Assembly (NCBI GenBank): GCA_947627985.1
Contig: CANQYD010000011.1
Coordinates: 1-57,697 of the forward strand
DNA from: an uncultured Clostridia bacterium
GTDB taxonomy: Bacteria; Bacillota; Clostridia; Oscillospirales; Ruminococcaceae
DNA length: 57,697 bases
Direction of reading: 5' to 3'
In this document: positions 1 through 57,697 of the stretch, piece by piece
Position numbering within the stretch: the stretch's first letter is position 1
Layout of the letters: every line of letters begins with the position of its first letter
Position numbers and translations under genes: made by a program
Notes under the pieces: generated by a model
Told to the model about the DNA's origin: nothing
Database searches by the model: none
What the model saw: only the letters and a program-made list of their open reading frames with translations

Positions 1-88
1 ATCGTTTACGATTGCGAAGTGCGATTGGTTGCAAAACCAGCTTGTTCACTTGAGGAAAAGCGGGGCAAAACCTTTTTATCTTGTCTCT
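1..88 (-). repeat. Mosaic hairpin repeat, copy A (partial, at window edge)
   Basis: This is a truncated copy of the multi-hairpin mosaic family. The first 45 bases match the mobile sub-module seen near 44,690 and 46,500 (GATTGCGAAGTGCGATTGG followed by CAAAACC). It is joined directly to the end module GAGGAAAAGCGGGGCAAAACC...CTTGTCTC that also closes the copy at 26,821. It stops 28 bases from the ddl stop codon, so on the minus strand it would be the 3' untranslated end of ddl. The stem that should face the AAAAGCGGG arm has been lost at the junction. Confidence 0.7.
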
Positions 89-116
89 TACCAATTAAAG
101 GCATAACCCCCATCTT

Positions 117-1292
117 TCATGCCTTTCCCTTCACCCCTCCGAGCTTCACCCCCGCCAGCACGTTCGTGTCAAACGCATACGTCAGCTTCTTCTGCCTCCT
201 GTCCCTCTCAAGCGCGAGCGAGATCATCTCGTCTAGCAGCTCCGGATACTTCACCCCGGCGGGCTCCCATAGATAGAAACTCAGCGAGCCGGGTATGCTG
301 TTGATCTCGTTGAGATAAATATCCCCCGAATCGCAATCGATCATAAAATCTATCCTTGCGACCCCCGAGCAACCCAGCGCTTTGAACGCGCGCACGGCAT
401 AATCCCGAATCTTCTCCGTCTCTTCGTCGCTGATGTCGGCGGGGATTATCCTCTTCGTGGACGCCATTCCCTTCGAGCTTCCCTTCCCGCCGCCTATATA
501 TTTGTCCTCGTAGCTGAGGATTTCGTCGCTCCCGACCGGTCTTTCGCAGACCGACGCCCGAGCCGATCTCTCGCTTCCGAGCACCGAGCAGTTGATCTCT
601 TTGAGATTCACTATCGCGCGCTCCACAAGCACTCTTTCCGAATATGTGAACGCCTCCGCAAGCGACTCTTTCAGCCCGTCGCGGTCATGCGCGACCGAGA
701 TACCTACGCTCGAGCCGAGGTTGACGGGCTTCACGATCATCGGGTAGCCGAGCTTATCTTCGGCATTTTTGAGCCGATCATCATCGTCTTCGCCCCCGGG
801 TTCGTCAAAAATCACGCAGTCGAGGACCGGTATACCCTTCTCCTTAAACATCAGCTTCATCGCGTATTTATCCATCGAAAGCGCCGCAGACAGCACATCA
901 CACCCCGCAAACGGCACGCCGATCATGTTTAGATACCCGGCGACGGTGCCGTCCTCGACGTTGGTGCCGTGGACGACGGGGAGTGCCACGTCGATATAGC
1001 TGACGAGCGGTTTTTGAAGCATTTTGGGCTGCGTGCGGATTATCGCAGGTCTGCCGTCAATGCGGGCAAAAGTCACCTGAAAACAGCTCCCGATCAGCGA
1101 CTTTATGTCCTTATACGCCTCGATGTCGCCGGCTTTTTCGCCGCAGTACATATCCCCGGATTTTGAGATATAGACCGGGATAACGTCGTATTTATCGGGG
1201 TTTAAGCTCTGTTTTGCCTGAAGTGCCGAGATGATGGATATCTCGTGCTCGACGGATTTTCCGCCGAAGATGAGCGCAACGGTTATTTTCAT
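117..1292 (-). CDS. ddl: D-alanine--D-alanine ligase
   Basis: ATP-grasp enzyme joining two D-alanines to give the D-Ala-D-Ala end of the peptidoglycan stem peptide, in the cytoplasm. The 391-aa product shows the ligase N-motif (FGGKSVEHEISI), the ATP-binding segment YPMIVKPVNLGSSVGIS in the middle and the C-terminal metal/substrate segment EINSIPGS, all typical of Ddl. I chose the ATG at 1292, because it follows AAAGGAG by a normal gap; the open frame continues 15 codons further but overlaps the upstream gene. It lies 16 bases downstream of the murF-like gene that uses its product, so the two are almost certainly one operon. The family includes Van-type D-Ala-D-Ser/D-Lac ligases; I see nothing that forces that reading. 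Confidence 0.93.
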   Translation of the reverse strand: MKITVALIFGGKSVEHEISIISALQAKQSLNPDKYDVIPVYISKSGDMYCGEKAGDIEAYKDIKSLIGSCFQVTFARIDGRPAIIRTQPKMLQKPLVSYIDVALPVVHGTNVEDGTVAGYLNMIGVPFAGCDVLSAALSMDKYAMKLMFKEKGIPVLDCVIFDEPGGEDDDDRLKNAEDKLGYPMIVKPVNLGSSVGISVAHDRDGLKESLAEAFTYSERVLVERAIVNLKEINCSVLGSERSARASVCERPVGSDEILSYEDKYIGGGKGSSKGMASTKRIIPADISDEETEKIRDYAVRAFKALGCSGVARIDFMIDCDSGDIYLNEINSIPGSLSFYLWEPAGVKYPELLDEMISLALERDRRQKKLTYAFDTNVLAGVKLGGVKGKA

Positions 1293-1308
1293 AAATTTAT
1301 CTCCTTTG

Positions 1309-2907
1309 TCAATAATTGTCGGGCAGATCGTTTTCAAGAAGGATTATCTTCTGATCCGCAGTATTTATCGCGTAAATTTTTTGCATGGCGTCTTTGAGGT
1401 CTGTCGCCGCGTAAATCTTCTCCTCCGGGAAATTTTTATCCCGAAGCCCCGAGATTATCGCCTCCGAATTGGTCCTTCCGACCGTCACGGCGAAGTCGCA
1501 TTTTGACGCCGCATATGCCCCAAATTCGCGGTTCAACTCCTCGCCTTTGTCGCCTAATTCTATCATTCCCGGGGTGCATAAAATCCGCATGCCCTCCATC
1601 TTTCCGAGCGCGTCGAGAGCGGCTTTTGCGCCCGAGGGGTTTGAATTGTAGGCGTCGTCGATTATCGTGACCTTACCGTTCTTTTTGAGTTCCAACCGGT
1701 GCGGCACGCTCTCGAGCCGCCTGACCGCGGGTCTTAAATCATCAAGCGGAATCCCGAGGGAATTTGCAGCCGCGATCGCGCCGCAGATGTTCACGACGTT
1801 GTGCCGACCGATAAGCTTCGTTTTGTATGCGCATCTTTCCCCGCTCGGCGAGACGATCTCAAACTCCGAACCTAAAGAGGAGCAGGTCAGGTTTTCGCAG
1901 TGATATCCGTATTTATCGTCGATCCCGTAGCCGATGAATTTACGCCCCTTCGAGCAGTCGCGGACGTTTTCGTCGTCCATATTCAGAAACAGCATACCGC
2001 CGTCGGGAAGCGAATCGGCGAGCTCGAATTTGGTCTTTTTGACATTTTCAAGGCTCCCGAAGCTCTCAAGATGCATCGGTCCGACGGAGGTGATGATACC
2101 GTGCCGGGGGTGAACGATGTCGCAGATTTCCTTTATGTCGCCGACATTTTTCGCGCCCATTTCGCAGAGGAAGATGTCGTGGGTGGCTCTTAGCTCGCCT
2201 CTTACCGTTTTCACGACCCCGAGCGGCGTATTAAAATTACCGGGAGTTTTAAGTACATTATATTTTACGCTGAGTAATTCATCTAAGAAATACTTCACCG
2301 ACGTCTTCCCGAAGCTTCCGGTGATCCCGACGACCGTTAAATTCGGGCATTCCGACAAAATTCTCTTGGCGTCGTTTATGTAGTGAAGATTTATCGCCTT
2401 CTCGATCGGTCGGTTGATGAGGTTTGCGAGGAGCACCACCCAAGGCGACAGCAGAACCCAGATAACATACATCGCGGCAAAAACGACCGCAAAACCCCAA
2501 TCATAGAGGATTATAAGCGCCGCAGCGGGGAGAAGATATATGATACATAATGTAAAAATAAGTCGTTTTATACGCGCAGTATATTTAAGAGGTATCTTTG
2601 CGGGCTTTGGTCTCATGCTTATCGCCGAGAATAGCAAAACGGCGGATATAAGAAGTATCATAAGCCCCTGCCCGACCGAGCTCATCGGCAGACGGAACGA
2701 GAGAACGGCGCAGATAAGCGCGATGACCGCGCCCATGACATGCCCCGCGAAGAACCCGCGAGCGTTGTCTTTAAGCCATTTCAGCTGCACCTTGGGCTTG
2801 TAGGAGTTGAGCTGGAACATGTGAATGAAGTGCCGAAGCGAAAGCGCGGTCGCCGCGAAATATAGCGCCGTCGCAAGTATCGCGCAAATCAGCTTGAAAA
2901 ATTCCAT
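1309..2907 (-). CDS. murF: MurF-like ligase with N-terminal membrane domain
   Basis: Mur ligase that would add D-Ala-D-Ala to UDP-MurNAc-tripeptide. Residues about 190-530 carry the Mur ATPase P-loop (GITGSFGKTS), the conserved TPGNFNTPLGV segment, the DDAYNSNPSGAKAALD segment and the C-terminal domain. The first ~170 residues instead form about five to six hydrophobic segments, so the catalytic domain should sit on the inner face of the membrane. The usual soluble MurF N-terminal substrate domain (DSR...PG..F) is not visible. The start ATG at 2907 follows AAGGAGG. It is 11 bases after the alpha/beta hydrolase stop and 16 bases before ddl. The neighbour ddl supports a MurF role, though another Mur-type amide ligase is possible. 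Confidence 0.85.
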   Translation of the reverse strand: MEFFKLICAILATALYFAATALSLRHFIHMFQLNSYKPKVQLKWLKDNARGFFAGHVMGAVIALICAVLSFRLPMSSVGQGLMILLISAVLLFSAISMRPKPAKIPLKYTARIKRLIFTLCIIYLLPAAALIILYDWGFAVVFAAMYVIWVLLSPWVVLLANLINRPIEKAINLHYINDAKRILSECPNLTVVGITGSFGKTSVKYFLDELLSVKYNVLKTPGNFNTPLGVVKTVRGELRATHDIFLCEMGAKNVGDIKEICDIVHPRHGIITSVGPMHLESFGSLENVKKTKFELADSLPDGGMLFLNMDDENVRDCSKGRKFIGYGIDDKYGYHCENLTCSSLGSEFEIVSPSGERCAYKTKLIGRHNVVNICGAIAAANSLGIPLDDLRPAVRRLESVPHRLELKKNGKVTIIDDAYNSNPSGAKAALDALGKMEGMRILCTPGMIELGDKGEELNREFGAYAASKCDFAVTVGRTNSEAIISGLRDKNFPEEKIYAATDLKDAMQKIYAINTADQKIILLENDLPDNY

Positions 2908-2918
2908 ATTTTGCCTCC

Positions 2919-3683
2919 TTATATATTCAGAAACGACCTCAGCACCCGTCCGACATACTCGGGAGCCTCAAGGAAGCTGTAGTGCCCCGCACCCTCGACT
3001 TTGACAAGCCCGGAGTCGGGTATCAGCTTTTCCATCGTCTCGCCGTCGGATAGGGGAGTGGCGGCGTCAGCGGTGCCCCAAATCAGAAGCGACGGGGCTT
3101 TGATAGACGGGAGGACGTGTTTTAAATCTTCGTTTACGACTTTTACAAGCGTCTGCCTCATGATAGGCGAGGCGGCGTTGTAATCGGCTGAACCCCGCTT
3201 TTTACGCATGTTTTCGACCGCGTCGGGGAAGAGTTTTTTCATCGGAGACAGGCTCATGAATCTCCGACCCGCCTTGTAGCAGATCAGGGAAAGTTTGCTT
3301 TTTAAACTCCGCTTTGGCTTGATTCCCGCGGCGTCGATCATGATGATCTTACTTATTTCAAACGGCAGACTCATCTCGCAGAGTTTTAATATCACCCTCC
3401 CGCCGAAGCTGTGACCCAAAAGTATCACCGACCGGGGCTGATAGGGCTTTAAAAATTCCAAGATAAAATCGGCGTATTTCTGCACGTTCCAAGGCTCTTT
3501 CGGCTCGTCGGTACCCCCGAAGCCCGGCATGTTTGGCGCTAAAACGCGATATTTTTCGGCGCAGATATTTATTATCCCGGAAAATAAATCGGCGCTCGAG
3601 CCCCAACCGTGGAGCATGAGCAAAAGTTCCCCCGAGCCCTTTTCGATGTATTCGGTTTTTATGCCGCTGACAGTTTTTTGCAT
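2919..3683 (-). CDS. Alpha/beta hydrolase
   Basis: A 254-aa serine hydrolase of the alpha/beta fold; the natural substrate is unknown. Visible motifs are the oxyanion segment LMLHGWGSS near residue 25, the nucleophile elbow GHSFGG, an acid region around GTADAATPLSDG, and the catalytic histidine in GAGHYSFLE near the end. There is no signal peptide, so it should act in the cytoplasm. I chose the ATG at 3683, which follows GGGAG; the upstream in-frame ATG at 3764 has no clear ribosome site. It is first in the hydrolase-murF-ddl operon with an 11-base gap. That context is suggestive of envelope work but proves nothing. Confidence 0.85.
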   Translation of the reverse strand: MQKTVSGIKTEYIEKGSGELLLMLHGWGSSADLFSGIINICAEKYRVLAPNMPGFGGTDEPKEPWNVQKYADFILEFLKPYQPRSVILLGHSFGGRVILKLCEMSLPFEISKIIMIDAAGIKPKRSLKSKLSLICYKAGRRFMSLSPMKKLFPDAVENMRKKRGSADYNAASPIMRQTLVKVVNEDLKHVLPSIKAPSLLIWGTADAATPLSDGETMEKLIPDSGLVKVEGAGHYSFLEAPEYVGRVLRSFLNI

Positions 3684-3806
3684 ATTTAAGCTCCCGCAAT
3701 AAAATTTCTCCCTACAGTATATCACAACAAAACGGAAATTTCCACTGTTTTTTGAAAGTTGCATAAATATTTTTTTCGGAGGCTTGTAATGCCGTCATTT
3801 TGCCTA

Positions 3807-3835
3807 TTGAAATTTGCGCGGCAATATGCTATCAT
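3807..3835 (+). promoter_or_regulatory. Sigma-A promoter for the decarboxylase operon
   Basis: TTGAAA and TATCAT are 17 bases apart, ending about 50 bases before the first gene of the operon. Confidence 0.55.
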
Positions 3836-3883
3836 AACTTTAATTTGGATCATTTTGATTCGTCAGAATAGGAGGAAAATTTT

Positions 3884-4177
3884 ATGTCACAGGACCCCGG
3901 AATGGGACTGGTCATCGGAATGGGACTCGGAACCGTCTTTATCGGGCTCATCTGCATCATCGCGATCTGCTATATTATGGGAGCGGTGATAAGGGCTTTG
4001 GAGTCAAGGCGCTCGGCTGAGGAAAAGCCCGCGGCGGATATTTCCGATACTCCGGTCGAGAGCGTCCCCGAGGAAAACAGGGGAGAGCTTATAGCTGCAA
4101 TTTCGGCAGCTATCGCCGAGGAGCTCGGCACCGGCGTCGAAGCCATCAGGATCACGTCAATAAAGAAAGTAAAATAA
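3884..4177 (+). CDS. oadG: Sodium-pump decarboxylase gamma (OadG-like) subunit
   Basis: A 97-aa membrane protein with one N-terminal transmembrane helix (about residues 8-34), a charged, proline-bearing linker and a short C-terminal segment rich in alanine. This is the usual shape of OadG/MmdD, which helps assemble the membrane pump. The start ATG follows AGGAGG (AGGAGGAAAATTTT). It opens a tight operon with the biotin carrier, the beta subunit and the carboxyltransferase, and that context makes the call; the sequence alone is poorly conserved in this family. Confidence 0.8.
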   Translation: MSQDPGMGLVIGMGLGTVFIGLICIIAICYIMGAVIRALESRRSAEEKPAADISDTPVESVPEENRGELIAAISAAIAEELGTGVEAIRITSIKKVK

Positions 4178-4201
4178 GATAAGTTTTTGGAGGAAAATTT
4201 T

Positions 4202-4546
4202 ATGAGAAACTACCGCGTAAACGTAAACGGGACCGAATATGAGGTCTCCATCGAGGAAATTTCGGCTTCCGAGGTCAAAAAGCCCGCAGCCGCTCCCGCT
4301 TCCGCGCCCGCTCCCAAGGCTCAGGCGGGCTCGGGCGAGAAGATCACGGCTCCTATGCCGGGAAATATCCTTTCCGTCAACGTGACGGCAGGTCAGACCG
4401 TTAAGTCGGGCGACGTGCTGATGGTTCTTGAAGCCATGAAGATGGAAAACGAGATCATGGCGCCTAAAGCCGGAAAAGTGACTTCCGTAGCCGTTCAGAA
4501 GGGCTCTACCGTAGCCACGGGCGATCTGCTCTGCACCGTTGAGTAA
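4202..4546 (+). CDS. Biotin carboxyl carrier protein of the decarboxylase
   Basis: A 114-aa carrier with an N-terminal ~30-residue strand-rich region, an Ala/Pro-rich flexible hinge (about residues 30-48) and a C-terminal biotinyl domain. The biotin-accepting lysine lies in the classic EAMKMENEI motif near residue 80. It carries CO2 from the carboxyltransferase to the beta subunit. I chose the ATG at 4202 (GGAGGAAAATTTTATG) over one five codons upstream. A separate carrier, as in glutaconyl- and methylmalonyl-CoA decarboxylases, fits the lack of a biotin domain in the alpha-type gene downstream. Confidence 0.92.
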
Positions 4547-4560
4547 TTAAGAGGTGTAAA

Positions 4561-5820
4561 ATGGAAGCTGTTAAGAATTTTATCACGGGAACGGGCTTCG
4601 CCCTCATCGGCGGGGACCCGAAGGTGCTTATAATGCTCCTTATATCCTGCGTGCTCCTCTATCTTGCGATAGTCAAGAAGTTTGAGCCGCTGCTGCTCTT
4701 GCCGATCGCGTTCGGCATGCTGCTCACGAATCTTCCCGGCGCGGAGATGTATCACGAGCTGCTCTTTGCGGGCGGACACGTCCACTGGGACATCTTCGGC
4801 GGCGCCGCAATCACGCAGGAGATGATCGAAGAGTTTGCCGCGTCGGGGGTCTCCCAAAATATTTTGGATGAGATGACCGCGCTTCTCGGGCAAACCGTTA
4901 CTCCGGGACTTTTGGATGTTTTGTACCTCGGCGTCAAGCTGGGTGTTTATCCCTGCCTCATCTTCATCGGCGTCGGCGCGATGACGGATTTCGGTCCGCT
5001 GATTGCAAATCCGAAGTCGATGCTTTTAGGCGCTGCCGCTCAGCTCGGCATTTTTGTGACATATATCGCCGCGAATCTGATGGGCTTTACGCCGCAGGAA
5101 GCGGGCTCGATCGGTATCATCGGCGGCGCCGACGGACCTACGGCTATCTACACCACGATGATCTTAGCCGCGCACCTCTTAGGTCCTATCGCGGTCGCGG
5201 CATATTCCTACATGGCGCTCATCGGTGTCATTCAGCCCCCGATTATGAAGGCTCTCACCACCAAAAAAGAGCGCTCGATCGTCATGAAGCAGCTAAGACC
5301 CGTCTCTAAGACGGAGAAGATCATCTTCCCGATCGTCGTCACCATCTTCGTGACGCTTCTTGTGCCGTCCGCGGGACCGCTGATCGGCTCGCTTATGCTC
5401 GGCAACCTTATTAAAGAGTGCGGCGTCTGCGACAGGCTTTCAAAGACCGCTCAGAACGAGCTGATGAACATCGTCACGATCTTCTTGGGCGTTTCGGTGG
5501 GTGCTACGGCTACCGCTTCGACCTTCTTAAGCCTTCGCACGCTCGGAATCATTCTGATGGGCATCGTCGCCTTCGGCATGGGTACCGCGGGAGGACTTCT
5601 CCTTGCGAAGTTCATGAACCTCTTCTTGAAGGAGAAGATCAACCCGCTCATCGGTTCTGCCGGAGTTTCGGCAGTCCCCATGGCTGCGCGTGTTGCGCAG
5701 AAGGTCGGTCAGGAGGAAAATCCCGGAAACTTCCTGCTCATGCACGCCATGGGACCGAACGTCGCCGGAGTTATCGGCTCGGCTATTGCAGCCGGGGTTC
5801 TGATCTCGCTTTTGGGGTAA
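4561..5820 (+). CDS. oadB: Sodium-translocating decarboxylase beta subunit
   Basis: Polytopic membrane protein of 419 aa that couples decarboxylation of carboxybiotin to export of sodium ions. It has about nine to eleven hydrophobic segments and the family signature [12 protein letters not shown] near residue 190, whose aspartate binds sodium in studied OadB proteins. A second conserved stretch, [10 protein letters not shown], lies near residue 315. The start follows AGAGGTG. It starts 14 bases after the carrier gene. OadB, MmdB and GcdB cannot be told apart by eye; the alpha partner at 6045 points to oxaloacetate as substrate. Confidence 0.92.
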
Positions 5821-5859
5821 CTGCTGCGTCTTAGGGGGCTTTCTGCGGGAAAGGGGCTC

Positions 5860-5948
5860 GGGGCGAAGCCCCCGGTGCCGAAGGCACCGGCTGCCGCGGC
5901 TCCGCCGCGGCAGCGCCCGCGCGCGAAGCGCGCGGGCGGGCTTCGCCC
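5860..5948. repeat. Palindromic GAA-loop array, copy 1
   Basis: Five tight palindromes lie head to tail: GGGGCGAAGCCCC (5860-5872), CGGTGCCGAAGGCACCG (5873-5889), a GCTGCCGCGG/CCGCGGCAGC stem (5890-5914), a GCCCGCGCGC/GCGCGCGGGC stem with a GAA loop (5915-5937) and GGGCTTCGCCC (5938-5948). The outer two are complements of each other. It sits inside the decarboxylase operon between beta and alpha genes, so the mRNA would carry it as a highly structured spacer. Confidence 0.8.
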
Positions 5949-6044
5949 TGTACCCCCTCCCGCACCCTTACCCCTTAAGACCCTCTCAGCCCGCCTCTTC
6001 AAAGGTCGGCATTTACGCTGAATATTACGATTTAGGAGGACAAT

Positions 6045-7472
6045 ATGGCAAAAAATCCGCTGAAAATTACAGATACTATATTAAGAGACGCCCATCAGTC
6101 CCAAGCCGCGACGAGAATGCGCCTTGAGGATATGCTTCCCGCCTGCGAGCGCCTCGACAAGATCGGCTACTGGTCCTTAGAATGCTGGGGAGGCGCTACT
6201 TTTGACTCCTGCATGAGATTTCTGAACGAGGACCCGTGGGAGCGCTTGAGAGCCCTCAAAAAGGCTATGCCGAACACAAAGCTTCAGATGCTCTTCCGCG
6301 GTCAGAATATTTTGGGATATAAGCACTACGCCGACGACGTCGTCGACGCTTTCGTCAAAAAGTCGATTGAAAACGGCATCGACGTCATCAGAATTTTCGA
6401 CGCACTTAATGATACCCGCAACCTTAAGGCAGCTATCACCGCGACCAAGAAATACGGCGGAATATGTGAAGCCGCGCTCAGCTACACCACCAGCCCCGTG
6501 CACAGTGAGGAATACTTCGTCGGGCTTGCAAAAGAGCTTGAGGAGATGGGCGCGGACACCATCTGCATTAAGGACATGGCAAACCTGCTGCTGCCCTATG
6601 ACGCCGCAAGCCTCGTCAAGAAGCTCAAGGCGGCGGTTAAGATTCCGATTCACCTCCACACCCACAACACCACCGGCACCGGCGACATGGTCTATCTCAA
6701 AGCCTGCGAAGCAGGTGTGGACATCGTCGATACCGCGCTTTCACCCCTTGCAAACGGCACTTCCCAGCCCGCTACCGAGTCGCTCGTCGCCACTATAGCA
6801 GGCACCGACCGCGATTCGGGACTTGATCTTGCGGCTCTTTCCGACGTTGCAGCTCATTTCAGAAACGTCGCAAACAAGCTCAAAGCCGAGGGGATACTCG
6901 ATCCCAAGGTTCTGAATGTCGACACCAAGACCCTGATGTATCAGGTCCCCGGCGGAATGCTCTCGAACCTCATCAGCCAGCTAAAACAGGCGGGTGCGGA
7001 GGACAAATACTATGAAGTTTTGGCGGAAGTCCCGAACGTAAGAAAGGACTTCGGCTATCCTCCGCTCGTCACACCGACGTCGCAGATCGTCGGCTCTCAG
7101 GCTGTTCTCAACGTCCTCTCGGGCGAGCGCTACAAGGTCTTTACCAAGGAGTCCAAGGCGCTTCTCAGGGGCGAATACGGACGGCTCCCCGGCGAGGTCA
7201 ACGAAGAGGTCCGCAAGAAGGCGATCGGCGACGAGGAGGTCATCACCTGCCGCCCTGCCGATCTACTGGAACCCGAGCTCGAAAAGTACCGCGAGGAGTG
7301 CAAAAATGTCCCCGGCTTCAACGGCTCCGAGGAGGACGTCCTGAGCTACGCCCTCTTCCCGCAGGTCGCGACGAAGTTCTTCGCCTCTCGCCTTGCGCCC
7401 AAGGAAGAGCCCAAGCCGAAGGATGATCCGAACGCCGTCAGGACGTTTTACGTCGACGCGAGCGGCATTTGA
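6045..7472 (+). CDS. oadA: Oxaloacetate decarboxylase alpha / pyruvate carboxylase B-type carboxyltransferase
   Basis: A 475-aa carboxyltransferase of the HMGL/PycB family that moves CO2 from oxaloacetate to biotin. It shows DTILRDAHQSQ near residue 10, the GGATFDSC substrate loop, the lysine in CIKDMANLL (carboxylated metal ligand) and the metal-binding HLHTHNTTG, followed by the conserved PycA-type domain. It ends without a biotin domain, so it must use the separate carrier at 4202. The start follows AGGAGG. It completes the operon. Because pyruvate carboxylase subunit B has the same domain, the reverse direction is possible, but the sodium pump subunits make decarboxylation the better reading. 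Confidence 0.9.
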   Translation: MAKNPLKITDTILRDAHQSQAATRMRLEDMLPACERLDKIGYWSLECWGGATFDSCMRFLNEDPWERLRALKKAMPNTKLQMLFRGQNILGYKHYADDVVDAFVKKSIENGIDVIRIFDALNDTRNLKAAITATKKYGGICEAALSYTTSPVHSEEYFVGLAKELEEMGADTICIKDMANLLLPYDAASLVKKLKAAVKIPIHLHTHNTTGTGDMVYLKACEAGVDIVDTALSPLANGTSQPATESLVATIAGTDRDSGLDLAALSDVAAHFRNVANKLKAEGILDPKVLNVDTKTLMYQVPGGMLSNLISQLKQAGAEDKYYEVLAEVPNVRKDFGYPPLVTPTSQIVGSQAVLNVLSGERYKVFTKESKALLRGEYGRLPGEVNEEVRKKAIGDEEVITCRPADLLEPELEKYREECKNVPGFNGSEEDVLSYALFPQVATKFFASRLAPKEEPKPKDDPNAVRTFYVDASGI

Positions 7473-7562
7473 GATATCGATGTGATTTAAATAAATTTTC
7501 GCCCGGCTTTATGCGGCACGCATAATGTTGAGCGAAAAATCAAAAGCAATTTTTGCAGATGA

Positions 7563-7600
7563 CCGAAAATCCGGGAGCCGACGGCTTTTCCGGATTTTCT
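7563..7600 (+). terminator. Hairpin after the decarboxylase operon
   Basis: The arms GAAAATCCGG and CCGGATTTTC enclose a further AGC/GCT stem. It lies after the oadA stop and right before the ribosome site of the next gene, so it could be a terminator or an attenuator. There is no long T run. Confidence 0.4.
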
Positions 7601-7616
7601 CATAAAGGAGCGAAAA

Positions 7617-8222
7617 ATGTATACTGCGAGTATAAACGGCGTGGATATTGTCATAGAGTCATCACCCGAACTGTTCTCCCCAAACTCCCTTGACGCCGGG
7701 ACTGCCGCCATGCTGAGCCTCGTCGGCGAGATAGATACCCCGGTGCTGGATCTCGGCTGCGGTTGCGGCGTTGTAGGTATCTATGCCGCGAAAATCGTCG
7801 GCGAGGAAAACGTCGTGATGTGCGACATTTCGGAGGGCGCAGTCGATATCTCCCGAAAAAATGCCGAGCGAAACGGCGTGGGAAATGTAAGAATCTACCA
7901 CAGCGACGGCTTCCGGAATTTTAGGGAGACCGGCTTCGGGCTGATCCTCTCGAACCCGCCTTATCACGCCGATTTTTCTGTTCCGAAGCACTTCATCGAG
8001 GAGAGCCGCAACCGCCTGAAGCCCGGCGGCAGGCTGATGATGGTCACGAAGCGTCGCGAGTGGTACGAAAATAAGATTCGGAGCGTTTTCGGCGGGGTGA
8101 GGGTCGTCGAGCGGGATGGGTATTTCGTTTTCATCGCCGAGAAGCGGGCAAGAAAGCCGCAGGGAAAGCCTGAGCGGGGACTGTCGAGGAAGCTGGAGAG
8201 GAAGTATGGGGGTGGGGGTTGA
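7617..8222 (+). CDS. Class I methyltransferase, RsmC-like small domain
   Basis: A 201-aa SAM-dependent methyltransferase. The SAM loop VLDLGCGCGVVGIYAA is near residue 45 and the substrate motif SNPPYH near residue 110, the latter typical of enzymes methylating an exocyclic amino group of guanine or a glutamine. The closest type is the C-terminal half of RsmC (16S rRNA m2G1207), but the first ~20 residues and C-terminal basic tail are unlike full RsmC. The tail is Lys/Arg/Gly-rich and runs into the repeat region. The start follows AAAGGAG. It appears to be a single gene. Confidence 0.8.
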   Translation: MYTASINGVDIVIESSPELFSPNSLDAGTAAMLSLVGEIDTPVLDLGCGCGVVGIYAAKIVGEENVVMCDISEGAVDISRKNAERNGVGNVRIYHSDGFRNFRETGFGLILSNPPYHADFSVPKHFIEESRNRLKPGGRLMMVTKRREWYENKIRSVFGGVRVVERDGYFVFIAEKRARKPQGKPERGLSRKLERKYGGGG

Positions 8223-8267
8223 TTTTTTTGCGGAATTAGTGATTTGGTGCGGGGAGGAGGCGGGGGT

Positions 8268-8533
8268 GAGCCTCGCTTTGCTCGGCTCCGGGCGACTTCG
8301 TCGCCGGTTTTTTGTTGGGGGGAACCCCCGGCGAGTGTTCCCCCGATGAAAACAGTCCACCGGACTGTTTTCATTTCCCCCTCCTGCGCTAATTATGATA
8401 AAAAAGCAAGACGACGGCTCACGCCGTCCTCTTGCTTAAAGGATTTCGCCCGTTGCGACGGGCGACGAGGGGCGCTGCCCCTCGACCTTGCAAGCCCTTT
8501 AAAAAGGGCTTGATCCTAAACTTGACTTGTCTC
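8268..8533 (-). repeat. Mosaic hairpin repeat, copy B
   Basis: Full copy. In + strand order: a GAGCC/GGCTC stem (8268-8288), GGCGACTTCGTCGCC followed by a GGTTTTTT run (8291-8313), a GGGGGGAACCC/GTTCCCCC stem (8317-8344), a GAAAACAGTCC/GGACTGTTTTC stem (8348-8372), a GCAAGACGACGG/CCGTCCTCTTGC stem (8406-8435), a TCGCCCG/CGGGCGA stem (8446-8465), CGAGGGGCGCTGCCCCTCG (8466-8484) and a CAAGCCC/GGGCTTG stem (8491-8512), then the end tag CTTGACTTGTCTC. It lies between two convergent genes, 45 bases after the GH43 stop, and would be read as RNA on the minus strand. Confidence 0.85.
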
Positions 8534-8548
8534 CGCTAAGGCTTGGCA

Positions 8549-8592
8549 CAGAATTTCTAACCACTATCCCTCTAACTTCTAACCTCTATCAG
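8549..8592. repeat. Heptamer repeat at the GH43 3' end
   Basis: Degenerate units of seven bases (AACTTCT, AACCTCT, ATC...) overlap the last codons of the GH43 gene. On the minus strand they read AGAGGTTAGAAGTTAGAGGG and give the stop codon. Confidence 0.55.
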
Positions 8593-10027
8593 CGAAGCTC
8601 ACCCAATCCATTTCCGCTTCGCCATCGCCTTCAAACTCGAAGTACACCGCCCTTTTCCCGATGATCCCGGCGTCGATCTTTGCCTCATGAAGCGCTTCGG
8701 TCGGGGTGAGGCTTATCTTTGCGGCGATCCTGCCCTTCCAATCATCCACCCGAACATTCACGCTCATATTCCCGGTCGAGGTCGCGGAAATAATCACCCT
8801 GTCGGGCGACTTGGTGCCGAACTGAAGGTATCTAAACCCCACCGTCGTGCCGCTTTTGATATTCACGATCGGAGAGGAAACACCGTCGATCTGCTCATAA
8901 ACCGGCTTCACATACGCCTGATGAAGCGGGCTGATGTGGCAGGCATATCCCGCGGAAATTATCTTATACGCGTCGATTCCGTTCACCGAAGCGCCGGAGG
9001 AGGTCTCCTCGACGGGCTTTGAGCCGACAGGCTCGCCGTTTACGTAGGTGATGTCGCCGATATAGATTTTCCCGTCACGACCCATGGCGATATCGACCGG
9101 CTCGATCATTCCCTGCCTTGAGAATTCGTCGGTCCCGGTGTGGCGGTGATAGAAGATGTACCACTGCCCGCCGATCTCGACAAGACCCCCGTGGTTGTTG
9201 CCCCAGCGGTATGTCTGCATGCCGGTGCCGTCCGGCATTCTGATGATCTCTCCGCCGTTGAAGGAGATGTCGCCGCCTTCACGGAAGCCTTCGAGCGGGC
9301 TGTCTGACCATTTATATGACAAAAATCCGTTGCAGGGTTCATATACCCCTAACTCGGGCACGGGCGTCATGTATCTCTTTGAATATACATAAACATATTT
9401 ACCGTTGATCTTGCGGGGGCTTGAAGCCTCGAAGAAAGCGTCGCGAAGATCGACATGATCTTTATCTCCATTCGGATTCCAGCCGTCGGGGACGTGACCC
9501 ATCGGGTGGGCGTGAAGAGTGCCCTCCTTTATCGTCGCCATATCGTCCTCAAGCTCGGCGCAGTAGCAGCCGCAGAATCCCCAATATGCATAAACTCTGC
9601 CGTCGTCATCTACCAAAATACCCGGGTCGAAGCCGAGTTTTGTGGGTTTTGGGTCGGTGAAAGGTCCGGCGGGATTTTTTGAAGAAGCGACGACTATCCT
9701 GCCGCCTTGGCGCTCGGCAGCGTAGAGGTAGAAGGTGTCGCCTTTTTGGACGACGTCGGGCGCATAGAGTATCGAGCCGTCGGAAGCGGTGTAGCAGACG
9801 CCGTGGCAAGTCCAGTCGGTGAGATCGTCCACGGGCGCGCTCCAGACGACCTGATCCCTGCCGCAGTAAGCGGTTCGTTCGGTGTCGTGGGAGCCGTAGA
9901 CATAGACGCGCTTTTCGCCGTTATATTCAAAGACGCGCGGCTCGCCGTCGGGAATGTGTTCCCAGAGCGGGAGATAGGGGTTAGCGGACTTTACGCGGGA
10001 TTTTTTTGAGATGTCGGTGGTGATCAT
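8579..10027 (-). CDS. Glycoside hydrolase family 43, xylosidase/arabinofuranosidase type
   Basis: A 482-aa cytoplasmic enzyme (no signal peptide) expected to remove xylose or arabinose from xylan fragments. The five-bladed GH43 propeller is recognisable: an Asp in the IPDGEPRVF segment near residue 27 as likely base, FDPGILVDDDGRVYAYWG as the central Asp motif, and a Glu in FFEASSPRKINGKYVYVYS as likely acid. Residues ~340-480 form a beta-rich domain ending WVSFADRG, like a CBM6-type module. The start follows AAGGAGG. The last codons and TAG stop fall inside a heptamer repeat. It is in line with the GH8 gene, separated by repeat copy C. Confidence 0.85.
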   Translation of the reverse strand: MITTDISKKSRVKSANPYLPLWEHIPDGEPRVFEYNGEKRVYVYGSHDTERTAYCGRDQVVWSAPVDDLTDWTCHGVCYTASDGSILYAPDVVQKGDTFYLYAAERQGGRIVVASSKNPAGPFTDPKPTKLGFDPGILVDDDGRVYAYWGFCGCYCAELEDDMATIKEGTLHAHPMGHVPDGWNPNGDKDHVDLRDAFFEASSPRKINGKYVYVYSKRYMTPVPELGVYEPCNGFLSYKWSDSPLEGFREGGDISFNGGEIIRMPDGTGMQTYRWGNNHGGLVEIGGQWYIFYHRHTGTDEFSRQGMIEPVDIAMGRDGKIYIGDITYVNGEPVGSKPVEETSSGASVNGIDAYKIISAGYACHISPLHQAYVKPVYEQIDGVSSPIVNIKSGTTVGFRYLQFGTKSPDRVIISATSTGNMSVNVRVDDWKGRIAAKISLTPTEALHEAKIDAGIIGKRAVYFEFEGDGEAEMDWVSFADRG

Positions 10028-10069
10028 GCGGGTGCCTCCTTAAGATGTAGTTTTATTTAAAGGTGTTAA

Positions 10070-10607
10070 TGAGACAAGATAAGTTTAGGATCAAGCCCTT
10101 TTTAAAGGGCTTGCAGGGGTCTCGGGGACAGCGTCCCCGAGTCGCTCACCGCAGTGAGCGAAATCTCTAAGCAAGAGGACGGCGGAGCCGTCGTCTTGCT
10201 TTTTTCAAAAAAGCGCAGGAAGGGGAAATGAAAACAGTCCGGCGGACTGTTTTCATCGGGGGAACCCTCGCCGGGGGTTCCCCCAACAAAAAACCGGCGA
10301 CGAAGTCGCCCGGAGCCGAGCGAAGCGAGGCTCATGCCCCCTCTCCCTTCAGGGAGAGGGGGTTGGGGGTGAGGGTAAAGCCCCTCCCCTCGGGGAGGGG
10401 TTGGGGAGGGGGACGCCGGAAAGGGGTTTGGGGAAAACCCCGCAGGGGTTGTCCCCACAGGCTTACCGAGCAGGGTAAAGCAGCAGAAGAAGCCCTCCTC
10501 CAACTTTAGGAAAGGGGGTCATAGGGGGGAAACCCTTTTATAAAGGGTTTTCCCCCTCCGGCTTGCCGAGCGAAGCGAGGCAAACAGCAGCTGATCCAAA
10601 ATTCCCG
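10070..10607 (+). repeat. Mosaic hairpin repeat, copy C, with extra C/G-rich hairpins
   Basis: Inverted full copy starting with GAGACAAGATAAGTTTAGG. It holds the AAGCCC/GGGCTT stem, CTCGGGGACAGCGTCCCCGAG, the TCGCTCACCGCAGTGAGCGA stem (10142-10161), a GCAAGAGGACGG stem, the GAAAACAGTCC stem and the GGGGGAACCC stem, then ACCGGCGACGAAGTCGCCCGG and the GAGCCGAGCG/CGAGGCTC stem. After 10,333 it continues as CCCCTCTCCC/GGGAGAGGGG and CCCCTCCCC/GGGGAGGGG hairpins, a four-G-tract segment (10392-10412) and more GGGGAAACCC/GGGTTTTCCCCC hairpins to 10,607. It fills the gap between the GH8 and GH43 genes and is the one copy not next to a stop codon in its sense direction. Confidence 0.85.
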
Positions 10608-10628
10608 CTTTGTCCCGCACTGCAATAA

Positions 10629-11765
10629 TCAATATTCCCCATACTCCCCCGCCAGCATCAGCAGCGAGAACATATACAGGCAGTTGTCGTAATACCTCCT
10701 ATTCCCGGTTCTGGGAGGCATATCCATAAACTCCCTCACAAGCTTTACCGCAAGCTCCCGCTCGTCATCGCTCGCGCCGTCTATTGCGGCAATAGAAGCC
10801 GCCGCCTTCGTCGCCTTTATCGCCACGGGGTGCATCGCACGCTCCTCGGTCAGGGTGCCGTCGGGGTGGGGCACCCTGTCCCAATTCTCCCCCGCGTCCT
10901 CAAAATATTTCTGAACCCGCCTGCATTCCCCCGGCTGCCAGGGGTCGGCTTTGTTCCACGACCAGTCGAGCGCGATGTTATATACCGTGCGGTAGCTGTC
11001 CGAGTAGTGCAGCCCCGCGTTCGGATTGAAGCTCTTTTTCAGCGCCGAGCCGTCAAAATTCGCATAATCCGAACACAGCCCGGTCTTGGGGTGGGTAGCG
11101 ATATGCAGATACTCCCGGCTTGCCGCTGCCGCTTTTTTCCAGAAGTCGCGGTCGCGATCATCGCAATTATCCGCAAAAATCTCGTAAAAATGAGGAAGAT
11201 GATAGGACGCGTCGGTAAACGGACACCCCGGCACGAATTTTATAAGGTGATTGTCGGCGGTCCACATAGCCGCGCCGGGCTTCGACCCCGGTTCGTTTCG
11301 GTGGATGCAATCCCGCAGAATCGTCTTTGCCCAGTCGGAATATGCATAAATCCCCTCGCCGTCACCCCATCTGTGGGAGGCAAAGATCAGCGCCGCAGCA
11401 TAATATTCCTCGCCGTCGGGCGCGGGACCGTGAGCGTTTTTTCTGCCGTCGGGCTTGCAGGACCACGCAAAATACCCCGCGTTTTCGCCTTCGGTCATGT
11501 ACATATTCTCCATCGACCATTTCCAGATCCTGTCGAATTCCTCTTTTTTACCGAGCTGCACGCAGATCATCATGCCGTAGGACATGCCCTCGGTCCTCGC
11601 GTCGACGTTCCCGGTGTCCTCAATATATCCCATGTCCTCGCCGACCGGGTGATATATCCTTTCGGTCCCGTCGTAAAACATGCTGTAAAAAGTTTCGGAT
11701 ATTTTTTTATCGATTTCATGCTGCGAATATCCGAGCTCCGACAGCAAATTTCTGCTCTTTTTCAT
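10629..11765 (-). CDS. rex: GH8 reducing-end xylose-releasing exo-oligoxylanase
   Basis: A 378-aa cytoplasmic GH8 enzyme that releases xylose from the reducing end of xylo-oligosaccharides (EC 3.2.1.156 in studied members). The (alpha/alpha)6 barrel motifs match this subgroup: Glu59 in DARTEGMSYGM as general acid, and an Asp in HYSDSYRTVYN near residue 250 as base; the sequence WTADNHLIKFVP and the Trp-rich DWSWNKADPW are also typical. Its ATG overlaps the DUF1292 stop by four bases (ATGA), so the two are coupled. With the GH43 gene it forms a small intracellular xylan-fragment pathway. No transporter lies next to it. Confidence 0.9.
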   Translation of the reverse strand: MKKSRNLLSELGYSQHEIDKKISETFYSMFYDGTERIYHPVGEDMGYIEDTGNVDARTEGMSYGMMICVQLGKKEEFDRIWKWSMENMYMTEGENAGYFAWSCKPDGRKNAHGPAPDGEEYYAAALIFASHRWGDGEGIYAYSDWAKTILRDCIHRNEPGSKPGAAMWTADNHLIKFVPGCPFTDASYHLPHFYEIFADNCDDRDRDFWKKAAAASREYLHIATHPKTGLCSDYANFDGSALKKSFNPNAGLHYSDSYRTVYNIALDWSWNKADPWQPGECRRVQKYFEDAGENWDRVPHPDGTLTEERAMHPVAIKATKAAASIAAIDGASDDERELAVKLVREFMDMPPRTGNRRYYDNCLYMFSLLMLAGEYGEY

Positions 11766-12052
11766 GATGCGGAGCCTCCCCGGTCCTGCGGTTGATTTTT
11801 CTCATATTCACGAAGCTTTGACTCCAAAAGCGCCCACTCGGCTTCGGTCTCGATAGGGTGAAGCGTGAGGGTCTTGTCGTCGGGATCAAATATCGAGGCG
11901 AAAACCTCTGTATCGCCTTTTTCATCGACGGTGTTCTCGGTGTAGACGATATAGCAGACCCCCGTCGCGGTGTTTTTAAAGGTAAACAAGACGTCGACGT
12001 CCATGATCTCGCTGTTTTCGTTGATCACCGTCATAACAGCCTTCTTAGGCAT
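11762..12052 (-). CDS. DUF1292 family protein
   Basis: A small acidic 96-aa protein with the DUF1292 pattern: an N-terminal E-N-x-E-I-x-x-D-V-L-F-T-F, a central Y-I-V-Y-T-E and an acidic C-terminal half with EWALLESKL. Function of the family is unknown; in Bacillus relatives it sits near ruvX. Here it leads the GH8 gene with an ATGA overlap, which is an unusual partner. The start at 12052 is preceded by AGGAGGGG. Confidence 0.8.
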   Translation of the reverse strand: MPKKAVMTVINENSEIMDVDVLFTFKNTATGVCYIVYTENTVDEKGDTEVFASIFDPDDKTLTLHPIETEAEWALLESKLREYEKNQPQDRGGSAS

Positions 12053-12073
12053 ATTACCCCTCCTTTTTCAGTC

Positions 12074-12102
12074 ATTATACATCACCCGCACCGGTCTGTC
12101 AA
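12074..12102 (-). promoter_or_regulatory. Sigma-A promoter for DUF1292-GH8
   Basis: On the minus strand TTGACA, 17 bases, TATAAT: a perfect consensus just upstream of the DUF1292 gene. Confidence 0.75.
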
Positions 12103-12185
12103 TCTCGAAATGAGTAAATTTTTCGGCGGGAGGTGGCATTTTCTGCAAATATGCCTGTGAACATGATCTTCGGCTTTTCCGGTTA

Positions 12186-12214
12186 TTGCATTTTCCCCCG
12201 GCATGTGCTAAAAT
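12186..12214 (+). promoter_or_regulatory. Sigma-A promoter for comM
   Basis: TTGCAT, 17 bases, TAAAAT, 30 bases before the comM start. Confidence 0.65.
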
Positions 12215-12243
12215 ATAAATATCACTACTCTGGAGGGATAAAT

Positions 12244-13773
12244 ATGTTTTGCAGGGTCAAAGGGGTCGGCTTAAACGGCATGAACGCCTATCCCGTGGAC
12301 GTCGAGCTGGAGATGAGCAGAGGGCTTGAGCGCTTCGACATCGTCGGGCTGGCGGACGTCTCGGTCAAGGAGTCCCGCGAGAGAATCCGCTCGGCTTTTC
12401 GCTCCTCGGGGATAAAATTTCCGCCGGCTTCGGTCGTGATAAATCTTGCCCCGGCTGACGTCAAAAAGGTCGGTTCGCAGCATGATCTTGCGATATCGGC
12501 GGCTATTCTGGACGCGATAGGAGAGGTAAATTCCGACATATCCGACTCGGCGTTCATAGGCGAGCTGTCTTTGGGCGGGGAAGTCAGGGGCGTAAACGGC
12601 GTCCTCCCGATGACAATCAGCGCTAAAAACAGCGGTCGAAGGCGGGTATTCGTCCCGAAGGAAAACGCCCGCGAAGCCTCCGTCGTAAGCGGGATCGAGG
12701 TCTACGGCGTGTCCACATTAAAGGAGCTATGGGATCATTTATGCGACCGCGAAAAGATCGCTCCAATGCCTCCCTATGTCCCAGAAGCGGAGGATTATGA
12801 CGGCGCGCTCGACTTCTGCGACGTGATGGGTCAGGCGTTCGCCAAAAAGGCGATCGAAGTCGCTGCATGCGGCGGGCACAACATCATCATGATCGGCTCC
12901 CCCGGCTCAGGAAAGAGCATGCTTGCAAAGCGCATTCCCTCGATACTCCCGGCGATGACCTTTGAAGAATCGGTCGAGACGACAAACGTCTACTCCATCG
13001 CGGGGCTTTTGGACAAGAGCCAGCCCCTCATCACAAGGCGACCCTTCCGCTCCCCTCATCACACCGTTTCTACCGCGGGTCTGACGGGAGGCGGCACAAT
13101 CCCCCGACCCGGGGAGATTTCTCTGTCCCACAACGGTCTGCTGTTTTTAGATGAGCTTGCAGAGTTTCAGCGCTCGACTTTAGAGGTCCTGAGGCAGCCT
13201 ATTGAGGATCAGAAGGTGTCGATTTCCCGTGCTTCCGGGACGGTCACATACCCCTGCTCGGTGATGATCGTCGCCGCCATGAACCCCTGCCCCTGCGGTT
13301 ATTACGGGCACCCGACCAAAAAATGCGTCTGCACAAAAAAGCAGGTATCGCAGTATTTATCAAAGATTTCGGGACCGCTTTTAGACCGATTCGATCTGCA
13401 TATCGAAGTGGCTCCCGTGGAGTTTGAAAGCCTCTCTTCAGGAAGAAAAGAGGAGCCGAGCTCGGTGATCCGCGAAAGAGTTCAGAGGGCGAGGGAGATT
13501 CAGAATCGGCGATTTAGGGGCACCGGGATCACCTGCAACGCAAGGATCACTTCCGATATTCTGCATGAAGTGTGCGCCCTGTCGCCCGACGCAAACGCGC
13601 TCTTAAAGGACGTCTTTGAGCGCCTCGGGCTGTCGGCAAGAGCATATGACAAAATATTGAAGGTCTCCCGTACCATCGCCGACATGGAGGGCGCGCAGAC
13701 AATTGAGAAAAAACATGTCTCCCAAGCGGTCAGATACCGTACCCTCGACCGCAAATTCTGGGCGAACGAGTGA
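12244..13773 (+). CDS. comM: Mg-chelatase-like AAA+ ATPase, ComM/YifB family
   Basis: A 509-aa AAA+ ATPase. ComM of naturally competent bacteria is a hexameric helicase that drives branch migration during transformation; the role in Clostridia is less clear. The N-terminal Lon-type/ChlI domain (residues 1-165) begins with the typical short-chain start MFCRVKGVGLNG. The ATPase carries Walker A GSPGSGKSMLAK near residue 220, Walker B LLFLDELAEF, and the signature NPCPCGYYGHP. The start ATG at 12244 follows GGAGGG; the longer open frame upstream lacks support. The ANT(6)-like gene follows after nine bases. Confidence 0.93.
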   Translation: MFCRVKGVGLNGMNAYPVDVELEMSRGLERFDIVGLADVSVKESRERIRSAFRSSGIKFPPASVVINLAPADVKKVGSQHDLAISAAILDAIGEVNSDISDSAFIGELSLGGEVRGVNGVLPMTISAKNSGRRRVFVPKENAREASVVSGIEVYGVSTLKELWDHLCDREKIAPMPPYVPEAEDYDGALDFCDVMGQAFAKKAIEVAACGGHNIIMIGSPGSGKSMLAKRIPSILPAMTFEESVETTNVYSIAGLLDKSQPLITRRPFRSPHHTVSTAGLTGGGTIPRPGEISLSHNGLLFLDELAEFQRSTLEVLRQPIEDQKVSISRASGTVTYPCSVMIVAAMNPCPCGYYGHPTKKCVCTKKQVSQYLSKISGPLLDRFDLHIEVAPVEFESLSSGRKEEPSSVIRERVQRAREIQNRRFRGTGITCNARITSDILHEVCALSPDANALLKDVFERLGLSARAYDKILKVSRTIADMEGAQTIEKKHVSQAVRYRTLDRKFWANE

Positions 13774-13782
13774 GGTTGGATT

Positions 13783-14637
13783 ATGCGTACGGATGAAGAA
13801 ATGTTTAATATAATTATCAAAACGGCACGGGAGGACGATCGGATAGAAGCCGTGATGTTAAACGGCTCCCGAGCCGATCCCGAGGCTGAAAAAGATATAT
13901 TCCAAGACTTCGATATAGTTTACTTCGTTAAAGATGTCTCGCCGTTTTACGACAACAAAAAGTGGCTTGAGGAGCGATTCGGTCGGGTGATCTTAATGCA
14001 GACCCCCGAGACGGGCACGCTTATAAAGCCGGACGGTCTGGGCGATTTTATCTACCTCGCGATTTTTGAGGACGGCATACGCCTCGACCTACGAATCACC
14101 CAAAGACCTTACGATAATAACGGCGAGCCGGCTAAAGTGCTTTTGGATAAGACCGGAATCTTAAAAAATATCGTGCCCGACCCGGAGTTCTGGCATGTCG
14201 GAAAGCCGACCGAGAAGGAATTTTCCGATTGCTGCAACGAGTTCTGGTGGTGCTTAAATAACGTCGCCAAGGGCGCCGCAAGGGCTCAGGAAGTATACGC
14301 CATGGACATGCTGAATCGGTATGTCCGGGACATGCTCAACATAATGTGCGGGTGGTATATCGGGGTGGACGCCGGCTTTTCGGTGTCGCCGGGAAAGGCG
14401 GGAAAAAACTTCAAAAAATATCTCGGGACCGATATTTATATAATGTATTTAAAGACCTATTCCTCAGCCGACGGGCTGGTGGGAGCCGCATACAACATGG
14501 CTGATCTCTTCTCGTTTTTGGCTCACACCGTCGCCTCGGCGCTCGGATTTAAATATAACGAGGACGAGGAAAAGGGGCTGCGAAAATATTTTAAAATGGC
14601 TATGAATAATTTTAACGCGCAGGAGGAAATCATATGA
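13783..14637 (+). CDS. ANT(6)-like aminoglycoside nucleotidyltransferase
   Basis: A 284-aa protein of the streptomycin 6-adenylyltransferase (AadE/ANT(6)) family. It begins MRTDEEMFNIIIKTAREDDR and has the nucleotidyltransferase motif LNGSRADPEAEKDIFQDFD near residues 25-45, with the paired aspartates that bind metal. The C-terminal helical domain (SNKYARDM-like RYVRDMLNIMCGWYIG) is present and full length. Chromosomal members may modify other molecules, so resistance is not proven. It lies between comM (9-base gap) and the M28 peptidase (ATGA overlap), and base use matches the neighbours, so I see no sign of recent transfer. Confidence 0.85.
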   Translation: MRTDEEMFNIIIKTAREDDRIEAVMLNGSRADPEAEKDIFQDFDIVYFVKDVSPFYDNKKWLEERFGRVILMQTPETGTLIKPDGLGDFIYLAIFEDGIRLDLRITQRPYDNNGEPAKVLLDKTGILKNIVPDPEFWHVGKPTEKEFSDCCNEFWWCLNNVAKGAARAQEVYAMDMLNRYVRDMLNIMCGWYIGVDAGFSVSPGKAGKNFKKYLGTDIYIMYLKTYSSADGLVGAAYNMADLFSFLAHTVASALGFKYNEDEEKGLRKYFKMAMNNFNAQEEII

Positions 14638-15866
14638 ACGCAAAGACAATCGATAAACTGCTTAACGAACTGTCATTCACAAGGACCGGCGGAAGTCCCG
14701 AGGAGCTTAAATGCGCCGAAATGATCGCGCAGATGTGCCGGGAATACGGCGTTGAAGCCGAGATAGTGCCGTTTAAGGTCGATAAGTCCGAGATGAAGCG
14801 GGCTGAGTTTTATATCGACGGCAAGCCCATAGCCTGCCGGGGGTATCTGATGTGCGGTTCGGGCGATATCGAAGCTCCGCTTTACTATCTTGCAAACACC
14901 GACCCCTGCTCGCTTTCCGAGTGCCGCGGGAAGATAGTCATGATCGACGGGTATCTGGGATACTGGGTCTATCACGATATTTTGGACAACGGAGCGGTCG
15001 GATTTGTGACCTACGACGGCGACGCCAATTATGCCGATCGGGATATAGACCGCCGAGAGCTGAGGAGCTATGTATCTCAGGGAAAGAAAATTTTAGGGGT
15101 CAATATCAACGCCAAGGACGCTATAGATATCATAAACTCGGGCGAGCATGTCGCAAAAATCGTCATCGAGCAGGACGAAGGCGAAGGCGAGAGCAGAAAC
15201 GTCATCGCCGAAATCCCCGGACAATCGGAAGAGGTAATCGTCTTCACGGCTCACTACGACTCGACGTTTTTATCCTCCGGCGCCTATGACAACCTCTCCG
15301 GTTCTATCGGGATTTTAGCGGCGCTTGAATACTTCGCAGGTCGGGAAAAGCCGCATTATACTTTAAGATTTATATGGTGCGGCTCGGAGGAAAGAGGTCT
15401 TTTGGGGTCAAAAGCATATACCGAGGCGCTGGCGGAAGACGAGCTGAAAAAGATAATCCTTAACATCAATCTTGACATGATCGGCTCGATTATGGGAAGA
15501 TTCATCGCCTGCTGTTCGAGCGAGATAAAGCTCTGCCACTATATTGAGTATTTCGCGCAGGAGTACGGCTTCGGGATAAAGGTCGCGCAGGACGTCTATT
15601 CATCGGATTCAACGCCGTTTGCGGACAAAGGCGTGCCGAGCCTGAGCTTTGCAAGACTTGCCCCGCACAATACCGCGACGATACATAATTCATACGACAC
15701 CGTCAGGGTGATGAGCGCCGAGCAGATGAAGCGGGACATAGATTTCATAAACGCCTTCGCCGAGAGAATGGACGCCGCCAAAAAGATGCCGGTCGCGAGG
15801 GAAATCCCGGACGAGGTCAAGAAAAAGCTCGATTATTATCTCTTCAGGGAGAGGGAGAAAAAGTAA
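14634..15866 (+). CDS. M28 family zinc aminopeptidase
   Basis: A 410-aa metallopeptidase without signal peptide. Zinc ligands are visible in order: His in FTAHYDS near residue 205, Asp in GAYDNLSG, Glu-Glu in CGSEERGLLGS, Asp in NINLDMIG and a C-terminal His in PHNTATIHNS. Residues ~70-180 form an inserted PA-like domain. It should remove N-terminal amino acids from peptides in the cytoplasm; the true substrate is unknown. The start overlaps the previous stop (ATGA) and follows GGAGGAAATC. It ends just before repeat copy D. Confidence 0.88.
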   Translation: MNAKTIDKLLNELSFTRTGGSPEELKCAEMIAQMCREYGVEAEIVPFKVDKSEMKRAEFYIDGKPIACRGYLMCGSGDIEAPLYYLANTDPCSLSECRGKIVMIDGYLGYWVYHDILDNGAVGFVTYDGDANYADRDIDRRELRSYVSQGKKILGVNINAKDAIDIINSGEHVAKIVIEQDEGEGESRNVIAEIPGQSEEVIVFTAHYDSTFLSSGAYDNLSGSIGILAALEYFAGREKPHYTLRFIWCGSEERGLLGSKAYTEALAEDELKKIILNINLDMIGSIMGRFIACCSSEIKLCHYIEYFAQEYGFGIKVAQDVYSSDSTPFADKGVPSLSFARLAPHNTATIHNSYDTVRVMSAEQMKRDIDFINAFAERMDAAKKMPVAREIPDEVKKKLDYYLFREREKK

Positions 15867-15882
15867 GCCCAAAGTAACACAG

Positions 15883-16072
15883 TCTGAAAGTTTTCGCTCG
15901 AGCCTTTTTCAAAAGGCTCGCGAGAGTCCAGAGGCGAGTAGCCTCTGGTCGCCCGTCGCAACGGGCGAAATCCTTTACGGAGTGCGCTCCGCAAGGGGTG
16001 AATTGAAAAACAATTCGGTGAATTGTTTTTCAAGAGGGGACGCTCTGCAAGAGAGGGCGTCCCCTTTTAAGC
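15883..16072 (+). repeat. Mosaic hairpin repeat, copy D (divergent stems)
   Basis: Same order of elements as copy C but almost every stem is replaced: CGAGCC/GGCTCG (15899-15920) for AAGCCC/GGGCTT; CCAGAGGC/GCCTCTGG for CTCGGGGAC/GTCCCCGAG; TCGCCCGTCGCAACGGGCGA (15949-15968); CGGAG/CTCCG; GAAAAACAATTC/GAATTGTTTTTC for GAAAACAGTCC/GGACTGTTTTC; AGGGGACGC/GCGTCCCCT for GGGGGAACC/GGTTCCCCC. It begins 17 bases after the peptidase stop. Confidence 0.85.
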
Positions 16073-16148
16073 GCTTTTAAAAAATTATTTTTATGATGCA
16101 ATAAATCCCCCGCCCCGTGCATTTACATAGCGAAAGGAGCCGAAGGAT

Positions 16149-16685
16149 ATGACCGACCAAAAAGCCGAGAGCCGGCTGATCGATAATCTTATCAAAGATA
16201 TCTCGGAGGGAAGCAAGAGCGCTCTTGCCTCCCTTTACAGCCATGCCGGTCCGGCGGTATATGCCTATGCCCTGTCGGTCTTAAAATCCCCCGCCGACGC
16301 CGAGGACGTCATGCAGGACGTCTTTATGGATATCTTCCGCTCGGCTGAAAGCTATAAAAGCCGGGGAAGCCCGATGGGCTGGATCATCTCGATAACAAAA
16401 AACCGCTGCCTCATGAAGCTTCGCCATGACCGCCTAAGAGCCGTAGCGCCTTTTGAGCCGTCGATGGTCGAGGAAGCGGTATCAAAAGAGATGACCCCCG
16501 AGGAGAAAACGGTCCTGAAAGCATGCTTGGAGGAATTATCCGACGAGGAGAGGCAGATCGTCATCATGCACGCTCTCTTCGGCTTAAAGCACCGGGAAAT
16601 TTCGGGGATTTTGGATATCCCCCTCCCGACGGTCCTTTCAAAATATTCAAGAGCAATAAAAAAGCTCAGAAAATCACTTCTCTGA
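16149..16685 (+). CDS. ECF-type RNA polymerase sigma factor
   Basis: A 178-aa extracytoplasmic-function sigma factor. Region 2 is recognisable at residues ~25-95 (DAEDVMQDVFMDIFRSAESY, then GWIISITKNRCLMKLR) and region 4 at ~120-175 (LEELSDEERQIVIMHALFGLKHREISGILDIPLPTVLSKYSRAIKKLRKSL), which carries the helix-turn-helix. The ATG follows AAAGGAG. The next gene, 14 bases downstream, is a single-pass membrane protein, the usual place for the cognate anti-sigma factor. The pair probably senses something outside the membrane. Confidence 0.92.
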   Translation: MTDQKAESRLIDNLIKDISEGSKSALASLYSHAGPAVYAYALSVLKSPADAEDVMQDVFMDIFRSAESYKSRGSPMGWIISITKNRCLMKLRHDRLRAVAPFEPSMVEEAVSKEMTPEEKTVLKACLEELSDEERQIVIMHALFGLKHREISGILDIPLPTVLSKYSRAIKKLRKSLL

Positions 16686-16699
16686 GGAGGGAGCGGAAT

Positions 16700-18997
16700 A
16701 TGAACAACAAAGATACCGAAAAGCTCTTACGAAGCGCTTTTTCAAAATCTATGCCTCAGCTTCCTGAAGCTCTTGCCGCAGAGGAGACGAAAGGAAGCGC
16801 GACAATCATGAGTGAAACAAAAAAGAGCCGAAAAGGCTTGAAGATAGCGATAGTCGCCGCCGCTCTTGCTTTGGCTCTTAGCGTGACCGCAGCCGCAGTC
16901 AGCTTTACGGGTCTGATAGATCGGCATGACGCATTTGCCGCGGCATATAATCATCTATATGAGACAGCCGAAGGCGAGGAAAAGCAGTTTATCGCAAACA
17001 TGATACTCGCCGGAACGGCAGTTGAGGACGAGGCGGAAGTGATCGACGCCGACATCGGTCTTAAGGGCTTGCGACCCGTATATAATCTTACATTCACCAT
17101 CGGCGAGACGGTCTATCACTACACCGTTGACGCTAAGACCGCGGTCATTATATCGTCATCGAGCGAGCCGTATATCACAGAAGAAAAGCCTACGCATGAG
17201 ACGCATGAATTCGCAATCTCCGAAGCCGAAAAGAACGCAAACTACAACCGAACCTACGCCATTCACGAAGCACGCGATCACTTCGGCTGCCATATGACGA
17301 CCTCCCTCGGCGGTATAGAGATGAATATCGCAGACTTTTTAAGCGATGTTTATTCCTGCGAGGACGGCTATTATGAGATAACATTCTGGGGCGGCGGGTA
17401 TATGTATCGCTGCAAGGTGGATATGAGTACCGGAGAGATTTATGATGATGAGATCGCCGAAGATGATCTTTACACCGGGTCTGATGAGAACAAGGTCATG
17501 GTCCATCGGGTCGAAGGCGTAGCAGGTCTCAATAAGGCGATAGAGAGCGCCTGCAAAGCGATCGGCAAAGAGTATACATTAAAATACACCGGCGACGTCG
17601 CCTTGGCTTTTGCGGAATACTATCCTGCCGGAAGTTTCAGCGGATATCTGCCGTATAATCAGGCTGCATATATCGTCAACGCAAGATCGGACGACGGCGA
17701 ACTTCACTACAAGATTTATGTCGACGCCGTCTCGGGAGACGTCTTATCCGTCACGCTTTACGGCAGCCGCGAGAACGCGGAAACTCCTTACGGCGAGCAG
17801 AATAACACGATTTTAGCCTCCTATGCCGTCATGGACCGCTTCGGGCTGACGAATTGGTCAACGCCCTATGACATGCAGGATTACATGACCGTCACGACCG
17901 TCGTCGAGCCGAATGCCGACGGAAATTACAACGTCGCCGCTAAATTTGACGGATATATCTACCGCTGCACCGTAGACCCGAATACCCTTGAAATCCTGAC
18001 CGAAAATGTCGAGGAGGATATGACTTCAACCGAGCGGACGCTTCATCAGGGCGACCCCGATATGATCGGAAGAAAGCGGGCGATAGAAATTGCCGCCGGG
18101 CATGTCGGTCTTGAGATAACCGAGGACACAAGCATTTACGCGGGCTGCGTAGTAGAAGAGAGCGGGCAGAAGGTCTATAACGTCGGCTTCCACAGCCGCA
18201 CGGCTCCCTTCGGCACCGCAAGAAATCTCCATATAGACTGCTACACCGGGGAGATAGTCTATGAATACAACGAAGCCGACGGATTGCCGAACGCGGGGCT
18301 TGATCCCGACGGGAATTCTCCTTATTCCGTAGACGAAACTAAGCCCTACGAACCGAACGAAATCCCATCCACCGATTCCTTGGAAGGCGAGATTTCCGAA
18401 GCCGCGGCGGTGATTGCGGCGCTTGAGGACATCGGAGTTACCGATCAGGACGTTTTGGGGCTTGAGATCGATCGCGACGGCGGAGAGTTTGTCATCAGGT
18501 TTTACCTTGCCGACATCGAGACGGTGTATCATATCGACGCGAAATCCGGCAAAATAGTCTCAAAATCCGGCGCGACTTCGGATATGATTATTTCCGAGGA
18601 GACCGCGGTCAATATCCTGCTTCAGAATCTTCGGATAAAGCGGGAAGCGCTCTGGGATATGGGTATCGTGCGGCGACCTTTAAACAGTCATCTTGTCTAC
18701 ACCGTGGCGTTTTACTACGGCGGCAGGAGGTATGAATCCGAGATCGACGCGCTGAGCGGCGCGCCTCTGACCGTGTCCTATCCCCTCGATATGTCGGTTG
18801 CCGACGCCGATACCGAATTTTCCGAGGAGGATTTTCTGAACGCGGCTCTTTCGGTTCTCGGTATCAAGGATTTCGACGGGTATGATTTGCAGATAGTTCA
18901 TCGGGATAATATATGCTGTGCCGAGGTCACGGTCCATGCCGGGAAAGAGGATAAATCATGCTTTATCGACATCGATACGCTTGAGCCGGCGGAATAG
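16700..18997 (+). CDS. Membrane-anchored protein with about eight PepSY-like repeats, possible anti-sigma factor
   Basis: A 765-aa protein with a ~50-residue cytoplasmic head, one membrane helix (about residues 51-75, GLKIAIVAAALALALSVTAA) and a long outside part. That part is a chain of about eight units of the PepSY type, each a strand-rich Y-x-V-x-F...Y-x-Y-x-I/V-D-A-x-x-G-x-I, for example near KVDMSTGEIYDDE, IYVDAVSGDVLS and YHIDAKSGKIVS. The true start ATG at 16700 follows GGAGGG. The short head could bind the sigma factor encoded 14 bases upstream, as RsiV-like proteins do, but no known anti-sigma motif is visible. PepSY modules in other proteins inhibit peptidases. A strong hairpin follows. 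Confidence 0.75.
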   Translation: MNNKDTEKLLRSAFSKSMPQLPEALAAEETKGSATIMSETKKSRKGLKIAIVAAALALALSVTAAAVSFTGLIDRHDAFAAAYNHLYETAEGEEKQFIANMILAGTAVEDEAEVIDADIGLKGLRPVYNLTFTIGETVYHYTVDAKTAVIISSSSEPYITEEKPTHETHEFAISEAEKNANYNRTYAIHEARDHFGCHMTTSLGGIEMNIADFLSDVYSCEDGYYEITFWGGGYMYRCKVDMSTGEIYDDEIAEDDLYTGSDENKVMVHRVEGVAGLNKAIESACKAIGKEYTLKYTGDVALAFAEYYPAGSFSGYLPYNQAAYIVNARSDDGELHYKIYVDAVSGDVLSVTLYGSRENAETPYGEQNNTILASYAVMDRFGLTNWSTPYDMQDYMTVTTVVEPNADGNYNVAAKFDGYIYRCTVDPNTLEILTENVEEDMTSTERTLHQGDPDMIGRKRAIEIAAGHVGLEITEDTSIYAGCVVEESGQKVYNVGFHSRTAPFGTARNLHIDCYTGEIVYEYNEADGLPNAGLDPDGNSPYSVDETKPYEPNEIPSTDSLEGEISEAAAVIAALEDIGVTDQDVLGLEIDRDGGEFVIRFYLADIETVYHIDAKSGKIVSKSGATSDMIISEETAVNILLQNLRIKREALWDMGIVRRPLNSHLVYTVAFYYGGRRYESEIDALSGAPLTVSYPLDMSVADADTEFSEEDFLNAALSVLGIKDFDGYDLQIVHRDNICCAEVTVHAGKEDKSCFIDIDTLEPAE

Positions 18998-19006
18998 ATC
19001 GCAAAT

Positions 19007-19046
19007 AAGCCTGCGGGAGAGCTTTGAAGGGCTTTCCCGCAGGTTA
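19007..19046 (+). terminator. Terminator-like hairpin after the sigma/PepSY operon
   Basis: The arms CCTGCGGGA and TCCCGCAGG enclose a GAGCTTT/GGGCTT stem. It lies ten bases after the stop and lacks a long T run. Confidence 0.6.
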
Positions 19047-19097
19047 AATATCACCAAAAATTCACCTTGTTTTTAACGTATTTTCGTCATATTTTTG

Positions 19098-19126
19098 TTG
19101 ATTTCTACGGCGGAAAGTGGTATACT
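19098..19126 (+). promoter_or_regulatory. Promoter for the PepSY lipoprotein
   Basis: TTGATT, 17 bases, TATACT, with TGG just before the -10. It gives the lipoprotein gene its own start of transcription. Confidence 0.6.
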
Positions 19127-19172
19127 GATAGCGTGCCAAAGGCATGAATATCCAAAAAGAAAGGTGAAGACA

Positions 19173-20450
19173 ATGAAACGTATGAATATCCTGCTCGCGC
19201 TCGCACTTTCCGCCGCGGTTTTAAGCGGCTGTGCCTCCAAGGGAAGCTACATCGGAACCGACCGCGCCAAGACCATCGCCCTTGAAAATGCCGGCGTGCA
19301 GGAAGGCGACGTCGTCGGTCTCGACGTCGATCTTGAGCAGAACGAAAACATCTACGAAGTCTCCTTTGACGCTCTGGGGTATGAGTACGAATATGAAATA
19401 GACGCCGCGGACGGCGACATTCTCAGGCAAAAAAGAGAGCTTGACGACGATACCCGGCTTCCCGCCGCGACTTCCGAGGATTTGACTCCTCATGATGGCG
19501 CAGCGCCCGAAACCGAGCCGGAGCCGGAGGTAACAGAAGCCCCCGAAACAACTGCGGAACCGATTTCCGAGACCGAACCGGAATCTGCTCCCGCCCCGGC
19601 TTCCGAAACTCAGCCGGAGCCAAAGGCAACAGAAGCGGCAGCCGAGACTCAGGCGCCGAAAGCCGAGCCTGCAAGCTACATCTCAGCCGACGAGGCAAAA
19701 TCAGCCGCGTTGAAGCACTCGGGCTGCGCGGCGGCGGATATATATGATTACGACTGCGAATTCGAGACCTCCTCCCACTGCAATCACGAGGGACATTCGG
19801 GTGAATGCCGCTACTACGACGTGAGCTTCGATTGCGACGGATACGATTATGATTACGACATCGACGCGGTGACGGGAGAAGTGCTGAGATATACAAAAGA
19901 GGCGGACAAAGATCATCATGACGACGATCATCACGATGAATCTGCCGCAACGCCAGCTGTAACGCAGGAGGCGACGGCATCAACATCATCAACATCGACC
20001 TACATCGGCGGAGAAAAGGCGAGGGACATCGCGCTGAATCACGCGGGCTACAAGTCGAGCGAGGTCTATGATCTTGAGTACGAGCTCGACCGCGAGAGAG
20101 GCGTGGCGGTCTACGACGTCAGCTTCGACGCCGAGGACTACGATTACGATTACGAGATCGACGCCGCGACGGGCGATATCCTACGCTCGGACAAGAAGTG
20201 GGATAATGATTACAAGCCCGACCCCGCGCTGAATTCGTCGGAATATATCGGCAGCGAAAGCGCTAAGGCAAAGGCTTTGGAGCATGCCGGGCTGTCGGCT
20301 TCCGAGGTCAGGGAGCTCGAGGTGGAGCTTGAGCACAGGCTGAATTCGGTGGTGTATGAGGTCAGCTTCGACGCTGCGGGGTATGAGTATGATTATACCA
20401 TCAACGCGACGAGCGGGGAAGTGGTGAGCTCGAAGAAGGAGAGGGACTAA
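19173..20450 (+). CDS. Lipoprotein with four PepSY repeats and acidic linkers
   Basis: A 425-aa lipoprotein: signal peptide ending in the lipobox LSGCA, so it should be anchored on the outer face of the membrane. Four units of ~65 residues each follow the pattern YI-x4-A-x3-AL-x-HAG ... YEVSFDA-x-GYEYDY-x-IDA-x-x-GEVL, at about residues 20-85, 165-240, 275-340 and 350-420. Between units 1 and 2 lies a long Pro/Glu/Thr/Ala linker, and after unit 2 a run of His and Asp (DHHDDDHHDE) that could bind metal. The ATG at 19173 follows AAAGGTGA. It is probably functionally linked to the upstream sigma/PepSY pair. Confidence 0.85.
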   Translation: MKRMNILLALALSAAVLSGCASKGSYIGTDRAKTIALENAGVQEGDVVGLDVDLEQNENIYEVSFDALGYEYEYEIDAADGDILRQKRELDDDTRLPAATSEDLTPHDGAAPETEPEPEVTEAPETTAEPISETEPESAPAPASETQPEPKATEAAAETQAPKAEPASYISADEAKSAALKHSGCAAADIYDYDCEFETSSHCNHEGHSGECRYYDVSFDCDGYDYDYDIDAVTGEVLRYTKEADKDHHDDDHHDESAATPAVTQEATASTSSTSTYIGGEKARDIALNHAGYKSSEVYDLEYELDRERGVAVYDVSFDAEDYDYDYEIDAATGDILRSDKKWDNDYKPDPALNSSEYIGSESAKAKALEHAGLSASEVRELEVELEHRLNSVVYEVSFDAAGYEYDYTINATSGEVVSSKKERD

Positions 20451-20451
20451 A

Positions 20452-20507
20452 ATCAGAGGGCAGATGGGCAGAGATCGGAAGACAGATTCTGCGCCTGACC
20501 TTCTGAA
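20452..20507. repeat. Heptamer repeat after the PepSY lipoprotein
   Basis: Degenerate seven-base units (CAGAGGG, CAGATGG, GCAGAGA, AGACAGA) start right at the lipoprotein stop codon and run into repeat copy E. Confidence 0.5.
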
Positions 20508-20925
20508 AGACAAGGCAAGTTTAGGATCAAGCCCTTTTTAAAGGGCTTGCGGGCGAAATCTCTTAAGCAAAAGGACGGCGCAAGCCGTCCTCTTGCGGTT
20601 TATCGTTAATAGAGCGCAGGAGAGGGCATGAAAACAGTCCTGTGGACTGTTTTCACGGGGGGAACCCTCGCCGGGGGTTCCCCCAACAAAAACCCGGCGA
20701 CGAAGTCGCCCGGGAGCCGAGCGAAGCGAGGCACGAAAAGCCCCTCCCCGCCGGGGAGGGGTTGGGGAGGGGGAAGCCGGAAAGGGGCAGCAGAAGCCGG
20801 TTTTGTTGCCGATCGCACTTCGCAATCAAAAACGCAGGATTTCTCGTGCTCTTGGACAAAACCTCGCATCTGCGGGAACCATGCAATGGTGCCCCACACT
20901 TGCCGAGCGAAGCGAGGCAAAAAAG
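20508..20925 (+). repeat. Mosaic hairpin repeat, copy E
   Basis: Same sense as copy C. It keeps the AAGCCC/GGGCTT stem (20531-20550), then lacks the second and third hairpins, and resumes with the GCAAAAGGACGG/CCGTCCTCTTGC stem, the GAAAACAGTCC stem with a TGT loop, the GGGGGAACCC stem and CCGGCGACGAAGTCGCCCGG. It continues with a CCCCTCCCC/GGGGAGGGG hairpin, a four-G-tract segment (20753-20773) and an inverted copy of the ~85-bp mobile sub-module (20790-20880). It starts about 58 bases after the lipoprotein stop. Confidence 0.85.
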
Positions 20926-21345
20926 CTGCGCACTTTGAAAAACTGCTTTGTTATATACAGCATGGGAAATAAGGAAAATCTTGATAATATGCAAGCACCC
21001 CCATACCTGCCGCGCCCTTTTGTAAAAGGTATACAATATCCAATTTAAAGAAAACCCTCCCTACCCGACCCTTAGTTAAAAGGTATTCGTTCATTTTCCC
21101 GCCGGAAAATGAACTCATGCTGTTTAAAGCAGACCCCCACCCCCCGGTTTACTTTTGCACTGTCCTATAGTAAAGCGTAGCCCCCTCCCCCTAAGAGGGG
21201 GAGGGGGTCTGGGGGAGACGGTAGCTGAAAATGGGATCGTGGAAATCCCGGAACGGGTTGTCACCAAAACCCGGCGACGAACTCTTCCGGAGCCGAGCAA
21301 AGCAAGGCTCAAGCCCCTTCCCATTTAGGGGAAGGGATTGGGGTT
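20926..21345. repeat. Degenerate repeat tract before the solute-binding protein gene
   Basis: No gene is visible. It holds a GTTCATTTTCC/GGAAAATGAAC hairpin (21089-21114), a CCCCCTCCCCC/GGGGGAGGGGG hairpin near 21,190, and a worn piece of the mosaic family (CCAAAACCCGGCGACGAACT followed by GAGCCGAGCAAAGCAAGGCTC, 21265-21311). Confidence 0.55.
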
Positions 21346-21413
21346 AGGGTGAAGCCCCTCCCCGTTGGGTTGGGTTTGGGGAGGGGGTGCGGGTGCGGGG
21401 GCTGGGGCGTGCA

Positions 21414-21540
21414 GGGCGAAGCCCGTGCGACGAAGTCGCACCGCCGGAGCTTCGCGTCGGCGCGCTGCCTGCGGCAGCGGGGCTTCGCCCCCTGCTCCCG
21501 TTGGTCGCACAGAGGACAGAGGTCAGAAGGCAGAGGTCAG
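21414..21540. repeat. Palindromic GAA-loop array, copy 2, plus heptamers
   Basis: GGGCGAAGCCC, GTGCGACGAAGTCGCAC, a CGCCG/CGGCG stem, CGCTGCCTGCGGCAGCG and GGGGCTTCGCCCC run from 21414 to 21491. From 21507 follow heptamers ACAGAGG, ACAGAGG, TCAGAAG, GCAGAGG, TCAGATT in exact seven-base step. Confidence 0.75.
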
Positions 21541-21671
21541 ATTTTTATCTTTTACTTTCTGTTTCTATCAGGGGTACAGTAGAGGCAACAAGTCTTGTCA
21601 GCCCAACCCCATAGACCTCCCTCCCCGCATTTCCTCCAAACCCCAACCCCACATTTTGTGCAACCTGCCGA

Positions 21672-21700
21672 TTGCGTGCCGCATTATAATCTGCTATAAT
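21672..21700 (+). promoter_or_regulatory. Promoter for the solute-binding lipoprotein
   Basis: TTGCGT, 17 bases, TATAAT; a second TATAAT lies ten bases upstream. Confidence 0.65.
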
Positions 21701-21754
21701 TTTCTTATAAAATGTCAATTTTGACCCCTTACAACCTGAAAGAAGGAAAATTTT

Positions 21755-23212
21755 ATGAAAAGAATATTAGCTCTCCTTGCGGCTGTGCTGATGATCTTCG
21801 CTATGGTCGGCTGCGGCGGCAGAAAGCGCACGCCCATTCAGCTCACCCTCTCGACCGAGGACTCCGAAGCGATCCTCAACGCCGCGGGTATCCGTCTCCC
21901 CGAGCCCGCAGATGTCGGCGACCCCGGCGTCGTGACGTGGCTGAGCTGGCTCGACCCGTTCCAGAACTACGACGAGGGCGAGATGGTCAACACCGGCTAC
22001 TACACCTTCACCGAGCGCTACGGCGGCAGCCTCGATTGGCATGAGGTACTTTATGAGGACATGAACGACGAGCTCGCAAACCTCGTCTTGGCGGGCACGT
22101 CTCCCGACATGACCCTCGCCGGGACCTCCAACACGGCGACTTTCCCGACGAATTGCTTAAAGGGCATGTATCAGCCGATCGACGACTATATCGACTACAC
22201 CGATCCCCTTTGGGCGGGCATGGCTGACGCGGCTGAATACTTCGCCTTGGGCGACAAGCATTTCGCGATGGTCTACGATATCGTCTTTAAAGACGTCATA
22301 CCCTATAACCGCCGGGTCATCAACGAGTGGGGATTTGACGATCCCGCAGAGCTCTTCTACGCGGGCGATTGGACATGGGAGAAATTCTATGAAATGTGTC
22401 TCGATTTTTCCGATGGAGACGCTAACCGCTATGCTCTCGACGGCTGGTATTGCGTGTACGGTCTTGCGGAGGAGTCGAGCGGCAGATATCTGATCCAAAA
22501 AGACGATCAGGGTCAATATTTCTCCAACATGGACGACCCGTATGTCGAAGTCGCGATGCAGTATATCTATGATCTTTCGCTCAACGACTGCTTCTACCAC
22601 GAGGGCACAGACTGGTGGGCGCGCAGAGGCGACACCTCCGGAACCGGCGTCACCGACGGTCTTTGCCTGTTCTGCCCGATAAATATCGAAGCGGCATACA
22701 TGCAGCCCGTCGAGAACATCAAGGCTCTCTGGGGCGACATGACGCAGCAGGAGTGCATGTTCGTGCCCTTCCCGAGATATGAAGAGGGCGACGGCATATA
22801 CTATATCAATTCCCAGCCGACGGGCTACATGCTCTGTTCCGGCGCGCCGAATCCGACCGGAGCGGCGCTGCTGGCGTCCTGCATGAGGTTCAAGGTCCTC
22901 GATCCCACGGTCGTCGATATCGATCGCAAGATGCTTAAAGAGGTTTATTTATGGACCGACGAGATGCTCGCGATGTGGGATACCTGCGAGCGCCTTGCAG
23001 CCGAGAACGTCAGAATGTTCTACACCGGCAACCTTCCGCAGAATCTTCAGGACGCATACGACCACCTCAACTGGGATATCCAGCGCACCGGCGGCGCCAA
23101 CACATGGGCTCAGATCAAGGAAAAGTATTCCGAGCAGATCGATTACTACCTTGCGGACTTAAACGATACGCTCAAGAGGTATATCGAGACGGGCGAGGTG
23201 GAGGATTTTTAA
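21755..23212 (+). CDS. ABC transporter family 1 solute-binding lipoprotein (orphan)
   Basis: A 485-aa lipoprotein with signal peptide and lipobox MVGCG, then the family 1 (sugar-type) extracellular binding fold: an N-terminal lobe with a typical GTSPDMTLAGTSNTATFP segment near residue 115, and Trp-rich regions (GDWTWEKFYEMC) that in relatives contact carbohydrate. The start follows GAAGGAAAATTTT. No permease or ATPase gene lies nearby, so it must work with a transporter encoded elsewhere, possibly feeding the GH43/GH8 enzymes. It stands alone between its own promoter and terminator. Confidence 0.88.
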   Translation: MKRILALLAAVLMIFAMVGCGGRKRTPIQLTLSTEDSEAILNAAGIRLPEPADVGDPGVVTWLSWLDPFQNYDEGEMVNTGYYTFTERYGGSLDWHEVLYEDMNDELANLVLAGTSPDMTLAGTSNTATFPTNCLKGMYQPIDDYIDYTDPLWAGMADAAEYFALGDKHFAMVYDIVFKDVIPYNRRVINEWGFDDPAELFYAGDWTWEKFYEMCLDFSDGDANRYALDGWYCVYGLAEESSGRYLIQKDDQGQYFSNMDDPYVEVAMQYIYDLSLNDCFYHEGTDWWARRGDTSGTGVTDGLCLFCPINIEAAYMQPVENIKALWGDMTQQECMFVPFPRYEEGDGIYYINSQPTGYMLCSGAPNPTGAALLASCMRFKVLDPTVVDIDRKMLKEVYLWTDEMLAMWDTCERLAAENVRMFYTGNLPQNLQDAYDHLNWDIQRTGGANTWAQIKEKYSEQIDYYLADLNDTLKRYIETGEVEDF

Positions 23213-23239
23213 AGGGATAAAATGATTCCGAACATTATA

Positions 23240-23273
23240 AACGGCATGATCTCGGTCATGCCGTTTTCTTTTA
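23240..23273 (+). terminator. Intrinsic terminator of the solute-binding protein gene
   Basis: AACGGCATGA and TCATGCCGTT arms are followed by TTCTTTT, 28 bases after the stop. Confidence 0.85.
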
Positions 23274-23387
23274 GATAATCTGAAAACGAAAAATGCTCCG
23301 TAACTTTCCGCGTAATGCATAAACCCCGATTTTCATTTACAACGAACCCCGAAAAAAGCGCGCGCCCTTAATATCGCTAAAAACAAA

Positions 23388-23412
23388 GGGTGACGCGCGT
23401 AATACGTCACCC
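23388..23412 (-). terminator. Intrinsic terminator of mazF
   Basis: GGGTGACG and CGTCACCC arms, followed on the minus strand by TTTGTTTTT. Confidence 0.7.
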
Positions 23413-23418
23413 AAAACT

Positions 23419-23775
23419 TTATAAACCGCCGGTCAGACCGAAGCTTATCGACAGCGCGTTGTTGATCCTGTCCATCGACTGCGGGTCGAGCGTCCCCATC
23501 CGCTCTCTCAGCCGCTTTTTGTCGATCGTCCTAATCTGCTCCAAAAGCACCACGCTGTCCTTGGCGAGACCGCAGCTCTTGGAATCGATCTCAATGTGGG
23601 TCGGCAGCCGCGTTTTTTCCTGCCGCGAGGTGATCGCCGCGGCAATCACCGTCGGGCTGTGACGGTTCCCGACGTCGTTCTGCACGATAAGTACCGGACG
23701 GATCCCGCCCTGCTCCGAGCCCACCACCGGGCTGAGGTCGGCATAATATATCTCTCCTCTGTAAACATTTGACAT
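23419..23775 (-). CDS. mazF: MazF/PemK family endoribonuclease toxin, solitary
   Basis: A 118-aa member of the MazF/NdoA family, which cuts mRNA at short sites. It shows [29 protein letters not shown] at the N-terminus (with the catalytic arginine in GIRPVL), an inner ITSR and the THIEID segment typical of the Firmicute type. I chose the ATG at 23775 with AAGGAGG; the open frame continues upstream through repeat sequence. No MazE-like antitoxin is visible next to it, as is common for the single chromosomal mazF of Clostridia, where it may be a housekeeping regulator. Confidence 0.88.
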
Positions 23776-23894
23776 TTTTAGTACCTCCTTATGCGTGTCT
23801 GCTGATAGTTTTGACATCTTTGGGATTTTTATACAGTGCACCGGGAGGTCGGCTGCACCCCGCAATACATTGTATGCGAGTTGTCCCACGAGTG

Positions 23895-23945
23895 CGCTGA
23901 CAGAGGTCAGGGGGTAGATGGCAGAGGATAGAGGTTGCGGGCAGC
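23895..23945. repeat. Heptamer repeat upstream of mazF
   Basis: Degenerate units such as CAGAGGT, CAGGGGG, TAGATGG, CAGAGGA, TAGAGGT follow each other in steps of seven. Confidence 0.5.
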
Positions 23946-24094
23946 TATGGATTGTGCGGTACGAGGGTGCCATTATATGAAGCTATGAAAATTTGATGTG
24001 AGAGATTATCGGGGTCGTGGGTTCGTGGCGTGCGGGGTGAAGGTTGGGCTTGCTTGGCTGATACCGATGTGCGTTGAAGAGGGGCGGAGTGGGG

Positions 24095-24550
24095 GTACGG
24101 GGTGTGCGGGCGAAGCCCGTGCGCCGAAGGCGCACCGCCGGAGCTTCGCGTCGGCGCGCTGCCGCTTGCGGCAGCGGGGCTTCGCCCCGAGCCTTCTGCT
24201 CCTTCCAAAGTCAGGCAGGGGCACTGACCCCGTTCCCAGCCCCCTGCTCCTGCTTTTACCTTGTAAGAGGCACCCAGCCCTGTCACCGGGCTTGCACATA
24301 CTACCGCACTCTGATAGGAGCAGAGGGTACGGGCGAAGCCCGACCGCGCGCAAGCGCGCGGTCACTGCCTCCGCTTTGCGGAGGCAGTCGGCGCCTTCGG
24401 CGCCGGGGCTTCGCCCTGCGTGCCCTTCGGTCATGCAGAAAGCAGAAGTCAGATTTCAGAGGTCGGATTCTCATCTTCCACCCTCAGCTCCTATCAAGGT
24501 TCGGCAGGTGCACCCAACCCCGTGCCCGGTCTTCTGTCCCCGCCAACCCC
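24095..24550. repeat. Double palindromic array block (copies 3 and 4)
   Basis: Array 3 (24108-24189) and array 4 (24330-24418) both begin GGGCGAAGCCC and end GGGCTTCGCCC. Array 4 has GACCGCGCGCAAGCGCGCGGTC-type and ACTGCCTCCG/CGGAGGCAGT inner stems. They are separated by a ~140-base spacer and followed by heptamers (GCAGAAG, TCAGATT, TCAGAGG). Long open frames across this block are by-products of GC-rich palindromes. Confidence 0.75.
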
Positions 24551-24626
24551 CGATAGAAGCACAGTGCCCCTCCCTCGATGGGTGCTCCCCATACTTAATG
24601 ACCCGCACCCATGCTTACAGTATTAG

Positions 24627-24664
24627 AAGCCCCAGTCAATCCGTGTGCGGACTGACTGAGGCTT
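24627..24664. terminator. Two-way terminator hairpin
   Basis: A long stem AAGCC.CAGTCA/TGACTG.GGCTT lies two bases after the stop of the small peptide gene on the minus strand. On the plus strand it runs into TTTTCAATC. Confidence 0.55.
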
Positions 24665-24669
24665 TTCAA

Positions 24670-24750
24670 TCATATTCCAACATTCACAATCATCCCCGTC
24701 ACCAGCGAAAATACCATGGCAAACGCGAGATAAAGCAAAAACCGCTTCAT
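24670..24750 (-). CDS. Putative 26-aa hydrophobic peptide
   Basis: The open frame encodes MKRFLLYLAFAMVF followed by SLVTGMIVNVGI: a charged start and one membrane helix, the size and make-up of type I toxins or other tiny membrane peptides. A strong hairpin follows the stop at once. A TTGTTG-17-TACAAA promoter-like pair is visible upstream on the minus strand. The ribosome site is weak, so this is tentative. Confidence 0.3.
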   Translation of the reverse strand: MKRFLLYLAFAMVFSLVTGMIVNVGI

Positions 24751-24909
24751 TCCCAGTTAAATCTTCAGCAAGCCGAGGTTTGTGATTTTTGTCGCGGGCT
24801 GTCGCATGAGTGCCGCGTTGCCGAGGGTCATTCACTCAGAAATCTTTCACACTCACCAATTGTCCGCTTTTTGTATCTTTTTCCTCTCCTAACAACAACC
24901 TCGCGGTTA

Positions 24910-24938
24910 TTGCGCCGCCGCCCGTTTCGTGGTATACT
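24910..24938 (+). promoter_or_regulatory. Promoter in front of a gene remnant
   Basis: TTGCGC, 17 bases, TATACT, with AAAGG and an ATG following within 13 bases. Confidence 0.5.
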
Positions 24939-24950
24939 GTTCGCGAAAGG

Positions 24951-25193
24951 ATGGCTCAAAATGACTCATTTACAGGATTTTTGCTGCATTATCGCACGCC
25001 TCCGGCGGAAAAATGGGCTCCCTACGACCGCGGCGGCTTGAACGGGGAGAATCTCGTGCGGGTGTTTACGGGCATGGAGCAGACGGATATCTGCGTGACA
25101 AATTATCTCGACCTTTGCTGCCGGTCCTCGACGGCGGACGGTCAAAATGTGTATGCAGTGAACGCCACGCCTCCGCAAACACAGCGCGCTTAA
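24951..25193 (+). pseudogene. Short open frame, likely 5' remnant of a broken gene
   Basis: An 80-aa frame with a good promoter and an AAAGG ribosome site. The first ~55 residues (FTGFLLHYRTPPAEKWAPYD, then NGENLVRVFTGMEQTD) look like real protein, and the last ~25 do not. I do not recognise the family. The piece ends where a fragment in the opposite direction begins, so it is probably a truncated gene left after rearrangement. Confidence 0.4.
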
Positions 25194-25347
25194 ACCGATA
25201 GAAATATTTTCCGTGTCCTTTAAAACGCGAGAGAATGGCGAAATAATAGTAGTTTGCAAACGAGCCGACGTAGTTTTCGGTGAGATTGCCGCCGCCCTCA
25301 TCGTTGTAGCTTCGGTCCTTTGCAAACTGATTGTGTGTATCGCAGTG
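25150..25347 (-). pseudogene. Protein-coding fragment, family unknown
   Basis: On the minus strand a frame reads NQFAKDRSYNDEGGGNLTEN then YVGSFANYYYFAILSRFKGH and KYFYRFKRA. The composition is that of a real protein. It has no start codon or ribosome site and runs into the remnant on the other strand. I cannot name the family. Confidence 0.35.
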
Positions 25348-25604
25348 TCAGCGCGCTGCCCTCAGTAAGCGGGGCTGATCTGCGGCGGGGTGAATGGGGG
25401 CGGCGGAATAAGGAAAACTTAAAATTATTGAAGCTATGTTATCGGTAAAGCCCCTCGCTTTGCCGATGATTTTATTTCACTTTACCGTATTTTCCCATTT
25501 CCGCTCCCGTCTGCAGCACTTTCATTTCATCAGAGTGAGAACGGTATCCGGACCTTTGCCAACCGCTGCGGCGAGAAAGACGCCAAAAACCGCGGACCTT
25601 TTGA

Positions 25605-25781
25605 GCAGGCTGGGACGGCGCGCCCAAAAAACGGAAGGAAAAGCAGGGCTTTAAGGACGGCGGCAATATGCTTTCGACCAAAGAAGACGTAGATTATATC
25701 GCTTCGCTTCTTCGGGGCGATTTCGACAGGGCTGCTGCGCCGAGGCTTTCTTTTTACCTCTTTTTTCCTCTTCCCTTATAA
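25605..25781 (+). pseudogene. Protein-coding fragment, frameshifted
   Basis: A frame reads KKRKEKQGFKDGGNMLSTKE then DVDYIASLLRGDFDRAA. Just upstream, in another frame, RTFANRCGEKDAKNRGPFEQ looks like the continuation, so a frameshift probably broke the gene. It ends inside the 3' part of the VWA gene on the other strand. Confidence 0.35.
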
Positions 25782-26407
25782 TCCTCATCGATCCTCTTCT
25801 TCCACCCCTTACCGATCGGCGCGCCGGCTCGAAAAGCCGTGACGGTCTCGCTCAGGACCTCGTAATTGAGCGCGGTGCCGTCGCTGTCGCTGTTATAATT
25901 GACAGCCCTATCAGCCGAAATCCCGAAGTGCTTTGCGGTCTCGACGGCGTCGATGTTCGCGCCGAGGAAGAGAAATTCCCAGCCGTACTTTTCCTTCTGG
26001 CGGCTGATCATCTTCTTGACCTCGTCGCTTGTGTAGATTCGGCTGGCGTTCTCCATGCCGTCGGTCGTGATGATGAAGACGGTGTGCTCCGGCACGTCCT
26101 CCTCGCGGGCGTATTTGTGGATATTCCCGATGTGCTTGATCGCCGAGCCTATCGCGTCGATCAAAGCGGTGCAGCCTCTGACGGTGTAGTCGTCCTCGGT
26201 CATGGGCTTGATATCGCGAAGATTTACGCGATCATGTATCACCTCGCTGACGTTGTCAAAGATAACCGTCGAGACAAGCGCTTCGCCTTCGGCTTTTTTC
26301 TGCTTCTCGATCATCGAGTTGAAGCCGCCTATGGTATCAGCCTCAAGACCTGCCATAGAGCCGCTGCGATCGAGGATAAAGACGAGTTCCGTAAGATTCT
26401 TTTTCAT
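25754..26407 (-). CDS. Von Willebrand factor A domain protein
   Basis: A 217-aa cytoplasmic VWA protein. The complete metal-ion-dependent adhesion site is present: DRSGS at residues 13-17, a threonine in RGCTALIDAIG near residue 85, and an aspartate in IITTDGMEN near residue 115. It is close to the small VWA proteins found next to tellurite-resistance or stress genes, but no such genes are visible. The start follows ACGGAGG. Its upstream neighbour in the same direction is the macrodomain gene, with repeat copy F between them. Function unknown. Confidence 0.85.
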   Translation of the reverse strand: MKKNLTELVFILDRSGSMAGLEADTIGGFNSMIEKQKKAEGEALVSTVIFDNVSEVIHDRVNLRDIKPMTEDDYTVRGCTALIDAIGSAIKHIGNIHKYAREEDVPEHTVFIITTDGMENASRIYTSDEVKKMISRQKEKYGWEFLFLGANIDAVETAKHFGISADRAVNYNSDSDGTALNYEVLSETVTAFRAGAPIGKGWKKRIDEDYKGRGKKR

Positions 26408-26546
26408 GATAAAACCTCCGTAAAATATAACTTTGCCGTTTGCTTACAGTTATATTATAGCGAAGGTTTTTGGGGATTTGGTCGCCTGCGAAGCGACATT
26501 TTGATAAGATGGGGATTACGGTGTATCTCCGACGTCAGTGGGAGAT

Positions 26547-26821
26547 GGGTTCCGCCTCGCTTCGCTCGGCTCCGGGCGACTTCGTCGCCGGTTTTTTGTT
26601 GGGGGAACCCCCGGCGAGGGTTCCCCCCGATGAAAACAGTCCACCGGACTGTTTTCATTTCCCCTTCCTGCGCTTAGAAACGATTAACCGCAATAGGACG
26701 CCTTAAGGCGTCCTATTGCGGGGATTTCGCGCTCTGCGGAGCGCGACCAGAGGCTGCTCGCCTCTGGACTCTCGCCCGCTTTTTGAGGAAAAGCGGGGCA
26801 AAACCTTTTTGACTTGTCTCT
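26547..26821 (-). repeat. Mosaic hairpin repeat, copy F (divergent stems)
   Basis: Same order as copy B. The early part is near-identical (GGCGACTTCGTCGCC, GGGGGAACCC and GAAAACAGTCC stems), and the later stems are replaced: GCAATAGGACGCC/GGCGTCCTATTGC for GCAAGAGGACGG/CCGTCCTCTTGC; TCGCGCTC/GAGCGCGA (26727-26746); CCAGAGGC/GCCTCTGG; and CCCGCTTTT/AAAAGCGGG (26775-26797). It ends GACTTGTCTC, 29 bases from the macrodomain gene stop. Confidence 0.85.
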
Positions 26822-26849
26822 TTTATGCCTTGAGCAAGAATCGCGATCA

Positions 26850-27863
26850 TCATGCCCCCAAAAGGCTCTGATCAAAGGCAAAGAGCGCCTCGTTGATCTC
26901 GAAGATGTTGTAGTTACCGTGCTCGATGAAATACTCGATGATGATGTCGAATTTGCTCGAATGGGACAGCGCAAAGCCCGCTTTTTCAAGCATTTCGCGG
27001 GTCTCCGACAGCGGCAGCTCCAGCGCGACCGCAAAGGCGATCGCAGTTGGTTTTGAGGGTCGGTAGTTCTTGTCCGAGCGGATTTTTGAAAATAATTTGC
27101 GGTCGATGTTCGCCTTTTTGTAGCACTGTGAATCGCTGATACCCCGCTCGTCGATCTTTCGCAAAAGCATCTCGGAAAAGCTCTCGTCAAGCTTGCTGAC
27201 GGCGTCGGTGAGGGAGGATTTGTCGAAGCTCTTCGTCGGCATGGGTGAGCATACTGTGAAGTCGGCTTCATGGATATTTTCGGCTGCCATCGGCATTCTG
27301 AGCATTTCCGAGCGTGCGTTGACATGCCACTCGGCGTAGCGATCATCGATATATTCTTCAATATCCTTAAATAATTTTTCGCCGATTCTGTAGGCGGCCT
27401 TGTCGAAAATCACGATATAGACGGTCATGTCGGAGTCATCGGAATCCAAAAATTCGCGAGCGGAATCGACCGCGACGGACAGCGCCTCAGCCTTCGGATA
27501 GCCGTAGACGCCGGAGGAGATGAGCGGGAAGGCGACGGTCTCGCAGCCGGCTTTTCGGGCGAGGGCAAGGGAGTTTATGTAGCAGGACCGCAGCTGCGAG
27601 CGCTCGCCGTTTTTACCGCCTTGCCAGACGGGCCCGACGGTGTGAATGACGAATTTGCAGGGCAGGCGGTAGCCTCGAGTGATCTTCGCCTCGCCGGTTT
27701 TGCAGCCGCCGAGTGTCCGGCATTCAGCCAAAAGCTCGGGACCCGCCGCGGCATGAATCGCGCCGTCGACGCCTCCTCCGCCCAGCAGCGAGCTGTTTGC
27801 GGCGTTGACAATGGCGTCGGCTTTCATTTTTGTGATGTCCTGACGGACGATGCGGATGGGCAT
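26850..27863 (-). CDS. Macrodomain (ADP-ribose) protein with C-terminal helix-turn-helix-like domain
   Basis: A 337-aa two-domain protein. Residues 1-175 are an ADP-ribose-binding macrodomain of the O-acetyl-ADP-ribose deacetylase type: [27 protein letters not shown] binds the ligand, and the ISSGVYGYP loop holds the phosphates. Residues ~230-337 form an all-helical domain ([20 protein letters not shown], then [19 protein letters not shown]) resembling an XRE-type helix-turn-helix. It may link removal of ADP-ribose to gene control; this is inference. The start follows GAAAGGAG, and a perfect promoter precedes it. Confidence 0.85.
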
Positions 27864-27902
27864 GGTGGTTCTCCTTTCGGGGGATTTTTGCGGGATGGGA
27901 TT

Positions 27903-27931
27903 ATTATAGCATAATTTTCAGGGCATGTCAA
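27903..27931 (-). promoter_or_regulatory. Sigma-A promoter for the macrodomain gene
   Basis: On the minus strand TTGACA, 17 bases, TATAAT, with TG before the -10. Confidence 0.8.
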
Positions 27932-27961
27932 CATAACAAAACCCCTGCTGAATCGGAGGGG

Positions 27962-27990
27962 TTGACAAATCAGATGATGGGTGATATAAT
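27962..27990 (+). promoter_or_regulatory. Perfect promoter of an antisense RNA
   Basis: TTGACA, 17 bases, TATAAT. There is no open frame with a ribosome site downstream, only a short RNA ending in a terminator. Confidence 0.8.
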
Positions 27991-27995
27991 TATAG

Positions 27996-28080
27996 CAGAG
28001 AGCCTAACGGCTCAGCAAAGTTTTGGTTTCTTAAAGAAAGCAACCGCCACTGTGTCAAAGTCTGGCGGTTACTTTTTTAT
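27996..28080 (+). ncRNA. Predicted antisense RNA antitoxin of a type I system
   Basis: The RNA would start near 27,996 with GCAGAGAGCC, form a GAGCC/GGCTC stem and end at the AACCGCCA/TGGCGGTT hairpin followed by ACTTTTTTAT. It is about 80 bases long. It converges on the 27-aa peptide gene on the other strand and is complementary to the last bases of that gene and its terminator. This is the layout of type I toxin-antitoxin loci such as par of pAD1. Confidence 0.65.
28042..28070. terminator. Shared two-way terminator
   Basis: AACCGCCA and TGGCGGTT arms. On + it is followed by ACTTTTTTAT, on - by GCTTTCTTT, so it can end both convergent transcripts. Confidence 0.8.
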
Positions 28081-28152
28081 TTCACGAATGATTTCTAAAA
28101 CGATGAGAAGGATAATCAAATAGATGTACAAATTCTCATTCATCACACGCAT
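28069..28152 (-). CDS. 27-aa hydrophobic peptide, probable type I toxin
   Basis: The product MRVMNENLYIYLI followed by ILLIVLEIIREIKK has a short head, one strongly hydrophobic helix and a charged tail, as in Fst/TxpA/BsrG-type membrane toxins. The start follows GAAAGGGGGT, but that ribosome site is half of a CCCC-GAAA-GGGG hairpin, which would hide it from ribosomes, a common trait of type I toxin mRNAs. A TTGCAT-17-TATAAT promoter lies upstream and the stop codon is inside the shared terminator. An in-frame second ATG three codons in is an alternative start. I cannot place it in a named family. Confidence 0.65.
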   Translation of the reverse strand: MRVMNENLYIYLIILLIVLEIIREIKK

Positions 28153-28194
28153 ACCCCCTTTCGGGGCTTCGCCGCCACGGCTCTCTGCGAGACA

Positions 28195-28223
28195 ATTATA
28201 GCATATTGTGGAGGAAAATGCAA
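28195..28223 (-). promoter_or_regulatory. Promoter of the toxin-like peptide
   Basis: On the minus strand TTGCAT, 17 bases, TATAAT with TGC before the -10. The transcript would begin close to GCAGAGAGCC, the same ten bases that begin the antisense RNA. Confidence 0.75.
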
Positions 28224-28319
28224 GATGAAATTATGAGAAAATGAGTATCGGATTTGGGGTGAGCGCGGGAGGCGGGCTTGGAGGGTGACGGGGTGAGTGC
28301 TTCTGAGAGGGGGTGGGTG

Positions 28320-28800
28320 GAGGAGGGAGGGGTGCGGGGCGAAGCCCGTGCGCCGTAGGCGCACCGCCGACGCGAAGCGTCGGCGCGCTGCCGCTTGCGG
28401 CAGCGGGGCTTCGCCCCCGTGCTCCCGTTGGTCGCATAGAGGACAGAGGTTAGAAGTCAGAGGTCAGATTCTCATCTTCCGCCCTCAGCTCCTATTGAAG
28501 CACGGTAGTGGCTCCAAGCTCTGTGCCCAAACCTCCTGCTCCTGCTTTTACCCCGTAAGAGGCACCCAACCCTGCCGCCGGGCTTGCACATACCACACAA
28601 CCACGATAGGAGCAGGGGGCACGGGCGAAGCCCGACCGCGCGCAAGCGCGCGGTCCCTGCCACGGCTTCGCCGTGGCAGCGGCGCCTTCGGCGCCGGGGC
28701 TTCGCCCGCCGTGCCCCCTCCGGCACGCACAGAGTACAGAAATCAGAAGTCGGAGGTCAGATACTCATCTCCCCCCTCACCTCCTCTCAGCCCTCGTCTT
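28320..28800. repeat. Double palindromic array block (copies 5 and 6)
   Basis: Array 5 (28336-28416) and array 6 (28622-28708) repeat the plan of the block at 24,095-24,550, including the similar spacer with CTCCTGCTTTTACC and GTAAGAGGCACCCA, and heptamers after each array (28438-28470 and 28729-28765). Overlapping long open frames are artefacts. Confidence 0.75.
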
Positions 28801-28811
28801 ACATCCCGCTC

Positions 28812-28840
28812 TTGCATTCCGCCCCAAAATAGTGTATACT
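28812..28840 (+). promoter_or_regulatory. Sigma-A promoter for recG
   Basis: TTGCAT, 17 bases, TATACT, 27 bases before the recG start. Confidence 0.7.
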
Positions 28841-28867
28841 ATACCTATCCCACACCGGAGGTGCAAC

Positions 28868-30892
28868 ATGTCCGCCATCGACAAGGAAATAATGTATCTC
28901 AAAGGCGTCGGACCGAAGCGCGCCGAGCTATTCAAAAAGCTCGGGATATCGACGGTCCGCGACCTCATCTACCATCTTCCCCGGGACTACACCGATTTCT
29001 CCCAAATCACACCCCTCTCCGAGGCTCAGGACGGCGAAGTATGCGCGGTCGAGGTCGAGATCGTCTCGAAGTCCCGCCCGGCTATGATCAGAAAGGGCAT
29101 GACGGTCTTCAAGCTCCTCGCGACCGACAACACGGCCGACCTCGCCGTCACCATCTTCAACGCACAATTCCAGTTTGACTCCCTCAAGATCGGGGAGAAA
29201 TATATCCTCTGCGGGAAAATCGGGGGAAATCTTTTGCGCAAGGAGATGTCCTCGCCGCTGATCCTTTCGGCAAATTCCGAGGACAAGATCCAGCCGATCT
29301 ACCCCCTCACTGCCGGAATTTCCCAGAATATTCTTCGCATATGCATAAAAAACGCTCTTTCGATCGCCGACTCGGGCGACGTTGAGATTCTGCCTCCCGA
29401 TATCCTCAAAAAAACGGGGTTTATGCCGGAGGTGGACGCTCTTAGGCTGATTCATTTTCCGAGGTCGATCGATGACGCAGCTCCCGCGCGGCGCCGCCTC
29501 GCCTTTGACGAGCTTCTGACCCTGCGCCTCGGCATGATGGGCATGAAGGAGCGCGCCCGACGTGAGACGACTTTTTCCTTCGATAAGACGGATATTTCGC
29601 CTTATCTCAAAGCGCTTCCCTATGAGCTCACGGGTGCCCAGAAACGCGCAATTTCCGACTGCGTGGCAGATATGAAAAAGCCCTGCCCGATGAATCGGCT
29701 GATCCTCGGTGATGTCGGCTCGGGAAAGACCGCCGTTGCCGCGGCATGCTGCTACATCGCCGCGATGAATTCCTCACAAGCTGTGATGATGGCTCCGACG
29801 GAAATTCTCGCGATGCAGCACTATGAATCATTAAAATCCGCCCTCGAACCCTGCGGGATATCGGTAGGTCTGCTCATCGGCTCAATGAAGAAAAAACAGC
29901 GCACCGAAGCAGCCGAGAAGTGCGCCTCGGGGGAATATCAGGTGATAGTCGGCACCCACGCGGTCTTTCAGGAGGGAGCCGAATACCAAAAATTAGGCTT
30001 AGTCATCACCGACGAGCAGCACCGCTTCGGCGTCGAGCAGCGCGCAAAGCTGTCCGCAAAGGGCAAAAATCCGCATAGGCTCGTTATGTCGGCGACCCCG
30101 ATCCCGAGGACCTTGGCGCTGATGATCTACGGCGAGCTGGACATCTCCCTTCTTGACGAGCTTCCCGCGGGTCGTAAAAAGATCGAGACCTACGCCGTCA
30201 CCGGCAAACTGCGGTCCCGGGCATGCGCGTTCGTCCGAAAAGAGCTCGATACCGGCGGGCAGGCATACATCGTCTGTCCGGCTGTCGAAGAGGGCACGCA
30301 GGATATCAAAAACGTCGCCGATTACGCAAAAGAGCTCGCCGACGGGGAATTCAAGGGCTATCGCATCGGCGTATTGCACGGGCAGATGACCGGTCAGAAA
30401 AAGGACGCCGTCATGAAGAGTTTTAAGGATCACGAGCTCGATATTTTGGTATGCACGACGGTGGTGGAGGTCGGCGTGGACGTACCGAACGCGACGGTGA
30501 TGGTCGTCGAAAATGCCGACAGATTCGGGCTTTCCCAGCTCCATCAGCTGCGAGGGAGGGTCGGAAGAGGCAAGCGCGCCTCCTACTGCATACTCATCAC
30601 CGACAACGCGACCGAGGAGGTCAAAAAGCGGCTGAGGATACTTTCCTCGACCCCCGGCGGCTTTGAGATTTCGGAAGCCGACCTCGAGCTCAGGGGTCCC
30701 GGCGATTTCTTCGGCTCGGCTCAGCACGGTCTCCCGCCGCTCAAGATCGCCGACCTCGCAGCCGATCAGGAGCTCATACGCCTCGCGCAGGAGACCGCCG
30801 AGGGCCTCACCTCCCGCCTCACCGAGCAGGATTGCGCAAATTTGCGGCGGAGGGTGTATATGCTGTACAGCGGTGACAAGCTGGAGGCGTAG
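28868..30892 (+). CDS. recG: ATP-dependent DNA helicase RecG
   Basis: A 674-aa superfamily 2 helicase that reverses stalled replication forks and moves branched DNA. Residues 1-230 form the wedge/OB region (begins with YLKGVGPKRAELFKKLGI); the helicase core has Walker A LGDVGSGKTAVAA near residue 280, TDEQHRFGVEQR, the motif SATPIPRTLALMIYG, and the late motifs TTVVEVGVDVPNATVMVVEN and QLHQLRGRVGRG. Length is normal. The ATG at 28868 follows GGAGGTGCAAC; upstream open frame is repeat sequence. A two-way terminator follows. Confidence 0.97.
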   Translation: MSAIDKEIMYLKGVGPKRAELFKKLGISTVRDLIYHLPRDYTDFSQITPLSEAQDGEVCAVEVEIVSKSRPAMIRKGMTVFKLLATDNTADLAVTIFNAQFQFDSLKIGEKYILCGKIGGNLLRKEMSSPLILSANSEDKIQPIYPLTAGISQNILRICIKNALSIADSGDVEILPPDILKKTGFMPEVDALRLIHFPRSIDDAAPARRRLAFDELLTLRLGMMGMKERARRETTFSFDKTDISPYLKALPYELTGAQKRAISDCVADMKKPCPMNRLILGDVGSGKTAVAAACCYIAAMNSSQAVMMAPTEILAMQHYESLKSALEPCGISVGLLIGSMKKKQRTEAAEKCASGEYQVIVGTHAVFQEGAEYQKLGLVITDEQHRFGVEQRAKLSAKGKNPHRLVMSATPIPRTLALMIYGELDISLLDELPAGRKKIETYAVTGKLRSRACAFVRKELDTGGQAYIVCPAVEEGTQDIKNVADYAKELADGEFKGYRIGVLHGQMTGQKKDAVMKSFKDHELDILVCTTVVEVGVDVPNATVMVVENADRFGLSQLHQLRGRVGRGKRASYCILITDNATEEVKKRLRILSSTPGGFEISEADLELRGPGDFFGSAQHGLPPLKIADLAADQELIRLAQETAEGLTSRLTEQDCANLRRRVYMLYSGDKLEA

Positions 30893-30903
30893 AGATATTT
30901 AAA

Positions 30904-30923
30904 GGCAGCGCTTTGGCGCTGCC
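30904..30923. terminator. Two-way terminator between recG and an acetyltransferase
   Basis: GGCAGCGC and GCGCTGCC arms with a TTTG loop; A-rich before and T-rich after (CTTTATAATTT). Confidence 0.8.
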
Positions 30924-30932
30924 CTTTATAAT

Positions 30933-31337
30933 TTATTCCAAATTTTTGACCAAAAATATCTCAAGAGGGTCGGGCGGGAGGATCAGCGCGCCGCAGTCGG
31001 TGTAGCCGAGCTTGCGGTAGAAAAACTGAGCCTGCTCGTCGGACTGAGTCGATGTCAGGACCCGGTTATAGCCCGCCATCGACATCTTACGCTCCCAAAA
31101 TTCGACCAGCTCCCTGCCGAAGCCCTTGCCCCGGAAACCGTCCAAAATATACAGCATATTCATAAACGGGATATTGTCCCAGAAAAGCCCGAACCTCAGC
31201 CAGCCGATGAACATGCCGTCATTTTGCATGATTATGACCCTTTTTGCGGCAATCAAGCTTTTAAGCTCCGATTCCGAGATGTGCCGATCATACTCTTTTA
31301 AATCGTTAAAATTCTGCATATTTGCATATTTTATCAT
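30933..31337 (-). CDS. GNAT family N-acetyltransferase
   Basis: A 134-aa acetyltransferase with the acetyl-CoA loop FRGKGFGRELVEFWE near residue 72 and the C-terminal Q-A-x-x-F-Y-R-K-L-G-Y motif. Substrate unknown. The start at 31337 follows AAGGAG. It lies 27 bases downstream of another GNAT gene in the same direction, so they share a transcript. Confidence 0.85.
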   Translation of the reverse strand: MIKYANMQNFNDLKEYDRHISESELKSLIAAKRVIIMQNDGMFIGWLRFGLFWDNIPFMNMLYILDGFRGKGFGRELVEFWERKMSMAGYNRVLTSTQSDEQAQFFYRKLGYTDCGALILPPDPLEIFLVKNLE

Positions 31338-31364
31338 TGCTTTCTCCTTGATGGGCGGCGGATA

Positions 31365-31880
31365 TCACTCTAAATCCAGCTTATAATAATGCGCGTCGAA
31401 ATAGGTCTCCTCGCCCCATTTCTTGTAGCGAGTTTTACGGTCTTCCGAAAACCCGAATTTGCGAAGAAGTGCAACCGAAGCGAGATTGCCGTCCGCAACC
31501 TCTCCCGTTATCGACTTGCCGCCTTCCGCCTTGACCCACTTAATGACGGCGGCGATCATTTCGCTCCCGAGCCCTTCTTTCCAATGGTCTTTTGAGATGC
31601 AATAGCCGATATCGTAATTTCCGTTTTCCGGAAAAATGCAGCAGGTGCCGACGGGCGCGCCGCCATCTTTCCACAGGGCAGTCAGATAATACCCCTCGGG
31701 ATTGTCCTCCATCTCGTCGACGCACCTAAGATACGCTTCGTCCATGTTCTCGCGGATGGGGTCGCTCATGTACCTGCCGTTTTCCCGATCGCCCCATAGG
31801 GAAAGCGTAAAATCCTTGTCGGACCTGCGCCAAGAGCGGATAATCAGCCTCGGGGTTTCGATGTTTTTGATTAAAAGCAT
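31365..31880 (-). CDS. RimJ/RimL-type N-acetyltransferase
   Basis: A 171-aa GNAT protein of the RimJ/RimL class: begins IETPRLIIRSWRRSDKD, then GDRENGRYMSDP, a central IGYCISKDHWKEGLGSEMI acetyl-CoA loop and NLASVALLRKFGFSED. Such enzymes acetylate protein N-termini or small amines. I chose the ATG at 31880 after AAGGAG. It is 83 bases downstream of ricT. Confidence 0.88.
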   Translation of the reverse strand: MLLIKNIETPRLIIRSWRRSDKDFTLSLWGDRENGRYMSDPIRENMDEAYLRCVDEMEDNPEGYYLTALWKDGGAPVGTCCIFPENGNYDIGYCISKDHWKEGLGSEMIAAVIKWVKAEGGKSITGEVADGNLASVALLRKFGFSEDRKTRYKKWGEETYFDAHYYKLDLE

Positions 31881-31963
31881 TATGCGGCTTCTCCTTCGTA
31901 AATTTTCAGCTTCACCAATCTTTCCCCACCTAAAAAGCGGCATGCCGGAGCACGCCGCCGTTT

Positions 31964-32827
31964 TCAGTTCTTCTCCAACTCCCTCAGCGCGTTGATCTCC
32001 TCCCTTGATAGCCGCATGACGCTGTCCTTGAGGACCTTGACCTGGTCCCTCGTAAACGTCGCGTCGCCGCCGGTCTGTTCGAGTTTGACATGAAGCTTGC
32101 CGGAGATCAGGTTGCAGTCGGTGACGGTGCCCTTGCCGGACGGGGTCTCGACGATCGCGCCGATCTTCGGCGTGATCTTCAAAAGCTCCTCATAGCCGTC
32201 CTGCTCGTACTTAAGGCAGCACATCAGCCTCCCGCACGCGCCGGATATTTTGGTGGGATTCAGAGATAATGACTGCTCCTTCGCCATCTTGATGGACACC
32301 GGCTGGAAGTCTCCCAAGAAGCTTGAGCAGCAAAACGGTCGCCCGCAGATACCGAGCCCGCCCATCATCTTCGCCTCGTCTCTCACGCCGATCTGCCGAA
32401 GCTCGATCCTTGTGCGGAACACCGAAGCCAGTTCCTTGACGAGCTCCCGGAAGTCCACGCGGTTTTCCGCGGTGAAGTAAAAGAGCAGTTTTGAGTTGTC
32501 GAAAGTGCATTCGACGTCCACGAGGCTCATGTTGAGACCGAGTTTCGCGATCTTTTCCTCACAAATCCCGAAGGCGTCCTTTTCCTTGATCTTGTTTTTC
32601 TCGATCTGTTTGAAGTCCTCCTCGGTCGCAATCCTGATGATCGTTTTAAGAGGCTGGACGATCCGCTCGTCCTCGACCATCTTGTTGCCGAAGACCGCTT
32701 CCCCGCATTCTACGCCTCTTGCGGTCTCGACGATGACCTTTGTACCCGGCTCGATTTGTTCCTCCCCGGGGGAGAAGTAGTATATTTTTCCGACGCTTTT
32801 AAAGCGCACTCCGATGATTTCGGTCAT
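31964..32827 (-). CDS. ricT: RicT (YaaT) PSP1-domain protein
   Basis: A 287-aa PSP1 protein. In Bacillus subtilis RicT (YaaT) joins RicA and RicF to form an iron-sulfur complex that guides RNase Y in mRNA maturation and affects sporulation and biofilm. The diagnostic cysteine-rich part is intact: GGLGICGRPFCCSSFLGDFQ and GACGRLMCCLKYEQ near residues 145-205. The start follows AAAGGAA. It is 16 bases after holB, with darA before that: the same order as yaaQ-holB-yaaT in Bacillus. Confidence 0.95.
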   Translation of the reverse strand: MTEIIGVRFKSVGKIYYFSPGEEQIEPGTKVIVETARGVECGEAVFGNKMVEDERIVQPLKTIIRIATEEDFKQIEKNKIKEKDAFGICEEKIAKLGLNMSLVDVECTFDNSKLLFYFTAENRVDFRELVKELASVFRTRIELRQIGVRDEAKMMGGLGICGRPFCCSSFLGDFQPVSIKMAKEQSLSLNPTKISGACGRLMCCLKYEQDGYEELLKITPKIGAIVETPSGKGTVTDCNLISGKLHVKLEQTGGDATFTRDQVKVLKDSVMRLSREEINALRELEKN

Positions 32828-32843
32828 AGAGATATTCCTTTCT

Positions 32844-33815
32844 TTAGAGGTTCAGCGCGATTTTTCCCGCGAGATCGCTCATCACGAGCGGCACCGAGCC
32901 GTTGCCGTTGATCTTTCTCTCGGCTTCGGTCACGGCGTCGTAGATTTTTGCGGCTGATGACTGCCGAAGATTGTCGGCAAGAGCCTCGGCTCCTTTTCTG
33001 TTGGCGGAACAAAGCGTCCCGCCCAATTTTTTTGCGGACACGTCGCGAAGGACGTTTTTTAGTTCCGAAAGGGCGTCGCCGATCTTTGATCTTGAAGATT
33101 TTCCGTCGAGGGAATTCAGGGCTGAAAGTATCGCGAATTCATCGCGCCTTAGCATTCCGTCGACGATTTTTCCGACGGTCTCGATATATTCAAGCTCCCC
33201 GCCGTTTTCGATATATTCAAGGCATTTTCCGATGTTCCCGCCGAATACGGACACTGCCCGATCTGCCGTTTTCCCGACATGACCTGCCTCCGCGAGGGCT
33301 TTTATGCAGTCCTCGGGGGAGGGCTCGGTGATCCCGAGAGAAATCGTCCTTGAAAGGACCGTCGGCAAAATCCGGTCTTTGGATTCAGCCGTCATCAAAA
33401 ACATGACATGCTCCGGCGGCTCCTCGACGACCTTAAGAAGCGTATTTTGCGCCTCGGGAAGGGCTTTGTCGATGCCGGGGAGAAAGTAGATCTTCTTCCG
33501 GCTTTCATTCGGCGCTACGGCTGCGTCGGAGACGATAGAGCGCAGCTCTTCCGAGAGGTAGTTGCCGTTCTTGCCGCCGGGGGTTATGCATATAAAATCG
33601 GGGTGAATGCCCTTGTCGATCTTCCGGCAGCTTATGCATGACTGACAGGGCACTTTGCCGCCGCATTGGCAGAGCACCGTTTTTGCGATATATCTTGCGA
33701 GCGTTTTCTTCCCGACGCCTCTCTCCCCAAAGAGCAAAAACGCGTGTGGAAGCCGATCCCTGCCGATCATCGAGCTGATCAGCGAGACCGCGTTATCCTT
33801 GCCGTAAAGAGTCAT
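32844..33815 (-). CDS. holB: DNA polymerase III delta prime subunit
   Basis: A 323-aa clamp-loader subunit. It has the P-loop-like GERGVGKKTLAR at residues ~28-40, the zinc-binding cluster CGGKVPCQSCISCRKID near residue 60, and the conserved LLKVVEEPPEHVMFLMTAES near residue 130 with RTISLG (sensor 1 region SRT). Its ATG overlaps the darA stop (TGATG), so it is translationally coupled, and ricT follows. Confidence 0.92.
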   Translation of the reverse strand: MTLYGKDNAVSLISSMIGRDRLPHAFLLFGERGVGKKTLARYIAKTVLCQCGGKVPCQSCISCRKIDKGIHPDFICITPGGKNGNYLSEELRSIVSDAAVAPNESRKKIYFLPGIDKALPEAQNTLLKVVEEPPEHVMFLMTAESKDRILPTVLSRTISLGITEPSPEDCIKALAEAGHVGKTADRAVSVFGGNIGKCLEYIENGGELEYIETVGKIVDGMLRRDEFAILSALNSLDGKSSRSKIGDALSELKNVLRDVSAKKLGGTLCSANRKGAEALADNLRQSSAAKIYDAVTEAERKINGNGSVPLVMSDLAGKIALNL

Positions 33816-34132
33816 CAGAATTTTTCAAACCGTTCGACGTCGGTCACAAAGACCGTGGCGCCGCCGACGGAAATCTCGACGGGATAGGGCGGGAAAGCTC
33901 CTCCCACATGCGACGTCGGCATGATCTGCTTGCGCTTTTTGCAGTGCGAGCGAATGAGGTCGAGCGCGAAGTCGAGCCGTTCGTCGTCGATACATATCAA
34001 AAGGGTGGTGTTTCCGGATTTTAAAAAGCTTCCGGTGGAGCTCAGGCGGGTCGCCTGAATGTCGTTCTCGATGAACGCCTCCGACACGCCTCTGAAGTCG
34101 TCGTCGTTGATGATCGCGAATATAAGCTTCAT
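33815..34132 (-). CDS. darA: Cyclic-di-AMP receptor DarA (YaaQ/PstA)
   Basis: A 105-aa PII-like protein that binds the second messenger c-di-AMP. It begins MKLIFAIINDDDFRGVSEAF and has RLSSTGSFLKSGNTTLLICID and the C-terminal ISVGGATVFVTDVERFEKF, all typical. I chose the ATG at 34132 after GGGGGTATTTTC. A promoter lies 45 bases upstream. It opens the darA-holB-ricT operon. Confidence 0.95.
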   Translation of the reverse strand: MKLIFAIINDDDFRGVSEAFIENDIQATRLSSTGSFLKSGNTTLLICIDDERLDFALDLIRSHCKKRKQIMPTSHVGGAFPPYPVEISVGGATVFVTDVERFEKF

Positions 34133-34175
34133 GAAAATACCCCCGTTTCTTTTTGAAAGCACATGGCTCAATGTT

Positions 34176-34204
34176 ATTTTACCACATATTTTTGAAAAAT
34201 GCAA
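34176..34204 (-). promoter_or_regulatory. Promoter of the darA-holB-ricT operon
   Basis: On the minus strand TTGCAT, 17 bases, TAAAAT. Confidence 0.7.
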
Positions 34205-34220
34205 GGGGGAGATGGGGGTA

Positions 34221-34332
34221 GGGAGTGTCCATTTCGACCACATTTAAATTAAATGTGGAAAATGGAAAGCGTTTAGTAACGGCGAATCGTCCGGCAAAAA
34301 AATTTTATAATGTGGGCGGATGGGACACTCCC
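34221..34332. mobile_element. 112-bp MITE with 9-bp target duplication
   Basis: The ends are inverted repeats: GGGAGTGTCC at 34221-34230 and its complement at 34323-34332, with further matches (CACATT at the same offset in both) giving about 20 of 24 bases alike. ATGGGGGTA stands directly outside both ends (34212-34220 and 34333-34341), a perfect 9-bp target-site duplication. The inside holds no gene. Inverted repeats of this size and 8-9 bp duplications are usual for IS256-like elements, so it is probably a non-autonomous derivative. It sits between the darA promoter and the tetR region. Confidence 0.85.
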
Positions 34333-34477
34333 ATGGGGGTAGTGTACAAATCGCCCTCATTATTCTCACTGATTAAATCTGTCGCCACCGGCGACGCCTT
34401 GAAATTCTGACAATCCGATATCTGACTTCTGTCCTCTTGATGTGGTCGTTTGGGACGCTCAAAATTTCTCCTCCCCC

Positions 34478-34506
34478 TTGACAACCCGTCTCGCCCGTGC
34501 TATACT
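34478..34506 (+). promoter_or_regulatory. Sigma-A promoter of the tetR operon
   Basis: TTGACA, 17 bases, TATACT. Confidence 0.8.
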
Positions 34507-34514
34507 TATCTTAC

Positions 34515-34527
34515 TGACAGAATGTCA
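34515..34527 (+). promoter_or_regulatory. Probable TetR operator
   Basis: TGACA-GAA-TGTCA is a perfect inverted repeat just after the -10 box and before the tetR gene. The place and symmetry fit self-repression. Confidence 0.5.
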
Positions 34528-34592
34528 AAATAGATTTGCGGGATTTTGGGCGCTTTTGGGTCAGAAATTCCGAAATCCGAGGAGGTAAAAAT

Positions 34593-35216
34593 ATGCCGAA
34601 AGGTTCGCCCGAGCTTACCGAAGCGAGGCGCGAGGAGATTGTGAACGCCTGCGAAAAGCTTTATCAGGTTAAGAGCTTTAAGAAGATTACCCTGCGCGAT
34701 ATTGCGGGCGCGACGAGCTTTACTCGCACGTCAATTTACAACTATTTCCAGACAAAAGAGGAGATTTTTCTTGCGCTGCTGACCCGGGAGTACCGCAGAT
34801 GGATTGATGAATTATCATCTATCCTCTCTCGCGAAGAAATGACCCGCGAGGAGTTTGCGGAGGCTCTTGCACGCTCTTTGGAAAATCGCGCGCAGCTTCT
34901 CAAAATCATGTCGATGAATCACTACGACATGGAGGAGAACAGCCGCCCCGAGAATCTGCTTGAGATGAAAACCGCCTACGGAAGGGCTATGAGCGCTGTT
35001 CGGGAATGTCTTAAAAAATTTTTTCCGGCGATGACGCTTAACCAGATTGACGGCTTTATCTACAACTTTTTCCCATTTATGTTCGGAATTTATCCATACA
35101 CATACGTCACCGAAAAGCAGCGTAAGGCGATGAGCGGAGCCGGGATCGACTATAAATTTTTAACCATTTATGAGATCATCTATGACTGCGTGATCAGGCT
35201 TCTCGGAGACGCATAA
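34593..35216 (+). CDS. TetR family transcriptional regulator
   Basis: A 207-aa regulator. Residues ~10-60 form the TetR helix-turn-helix (ACEKLYQVKSFKKITLRDIA followed by GATSFTRTSIYNYFQTKEEI); the rest is the ligand-binding helical domain, ligand unknown. The ATG at 34593 follows GAGGAGG. It starts a run of four genes in the same direction (esterase, GNAT, CMD-cupin) and probably controls them and itself through the palindrome at 34515. Confidence 0.92.
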   Translation: MPKGSPELTEARREEIVNACEKLYQVKSFKKITLRDIAGATSFTRTSIYNYFQTKEEIFLALLTREYRRWIDELSSILSREEMTREEFAEALARSLENRAQLLKIMSMNHYDMEENSRPENLLEMKTAYGRAMSAVRECLKKFFPAMTLNQIDGFIYNFFPFMFGIYPYTYVTEKQRKAMSGAGIDYKFLTIYEIIYDCVIRLLGDA

Positions 35217-35281
35217 CAGAAAAATCAGGATATTTAAATATCAATAATATATCAAAAAATTCTAAGGAGGAGTGACGGAAA

Positions 35282-36082
35282 ATGGCAGTTATGCAGATCG
35301 AATTTCGATCCGAAACATTAAAAAGAGATGTCGCGTTCAGAGCAATCCTCCCGGCGGAAAATTTCAAGCCGCCCTATCCGACGCTTTACCTGCTCCACGG
35401 GCTGACGGACAGCAACGGCGCGTGGCTCTACAACACGCGAATACGCATTTGGGCTGAGGAGATGGGGCTTGCGGTGATCATGCCGTCCGGCGAGAACTCT
35501 TTTTATCTCGATGTACCCGTCAAAGGCGGCTGTTACGGCGATTTCGGCGAATACGTCGGTCGGGAGTTGGTCGATTTCACCCGTAGGATTTTTCCGCTTT
35601 CCGACCGGCGGGAGGACACCTTCATCTGCGGGCTTTCAATGGGTGGGTTCGGCGCCTGCCGAAACGGTCTGAAATTTTGCGACACCTTCGGGAAAGCGGC
35701 TATGCTCTCCGCCGCGGTGCACTTCTTTGAAGAGCCGAGGGAATGGGTCCTTTCCGAGGGGAATCTTGTCGGGGAGCTGCGTTGTTTCGGCGATCTGGAC
35801 GAGGCGGAGCATACTGATCGCAACCCGCGTTTTCTCATGGAGCAGATCAAGGCGAGGAATTCGGCTGAAGGCAGGAATTATTTTCCTGATTTTTATGTTG
35901 CATGCGGCACCGAGGATCATCTTATCGGCGCCAACCGTTCGATTGCGAAAGCCCTGAAAGAAGCCGGAGCCGACGTGACCTACGAGGAAGGTCCGGGGAT
36001 TCATGATTGGTATTTTTGGGATACATATATTCAGCGCGTTCTGAAATGGCTGGATATTGATCCGGCAGGGAGAAAAGAATGA
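35282..36082 (+). CDS. Esterase of the EstA/esterase D type
   Basis: A 266-aa alpha/beta hydrolase close to tributyrin/acetyl esterases. It has LYLLHGLTDSNGAWLYNTRI near residue 40, the nucleophile elbow GLSMGGFGA near residue 122, an aspartate region in CGTEDHLIGANR and the histidine in GPGIHDWYFWD. It should split short acyl esters, perhaps acetyl groups from sugars. The start follows GGAGGAGTGACGGAAA. The next gene overlaps its stop by four bases. Confidence 0.9.
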   Translation: MAVMQIEFRSETLKRDVAFRAILPAENFKPPYPTLYLLHGLTDSNGAWLYNTRIRIWAEEMGLAVIMPSGENSFYLDVPVKGGCYGDFGEYVGRELVDFTRRIFPLSDRREDTFICGLSMGGFGACRNGLKFCDTFGKAAMLSAAVHFFEEPREWVLSEGNLVGELRCFGDLDEAEHTDRNPRFLMEQIKARNSAEGRNYFPDFYVACGTEDHLIGANRSIAKALKEAGADVTYEEGPGIHDWYFWDTYIQRVLKWLDIDPAGRKE

Positions 36083-36534
36083 CCGAAATATACGCCATGT
36101 ACCAAGGGCATAAATTTTGGGAAAAAACGCTGCAAATGGCGGCAAAATGCTCTTGGAGAGCCGGACCTGTTCTGACTCAGAAAATGGTGCAAAACGACTT
36201 CAAGGAATGGGAAAGAGTTTTTTGCGCCGTCGAAGGCGGTGAGGTCGTCGGTTTCTGCACTTTAACCGAAAAGGACGAGCTTCCGGAAGAATACGGCTTC
36301 GCGCCGTTTATCGGTTTTGTTTTTGTTGACGAGAAATTTCGCGGAAAAAGATTATCTCAATTATTGATAAATAATGCGATTTCATACGCTCGTGAGCTCG
36401 GGTATCGGAAAATATATATCATGAGCGGCGAAAAGGGACTGTACGAGAAATACGGCTTTGTTAAACTGGGCGATTACAGAACGGTATACGACGCCACGGA
36501 ACAGCTATTTGTTAAGTTGATAATTGATTTATAA
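36079..36534 (+). CDS. GNAT family N-acetyltransferase
   Basis: A 151-aa acetyltransferase with PFIGFVFVDEKFRGKRLSQL followed by LINNAISYARELGY as the acetyl-CoA binding part near residue 75, and LYEKYGFVKLGD near residue 120. Substrate unknown. Its ATG overlaps the esterase stop (ATGA), so it belongs to the TetR-led operon. Confidence 0.88.
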   Translation: MTEIYAMYQGHKFWEKTLQMAAKCSWRAGPVLTQKMVQNDFKEWERVFCAVEGGEVVGFCTLTEKDELPEEYGFAPFIGFVFVDEKFRGKRLSQLLINNAISYARELGYRKIYIMSGEKGLYEKYGFVKLGDYRTVYDATEQLFVKLIIDL

Positions 36535-36553
36535 TGTTTTAGGAGGAATCATC

Positions 36554-37309
36554 ATGGAAAAAATCACACAGACAGCAGGCAGAAATCAGTTAGGCGACTT
36601 CGCACCCGATTTTGCACATTATAACGATGATGTGCTGTTCGGCGAAAACTGGAATAATCAGGATATCGACTTGAAAACGCGCTGCATAATCACTGTCGTC
36701 GCGCTGATGAGTTCGGGGATTACCGATTCCTCGCTCGTCTATCATCTCGAAAACGCGAAGGCTCACGGCGTGACCCGCGCTGAGATCGCCGCGATCGTCA
36801 CTCATGTCGCGTTTTACGCGGGTTGGGCGAAGGCTTGGGCGGTGTTCAGGCTCGCGAAGGACGTCTGGAAGGAGGACGAATTGACAGAAAAAGACAAATT
36901 CCAGAACAGCATTTTCTTCCCGATCGGCGAGCCGAACGACGGATTTGCGCAGTATTTCATCGGTCAGAGCTACTTGGCGCCCGTCTCTAAGGAGCAGGTC
37001 GGCATTCATAACGTCACATTTGAGCCGGGGTGCCGCAACAACTGGCACATTCACCATGCGACCAAGGGCGGCGGGCAGATTCTCATCTGCGTCGGCGGCA
37101 GGGGATTTTATCAGGAGTGGGGAAAGCCGGCGATCGAGATGACCCCCGGCGACTGCGTGAACATTCCCGAGGGTGTGAAGCACTGGCACGGCGCGGCGCC
37201 CGACAGCTGGTTCAGCCATCTGGCGATCGAAGTCCCGGGTGAAAACGGCTCGAACGAGTGGCTGGAAGCGGTCGGCGACGAGGAATATCGCAGGGCGACC
37301 GAGGGGTGA
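36554..37309 (+). CDS. Carboxymuconolactone decarboxylase-like and cupin fusion protein
   Basis: A 251-aa fusion. Residues ~1-115 form an AhpD/CMD-like helical domain (DLKTRCIITVVALMSSGITD, then THVAFYAGWAKAWAVF), here without the CxxC pair of AhpD. Residues ~125-250 form a cupin with metal ligands in NNWHIHHATKGGGQILICV and PEGVKHWHGAAPDSWFSHLAIEV. Such fusions are usually linked with oxidoreductase or detoxification genes. The start follows AGGAGGAATC. It closes the TetR operon. Confidence 0.88.
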   Translation: MEKITQTAGRNQLGDFAPDFAHYNDDVLFGENWNNQDIDLKTRCIITVVALMSSGITDSSLVYHLENAKAHGVTRAEIAAIVTHVAFYAGWAKAWAVFRLAKDVWKEDELTEKDKFQNSIFFPIGEPNDGFAQYFIGQSYLAPVSKEQVGIHNVTFEPGCRNNWHIHHATKGGGQILICVGGRGFYQEWGKPAIEMTPGDCVNIPEGVKHWHGAAPDSWFSHLAIEVPGENGSNEWLEAVGDEEYRRATEG

Positions 37310-37421
37310 TACCTTATTAAATAGGGGAGCCGTTGCGATGGCCCGGCGACACCTTTAAATTCTGACATTCTGATTTCCGGCTTCTGATTTCTTTTGGCGT
37401 CCGGCTTGGACGCATTGCCCC

Positions 37422-37450
37422 TTGCATTCCTCCCCGCTTTGTGCTATACT
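37422..37450 (+). promoter_or_regulatory. Promoter of the DUF2079 gene
   Basis: TTGCAT, 17 bases, TATACT, ending 17 bases before the start codon at 37468, so the leader is very short. Confidence 0.7.
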
Positions 37451-37467
37451 TTTCCCGAGGTGGTTTT

Positions 37468-39309
37468 ATGGACAAAAAATCAGGGCTCGGGGGGATGCTC
37501 GGGTCTGCGGAAGGGCTTATCATGCGGCTTTTCAGCGCGTTTTTCCTCACGTCGGCGCTGGATTTCATGATCGGAAAAGCCCGGGGGATTTACCCCGTCT
37601 CGGCATGGCGGGAGTTTGCGGCGGGGCTGTCTATGCCCCGAAAAATGTTCTGCATACTGCTGGTATTTATCCTAATATCTGCTATAAATGCAATATTTCG
37701 GATAGTGCTGAAAGTTCAGAAAGTTCAGGACCCCGCGGTGCTGATCTTCAGCTCGGTGCTGTTTGCGCTGTGCGCGGTCTACCGGTCGGGAAGCTTTTAT
37801 TTCGGGCTCGGAGCGGGCACGGTCGCGGCGGTTTTTTCGGCATACGGATATGCGCGCCTCCCCGAATTTTCCAAAAAATCCGACCGAGCGGCTCTTTTCG
37901 GGGTACTGCTGACGGCGTTGCCGGTCTTTATCTTCGTCGCCCTGACGACCGTCATGAAGCACCTCTCCTTCGGCACGCCCTGTTTTGACATGGGCATTTT
38001 CCTGCAAATGTTTAACTCACTTAAGGAAAATCTGACCGCCGTCACGAGCTGCGAGAGGGATCGCCTGATGAGCCATTTTCAGGTTCACAGCTCCTTTATT
38101 TTCTACCTGATTCTGCCAATTTATCTGCTGATTCCCACCGCGGGCACGATTTTGGTTGTTCAGGTTTTGGGCGCGATGTCGGGGGTGCTGCCGCTTTTTT
38201 GGATCGCAAAGGGCAGGGGGCTAAAGGGTCTGCCTTTATATCTTGCATGTTTTTTGTATATTTTCTCCGCCGGGCTTATCCTTCCCTGCTACTACTCTTT
38301 CCACGAAAATGCGCTTTTGCCGGCTCTTCTGATGTGGCTGATATACGCTTTGGAGAAAAATAATATACCTCTTTTATACATCATGTCGGCGCTTGTATGC
38401 ATCGTGAAGGAGGACGCGCCTCTTTACGTCATCTGCCTCGGGCTCTACTATTTCTTTGAATGCCGGGACAAAAGGCGTATCCACGGGGTTTTGACTGCGG
38501 TCTTATCATCGCTTTACTTCATCATCGTGATGAATTATCTCACCGTCCACGGCGACGGCGGCTACATGACTTCCTCCCGGCTCGGGGTGCTGATCGGCTC
38601 GGACGGAGGCGGGTTTATCAATATCCTGAAAAACGTCCTCGTCGACCCCGCCTACTTTTTCTCGCTCTTTGCGGGGGAGGATACGCTGCTCTTCATCTGT
38701 CAGACGCTTCTGCCGCTGCTGCTTTTGCCGTTTTTCACTGTAAAGCTGCGGCGCTTTATCCTGATAATACCCTACGTCATCATGTGCCTTGTGATCGGTT
38801 CAAGCTACCGTTATGCCGCAGACATCGGCTTCCAGTACATCTTCGGACCCGCCTGCCTGCTCATTTATATGACTATACTCAACGCCGCCGATCTCGATAA
38901 AAAAATCTGCGGGAGGCTGCTCTTCGGAGCTGCCGTCATTACGATGGTGACGACCTTTTCGCAGGTCACGCCGAAGATTGATTATCTCAAAGATTACCGC
39001 CAAAACCGCGATAGATACGCGTCTGCCGAGCGCTGCATCGCTCTTCTTCCTGACGACGGAAGCGTGCTTTCAAACACGTTTTTGCTGCCGCACGCGTGTG
39101 ATCGCAGGGAGATATATGATCTCGGAAACGACAAAATCACCGAGGAAAACGGGGAGACGCGGATCAAAAATCCCGAAAAATACGACTACCTGCTCTTAAG
39201 CAAGATGGACCCGCTGACCGAGAAGCTGCTGCCCGGGCTTTCAGCGGACGGCTGGACGGAATTTGCCTCCACCGAGGACTTCATTCTGATACTTGAGAAG
39301 CCGCGCTGA
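37468..39309 (+). CDS. DUF2079 polytopic membrane protein
   Basis: A 613-aa membrane protein with about twelve hydrophobic segments and a ~110-residue soluble end. The DUF2079 signature is clear: LSFGTPCFDMGIFLQMFNSL near residue 165, then DRLMSHFQVHSSFIFYLILPIY and FHENALLPALL. The family resembles GT-C glycosyltransferases, but no activity is proven. The ATG at 37468 follows GAGGTGG. Its early part contains a 9-mer repeat (37707-37728) shared with the gene at 41,907. It stands alone between its promoter and a two-way terminator. Confidence 0.85.
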   Translation: MDKKSGLGGMLGSAEGLIMRLFSAFFLTSALDFMIGKARGIYPVSAWREFAAGLSMPRKMFCILLVFILISAINAIFRIVLKVQKVQDPAVLIFSSVLFALCAVYRSGSFYFGLGAGTVAAVFSAYGYARLPEFSKKSDRAALFGVLLTALPVFIFVALTTVMKHLSFGTPCFDMGIFLQMFNSLKENLTAVTSCERDRLMSHFQVHSSFIFYLILPIYLLIPTAGTILVVQVLGAMSGVLPLFWIAKGRGLKGLPLYLACFLYIFSAGLILPCYYSFHENALLPALLMWLIYALEKNNIPLLYIMSALVCIVKEDAPLYVICLGLYYFFECRDKRRIHGVLTAVLSSLYFIIVMNYLTVHGDGGYMTSSRLGVLIGSDGGGFINILKNVLVDPAYFFSLFAGEDTLLFICQTLLPLLLLPFFTVKLRRFILIIPYVIMCLVIGSSYRYAADIGFQYIFGPACLLIYMTILNAADLDKKICGRLLFGAAVITMVTTFSQVTPKIDYLKDYRQNRDRYASAERCIALLPDDGSVLSNTFLLPHACDRREIYDLGNDKITEENGETRIKNPEKYDYLLLSKMDPLTEKLLPGLSADGWTEFASTEDFILILEKPR

Positions 39310-39329
39310 ATCGACAAAAAGACAAAAAA

Positions 39330-39354
39330 ACGGAGTGTTTTTTATACACTCCGT
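39330..39354. terminator. Two-way terminator
   Basis: ACGGAGTG and CACTCCGT arms with AAAAAAA before and AATTTTTTA after; serves the DUF2079 gene and the convergent gene at 39,361. Confidence 0.85.
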
Positions 39355-39360
39355 AATTTT

Positions 39361-40575
39361 TTAATAAATTATTATCTTTTGTTCATCATATCCCATCGAT
39401 ACAAGCTGCGGGATCAGCGCTTCATCGGTCACCGCCGGGATAACCGTCTTGCCGCTGTTCTTAAGCGCCTCGGCTGCGGCATTCATGACGACCGTCAGCT
39501 TCTCGGCTTCGCTCAAGCCGGAATATGAGATTTCGGTCTCGTCGGTCTTGACGATCCGAAGCCCGACAGCCGCAGAATCATACCTTATATATACAGTATC
39601 GGCGTTGAGAGAGGCGGGGTCTTTCAGAATTTCGGCTCTTCCCGAGACCACGTCCTGAGCGTCCACTTCGACGGCGTAGCTCTTGTCCGAGCCGACCGCG
39701 CCCTGCAAGGCGTTCGAGAAGTTTTGAAGCGCTTTGTATCGATCAGCCGACGTCACCGACGAGCCGACATATCTTAAATCTGAATTTCTGAAAGGCGGGA
39801 ACTCCAGCTCGCCCGCGATTATCCCGGAGAATCCCGCGTCGGAAATCTCCTTGACGATGGAGGATATGTAGTCGCGTGCGACGGTGGAAAAGGGCGATAT
39901 CCAGGGTTTTCCGCCTTTATCGACGGAGTTGTCGAGCCATGTCGAGGTCGAATTTTCAAAGAGATAGCAGACCGATTTGTCCCAGCTCGCGATGTGATCG
40001 GTAAGCGCGGACACACGGGCATACGAGACAAGCCCGGAATCGTTGATCTGCTTAGCAATTGCGGAGAGGTCGGCGATGTGGCTCGTTGAGATCGCGTTTG
40101 AGGAAATCGCCCGCTCGTTCGCGGTGTTGTACTTGATCCCGCCGCCGACAGAAAGCAGCTCCACCGACACGCCGTAGTAGCCGTTCACCTTCGCAAACTC
40201 GATCCTACCCTTGAGATAATCCTCGGTGGGCGCGCCGGTGGGTATCGTGACATACAGGATTTTTTTACCGATGACCGGCTCCGGCTCGGGTTCGGGCTCG
40301 GTGATTTCCGGCTCCGGCTCGTCTTCCTCTTCCGGGGCTTCGGTGACTGCGGGCTCCGGCTTTATCTGCTCCTCCGGCTCTTTGGGTTCGGTGACGGCGG
40401 GCTTATCCCGTCCTCCCAAAAACTCGACGATAGGCTTGCCGACGCTGTATCCCAAAAACGCGATACCCGCCAAAAGGAGTATCACAAAGATCACGCTCAG
40501 CACCGTTTTTGCAGGCGAGCGTTTTCTTTTGAACATCGGTTTTGACTTCTTCTGATAAAGATTTCTTTTCCGCAA
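39361..40575 (-). CDS. Membrane-anchored putative glycoside hydrolase (DUF4015-like)
   Basis: A 404-aa protein with a basic head, one membrane helix (about residues 24-50, TVLSVIFVILLLAGIAFLGY), a ~50-residue linker of Pro, Glu and Thr, and an outside domain from residue ~105. That domain begins LYVTIPTGAPTEDYLKGRIE and resembles the TIM-barrel putative glycosidases of DUF4015; key residues cannot be confirmed. The start is TTG at 40575 after AGGAAGTGG; the next ATG (40536) lacks a ribosome site. It follows the Rnf-like genes after 13 bases in the same direction. Confidence 0.6.
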   Translation of the reverse strand: MRKRNLYQKKSKPMFKRKRSPAKTVLSVIFVILLLAGIAFLGYSVGKPIVEFLGGRDKPAVTEPKEPEEQIKPEPAVTEAPEEEDEPEPEITEPEPEPEPVIGKKILYVTIPTGAPTEDYLKGRIEFAKVNGYYGVSVELLSVGGGIKYNTANERAISSNAISTSHIADLSAIAKQINDSGLVSYARVSALTDHIASWDKSVCYLFENSTSTWLDNSVDKGGKPWISPFSTVARDYISSIVKEISDAGFSGIIAGELEFPPFRNSDLRYVGSSVTSADRYKALQNFSNALQGAVGSDKSYAVEVDAQDVVSGRAEILKDPASLNADTVYIRYDSAAVGLRIVKTDETEISYSGLSEAEKLTVVMNAAAEALKNSGKTVIPAVTDEALIPQLVSMGYDEQKIIIY

Positions 40576-40588
40576 TTAAACCACTTCC

Positions 40589-41164
40589 TTAAAGTTTCAG
40601 ACCGTATATGATCATGGCGAAAACGCCGATATATAGCACCGAAGCGGGGAATCCCCGAAATGACGCGGGGACCTCGGGACCGGACAGCTTTTTGTAATTT
40701 ATTGCCAGAAGATATGTGGCAAGGATAAATCCGAGACCTATCCCGGCGGCATATAAAAGCCTCGGACCGAGGGTCTCCCCCGATAAGCCGTTGTTGAAAA
40801 GGCAGCCCAAAACGGCGCAGTTGAATGCCGAGAGGTGTACATATTTCTTTAATGCCTTAAACCATTTTCTTGCTACGAACCAGATAAACAAAAGCGTTAA
40901 AACATACACCAGCCCGAGGCAGACGACGTATACGCTCGGCAGAAAGAGCTTTGCGATGTCGGATTTGAGCCAGCCCTCGGCGAAGTATGCCAAAAGGGAG
41001 GAGAGCACCGAGAATTCGGTGATGAACATTCCGAAAGACAATAAATGCTTCGGCTCCCTTGCGCACTCGATGAGGGTGGAGGTGCCTATTGCCGATGTGA
41101 ATATGCAGTTTTCAAGAGTTACCGCGGCAAGGGCGGTAAGCAGAATTTCCGAAAATCCGGACAT
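40589..41164 (-). CDS. RnfA/NqrE-like membrane subunit
   Basis: A 191-aa protein with about six membrane helices of the Rnf-Nqr family. It opens with ILLTALAAVTLENCIFTSAIGTS, matching the RnfA N-terminus where a conserved ENxxxxxxxGxC-like segment and cysteine lie (here ENCIF). A later NCAVLGCLFNNG segment also carries cysteines, as RnfA does in the half that helps hold an iron-sulfur site. The start follows GAGGTATCGAC. It is third in the D-E-A row. Confidence 0.75.
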   Translation of the reverse strand: MSGFSEILLTALAAVTLENCIFTSAIGTSTLIECAREPKHLLSFGMFITEFSVLSSLLAYFAEGWLKSDIAKLFLPSVYVVCLGLVYVLTLLFIWFVARKWFKALKKYVHLSAFNCAVLGCLFNNGLSGETLGPRLLYAAGIGLGFILATYLLAINYKKLSGPEVPASFRGFPASVLYIGVFAMIIYGLKL

Positions 41165-41205
41165 GTCGATACCTCATTTATATCGTAATCTGGCTGAAAA
41201 AATGC

Positions 41206-41835
41206 TCAGTTTGAAGGGGGATTTTTGTAGACGCCGTTTGAAATCTGCAAAATCCATCTGAATATCGCGGACATTATCGCCAAGAGGATAAATCCGCCGT
41301 AGACCGTCGAAAGAGCGGGGATCGCGAAGGGAAGCACCTTTGCCCCGAGTATCTCGCCGGTGGATAAAAAGCCTCTTACCGCCGAAAAGATTATCAGCGC
41401 GAGGTCGTAGCCGATGACGTAAAACCCGGCTGTCCGTATGACATAGGGTTTTGCAAGCCGGAAGAATTTCGTCTCCGAGCGAAGGGTGATGAGGGAGTTT
41501 GTTATTAAAAGCGGGGCATAAATTCCGACCGCCGAATATAGCTCGTTTAAAGACGGGTCGGAGGTGTAGTAGATGTGAACGGGTACATACACCAGCGAAG
41601 CGACGAGGGTATATAATGTAATGCGGAGGGTGTAGACGATCTTTCTCGGCACGAATCTGCAAAGCGCGAGGGTGACGATGGTCACGACCGTGAACACCGA
41701 GGCTAAGATGACCCCGCTTGTGAAATCGACTCCGGCTGCAACAGCCGGCGCGATGATTACGCCGCTTGTAAAGAGGGGGTTACGGGTCAGGATACCCTCC
41801 CGCTCGGTGGCGTAAAGATATGCTCTGTCAGCCAT
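41206..41835 (-). CDS. RnfE/NqrD-like membrane subunit
   Basis: A 209-aa membrane protein with about six helices, similar in plan to RnfE: it contains LYSAVGIYAPLLITNSLITLRSE near residue 100, where RnfE has a G-x-x-x-P-L-x-x-x-N segment. The typical cysteine next to that segment is not present. Its start overlaps the end of the RnfD-like gene by eight bases, so the genes are coupled. Confidence 0.7.
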   Translation of the reverse strand: MADRAYLYATEREGILTRNPLFTSGVIIAPAVAAGVDFTSGVILASVFTVVTIVTLALCRFVPRKIVYTLRITLYTLVASLVYVPVHIYYTSDPSLNELYSAVGIYAPLLITNSLITLRSETKFFRLAKPYVIRTAGFYVIGYDLALIIFSAVRGFLSTGEILGAKVLPFAIPALSTVYGGFILLAIMSAIFRWILQISNGVYKNPPSN

Positions 41836-43105
41836 CGCTCTCCTCCTTTATGTCTGCACTTTCTGAACTTTCCGCACTTTCCAAATCTTCGGTATCTGTA
41901 CTTTCCGAACTTTCTGAACTTTCAGCATTTTCCGCACTTTCGGGATTATCCGTATTATCGGCATTTTCGGAACCGCCGTCCACCACCACGATACCGCTTA
42001 CTTTGATAGCGGGATCGGCATTATTTTCGGTATCGTCGGGTTTATCGGGTCCTCCCCGGGCGGCGTCGATCCGCTCGCTTCGGCGGCTTTCGGCTTCATG
42101 AAGTCTTTTTGCGACGTATGCCGTGAACTTATCAAACTGCTTAGACAGAAATTCCCAGAGCTTTTTAAGAGCCGCGAAGGATTTCCTGCCGAGCAGGGCT
42201 GAAAATCTTCTGATATGCTTCCAAAGGAATATAAGAAGCCTCTCCAAGGCGTCGGATAGGCGGTCCAGCTCGTCTTTTAAGGCGCAGAGGATCGGCAGGG
42301 TGAAGATAGCGCCGTTTTCGATATTCGTATACTTTCTTATAAAGTAGGACCCGAGGGCGAAGGCGACGCCGTATAGGACCTGAGCGGGGATTTTCTTCGG
42401 GACGTATCTTAAATCGCACGCCATGAAGACGAGGACGAATAAAAACGATCCTGCGACAAGGGAATTAAGAACCGCATACCAGCCGGATTCGCCGACGGGA
42501 AGCATGACGTTTATGAGGACGTTGGCGCCGAATCCCGAGAAAAAGACCGCTGAGGGGATATCGCCGAAGAAATAGAGCGCGATCCCGCAGATCAGGATTA
42601 TCAGGACGGCGGCGGTGCCCATCGGTCCCGCAAGCTTTCCCCAGACGATGTCAAGAAGGCTGAAAGTCGAAGCGGTCCCTCTGTCAAGGGCATAGGTGTA
42701 GGAATGCCCCAAGCCTTCGGTGACAATATTTGTCAGCGGCAGCTTGCCGAAGGGCTCAGGGGTGGGAAATCTTCTGACGTAGGACGGGAAGCAGAAGGTA
42801 GTGAAGATATAGGACACGCAGACGGGACAGAAGATGGGGTTTTTGTTGCCTCCGAAGGCGTTTTTGCATATTAAGGACATGAACGCCGCCGAGAACGCCA
42901 TGACGGTATAAGGAACGGTCGCCGGCATCAAAAGAGCCAAAAGCAGTCCCGACATGACCGGGGAAACGTCCTGCCAGTCGAACTTTATGCGTCTTGCCGC
43001 GCATGCGATGTAGTCGGAAAAAACGCTGACAAGGCAGGAAAGCCCAGCCGTTAAGACGGCTCGGACTCCGTAGTAATAATATGACATGAAAACGATGGTC
43101 AGCAA
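41828..43105 (-). CDS. RnfD/NqrB-like membrane subunit with acidic C-terminal tail
   Basis: A ~425-aa protein. Residues ~1-285 show about nine helices of the RnfD/NqrB type (YYYGVRAVLTAGLSCLVSVF; DVSPVMSGLLLALLMPATVP; NAFGGNKNPIFCPVC). The usual flavin-linking SGAT threonine motif is replaced by LDRGTASTFSLLD. The last ~75 residues are a repetitive Glu/Ser/Asn tail of 9-base DNA units. The listed start is a TTG, but the match to RnfD continues upstream (TTERSEKLRFGKITALL), and the only good ribosome site (AAAAAGGAG) points to an ACG at 43168, so a rare start codon is possible. Confidence 0.7.
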   Translation of the reverse strand: MLTIVFMSYYYYGVRAVLTAGLSCLVSVFSDYIACAARRIKFDWQDVSPVMSGLLLALLMPATVPYTVMAFSAAFMSLICKNAFGGNKNPIFCPVCVSYIFTTFCFPSYVRRFPTPEPFGKLPLTNIVTEGLGHSYTYALDRGTASTFSLLDIVWGKLAGPMGTAAVLIILICGIALYFFGDIPSAVFFSGFGANVLINVMLPVGESGWYAVLNSLVAGSFLFVLVFMACDLRYVPKKIPAQVLYGVAFALGSYFIRKYTNIENGAIFTLPILCALKDELDRLSDALERLLIFLWKHIRRFSALLGRKSFAALKKLWEFLSKQFDKFTAYVAKRLHEAESRRSERIDAARGGPDKPDDTENNADPAIKVSGIVVVDGGSENADNTDNPESAENAESSESSESTDTEDLESAESSESADIKEESDG

Positions 43106-43218
43106 AAGAGCGGTTATCTTTCCGAACCGCAGCTTTTCCGATCTTTCGGTAGTTTGAACGGACGCCGTAAAGATTACTCCTTTTTAAGCAAAGTCAGTGG
43201 AAAGGGGATTTTAGCCGA

Positions 43219-43467
43219 GTGAAAAGGCTGAGCGCAAAGCCGGCAAGGCTTCCGCTTTTATGCATAGCGGATAAAAGGTCGCGGGAGATCATCTTCCGAA
43301 TGCTCAAAAAAGCCGGGGAGGAGCCGATGATCCTTGAAGAAGGCGTTTTTGCGGTGATAGGTTCGCATGATCTTGATGATCTTCTTCCCCGGATATGCGA
43401 GCACTCCGAGAGGGTCTGCGTCGGCAGTTATTATACGGAACTTCTTAAAGAGCACAGGTCGGGGTGA
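43219..43467 (+). CDS. Hypothetical 82-aa protein
   Basis: A small frame starting with GTG after AAAGGGG. The product (LPLLCIADKRSREIIFRMLK, then GEEPMILEEGVFAVIGSHD) has an ordinary protein make-up with alternating strands and helices, but I do not recognise it. It ends exactly where the rpe gene on the other strand ends (TGATCA), so the two are convergent, and it is divergent from the Rnf-like genes. Confidence 0.45.
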   Translation: MKRLSAKPARLPLLCIADKRSREIIFRMLKKAGEEPMILEEGVFAVIGSHDLDDLLPRICEHSERVCVGSYYTELLKEHRSG

Positions 43468-44115
43468 TCAGCCTCGCAAAGAGGCGACCGCGGCAGCCAT
43501 ATCCTCCGATTTAAAGAGGTATGAGCCGGACACGAGGACGTTTGCACCCGCTTCCCGCACTTTGGGGGAGGTTTTTATCCCGATACCGCCGTCGACTTCG
43601 ATATCGACCGAAAGCCCGAGGCGGGATATTTCGGAGCGTATCGCGGAAATTTTTTCGAGGGTCTCCGGGATAAATCCCTGCCCCCCGAACCCCGGCTCGA
43701 CCGTCATCACGAGGACCATATCGATATCCCTAAGATATGGAAAAACAGCCTCCGCAGGGGTCCCGGGCTTTATCGACATGCCCACAGTGAGACCTCTTGA
43801 GCGGATTTTTTTGATGACTTCGGGCTTGTCCCCGGGGATTTCCTCGTGGAAGGTGATGTTGTCGGCGCCAGCGTCTGCAAAGGCGTCGATATATTTCAGG
43901 GGGTCGGTGATCATGAGGTGGACGTCGAATTTAAGGTCGGTGCAGTGCCGGATCGACTTTAACACCGGCACGCCGTAGCTGAGATTAGGGACGAAGTGAC
44001 CGTCCATGACGTCGAAATGTATCAGGTCGCAGCCGGCTTTTTCGGCGCGCCCGAGCTCATCGCGAAGGCACCCGAAGTCGGCGCTGAGAATTGATGCGGA
44101 AATTTTTGTATTCAT
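43468..44115 (-). CDS. rpe: Ribulose-phosphate 3-epimerase
   Basis: A 215-aa TIM-barrel enzyme of the pentose phosphate pathway that interconverts ribulose-5-P and xylulose-5-P. It has SASILSADFG at the start, HFDVMDGHFVPNLSYG with the catalytic aspartate, FDVHLMI with a metal histidine, MTVEPGFGGQGF and IEVDGGI. The ATG at 44115 follows GCGAGG; a longer frame upstream crosses the promoter. It would link xylose released by the GH8/GH43 enzymes to central metabolism. Confidence 0.95.
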   Translation of the reverse strand: MNTKISASILSADFGCLRDELGRAEKAGCDLIHFDVMDGHFVPNLSYGVPVLKSIRHCTDLKFDVHLMITDPLKYIDAFADAGADNITFHEEIPGDKPEVIKKIRSRGLTVGMSIKPGTPAEAVFPYLRDIDMVLVMTVEPGFGGQGFIPETLEKISAIRSEISRLGLSVDIEVDGGIGIKTSPKVREAGANVLVSGSYLFKSEDMAAAVASLRG

Positions 44116-44158
44116 ATTATCCTCGCAAAAATATTTCTGTGCACAAAGATACATTATA

Positions 44159-44187
44159 ATTATACTATATAATTCCTGAAAAGTCAA
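44159..44187 (-). promoter_or_regulatory. Promoter of rpe
   Basis: On the minus strand TTGACT, 17 bases, TATAAT. Confidence 0.75.
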
Positions 44188-44409
44188 ACCGAAATACGGA
44201 GAATCGGGAGGGCTTTTTTTGTAAGATTTAGCAAGGCGAATCGGAAAGCAGGCTTAAATATTTGCACTTAATTTGGATATTATGTATGCGGGGCGATAAT
44301 GCCGATGATCTTTGTTCGCTTCGCTGCCCGAGTAAGGCATAAGCCCGCCCCGGACAGCGTATATAAAACCGACAGCGCCGGTGGTTTATTTTATGCTGCG
44401 AGGGAGGGA

Positions 44410-44458
44410 AGGGTGCAGATAGAAGGCAGAGGACAGAAGTCAGAGGGCAGAGGGGGAT
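44410..44458. repeat. Heptamer repeat before repeat copy G
   Basis: Units GCAGATA, GAAGGCA, GAGGACA, GAAGTCA, GAGGGCA, GAGGGGG follow one another in seven-base steps. Confidence 0.6.
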
Positions 44459-44474
44459 AGGGAGGGGATTACCA

Positions 44475-45072
44475 TCGCTCCGACTTGCGACAAAAACTCT
44501 CAGAGCACGAGCAATCTTGAGTTTTTGATTGTGAAATGCGATGAGCAAGTTTTTGCGCAAGTCATGCCCCCTCTCCCAAGGGAGAGGAGGCATATGAGCC
44601 TCGCTTCGCTCGGCTCTGTGGGGCACCCCTGCGGGGTTCCCGCAGACGCGGGGTTTTGTCCAAGAGCACGAGCAATCCTGCGTTTTCGATTGCGAAGTGC
44701 GATTGGTTACAAAACCGGCTTCTGCTGGCACCCTCCGGCTTCGGGCGACTTCGTCGCCGGTTTTTTGTTGGGGGAACCCCCGGCGAGGGTTCCCCCGATG
44801 AAAACAGTCCACCGGACTGTTTTCATTTCCCCTTCCTGCGCTCATTACGATAAAAAAGCAAGAGGACGGCTCACGCCGTCCTCTTGCTTAGAGATTTCGC
44901 TCACTGCGGTGAGCGACTCGGGGACGCTGCCTTACATGCGGGGTTTTGTCTGCAAGAACAAGCAATCCTGCATTTTTGATTGCGAAGTGCGAGCAGGAAC
45001 AAAACCGGCATGTAATGGAGACCCCCGCAAGCCCTTTAAAAAGGGCTTGATACTAAACTTGTCTTGTCTCAA
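44475..45072 (-). repeat. Mosaic hairpin repeat, copy G, with nested sub-modules
   Basis: The longest copy, same order as B. It carries three copies of an ~85-bp sub-module with core GCAATCCTGCG...GATTGCGAAGTGCGA, at about 44,485-44,560, 44,640-44,730 and 44,931-45,018. The last splits the CTCGGGGAC hairpin. It also has a CCCCTCTCCC/GGGAGAGG hairpin, a GGGGCACCCC/GGGGTTCCC hairpin, the GGCGAC, GGGGGAACCC, GAAAACAGTCC, GCAAGAGGACGG and TCGCTCAC/GTGAGCGA stems (last one 44897-44916) and the AAGCCC/GGGCTT stem, then CTTGTCTTGTCTC. The 44,188-44,474 stretch before it holds no gene that I can see. Confidence 0.85.
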
Positions 45073-45088
45073 CCAAAGCTCGCCGCGG

Positions 45089-45210
45089 GATTTATGATCT
45101 CTAACCTCTAACCATCTATCCTCTACAGCCTAAAAGCCCTATAAGTAGCAGAAAGTCCGGCATCCGCCTCTGCCCTCTGACCTCTCACATCTGCCCTCTA
45201 CTTCTGCACC
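45089..45210. repeat. Heptamer repeats at the ung 3' end
   Basis: Two runs, ATCTCTA-ACCTCTA-ACCATCT-ATCCTCT (45089-45126) and CTCTGCC-CTCTGAC-CTCTCAC-ATCTGCC-CTCTACT-TCTGCAC (45166-45210). The second overlaps the last codons and the TAG stop of ung. Confidence 0.6.
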
Positions 45211-45875
45211 CTCCAGTCGATCGGCGGGATTTCATTCTCCACAAGGAACCGGTTGACCTTTGAAAAGACCTTGGAGCCGAAAAATCCCCCGTATGCCGAA
45301 AGCGGGCTCGGGTGGGCGCTCTCGAAAATGCCGTGGATCGGGTTGGTAATAAATGCCTTTTTACTCCTCGCATTCGCGCCCCAGAGGATAAATGCGATCG
45401 GCTTGTCTCGCTCGTTGAGCTTTCTGATGACCTCGTCTGTGAAAATTTCCCAGCCCATGCCCTTGTGCGAATTCGCCTGTCCGCGGCGGACCGTCAGCAC
45501 GGTGTTCATCATCAAAACGCCCTGCTTTGCCCACGCGGTGAGATCGCCCGTGCGCGCCGGCTTGATCCCGACGTCGTTCTCAAGTTCTTTGTAAATATTT
45601 TGCAACGACGGTGGCAGCGCGGTTCCGTCCCTCACCGAAAAGCTCAGCCCGTGTGCCTGTCCCGGCTCGTGATACGGGTCCTGTCCCAAGATCACCGCTT
45701 TCACAGCGGAGTATGGTGTGAGCTTCAGCGCGTTGAAGATGTCGTACATATCGGGATAGATCTCGCGGCTCTTATATTCCTCAAATAAAAACCGCCGGAG
45801 CTGCTGATAATAGGGCTTTTCAAATTCTCCGCCGATCACATTATCCCAATCGTTGCCGATTTTAGGCGTATTCAT
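45198..45875 (-). CDS. ung: Uracil-DNA glycosylase, family 1
   Basis: A 225-aa repair enzyme removing uracil from DNA. The water-activating motif GQDPYHEPGQAHGLSFSV is near residue 62, the uracil-binding FILWGANARSKK region near residue 160 and the DNA-intercalating HPSPLSA near residue 185. Its ATG overlaps the stop of a 32-aa peptide gene (ATGA), so translation is coupled. It ends in a heptamer repeat. Confidence 0.97.
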   Translation of the reverse strand: MNTPKIGNDWDNVIGGEFEKPYYQQLRRFLFEEYKSREIYPDMYDIFNALKLTPYSAVKAVILGQDPYHEPGQAHGLSFSVRDGTALPPSLQNIYKELENDVGIKPARTGDLTAWAKQGVLMMNTVLTVRRGQANSHKGMGWEIFTDEVIRKLNERDKPIAFILWGANARSKKAFITNPIHGIFESAHPSPLSAYGGFFGSKVFSKVNRFLVENEIPPIDWRVQK

Positions 45876-45970
45876 GCCAAAGCGTAGTAGAGGCTCGCGC
45901 CGACGACGCTTATCACGATCAGCGCCGCAAAAGCGATCATTACGATCCTCATGAAGAGAGTTTTTTTCAT
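45872..45970 (-). CDS. 32-aa single-helix membrane peptide, Prli42/DUF4044-like
   Basis: The product MKKTLFMRIVMIAFAALIVI followed by SVVGASLYYALA is a basic head and one membrane helix. A strong ribosome site (TTTGGAGG) stands seven bases before the ATG, and the stop overlaps the ung start. Size, place and make-up recall the stressosome-linked Prli42/DUF4044 peptides, but similarity between such short helices proves little. It lies between secG and ung, after an attenuator-like hairpin. Confidence 0.6.
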   Translation of the reverse strand: MKKTLFMRIVMIAFAALIVISVVGASLYYALA

Positions 45971-45991
45971 AAATCCTCCAAAAAACACATA

Positions 45992-46013
45992 CCCGAGGAC
46001 AGCTGTCCCCGGG
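45992..46013 (-). terminator. Attenuator-like hairpin between secG and the small peptide
   Basis: On the minus strand CCCGGGGACAG/CTGTCCTCGGG is followed by TATGTGTTTTTTGG, whose end is the ribosome site of the 32-aa peptide. It may end part of the secG transcripts. Confidence 0.6.
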
Positions 46014-46036
46014 AGGTTGACGCGTTCAAGGAATGC

Positions 46037-46288
46037 TTACTTGAGGTATGCGGAGATGACGTTGACGACCAGCGCCACGACGAAGAAGACGGCGACGGCG
46101 ATCTTTGTGATCCTGTCCATCTTTGCCTCGCGGGTATTTCCGCTGTTTCTGCCGAAGAAGCTGTCCGACGAGCCGCCGATAGCGGAGTTGATGCCGGAGT
46201 TACGGGTATCGCCGAAGAGCACGAGCAGGATTATGAGCACGCTTGCGATCACGAGTAAGATTCCGCTGATGATGTTTACTGCTGTCAT
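46037..46288 (-). CDS. secG: Preprotein translocase subunit SecG
   Basis: An 83-aa subunit of the Sec channel with two membrane helices (residues ~6-26 and ~60-81). Between them lies the conserved segment SAIGGSSDSFFGRNSGNTRE, typical of Clostridial SecG. The ATG follows TGGAGGAATTATAA. A promoter lies close upstream, and the small peptide and ung follow in the same direction. Confidence 0.93.
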   Translation of the reverse strand: MTAVNIISGILLVIASVLIILLVLFGDTRNSGINSAIGGSSDSFFGRNSGNTREAKMDRITKIAVAVFFVVALVVNVISAYLK

Positions 46289-46330
46289 TTATAATTCCTC
46301 CAAAGAAAAGTGCTGTAATGAATCTTTATA

Positions 46331-46359
46331 ATTATAGCACAGCGGATTGAAAAATGCAA
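46331..46359 (-). promoter_or_regulatory. Promoter of secG
   Basis: On the minus strand TTGCAT, 17 bases, TATAAT with TGC before the -10. Confidence 0.75.
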
Positions 46360-46469
46360 GGGGTTTTTGAAAAAAATTGAGGGCGGGGGAGGCTTTTAGA
46401 GGCGGTTTTTGGGGGAGAAATTTTTGGAAAAAGGGATTCTCCGCACCTTTTCCGGCTCTTGCCCACCCC

Positions 46470-46922
46470 CGACTTGCGACAAAAACTCTCAGAGCACAAG
46501 CAATCCCGCGTTTTTGATTGCGAAGTGCGATTGGTTGCTAAACCGGCTTCTGCTGACACCCCTTCGGCTTCGGGCGACTTCGTCGCCGTTTTTTGTTGGG
46601 GGAACCCTTTGCAAGGGTTCCCCCATACCCCCTCCTAATGTGGGGCACCCCTGCGGGGTTCCCCACACCCCTCCGGCTTCGGGCGACTTCGTCGCCGGTT
46701 TTTTGTTGGGGGAACCCCCGGCGAGGGTTCCCCCTATGAAAACAGTCCACCGGACTGTTTTCATTCCCCCCTCCTGCGCTTATGAACGAAAAAAAGCAAG
46801 ACGACGGCTTGCGCCGTCCTCTTGCTTTGGGGATTTCGCCCGTTGCGACGGGCGACGAGGGGCGCCGCCCCTCGACCCTGCAAGCCCTTTAAAAAGGGCT
46901 TGATCCTAAACTCGCCTTGTCT
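46470..46922 (-). repeat. Mosaic hairpin repeat, copy H
   Basis: Same order as B. It begins with the ~85-bp sub-module (46475-46560), then GGCGACTTCGTCGCC and a GGGGGAACCCTT/AAGGGTTCCCCC stem (46598-46624). It then repeats that pair (46681-46733, loop changed to CCCGGCGAGG) after a GGGGCACCCC/GGGGTTCCCC hairpin, so part of the mosaic is doubled. It ends with the GAAAACAGTCC, GCAAGACGACGG, TCGCCCG/CGGGCGA (46836-46855), CGAGGGGCGCCGCCCCTCG and AAGCCC/GGGCTT stems and CTCGCCTTGTCTC, 46 bases from the glgP stop. Confidence 0.85.
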
Positions 46923-46967
46923 CTCAAAAGCCAAAGTGTAAAATCCGAAATCTGCCCGTCTGATCTC

Positions 46968-49400
46968 TTACTTCTTCTTGGGCGGGTCCAGCTTCCAGAT
47001 GTTCTTCGCGTACTCCTCCACCGCTCTGTCTGCGGAAAATACGCCCGAGCCCGCGATATTCATCAGCGACATCGACTGCCACTTCATCGTATCGTTGTAG
47101 AGCCTCGAAGCCTGCTCCTGAGCCTCTTTGTAGGACTCGAAGTCGGCAAGCACCATGTAGGGGTCCCTGAACTTGAGGCTGGTGACGATGTCGTCGAAGT
47201 GGTTGCCGATAAATCCTGCGGCGAGCCTGTCGATGACCGCTCTCACAGCCTGATCGTTGTTGTAAAGAAGCGACGGGGAATAATTCTTGCCCCTCTCCTC
47301 CGCTTCCTCGGCGGTCATGCCGAAGTAGATGATGTTCTCCTCGCCGGCGGCGTTGCCGATCTCGATATTGGCGCCGTCGCGGGTGCCCAAAGTCACGGCG
47401 CCGTTGAGCATCAGCTTCATGTTGCCCGTGCCGGAAGCCTCGGTGCCCGCAAGGGAAATCTGCTCAGAAATCTCGGAAGCCGGCATCAGCTGCTCCGAGA
47501 GGGAGACGCTGTAGTTTTCGAGGAATACGACGTTCAGCTTGCTTCTGACTTGGGGATTTTTCCTGATGTCCTCGCCGATGCTCCAGATCAGCTTGATGAT
47601 CTGCTTCGCGAGATAATATCCCGGCGCCGACTTAGCCGCGAAAATGTAGGTCTTCGGGGTGAACTCGGCATTCGGATTGTTAAGAATGTACTCGTACTCG
47701 GAGATTATGTTCAGCGCATTGAGGTGCTGGCGCTTGTACTCGTGAAGCCTCTTTACCTGCACGTCGAAGATGGAATTCGGGTCGATGACGACGTTTGAAT
47801 ACCTCTTGACGAACTTCGCAAAGTCGGTCTTGTTGGCGAGCTTTGCGGCGGCGAGCTTCTCAAGGACGTCCTTGTCATTTTTATATGCGGCAAACTTCCC
47901 GAGCTCCTTGGCGTCCTTTCTGTAGCCGGTGCCGATGGTGGAATCGAGGAGGTCGCAGAGCGGCTTATTCGACTGGCAGAGCCAGCGGCGGTAAGCTATG
48001 CCGTTGGTAACATTTGTGAATTTATAGGGCATGTGTCCGTACTCGTCGTGGAAAACGGACTTTTTGATGATGTCGGAGTGGATTTCCGAAACGCCGTTGA
48101 CCTTGTAGGAGGCGGCGACGCAGAGTTTAGCCATGTGGATAACTCCGCCCTGGATTATCGACATTCTCTTTACGCGGTCGTCATGATAGGCGTCCCAGAG
48201 CTCGGCGCAGTAGCGGTTGTTGATCTCGACGATGATCGAGAAAATCCTCGGCACGACCGACTGGAAGAGGTTCTGATTCCACTTCTCCAGCGCCTCTGCC
48301 ATGACGGTGTGGTTGGTGTAGGCGAAGGTATGGGTGACGATGTTCCACGCCTTATCCCAGCTGTATCCGCAGTCGTCAAGGAGGATTCTCATCAGCTCGG
48401 GGATCGCAAGGGTCGGGTGGGTGTCGTTTATCTGGATCGCGACCTTGTCCGCGAAATTGTCAAGGGTGCCGTAGGTCGCCATGTGGTGGTTGACGATATC
48501 TCCGACCGAAGCGGCGCACATGAAGTACTGCTGACGAAGCCTTAAGCTCTGACCCTCAAGGTGGTTGTCGTTAGGATATAAAATCTTTGAGATCGCCTGG
48601 GAGATGAAATTCTGCCCGAGGGCTTTTTCATAGTTGCCGGAGTTGAAGCTGTTCATGTCAAAGACCGGGCTCTCAGCCTTCCAAAGTCTGAGCTTTGAGA
48701 CCGCCTTTGAATCGTATCCCGCGACGAACATATCATAGGGAACCGCCATTACGGTGGTGTAGTTGTCGTGGGTGACGTGGTGATACTGCTGATCCCAATA
48801 CTCGCGGAGCTGACCGTCGAAGTGGACCTCGATCTGCTGCTCCTGACGCGGAACCAGCCACACGCTTCCTCCCGGGAGCCAGTTGTCGGGAAGCTCGGTC
48901 TGCCAGCCATCCTCGATCTTCTGGCGGAAGATGCCGTACTCATAGAGTATCGAATATCCTGTGGCGGGATAACCGTCGGTGGCAAGACCGTCGAGATAGC
49001 ACGCCGCCAAACGTCCCAAGCCGCCGTTTCCGAGACCCGCGTCCGGCTCGCACTCATAGAGCGAGCTGAGCTTTACTCCGAAAGTCTTCAAGACATTTTC
49101 GGCGGTTTCGGTGAGCCCCAAGTTAAAGAGGGTGGACTTTAAGGACCTGCCCATCAAGAACTCCATCGAGAGATAGTAAACCTGTTTTCTGCCCTGACTG
49201 TGCACCATGTTGGTGTAGCTGCGTCTGCGTTCCTGAAGAATCGGGACCAAGAGCGCCGCCAGAGCGGTATAATAATGCTGATCCGAGGCGAGATCCGGCG
49301 TTACGCCGAATTTTTCCATCAATTTGTTCTGAAGCTTCTCCGGGGTGATTTCTTTTTCGAGGGCAGCAAGCTCGGCTGCCTTTGCAGATATCCTTGCCAA
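46968..49400 (-). CDS. glgP: Glycogen/starch phosphorylase
   Basis: An 810-aa GT35 phosphorylase that frees glucose-1-phosphate from glycogen or starch in the cytoplasm. The PLP-binding lysine lies in EASGTGNMKLMLNGAVTLGTRDGANIEI near residue 650; the N-terminal domain has YYLSMEFLMGRSL and GNGGLGRLAACYLDG. The start is TTG after AAAGGAG (eight-base gap), with a perfect promoter upstream. It is a single gene; the heptamer and repeat copy H follow its stop. Confidence 0.96.
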   Translation of the reverse strand: MARISAKAAELAALEKEITPEKLQNKLMEKFGVTPDLASDQHYYTALAALLVPILQERRRSYTNMVHSQGRKQVYYLSMEFLMGRSLKSTLFNLGLTETAENVLKTFGVKLSSLYECEPDAGLGNGGLGRLAACYLDGLATDGYPATGYSILYEYGIFRQKIEDGWQTELPDNWLPGGSVWLVPRQEQQIEVHFDGQLREYWDQQYHHVTHDNYTTVMAVPYDMFVAGYDSKAVSKLRLWKAESPVFDMNSFNSGNYEKALGQNFISQAISKILYPNDNHLEGQSLRLRQQYFMCAASVGDIVNHHMATYGTLDNFADKVAIQINDTHPTLAIPELMRILLDDCGYSWDKAWNIVTHTFAYTNHTVMAEALEKWNQNLFQSVVPRIFSIIVEINNRYCAELWDAYHDDRVKRMSIIQGGVIHMAKLCVAASYKVNGVSEIHSDIIKKSVFHDEYGHMPYKFTNVTNGIAYRRWLCQSNKPLCDLLDSTIGTGYRKDAKELGKFAAYKNDKDVLEKLAAAKLANKTDFAKFVKRYSNVVIDPNSIFDVQVKRLHEYKRQHLNALNIISEYEYILNNPNAEFTPKTYIFAAKSAPGYYLAKQIIKLIWSIGEDIRKNPQVRSKLNVVFLENYSVSLSEQLMPASEISEQISLAGTEASGTGNMKLMLNGAVTLGTRDGANIEIGNAAGEENIIYFGMTAEEAEERGKNYSPSLLYNNDQAVRAVIDRLAAGFIGNHFDDIVTSLKFRDPYMVLADFESYKEAQEQASRLYNDTMKWQSMSLMNIAGSGVFSADRAVEEYAKNIWKLDPPKKK

Positions 49401-49442
49401 GATGAACTCTCCTTTGCATATTAAATTCTGTAATGCTTCTCC

Positions 49443-49471
49443 ATTATACTAAAATATCGCCGATTTGTCAA
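49443..49471 (-). promoter_or_regulatory. Promoter of glgP
   Basis: On the minus strand TTGACA, 17 bases, TATAAT: perfect consensus. Confidence 0.85.
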
Positions 49472-49570
49472 TATAAAATGCGCTCAATGTACGGCTTATA
49501 ATACCGATTTTCGGTCAATATCTACAAAAAACAGCCAAAAAATGAAGAAAATAGTCCCGATATAAGCAAA

Positions 49571-49590
49571 GACCCGCTTTAAAGCGGGTC
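49571..49590 (-). terminator. Terminator of the ABC operon
   Basis: GACCCGCTTTAAAGCGGGTC is a perfect hairpin followed on the minus strand by TTTGCTTAT. Confidence 0.75.
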
Positions 49591-49629
49591 GATGCAGAAA
49601 GGAAAAAATATGAATAATATCGGGATGGC

Positions 49630-51093
49630 TTATTCATTCTTGATGGCTTCGAGAGCCGAGAGGCGGGTAGCCCTGATTGCCGGGTAAAGTCCCGAGACCA
49701 CGCCGACCCCCGTTGCGAGCAGCACTGCCGCAATATCGAGCCAGAAGGGGATTATCGATATCGACGCTCCGCTGTCGTAGATGCCGAAGGACTCAGCCAT
49801 GCTGCCGGATTTTGCCATGTAGTTTAAAGCGAAGGATATGCCGTAGCTTAAGATTACTCCGAGCAAGCCTCCGACGATTCCTATTATCGCGGCTTCGACG
49901 AGGAACATGCCTCTTATGTCCGCAAGTTTGCAGCCGATGACCTTCATGATGCCTATCTCGCGGGTCCGCTCATATATCGACATGACCATCGTGTTCGCGA
50001 TGGATATCGCCGCGACAAAGAACGCTACGGCGCCGATAGCTCCGAGAATGCCTCTTAAGAAGGCTGTCTGCTCCTGCTGCTGGCGTATGTAATCCATCTG
50101 AGAACTGGTCTGGAACTGCATCTCGTTGAGCTGATCATGAATTTCGAGGACGTGGCTGGTGTCGTCGGCGACTACCTTAACTTGATTGTAGAGGTTCTTT
50201 CTGCCGTCGGCATAGTTGGTGTTGTCCTCATATGAATAGCCGTAGTAATCGTCTCCGTACATGCCCTTGTTGTAGTCTTCGTTATTTTTCCGAAGAAGTT
50301 CGTCGAGCTCCATCGCGCCCTTGATATCCATGTAGATTTCGCTCGACCAGTCGGTTTTGCCGTCGTTGAGATTCTGGACCAGAACTCCGACGCATTTGCC
50401 CTCATAAGCCTTTACCTTCGGCTTTGTCGTATCGACGGCTCCGGCGCCGTAGTTTGAATCCCAAGTCATCTCGTAGACCACGGAGTCGTCAAACTCGTTG
50501 ACGGGGTTCATCGGCAGCTCCTCGCCGGCTTTGGACTCGTAGTCCATCGTAAGCTTCGACCAGTCGGTTTCGTGGATATCGTTGAAGGTGAAGGGGATAT
50601 TGTAGCAGACGACGAAGTTATATGTTCCGACGTCCCGCTCGTCGAGCAGGCGACCGAGGACGACCTCATATCCCAAATCGTCCATAGCCGCGGCGTCGAT
50701 ACCCTTAAAACTCGGGTAGATGACCTTCTGCTCTTTGTTGCGGACAAGCACGCTGATGTTGTTTATCCACTGGTCCGGGGATACAGCTTCGACATGATCC
50801 AAAGCCCGCATATTCGCGAGCGAGATGTCGTCGAGAGGCTCGACCACCGACGCCTGTTCCCACTCTCCGGTTTCCTCGTTCCATGTACCGGTCTTGGTAC
50901 TGACGTTGATGATCTTTAAGTCTCCCATCGCGCTGAACTGGTCCTCGATGCCCTTGTTCATGCCGATGCCGATCGAGAGCATGATGACGACCGCAGCGGT
51001 GCCGATGATGACGCCGAATACCGTCAGCGCACTCCTCGCCTTGCGTCTAAGGAAGTTGTTGAGCGCAAAGGCGAACAGATCAATTTTTTTCAT
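49630..51093 (-). CDS. MacB/FtsX-type ABC transporter permease
   Basis: A 487-aa permease with one N-terminal helix (preceded by FALNNFLRRKARSALTVFGVIIG, a hallmark of the family), a large outside domain (residues ~50-350, rich in Tyr and Asp) and three C-terminal helices with the FtsX motif (RTREIGIMKVIGCKLADIRG, then LVEAAIIGIVGG). Such permeases act as mechanical exporters or signal transducers rather than classic pumps. It is last in the operon with the CARDB-like protein and the ATPase. Confidence 0.9.
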   Translation of the reverse strand: MKKIDLFAFALNNFLRRKARSALTVFGVIIGTAAVVIMLSIGIGMNKGIEDQFSAMGDLKIINVSTKTGTWNEETGEWEQASVVEPLDDISLANMRALDHVEAVSPDQWINNISVLVRNKEQKVIYPSFKGIDAAAMDDLGYEVVLGRLLDERDVGTYNFVVCYNIPFTFNDIHETDWSKLTMDYESKAGEELPMNPVNEFDDSVVYEMTWDSNYGAGAVDTTKPKVKAYEGKCVGVLVQNLNDGKTDWSSEIYMDIKGAMELDELLRKNNEDYNKGMYGDDYYGYSYEDNTNYADGRKNLYNQVKVVADDTSHVLEIHDQLNEMQFQTSSQMDYIRQQQEQTAFLRGILGAIGAVAFFVAAISIANTMVMSIYERTREIGIMKVIGCKLADIRGMFLVEAAIIGIVGGLLGVILSYGISFALNYMAKSGSMAESFGIYDSGASISIIPFWLDIAAVLLATGVGVVSGLYPAIRATRLSALEAIKNE

Positions 51094-51156
51094 TCTTTCA
51101 GGCGCTCCTTTTTGAGCCGTTGTCTATATGTCACACTTCTTGTCTTGACTGATTTA

Positions 51157-53421
51157 TCAATCCTCGTCGTCTAAGGCTGCCTTCTTTGCCTTGACCTTTT
51201 TAACGATCACGACGATGATTATGATTACTGCCAGCGCGGCAGCCGCGGGGATCGCGATCTTTGCCCAGAGCGGAAGCCCTGCGCTCTGCTCGACGTCCTC
51301 AGCCATCACGGGATTGCCGAATTCGTCGTAGGTCATGTTGGGGTCAACCGGCATCATATTATCCGCGCCCATGCCCATTCCCATGCCCATGCCCATGTCT
51401 CCCATGTCGCCGCCCCCCATGGTGGAGGTCTCGGTGATGGTGACGTCGAACGGGTACTCGATCTTCTGCTCGGCGCCCGCCGAATCCTCAAACGTGAAGA
51501 AGAGGATCGCCTGCTTCGTCTGACCGACTGCTGTGGGATCGACGGGGGTGATGGTGCCGCTGAAATAGTCGTAGCTCGAAGCTCCCAAAGAGCCGGGGTA
51601 CTGCGTCGGCATCGTGAAATCGCCTTCGACGCCGATGCCGAGAGCGGTCATCGGGTTCTTGGACTTGTTGAAGTACTGGAAGGAGATCTCAACGCCGTCG
51701 GGTCCGCACTCCGTCGGGGGCTCCCATTCCATCAGGTCGAACTTGATCGGCTGGGAGACGGGGAGGTTGATGGTGAGCTCGGAATCGGAGCTGCTCTCAT
51801 ATGTCTTGCCTCTTAGATACTGGAAGTCGAAGGAGACCTGAACGGGATATGTTCCCGCGCCGGCGCTTGCGGTACACTTGAGTTTGATGGAATATTCCTT
51901 GGTGCTGTCTTTTTCAAACGTCTCGGTGTAGAAGGAGCTGGTGCCGTCTACAATGCTGAACGCGGGTCCGCTCAGGGTCGACGTATTGTTGCCGGAGCTT
52001 GCAGAGTTTCCCATAGCCGGGGTGACTTTTACGGTCATGTTCTGCAAATCGGTGTCCAAGGAAGTATTCTTAAGGGTGATCTTTAAGGTGAATTCCTCGC
52101 CCGAGAGAATTTCGTTGTTTTCGTTATTGGCTTCAACGCTGTAGCTCGAGACGATGACCTTCGGCTTGAGCTTAGCTTCGTCCTCGGCGACATCTTCCTT
52201 CTCGTCCTCCTTCTTTTTCTCGGTCATCTGGAGGTAGACGGTGTAATCTTTTGATTCCTCACCTGCGCCTGTTGAGTAAGTAGCGGTTGCGGTGAGGGTG
52301 GTCTGGGCGGGGATATATTCCGCAAACTTAATCGGAAACGACGCCGAGCAGGTCTTTCCGGGAAGCACAGAGCCGATGTCCACGGTATCCGTAAATGTAT
52401 TCAGCAAAACGGTATCGTTAAAGCCGGTCAGCTTTATGCTCACGCCGTAAGCCTCATAGGCAGAGGTGTTTTTAAATTCCAAAGTGAGATTGGTGGAGAG
52501 CTTGGATTTTCCCTTGCCCTCGGGTATCGAAGCCTTGGTCAGGGAGAATGTCGCCTTCTCGTTGGACTCGTCGACCTCCTCCTCTTCGGTGTCGTTTTCG
52601 ATATCGACGTTGACCGCTCTTGACGCGGTGAAGCTCTTTTCATCGACCATGAACGTGACCTTGACCGTCACCTGCTTTCTGCCGGAGGTGAGGGATTTGT
52701 CAGCCTTGACGGAGATGGTCTCGGCGCCCTCGGAAATCTCCTGCTCGGCAAGAGAACCCGCAAGCGAGAAGCCCTCGCCCTCGACGGTCACGGTGCCTCT
52801 GACGTCGGGAGTATGCGTATAATCCCCGACTTTATAGATGTTTGAAAGGCTGGTGGTGAAGCCGATGTCGAAGGAAGAACCCGCAGCTACGACGCCCTCG
52901 GGAGCGGAAGTTATCGACATATCGGCATAGGTCTCGAGCTGTTCGGGCTCCTCGACCTCGCTCATTCCGACGACGTTGACGTTGATGTCCTGAGAAAGCG
53001 TAACTTCGCCGGTCGAGAGGGTGTACCTGACGTTAAGGGTCACGCTCTTGCGCTCGGTCTTAGCGGTGGAAGAAATCCTGATCGGTACATAGATGACCTC
53101 GCCCGAGTAGTTGGTGCCGATCCTTGAGGCGCTGGAGCCGTCCATCGAGAAATCGGCGCCCGAGACGGTGGCTTCATATCTTCCGCCGTAGTAGGGCGTA
53201 TTGATCCTGAACGCGACGACGAAGCTTCCGCCTGCGGAAACCGTTACATTCGAGGTCGGATAGGCGTTGTTGACGCTCAAAAGCTCGATGGAAGCGTCGA
53301 TCTGAGTGTAGGTCGGGGTATTATCTCCTCCCGAGCCTCCTTCTTCGTCCGCCACAGCCGTAAATGCCATGCAGTTAAGCGCCAAAGCGAGCGTTAAAAC
53401 GAATATGACAAATCTTTTCAT
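51157..53421 (-). CDS. Secreted CARDB/COG1361-like protein with C-terminal membrane anchor
   Basis: A 754-aa surface protein: signal peptide (residues 1-25), a chain of about five Ig-like beta domains of the COG1361/CARDB type (ASIELLSVNNAYPTSNVTVS, FKNTSAYEAYGVSIKLTGFN, LKNTSLDTDLQNMTVKVTPA), an unusual Gly/Met run (GMGMGMGMGADNMM) near residue 690 and a final membrane helix with a basic then acidic tail. It starts one base after the ATPase stop and is followed by the permease, so it is probably the outside partner of this transporter. Ligand unknown. Confidence 0.85.
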   Translation of the reverse strand: MKRFVIFVLTLALALNCMAFTAVADEEGGSGGDNTPTYTQIDASIELLSVNNAYPTSNVTVSAGGSFVVAFRINTPYYGGRYEATVSGADFSMDGSSASRIGTNYSGEVIYVPIRISSTAKTERKSVTLNVRYTLSTGEVTLSQDINVNVVGMSEVEEPEQLETYADMSITSAPEGVVAAGSSFDIGFTTSLSNIYKVGDYTHTPDVRGTVTVEGEGFSLAGSLAEQEISEGAETISVKADKSLTSGRKQVTVKVTFMVDEKSFTASRAVNVDIENDTEEEEVDESNEKATFSLTKASIPEGKGKSKLSTNLTLEFKNTSAYEAYGVSIKLTGFNDTVLLNTFTDTVDIGSVLPGKTCSASFPIKFAEYIPAQTTLTATATYSTGAGEESKDYTVYLQMTEKKKEDEKEDVAEDEAKLKPKVIVSSYSVEANNENNEILSGEEFTLKITLKNTSLDTDLQNMTVKVTPAMGNSASSGNNTSTLSGPAFSIVDGTSSFYTETFEKDSTKEYSIKLKCTASAGAGTYPVQVSFDFQYLRGKTYESSSDSELTINLPVSQPIKFDLMEWEPPTECGPDGVEISFQYFNKSKNPMTALGIGVEGDFTMPTQYPGSLGASSYDYFSGTITPVDPTAVGQTKQAILFFTFEDSAGAEQKIEYPFDVTITETSTMGGGDMGDMGMGMGMGMGADNMMPVDPNMTYDEFGNPVMAEDVEQSAGLPLWAKIAIPAAAALAVIIIIVVIVKKVKAKKAALDDED

Positions 53422-53422
53422 C

Positions 53423-54439
53423 TCAATCTTCCTCCGTATGTATTTCGGTTGGTATTTCGGAATTCTTTAAAATTTCCTCGATCCGATCGGCGCTGTCCTC
53501 TTCCTTGGGGCTCTCGATCGGCTCGATGTCAGGCAGATCTTTCGGCTCATCTGCAAGCTCGGTTTTTGTATCTTCAATTATTTCGGTATTTTCCGTATTT
53601 TCGGCATTTTCGGGAATATCTTTGCCGCCGTCCTCTTCGGGTTTAAGCGGCTCGGTCGAGCCCGGTCTTATGCCGAAGTCGATCTGATCCGGCTCGGGAG
53701 GAGGTGCGGCTCCCGGCACTATCTGCTTATCCCGGTTGTCCTCGACGGAGGAGATCCTGCCGTCTATAATATGGTATATCTTGTCGGCGTAGGCTGCTAT
53801 CTCGATGTCGTGGGTGACGATAATCAGCGTCTGCTTGTTCTGCCGGGACATCGTGACCATCATCTCCATGATCTCGATGGTGGTCCTTGTGTCGAGGTTT
53901 CCGGTAGGCTCGTCTGCGAAGACGATTTTGGGCGTACCCACGAACGCTCTTGCGATGCCGACTCTCTGCTGCTGACCTCCCGACATCTGCGTCGGCTTGT
54001 GGCGCATTCTCTTTCCGAGACCCACAAGCTTCAGCATATCCTTAGCCTTTTTGGTCCTGATCTTTTTCTTTACCCCCGCGAACGCCAAGGGAAGCGCGAC
54101 GTTATCTATCGCCGAGAGGTTCGGAAGGAGGTTGTATGACTGAAATACGAAGCCCATGTTCCGCTGTCTGAACATCGCGAGCTTTCTCTCGCTCATCTTG
54201 TCGATGCGCTCGCCGTAGATATTGACGGCGCCTTTCGTCGGTTTTTCAAGACCTGCCATCATATTTAACAGCGTTGATTTTCCCGAACCGGAGGTGCCCA
54301 AGAGACAGACTATTTCGCTCGGATAAATCTCGAGGTCGATACCGTTTAAGGCATAGACTTTTTCACGCCCGAGGACGAAGACCTTTGTCAGCCCGGAAAT
54401 CGTTATAACAGGTTTTTTAACAGCGTCCTTTTCCGCCAT
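53423..54439 (-). CDS. MacB/LolD-type ABC transporter ATP-binding protein with acidic tail
   Basis: A 338-aa ATPase. Walker A GTSGSGKSTLLNMMAG near residue 48, the Q-loop FVFQSYNLLP, the signature MSGGQQQRVGIARA, Walker B KIVFADEPTGNLD and the switch His in IVTHD are all present. After residue ~235 a ~100-residue tail rich in Glu, Asp, Pro and Asn is added, partly made of 9-base DNA repeats. The start follows GGAGGCAGTCGGACAG. It leads the three-gene operon. Confidence 0.93.
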   Translation of the reverse strand: MAEKDAVKKPVITISGLTKVFVLGREKVYALNGIDLEIYPSEIVCLLGTSGSGKSTLLNMMAGLEKPTKGAVNIYGERIDKMSERKLAMFRQRNMGFVFQSYNLLPNLSAIDNVALPLAFAGVKKKIRTKKAKDMLKLVGLGKRMRHKPTQMSGGQQQRVGIARAFVGTPKIVFADEPTGNLDTRTTIEIMEMMVTMSRQNKQTLIIVTHDIEIAAYADKIYHIIDGRISSVEDNRDKQIVPGAAPPPEPDQIDFGIRPGSTEPLKPEEDGGKDIPENAENTENTEIIEDTKTELADEPKDLPDIEPIESPKEEDSADRIEEILKNSEIPTEIHTEED

Positions 54440-54476
54440 CTGTCCGACTGCCTCCTTATCTTGTGTTCATAATGCG

Positions 54477-54505
54477 ATTATAACACTGTATACTGTAAAA
54501 TTCAA
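54477..54505 (-). promoter_or_regulatory. Promoter of the ABC operon with possible operator
   Basis: On the minus strand TTGAAT, 17 bases, TATAAT. The spacer and flank carry TACAGT repeated (TTTACAGTATACAGT), which may be a regulator site. The 54,506-54,725 stretch beyond is AT-rich and shows no gene. Confidence 0.7.
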
Positions 54506-54725
54506 GTGTTTTTACAAACTGTAATCAAATTTTAATTATTTCTTAATATTTGATTTTTTCAAACATCTTTCACATATGTGATACGCTTTTCGGGGCAAAA
54601 ATATTGCAAAAAAGACAAAAATTTTTCAGGAAATTTTTTATCCTGAATTTTCAGGTGTCGTCCGAACCGCTTTTTTGACGTAAAAAACTTAAAAAATTTC
54701 CTAAAAAACTCCCAAAATCCGCAAA

Positions 54726-54749
54726 GGTGGGACCTTTTTGGATCCCACC
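54726..54749 (-). terminator. Terminator of the MFS gene
   Basis: GGTGGGATCC and GGTCCCACC arms with an AAAAA loop, then TTTGCGGATTTT on the minus strand. Confidence 0.75.
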
Positions 54750-54787
54750 CGATTATACGGAAAGTATACATTAAAATAATTGAGATA

Positions 54788-56074
54788 TTATCCGCGCCCG
54801 ATATCGAAATTCTCGAGAGCTTCCTTGTTGTCGGGACGTGAGTCGCCGTGCTTTACAAAGATCATCGTCACAAAGCTCAGCACCGAGAAGACGACGGCGT
54901 AGGGGAATAGGATATTGTAGGAAAATTTCGTGATGAGAACGCCGGAGAGAATGGGAGTTACGATCTGCGCCACCATCGAGAAGGCGTAGTAGTAGCCGGT
55001 GTACTTGCCGACGTCGGAGCTTCGGCACATCTCGACCACCATCGGGAAGGAGTTGACGTTGATCGCAGCCCAGCCGATCCCGACGATTGCGAATATCAGA
55101 TACATCACGGCTCCGGCTTTCGGGAGCAAAAAGATCGAGAGATAGCAGGCGGTCATCAGTATTATCCCGAAGAGGACCGTCCGCTTGCGCCCAAGCTTAG
55201 AGGAAATAATTCCCAAAGGCACGAAGGAAGCGATGGCGGCGACGGTTGCGACGGTGAGATATAATGACGATCCGCCCGCGTCAACTCCGAAGCGGTTTTC
55301 AAAATACCGGGAGAAAGAGGTCGTCACGCCGTTATAAGCCGTGAACCACAAAAATACCGACAGGAGCAGGAATATAAGGCTTTTGGCGACCGGCTTCGGG
55401 AGCTTTTCAGAGCCATCGGAGGTCTTGGGCTCGTCGGCTCCGACGTTTGCCTCCCGGACGATTTTGTTTTCACTCAGGGAGAATACCATTATAAGTACGG
55501 TTATCAGCATGAACGCCGCGACAGCCATAAACACCGGGATAAAGCCGTGGTAGACGATGCTTCCGTCCTCGGCTTTTTCGGAGGTCACAAGGATCGACAT
55601 GATGACCGTCGAGAAAATTCCGCCGATGTAGCCGACGAGATTGATGACGGCGTTTCCCTTCGAGCGAAGCGGCTTGGGGGTGACGTCCGGCATGTACGCG
55701 ACCGCGGGGGAACGGTAGACGCTCATCACGATCAGCAGCAGTATCAGACATACAAAAAATCCCAAAAAACTGCCGGTCTCGGTCATCATCGAGATCAGAA
55801 CCATCAGCGAGACCGCGGCAATGGTCCCGAAGAGAATGTAGGGGGTCCGCCTGCCGAGCTTGGTGCGGGTCTTGTCGGACAGCCCTCCGAAGAGCGGGAG
55901 CATGAACACGGCAAGAATGTTGTCGATGGACATGATCGCGTTGGTGACGAGTGTTGAGCGCCCGAAGCGGTTTTCAAGGATCACCGGGATCACCTGGTCG
56001 TACAGCTGCCAGAAAGCAAGTATCGACGCAAACGACAGCCCGATGAGCACGGTCTGTTTTGTGTTCAGCTTCAT
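54788..56074 (-). CDS. MFS transporter of the SLC45/GPH sugar type
   Basis: A 428-aa transporter with twelve helices. The loop after helix 2 reads GGLSDKTRTKLGRRTPYIL, the pattern of sucrose/GPH-like carriers, and a PDVTPKPLRSKGNAVIN segment follows helix 4. The likely cargo is a sugar or glycoside with cations or protons, direction not known. The start follows ACGGAGGCGATGAA. It has its own promoter and terminator. Confidence 0.88.
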   Translation of the reverse strand: MKLNTKQTVLIGLSFASILAFWQLYDQVIPVILENRFGRSTLVTNAIMSIDNILAVFMLPLFGGLSDKTRTKLGRRTPYILFGTIAAVSLMVLISMMTETGSFLGFFVCLILLLIVMSVYRSPAVAYMPDVTPKPLRSKGNAVINLVGYIGGIFSTVIMSILVTSEKAEDGSIVYHGFIPVFMAVAAFMLITVLIMVFSLSENKIVREANVGADEPKTSDGSEKLPKPVAKSLIFLLLSVFLWFTAYNGVTTSFSRYFENRFGVDAGGSSLYLTVATVAAIASFVPLGIISSKLGRKRTVLFGIILMTACYLSIFLLPKAGAVMYLIFAIVGIGWAAINVNSFPMVVEMCRSSDVGKYTGYYYAFSMVAQIVTPILSGVLITKFSYNILFPYAVVFSVLSFVTMIFVKHGDSRPDNKEALENFDIGRG

Positions 56075-56105
56075 TTCATCGCCTCCGTAGGAAAATTCTG
56101 TTTAT

Positions 56106-56134
56106 ATTTTAGCACACTTTCGGGGGGATGTCAA
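56106..56134 (-). promoter_or_regulatory. Promoter of the MFS gene
   Basis: On the minus strand TTGACA, 17 bases, TAAAAT. Confidence 0.75.
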
Positions 56135-56354
56135 CCCGAGAGGAGGGGATGATGATAGTGAAGTATACCTTTTCCGGAAAACACACAAAACACGCCATGC
56201 TAAAACAGCTAATATTGCTTGAAAAAATGTCGAAAAATTGTCTAAATCGTAGAATTTCCGTCAAAATTCGACAAATTCCCCGTACATATCTTGACTATCT
56301 GCCACAAAAATGCTTTTATACATATAAAGGAAATTTCAGGCAGGAGGAACGGGC

Positions 56355-57697
56355 ATGAAACGAGCGGGCTTCACAATTGCCGAGCTGCTCGTCTGCCTGT
56401 GCGTGATCGCGGTGCTTTTTGCGGTCTGCGCGCCATCGGTTTTCCACTATTTTTTGGAAATTCGGCAGAGATATCTCGACGACTGCGCCCGAGCGATTTA
56501 CATGTCGGCGAGCGAGGAGCTGCAGTCGATGAACGCCGCGGGGAGGATTCGCGGCCTGCCCGACAAGCCCTTTATCGAGCGTGATGAAGCGCTTTCTGCC
56601 TTCAAAAGCTTAACTAATTTAGTTGATGATTTTACCTCGGTTATAATAGAATATGACAAGACGTCCGCCGGCGTGGCGGGCGTTTATTTGTCTCGGGAAA
56701 TGCCCGCAGAAGCCCTGAAATCGGGCTTTTTGGCGGGTGATTTTGATGATGGTGTCCGCCGCGCAAACCTTGCGGTCGGCTACTGCGGCGGCGATCCCGC
56801 ACATTGGAAGCGCGGTGAAATTATTGATTTGAAGCCGAAAATTACCGTTTTCAATCGCGAGGATCTGTGGCTCGAAATCGCCTGCAAAGTGCCCGAAAAT
56901 GCGGACTCTACCGACCTGCAGCTGACAGTAAATCTGAGCGCAAACGGGGTCACTGAGCCTGCAGCCAACATTCAAGATATAAATCCCGGCGACGGGCTAT
57001 ACACCGCCCGCGTGCTTCTTGAGGGCATGGGCACCGAGTTCGCGACGACGCACGGAGCCCTCATCGGCGATTTGGTGACGGTGACGGCGGAAATTGTGTA
57101 TCAGCCGACTTTGCAGAAAACGTCACCTGAAGACATGCTAAATAGTGCCGTCACTTTCGACCCTCTTTTTGAAGATCGCGACGGCGGCACCGTCAAAGTT
57201 TCGCGCGTTCGGCACCTCAAAAACCTGAAATATCTGACCTCCGGAAAGGCGGAAATGACCCGAGATATTGACTTTGATTCAGTCAATCCTGACGACTTTT
57301 TCACTTCAAGATTTGCTCATGACTTGAACGTCTCTCCCAGCGATCTGACTTGTGATTTTGACGGCTGCGGGCACCTTATTAAGAATATGAAAATAGCCGC
57401 AGATGGCGATATCATCGCACTTTTCGGCAATGTTTCCGGCAAAGTTGAAAATCTGCATATCATCAATCCAAAGTCAATTTTTGCCGAGGAAAATCAGCTC
57501 GTCGCCGGTCTTTGCGCGAGGCTGACGGAGACCGGAATCATCTCAAACTGCTCCGTCTCCGAGCTTGAAATTTCGACATCGGACGGCTGCACTTTCGGTG
57601 GGATAGCGGCTGTCTCGGAGGGCAAAATCGTAAGCTCAAGCGCCTCGATGAATTTGGTAGAATTGGGCAATAACTGCTTGGCGGGAGGTATCTGCGG
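56355..57697 (+). CDS. Type IV pilin-like (prepilin) long surface protein, partial
   Basis: The frame is open to the end of the window, 447 codons so far. It begins MKRAGFTIAELLVCLCVIAV: a short basic leader, a glycine, then F-T-x-x-E-L and a hydrophobic helix, the prepilin cleavage and methylation motif. The rest is far too long for a pilin; residues ~290-447 form beta-rich repeats (NMKIAADGDIIALFGNVSGK, then VENLHIINPK) like the GLUG-type strands of surface adhesins. The ATG follows AGGAGGAACGGGC. No pilus assembly genes are in view. Confidence 0.85.
   Translation, partial: MKRAGFTIAELLVCLCVIAVLFAVCAPSVFHYFLEIRQRYLDDCARAIYMSASEELQSMNAAGRIRGLPDKPFIERDEALSAFKSLTNLVDDFTSVIIEYDKTSAGVAGVYLSREMPAEALKSGFLAGDFDDGVRRANLAVGYCGGDPAHWKRGEIIDLKPKITVFNREDLWLEIACKVPENADSTDLQLTVNLSANGVTEPAANIQDINPGDGLYTARVLLEGMGTEFATTHGALIGDLVTVTAEIVYQPTLQKTSPEDMLNSAVTFDPLFEDRDGGTVKVSRVRHLKNLKYLTSGKAEMTRDIDFDSVNPDDFFTSRFAHDLNVSPSDLTCDFDGCGHLIKNMKIAADGDIIALFGNVSGKVENLHIINPKSIFAEENQLVAGLCARLTETGIISNCSVSELEISTSDGCTFGGIAAVSEGKIVSSSASMNLVELGNNCLAGGIC

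Follow-up and report, generated by a model that had tools for sequence, protein, structure and literature searches.

The window analysed here, a stretch of 57,697 nt, was contig 11 in the genome assembly of an uncultured Clostridia bacterium (2.16 Mb in 72 contigs, 99.2% complete). Among its genes, which include ORF 46968-49400 and ORF 26850-27863, lay eight copies, designated A to H, of a hairpin train. In the direction termed the head orientation, a full copy started with GAGACAAG and proceeded through slots 1, 2 and 3, the motif AATC and slot 4, followed by a G-rich linker, slots 5 and 6, and then slots 7 and 8 with more palindromes after them. Slot 3 had the architecture TCG-5 bp-CGCA-5 bp-CGA, then AATC. 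The copies had been listed in a reading made from the letters alone (the sequence-only reading), which took them for a probable structured RNA family with covarying stems. The stems and loops that it quoted were found where it had placed them, its alleles of slots 1 and 5 matched, and a pattern scan located its slot 3 alleles, CCCGT in copies B, D and H, CTCAC in C and G, and CGCTC in F. All eight copies were located, but two of them were incomplete, that at 1-88 running into the contig edge and that at 20508-20925 being devoid of slots 2 and 3. The features are as follows.

1..88, minus strand: copy A, truncated at the contig edge, slot 1 region and second palindromic insert only
8268..8533, minus strand: copy B, full train, 5' end at 8533 and slot 8 at 8270
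8526..8533, minus strand: copy B, 5' end GAGACAAG
8491..8512, minus strand: copy B, slot 1 hairpin, allele CAAGCCC/GGGCTTG
8466..8484, minus strand: copy B, slot 2 hairpin, allele CGAGGGGC/GCCCCTCG
8446..8465, minus strand: copy B, slot 3 hairpin, stem allele CCCGT, loop CGCA
8404..8437, minus strand: copy B, slot 4 hairpin then T-run, loop GTGA, an intrinsic terminator by form
8346..8374, minus strand: copy B, slot 5 hairpin ATGAAAACAGTCC-GGT-GGACTGTTTTCAT
8318..8344, minus strand: copy B, slot 6 hairpin
8291..8305, minus strand: copy B, slot 7 hairpin GGCGACGAAGTCGCC
8270..8286, minus strand: copy B, slot 8 palindrome, GCCGAGCGAAGCGAGGC bar one base, read off the sequence
10071..10607, plus strand: copy C, slots 1-8 and more palindromes
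15887..16072, plus strand: copy D, slot 1 allele GAGCC, second tail class (CAAGGGGTGAATT ... GCGTCCCCT)
20508..20925, plus strand: copy E, without slots 2-3; slots 4-8, followed by a palindromic insert of a second kind
26547..26821, minus strand: copy F, slot 1 allele CCCGC, slot 3 CGCTC
44475..45072, minus strand: copy G, slot 2 interrupted by the second palindromic element (TTACATGC...GCATGTAA)
46470..46923, minus strand: copy H, beginning about 45 nt past the stop of ORF 46968-49400 (minus strand), slots 6-7 doubled
8444-8465 (minus), 15949-15970 (plus) and 46834-46855 (minus): slot 3 pattern matches, CCCGT
10142-10163 (plus) and 44895-44916 (minus): slot 3 pattern matches, CTCAC
26725-26746 (minus): slot 3 pattern match, CGCTC
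44932-45015, and about 20790-20875, 44640-44730 and 46470-46550: second palindromic element

The motif GACAAG occurred 45-100 nt ahead of slot 3 in 63 of the 90 cores (slots 1 to 3) of this genome in which slot 3 was perfectly paired. For 8318-8533, RNA folding gave a z-score of -8.2 on one strand and -9.0 on the other; since both strands folded strongly, hairpins are indicated but the strand is not, and fold energy was uninformative in this respect. An extra GGAU/AUCC helix closing slots 1-3 in the fold was dropped; it was possible in 15 of 51 cores of this genome and 4 of 123 others.

A search of the genome with the slot 3 pattern TCG-5 bp-CGCA-5 bp-CGAAA, which puts no constraint on the five inner pairs, gave 122 exact matches, or one per about 18 kb, against none for the backwards control, so that the repetition noted in the window is far beyond chance. 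Covariance model R1, covering slots 1-3 and built from 65 cores of many species, indicated at least 140 copies in the genome, since 140 of the 147 candidates scored reached E 0.01. In the window it recovered seven copies, the last two weakly because of an insert (44891-44977) and the deletion of slots 2-3 (20516-20562), respectively. Within the genus, R1 matched 19 to 140 times in 12 of 31 genomes, 9 times in one and 0 to 3 times in 18. With E 1e-4 as the cut-off, R1 had matches in 67 of the 394 genomes sampled from the order, under 10 family labels, and in a sample of the phylum it matched 5 of 398 genomes, four of them from the order (the source genome included) and the lone carrier outside (G178) with a weak match of 42.6 bits. 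Perfect slot 3 hairpins on public contigs belonged, among the matches listed, to Butyricicoccus pullicaecorum, Pseudoflavonifractor, Ruminococcus and other Oscillospiraceae records. We infer that the family belongs to Oscillospirales-type Clostridia, the order being named from the titles of these public carriers.

No Rfam model matched the window at its gathering score, in line with the sequence-only reading, which had recognized no named family, and a tRNA search found none. The slot 1-6 stretch of copy D had no match in the plasmid and phage collections. Pattern matches on viral contigs numbered 114, of which 110 paired about as chance would; the other four (L230, L246, L279, L320) had perfect stems, against 0.4% expected, and look like real cores, so that either the core may occur in prophages or these viral labels may be wrong. 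In the open-licence literature, literal-sequence searches included, no paper on a hairpin-train family was found among the matches listed.

Within the source genome, the variants of each slot were few. The 95 cores carried slot 3 alleles CCCGT (37), CGCTC (36), CTCAC (11) and CTCGT (8) and three singletons, while slot 1 fell into four classes and slot 2 into five, plus unclassified entries. Slots 1 to 4 formed 73 distinct combinations in the 95 copies, when the unclassified entries (13 in slot 1, 5 in slot 2 and 11 in slot 4) were each lumped as one class. Neighbouring slots were weakly linked (Cramer's V 0.36 for slots 1-2 and 0.42 for slots 2-3), slots 3 and 4 were unlinked (0.22 versus 0.25 after shuffling), and slot 4 was strongly linked with the tail (0.72). 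With so few alleles in so many combinations, the paired differences among the window copies are mostly the exchange of ready-made hairpins. Pairing is maintained among these copies, as the sequence-only reading had held, but what it read as paired change consists mostly of whole alleles drawn from a small, reshuffled pool. One copy combined the 5' arm of one allele with the 3' arm of another (TCGCTCGTCGCAACGGGCGAAA), which suggests an intermediate or a recombinant. As a warning for similar cases, what looks like covariation among the copies within a genome can be the shuffling of alleles.

Pairing was also assessed across species with a stem-blind test, in which loci were fetched with TCGCNNNNCGCANNNNGCGAAATC, a string silent on four inner stem positions. 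Watson-Crick pairs at all four positions were present in 102 of 127 matches, in 30 different stems; of the remainder, 6 matches had three pairs and 19 had 0 to 2. Among the matches listed, 80 stretches were titled. Fifteen bore titles of Proteobacteria or other non-Clostridia and had at most three pairs, none being perfect; the other 65, comprising 63 with Clostridia-type names and two titled only 'uncultured bacterium', included 62 perfect stems and three with three of the four pairs (L106, L144, L163). Slot 3 pairing thus follows taxonomy. In the source genome, 90 of 95 cores were perfect over the five inner pairs of slot 3, the imperfect ones being four with a single mismatch, all G.T, and one with two mismatches; among 100 slot 3 places listed from this genome and read by eye, five single mismatches were seen, four G.T and one C.A.

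A second test used alignment A2, which was hand-picked for intact hairpins, so that its 95.1% pairing is biased, more so than the stem-blind set. Its covariation score was 0.518; shuffling lowered this to 0.179 and sliding to at most 0.183, and 18 of its 23 pairs had changed on both sides; one of five measures, the number of further pair types, showed no excess (41 versus 44.2 in shuffles). The slot 3 loop was CGCA in 29 of 30 hairpins from model-fetched loci, and likewise in wider sets (79 of 79 in the source genome, 55 of 56 in other genomes and 85 of 86 on public contigs), which were retrieved in large part with patterns that specify CGCA or with a model trained on it. A stem that is free while its loop and flank are nearly fixed is read as recognition of the hairpin. 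It is the comparison across species, and not that of the window copies, that reveals real compensatory change. Hence whole-cassette recombination, which the sequence-only reading had set against its own proposal, applies in part, as allele shuffling within the genome, but the stems of different species do covary.

Covariation of this kind could arise without structural selection, if template switching during replication of a palindrome rewrote one arm from the other; such switching has been proposed for RNA hairpins in the available text of PMC8794818. One-sided changes were so few (20, versus 299 two-sided and 71 unpaired, in the 1442 cells of the hand-picked A2) that rewriting of an arm in one step is attractive, and the perfection of 90 of the 95 slot 3 stems agrees with it. 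Neutral upkeep of this sort, however, leaves the fixed slot 3 loop and 3' flank unexplained, as well as the spread to 140 copies, and we hold it to be quite improbable as the whole explanation; template switching may instead be how the stems change.

Evidence for a role at the RNA level came mainly from slot 4. A hairpin of at least 9 bp lay within 85 nt in 74 of the 95 source-genome cores, with TTTT at its 3' base in 61 of the 74. Where its loop had four bases, 45 of 64 loops were GNRA in the head orientation and none was the reverse complement of GNRA, counts that come from related copies and hence do not represent independent events. By form, slot 4 looks like an intrinsic terminator in this species, and this is the main RNA-level sign. 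In other genomes, 8 of 136 cores had a hairpin and T-run behind, a lower bound because the best hairpin only was considered. A hairpin in the place of slot 4 was seen by eye at loci of Butyricicoccus and of genome G141.

The upstream gene lay on the strand of the head in 64 of 84 source-genome copies (p 1.6e-6), and the core was a median of 49 nt past the stop of that gene, the core start being taken as 75 nt before slot 3. This bias is in part due to convergent gaps, which yield it in either orientation. Of the informative cases here, 26 were sense and 13 were antisense (p 0.053); in other genomes, cores flanked by same-direction genes were sense to them in 31 cases and antisense in 23 (p 0.34). 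Over slots 2, 3 and 5, G.T mismatches numbered 22 and A.C mismatches 12 among 3262 cells (p 0.12), in a set that contains some chance matches and in which the 5' arm of slot 5 was set by the search string.

These observations bear on the proposal of a structured RNA family, according to which the train would be transcribed from the gene ahead and its RNA hairpins selected for an RNA job such as protein binding, stability or acting as a sponge. Paired change with a fixed loop, the same-strand upstream gene at short distance, the restriction of slot 4 GNRA loops to one strand with T-runs after them, and the G.T nature of all four single slot 3 mismatches in 95 cores are as such an RNA would have them. 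On the other hand, the strand bias shrinks once convergent gaps are set aside, orientation being near-equal elsewhere; mismatches in slots 2, 3 and 5 are rare, with G.T not clearly above A.C; the terminator form is seen behind few cores elsewhere; and copy number ranges from 0 to 140 within one genus. A structured RNA is possible, with slot 4 in the source species as its direct support, where the terminator form with GNRA loops agrees with the proposal; for the family as a whole, we consider it unlikely, and its distribution and copy number are more like a mobile mosaic repeat's. If recombination had duplicated ordinary intrinsic terminators, the form of slot 4 and the position of copies behind genes would be accounted for, but the part shared between species is slots 1-3, and few cores elsewhere had a hairpin with a T-run behind; this explanation is therefore most improbable. 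What the evidence favours is a family of modular repeats not described so far, and not one single RNA gene.

The placement of the copies was examined with codon-scored gene calls, which superseded the counts of a crude ORF caller (21 of 45 cores of this genome and 53 of 118 others in ORFs). None of 86 copies in the source genome, and 5 of 136 elsewhere, lay inside a called gene. Copies occupied 31 convergent versus 6 divergent gaps in the source genome and 34 versus 10 in other genomes; the 42 neighbouring gene pairs of the window comprised 4 convergent and 5 divergent ones. In the window, a core is present behind ORF 46968-49400, which we take to be glycogen phosphorylase, and behind ORF 26850-27863. 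In relatives, the model found cores in L360, L362 and L376 among 30 loci of the former and in L514 among 19 of the 24 loci of the latter, in each case more than 1 kb off or on the opposite side; the five omitted were short or second matches, and some of the loci compared end shortly past the gene. Copy positions differ from those in relatives at these two loci. The copies had a 5' end conserved in many cases in the source genome and a variable 3' end; no target duplication or empty site was seen, and the closest members of the genus were about 77% identical at the gene used. Contigs C3, C6, C34 and C68 of the source assembly (G000) begin or end inside a copy (L015, L018, L021, L029); contig ends within copies are expected if repeats break assemblies.

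Presence of a candidate enzyme did not track copy number for Y1_Tnp among 20 genomes, or for RVT_1 and IS110 among 31 genomes; the source genome had a single RVT_1 match, below the cut-off, and no IS110 match. These counts bear on whether the hairpins could be a REP family moved by a REP-associated Y1 transposase (RAYT). High copy number, stems differing between species and two Y1_Tnp matches in the source genome would suit such a family. Yet no Y1_Tnp was found in carriers with 63, 73 and 32 model matches (G022, G028 and G003, respectively) or with 49 pattern matches (G060). Moreover, within 8 nt of slot 3, on either side and strand, GTAG occurred in none of 90 perfect cores of the source genome and 3 of 159 others, and CGTC, also within 8 nt, in none of either set. 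It is highly improbable that the train is a REP/RAYT family.

Further palindromes were associated with the trains. The slot 5 hairpin, GAAAACAGTCC-NNN-GGACTGTTTTC (8346-8374, 10228-10256 and others in the window), was nearly letter-identical far beyond the order, being found on plasmids of Paracoccus, Neorhizobium, Allorhizobium, Phaeobacter and Phyllobacterium and less closely of Moraxella (34 records, E up to 10), and on 14 viral-contig stretches; on one Paracoccus plasmid it lay within an annotated IS110 transposase gene. From its sequence, slot 5 may be a separate palindrome crossing phyla. A plasmid named as of Subdoligranulum variabile (OY725877.1, L450) contained a single palindrome resembling slot 5 and A-rich on its 3' side, at a place where no features are annotated. 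RF02604 BASRCI153, a Brucella sRNA with a consensus hairpin like slot 5, was the best permissive Rfam match in 8240-10640, with slots 5-6 well aligned; it was rejected at 27.3 bits, far under the gathering score of 137. The second palindromic element (about 85 bp, GGTTTTGTT...CGCACTTCGCAATC...GACAAAACC) was located within slot 2 or between modules in several copies, and in relatives the slot 2 and slot 6 loops contained other inserts (L071, L072, L081). In the source genome, at loci L001-L060, the zone 20-70 nt ahead of the 5' end GAGACAAG contained short near-repeat runs such as AGAGGTTAGAAGTCAGA in many copies, and a weak motif ATTCTGCAC..AGCCTTAG.

By analogy, the kind of element that the train resembles most is BOX or BIME. 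To our knowledge, BOX sequences differ from those of the train. The train shares with BOX-like mosaics ordered modules, their presence, absence and exchange, an intergenic position and a preference for convergent gaps. In the available text of PMC3049150, BOX of Streptococcus pneumoniae is described as a modular interspersed element that would form hairpins if transcribed, for which mobility and an effect on co-transcribed genes are proposed, and which is over-represented, with RUP and SPRITE, in convergent gaps, the three being read as possible mobile parasites. As described there, BOX varies in the number of boxB modules, whereas the train has alternative stems per slot and is spread through an order. 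REP/BIME palindromes, tagged with GTAG or CGTC, resemble it in being high-copy, often combined hairpins with alternative complementary stem residues, according to the text of PMC3733652 available, in which G.T pairs are said to be often seen in the stems and 'clostridi' and 'firmicutes' are absent from the main text. The train, in contrast, has rare G.T pairs, almost no GTAG and no CGTC at slot 3, no Y1 link and a three-hairpin core. MITEs such as Correia, RUP, ERIC and RPE are likewise short, base-paired, multi-copy elements with no enzyme of their own, as outlined in the accessible part of PMC2229807; MITEs are marked by terminal inverted repeats and target-site duplication, while the train has a 5' end conserved in many copies of the source genome and a 3' end that varies.

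Taken together, these data make it fairly likely that the trains form a family of modular, intergenic and probably mobile repeats, built as a hairpin train with a three-hairpin core of slots 1-3. Copies would be spread by a putative trans-acting enzyme that reads the hairpins, with loop and flank read as sequence and the stem as shape, so that a stem could drift while remaining paired; modules would be exchanged by recombination among copies, and insertion would be tolerated mainly behind genes. In the source species, the terminator form of slot 4 suggests that many copies probably end the transcripts of the gene ahead, a use that would be a local addition and not the common function. Against mobility, no mobilizing enzyme was identified among the Y1_Tnp, RVT_1 and IS110 families, and the copy D stretch had no plasmid or phage match, though four viral-contig matches had perfect stems; the fixation of the loop over many species, too, exceeds what a plain parasite would need, which leaves room for a cellular function. 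A more specific version is tentative and in our view rather unlikely, namely that the trains are an undescribed hairpin-array mobile element, in which the putative trans enzyme would recognize a single-stranded chain of hairpins by loop and flank and insert it into gene ends, the copies trading slots, each species having its own stem alphabet and hosts using the arrays as transcript ends.

The hairpin-train family stands outside all Rfam models at threshold, as searched in the window. A fixed loop combined with a freely changing, pairing stem in many species provides a natural experiment in which one-step template switching can be compared with change in two steps. A repeat of this density, in an order to which many inhabitants of the gut and rumen belong, would shape both transcript ends and genome assembly.
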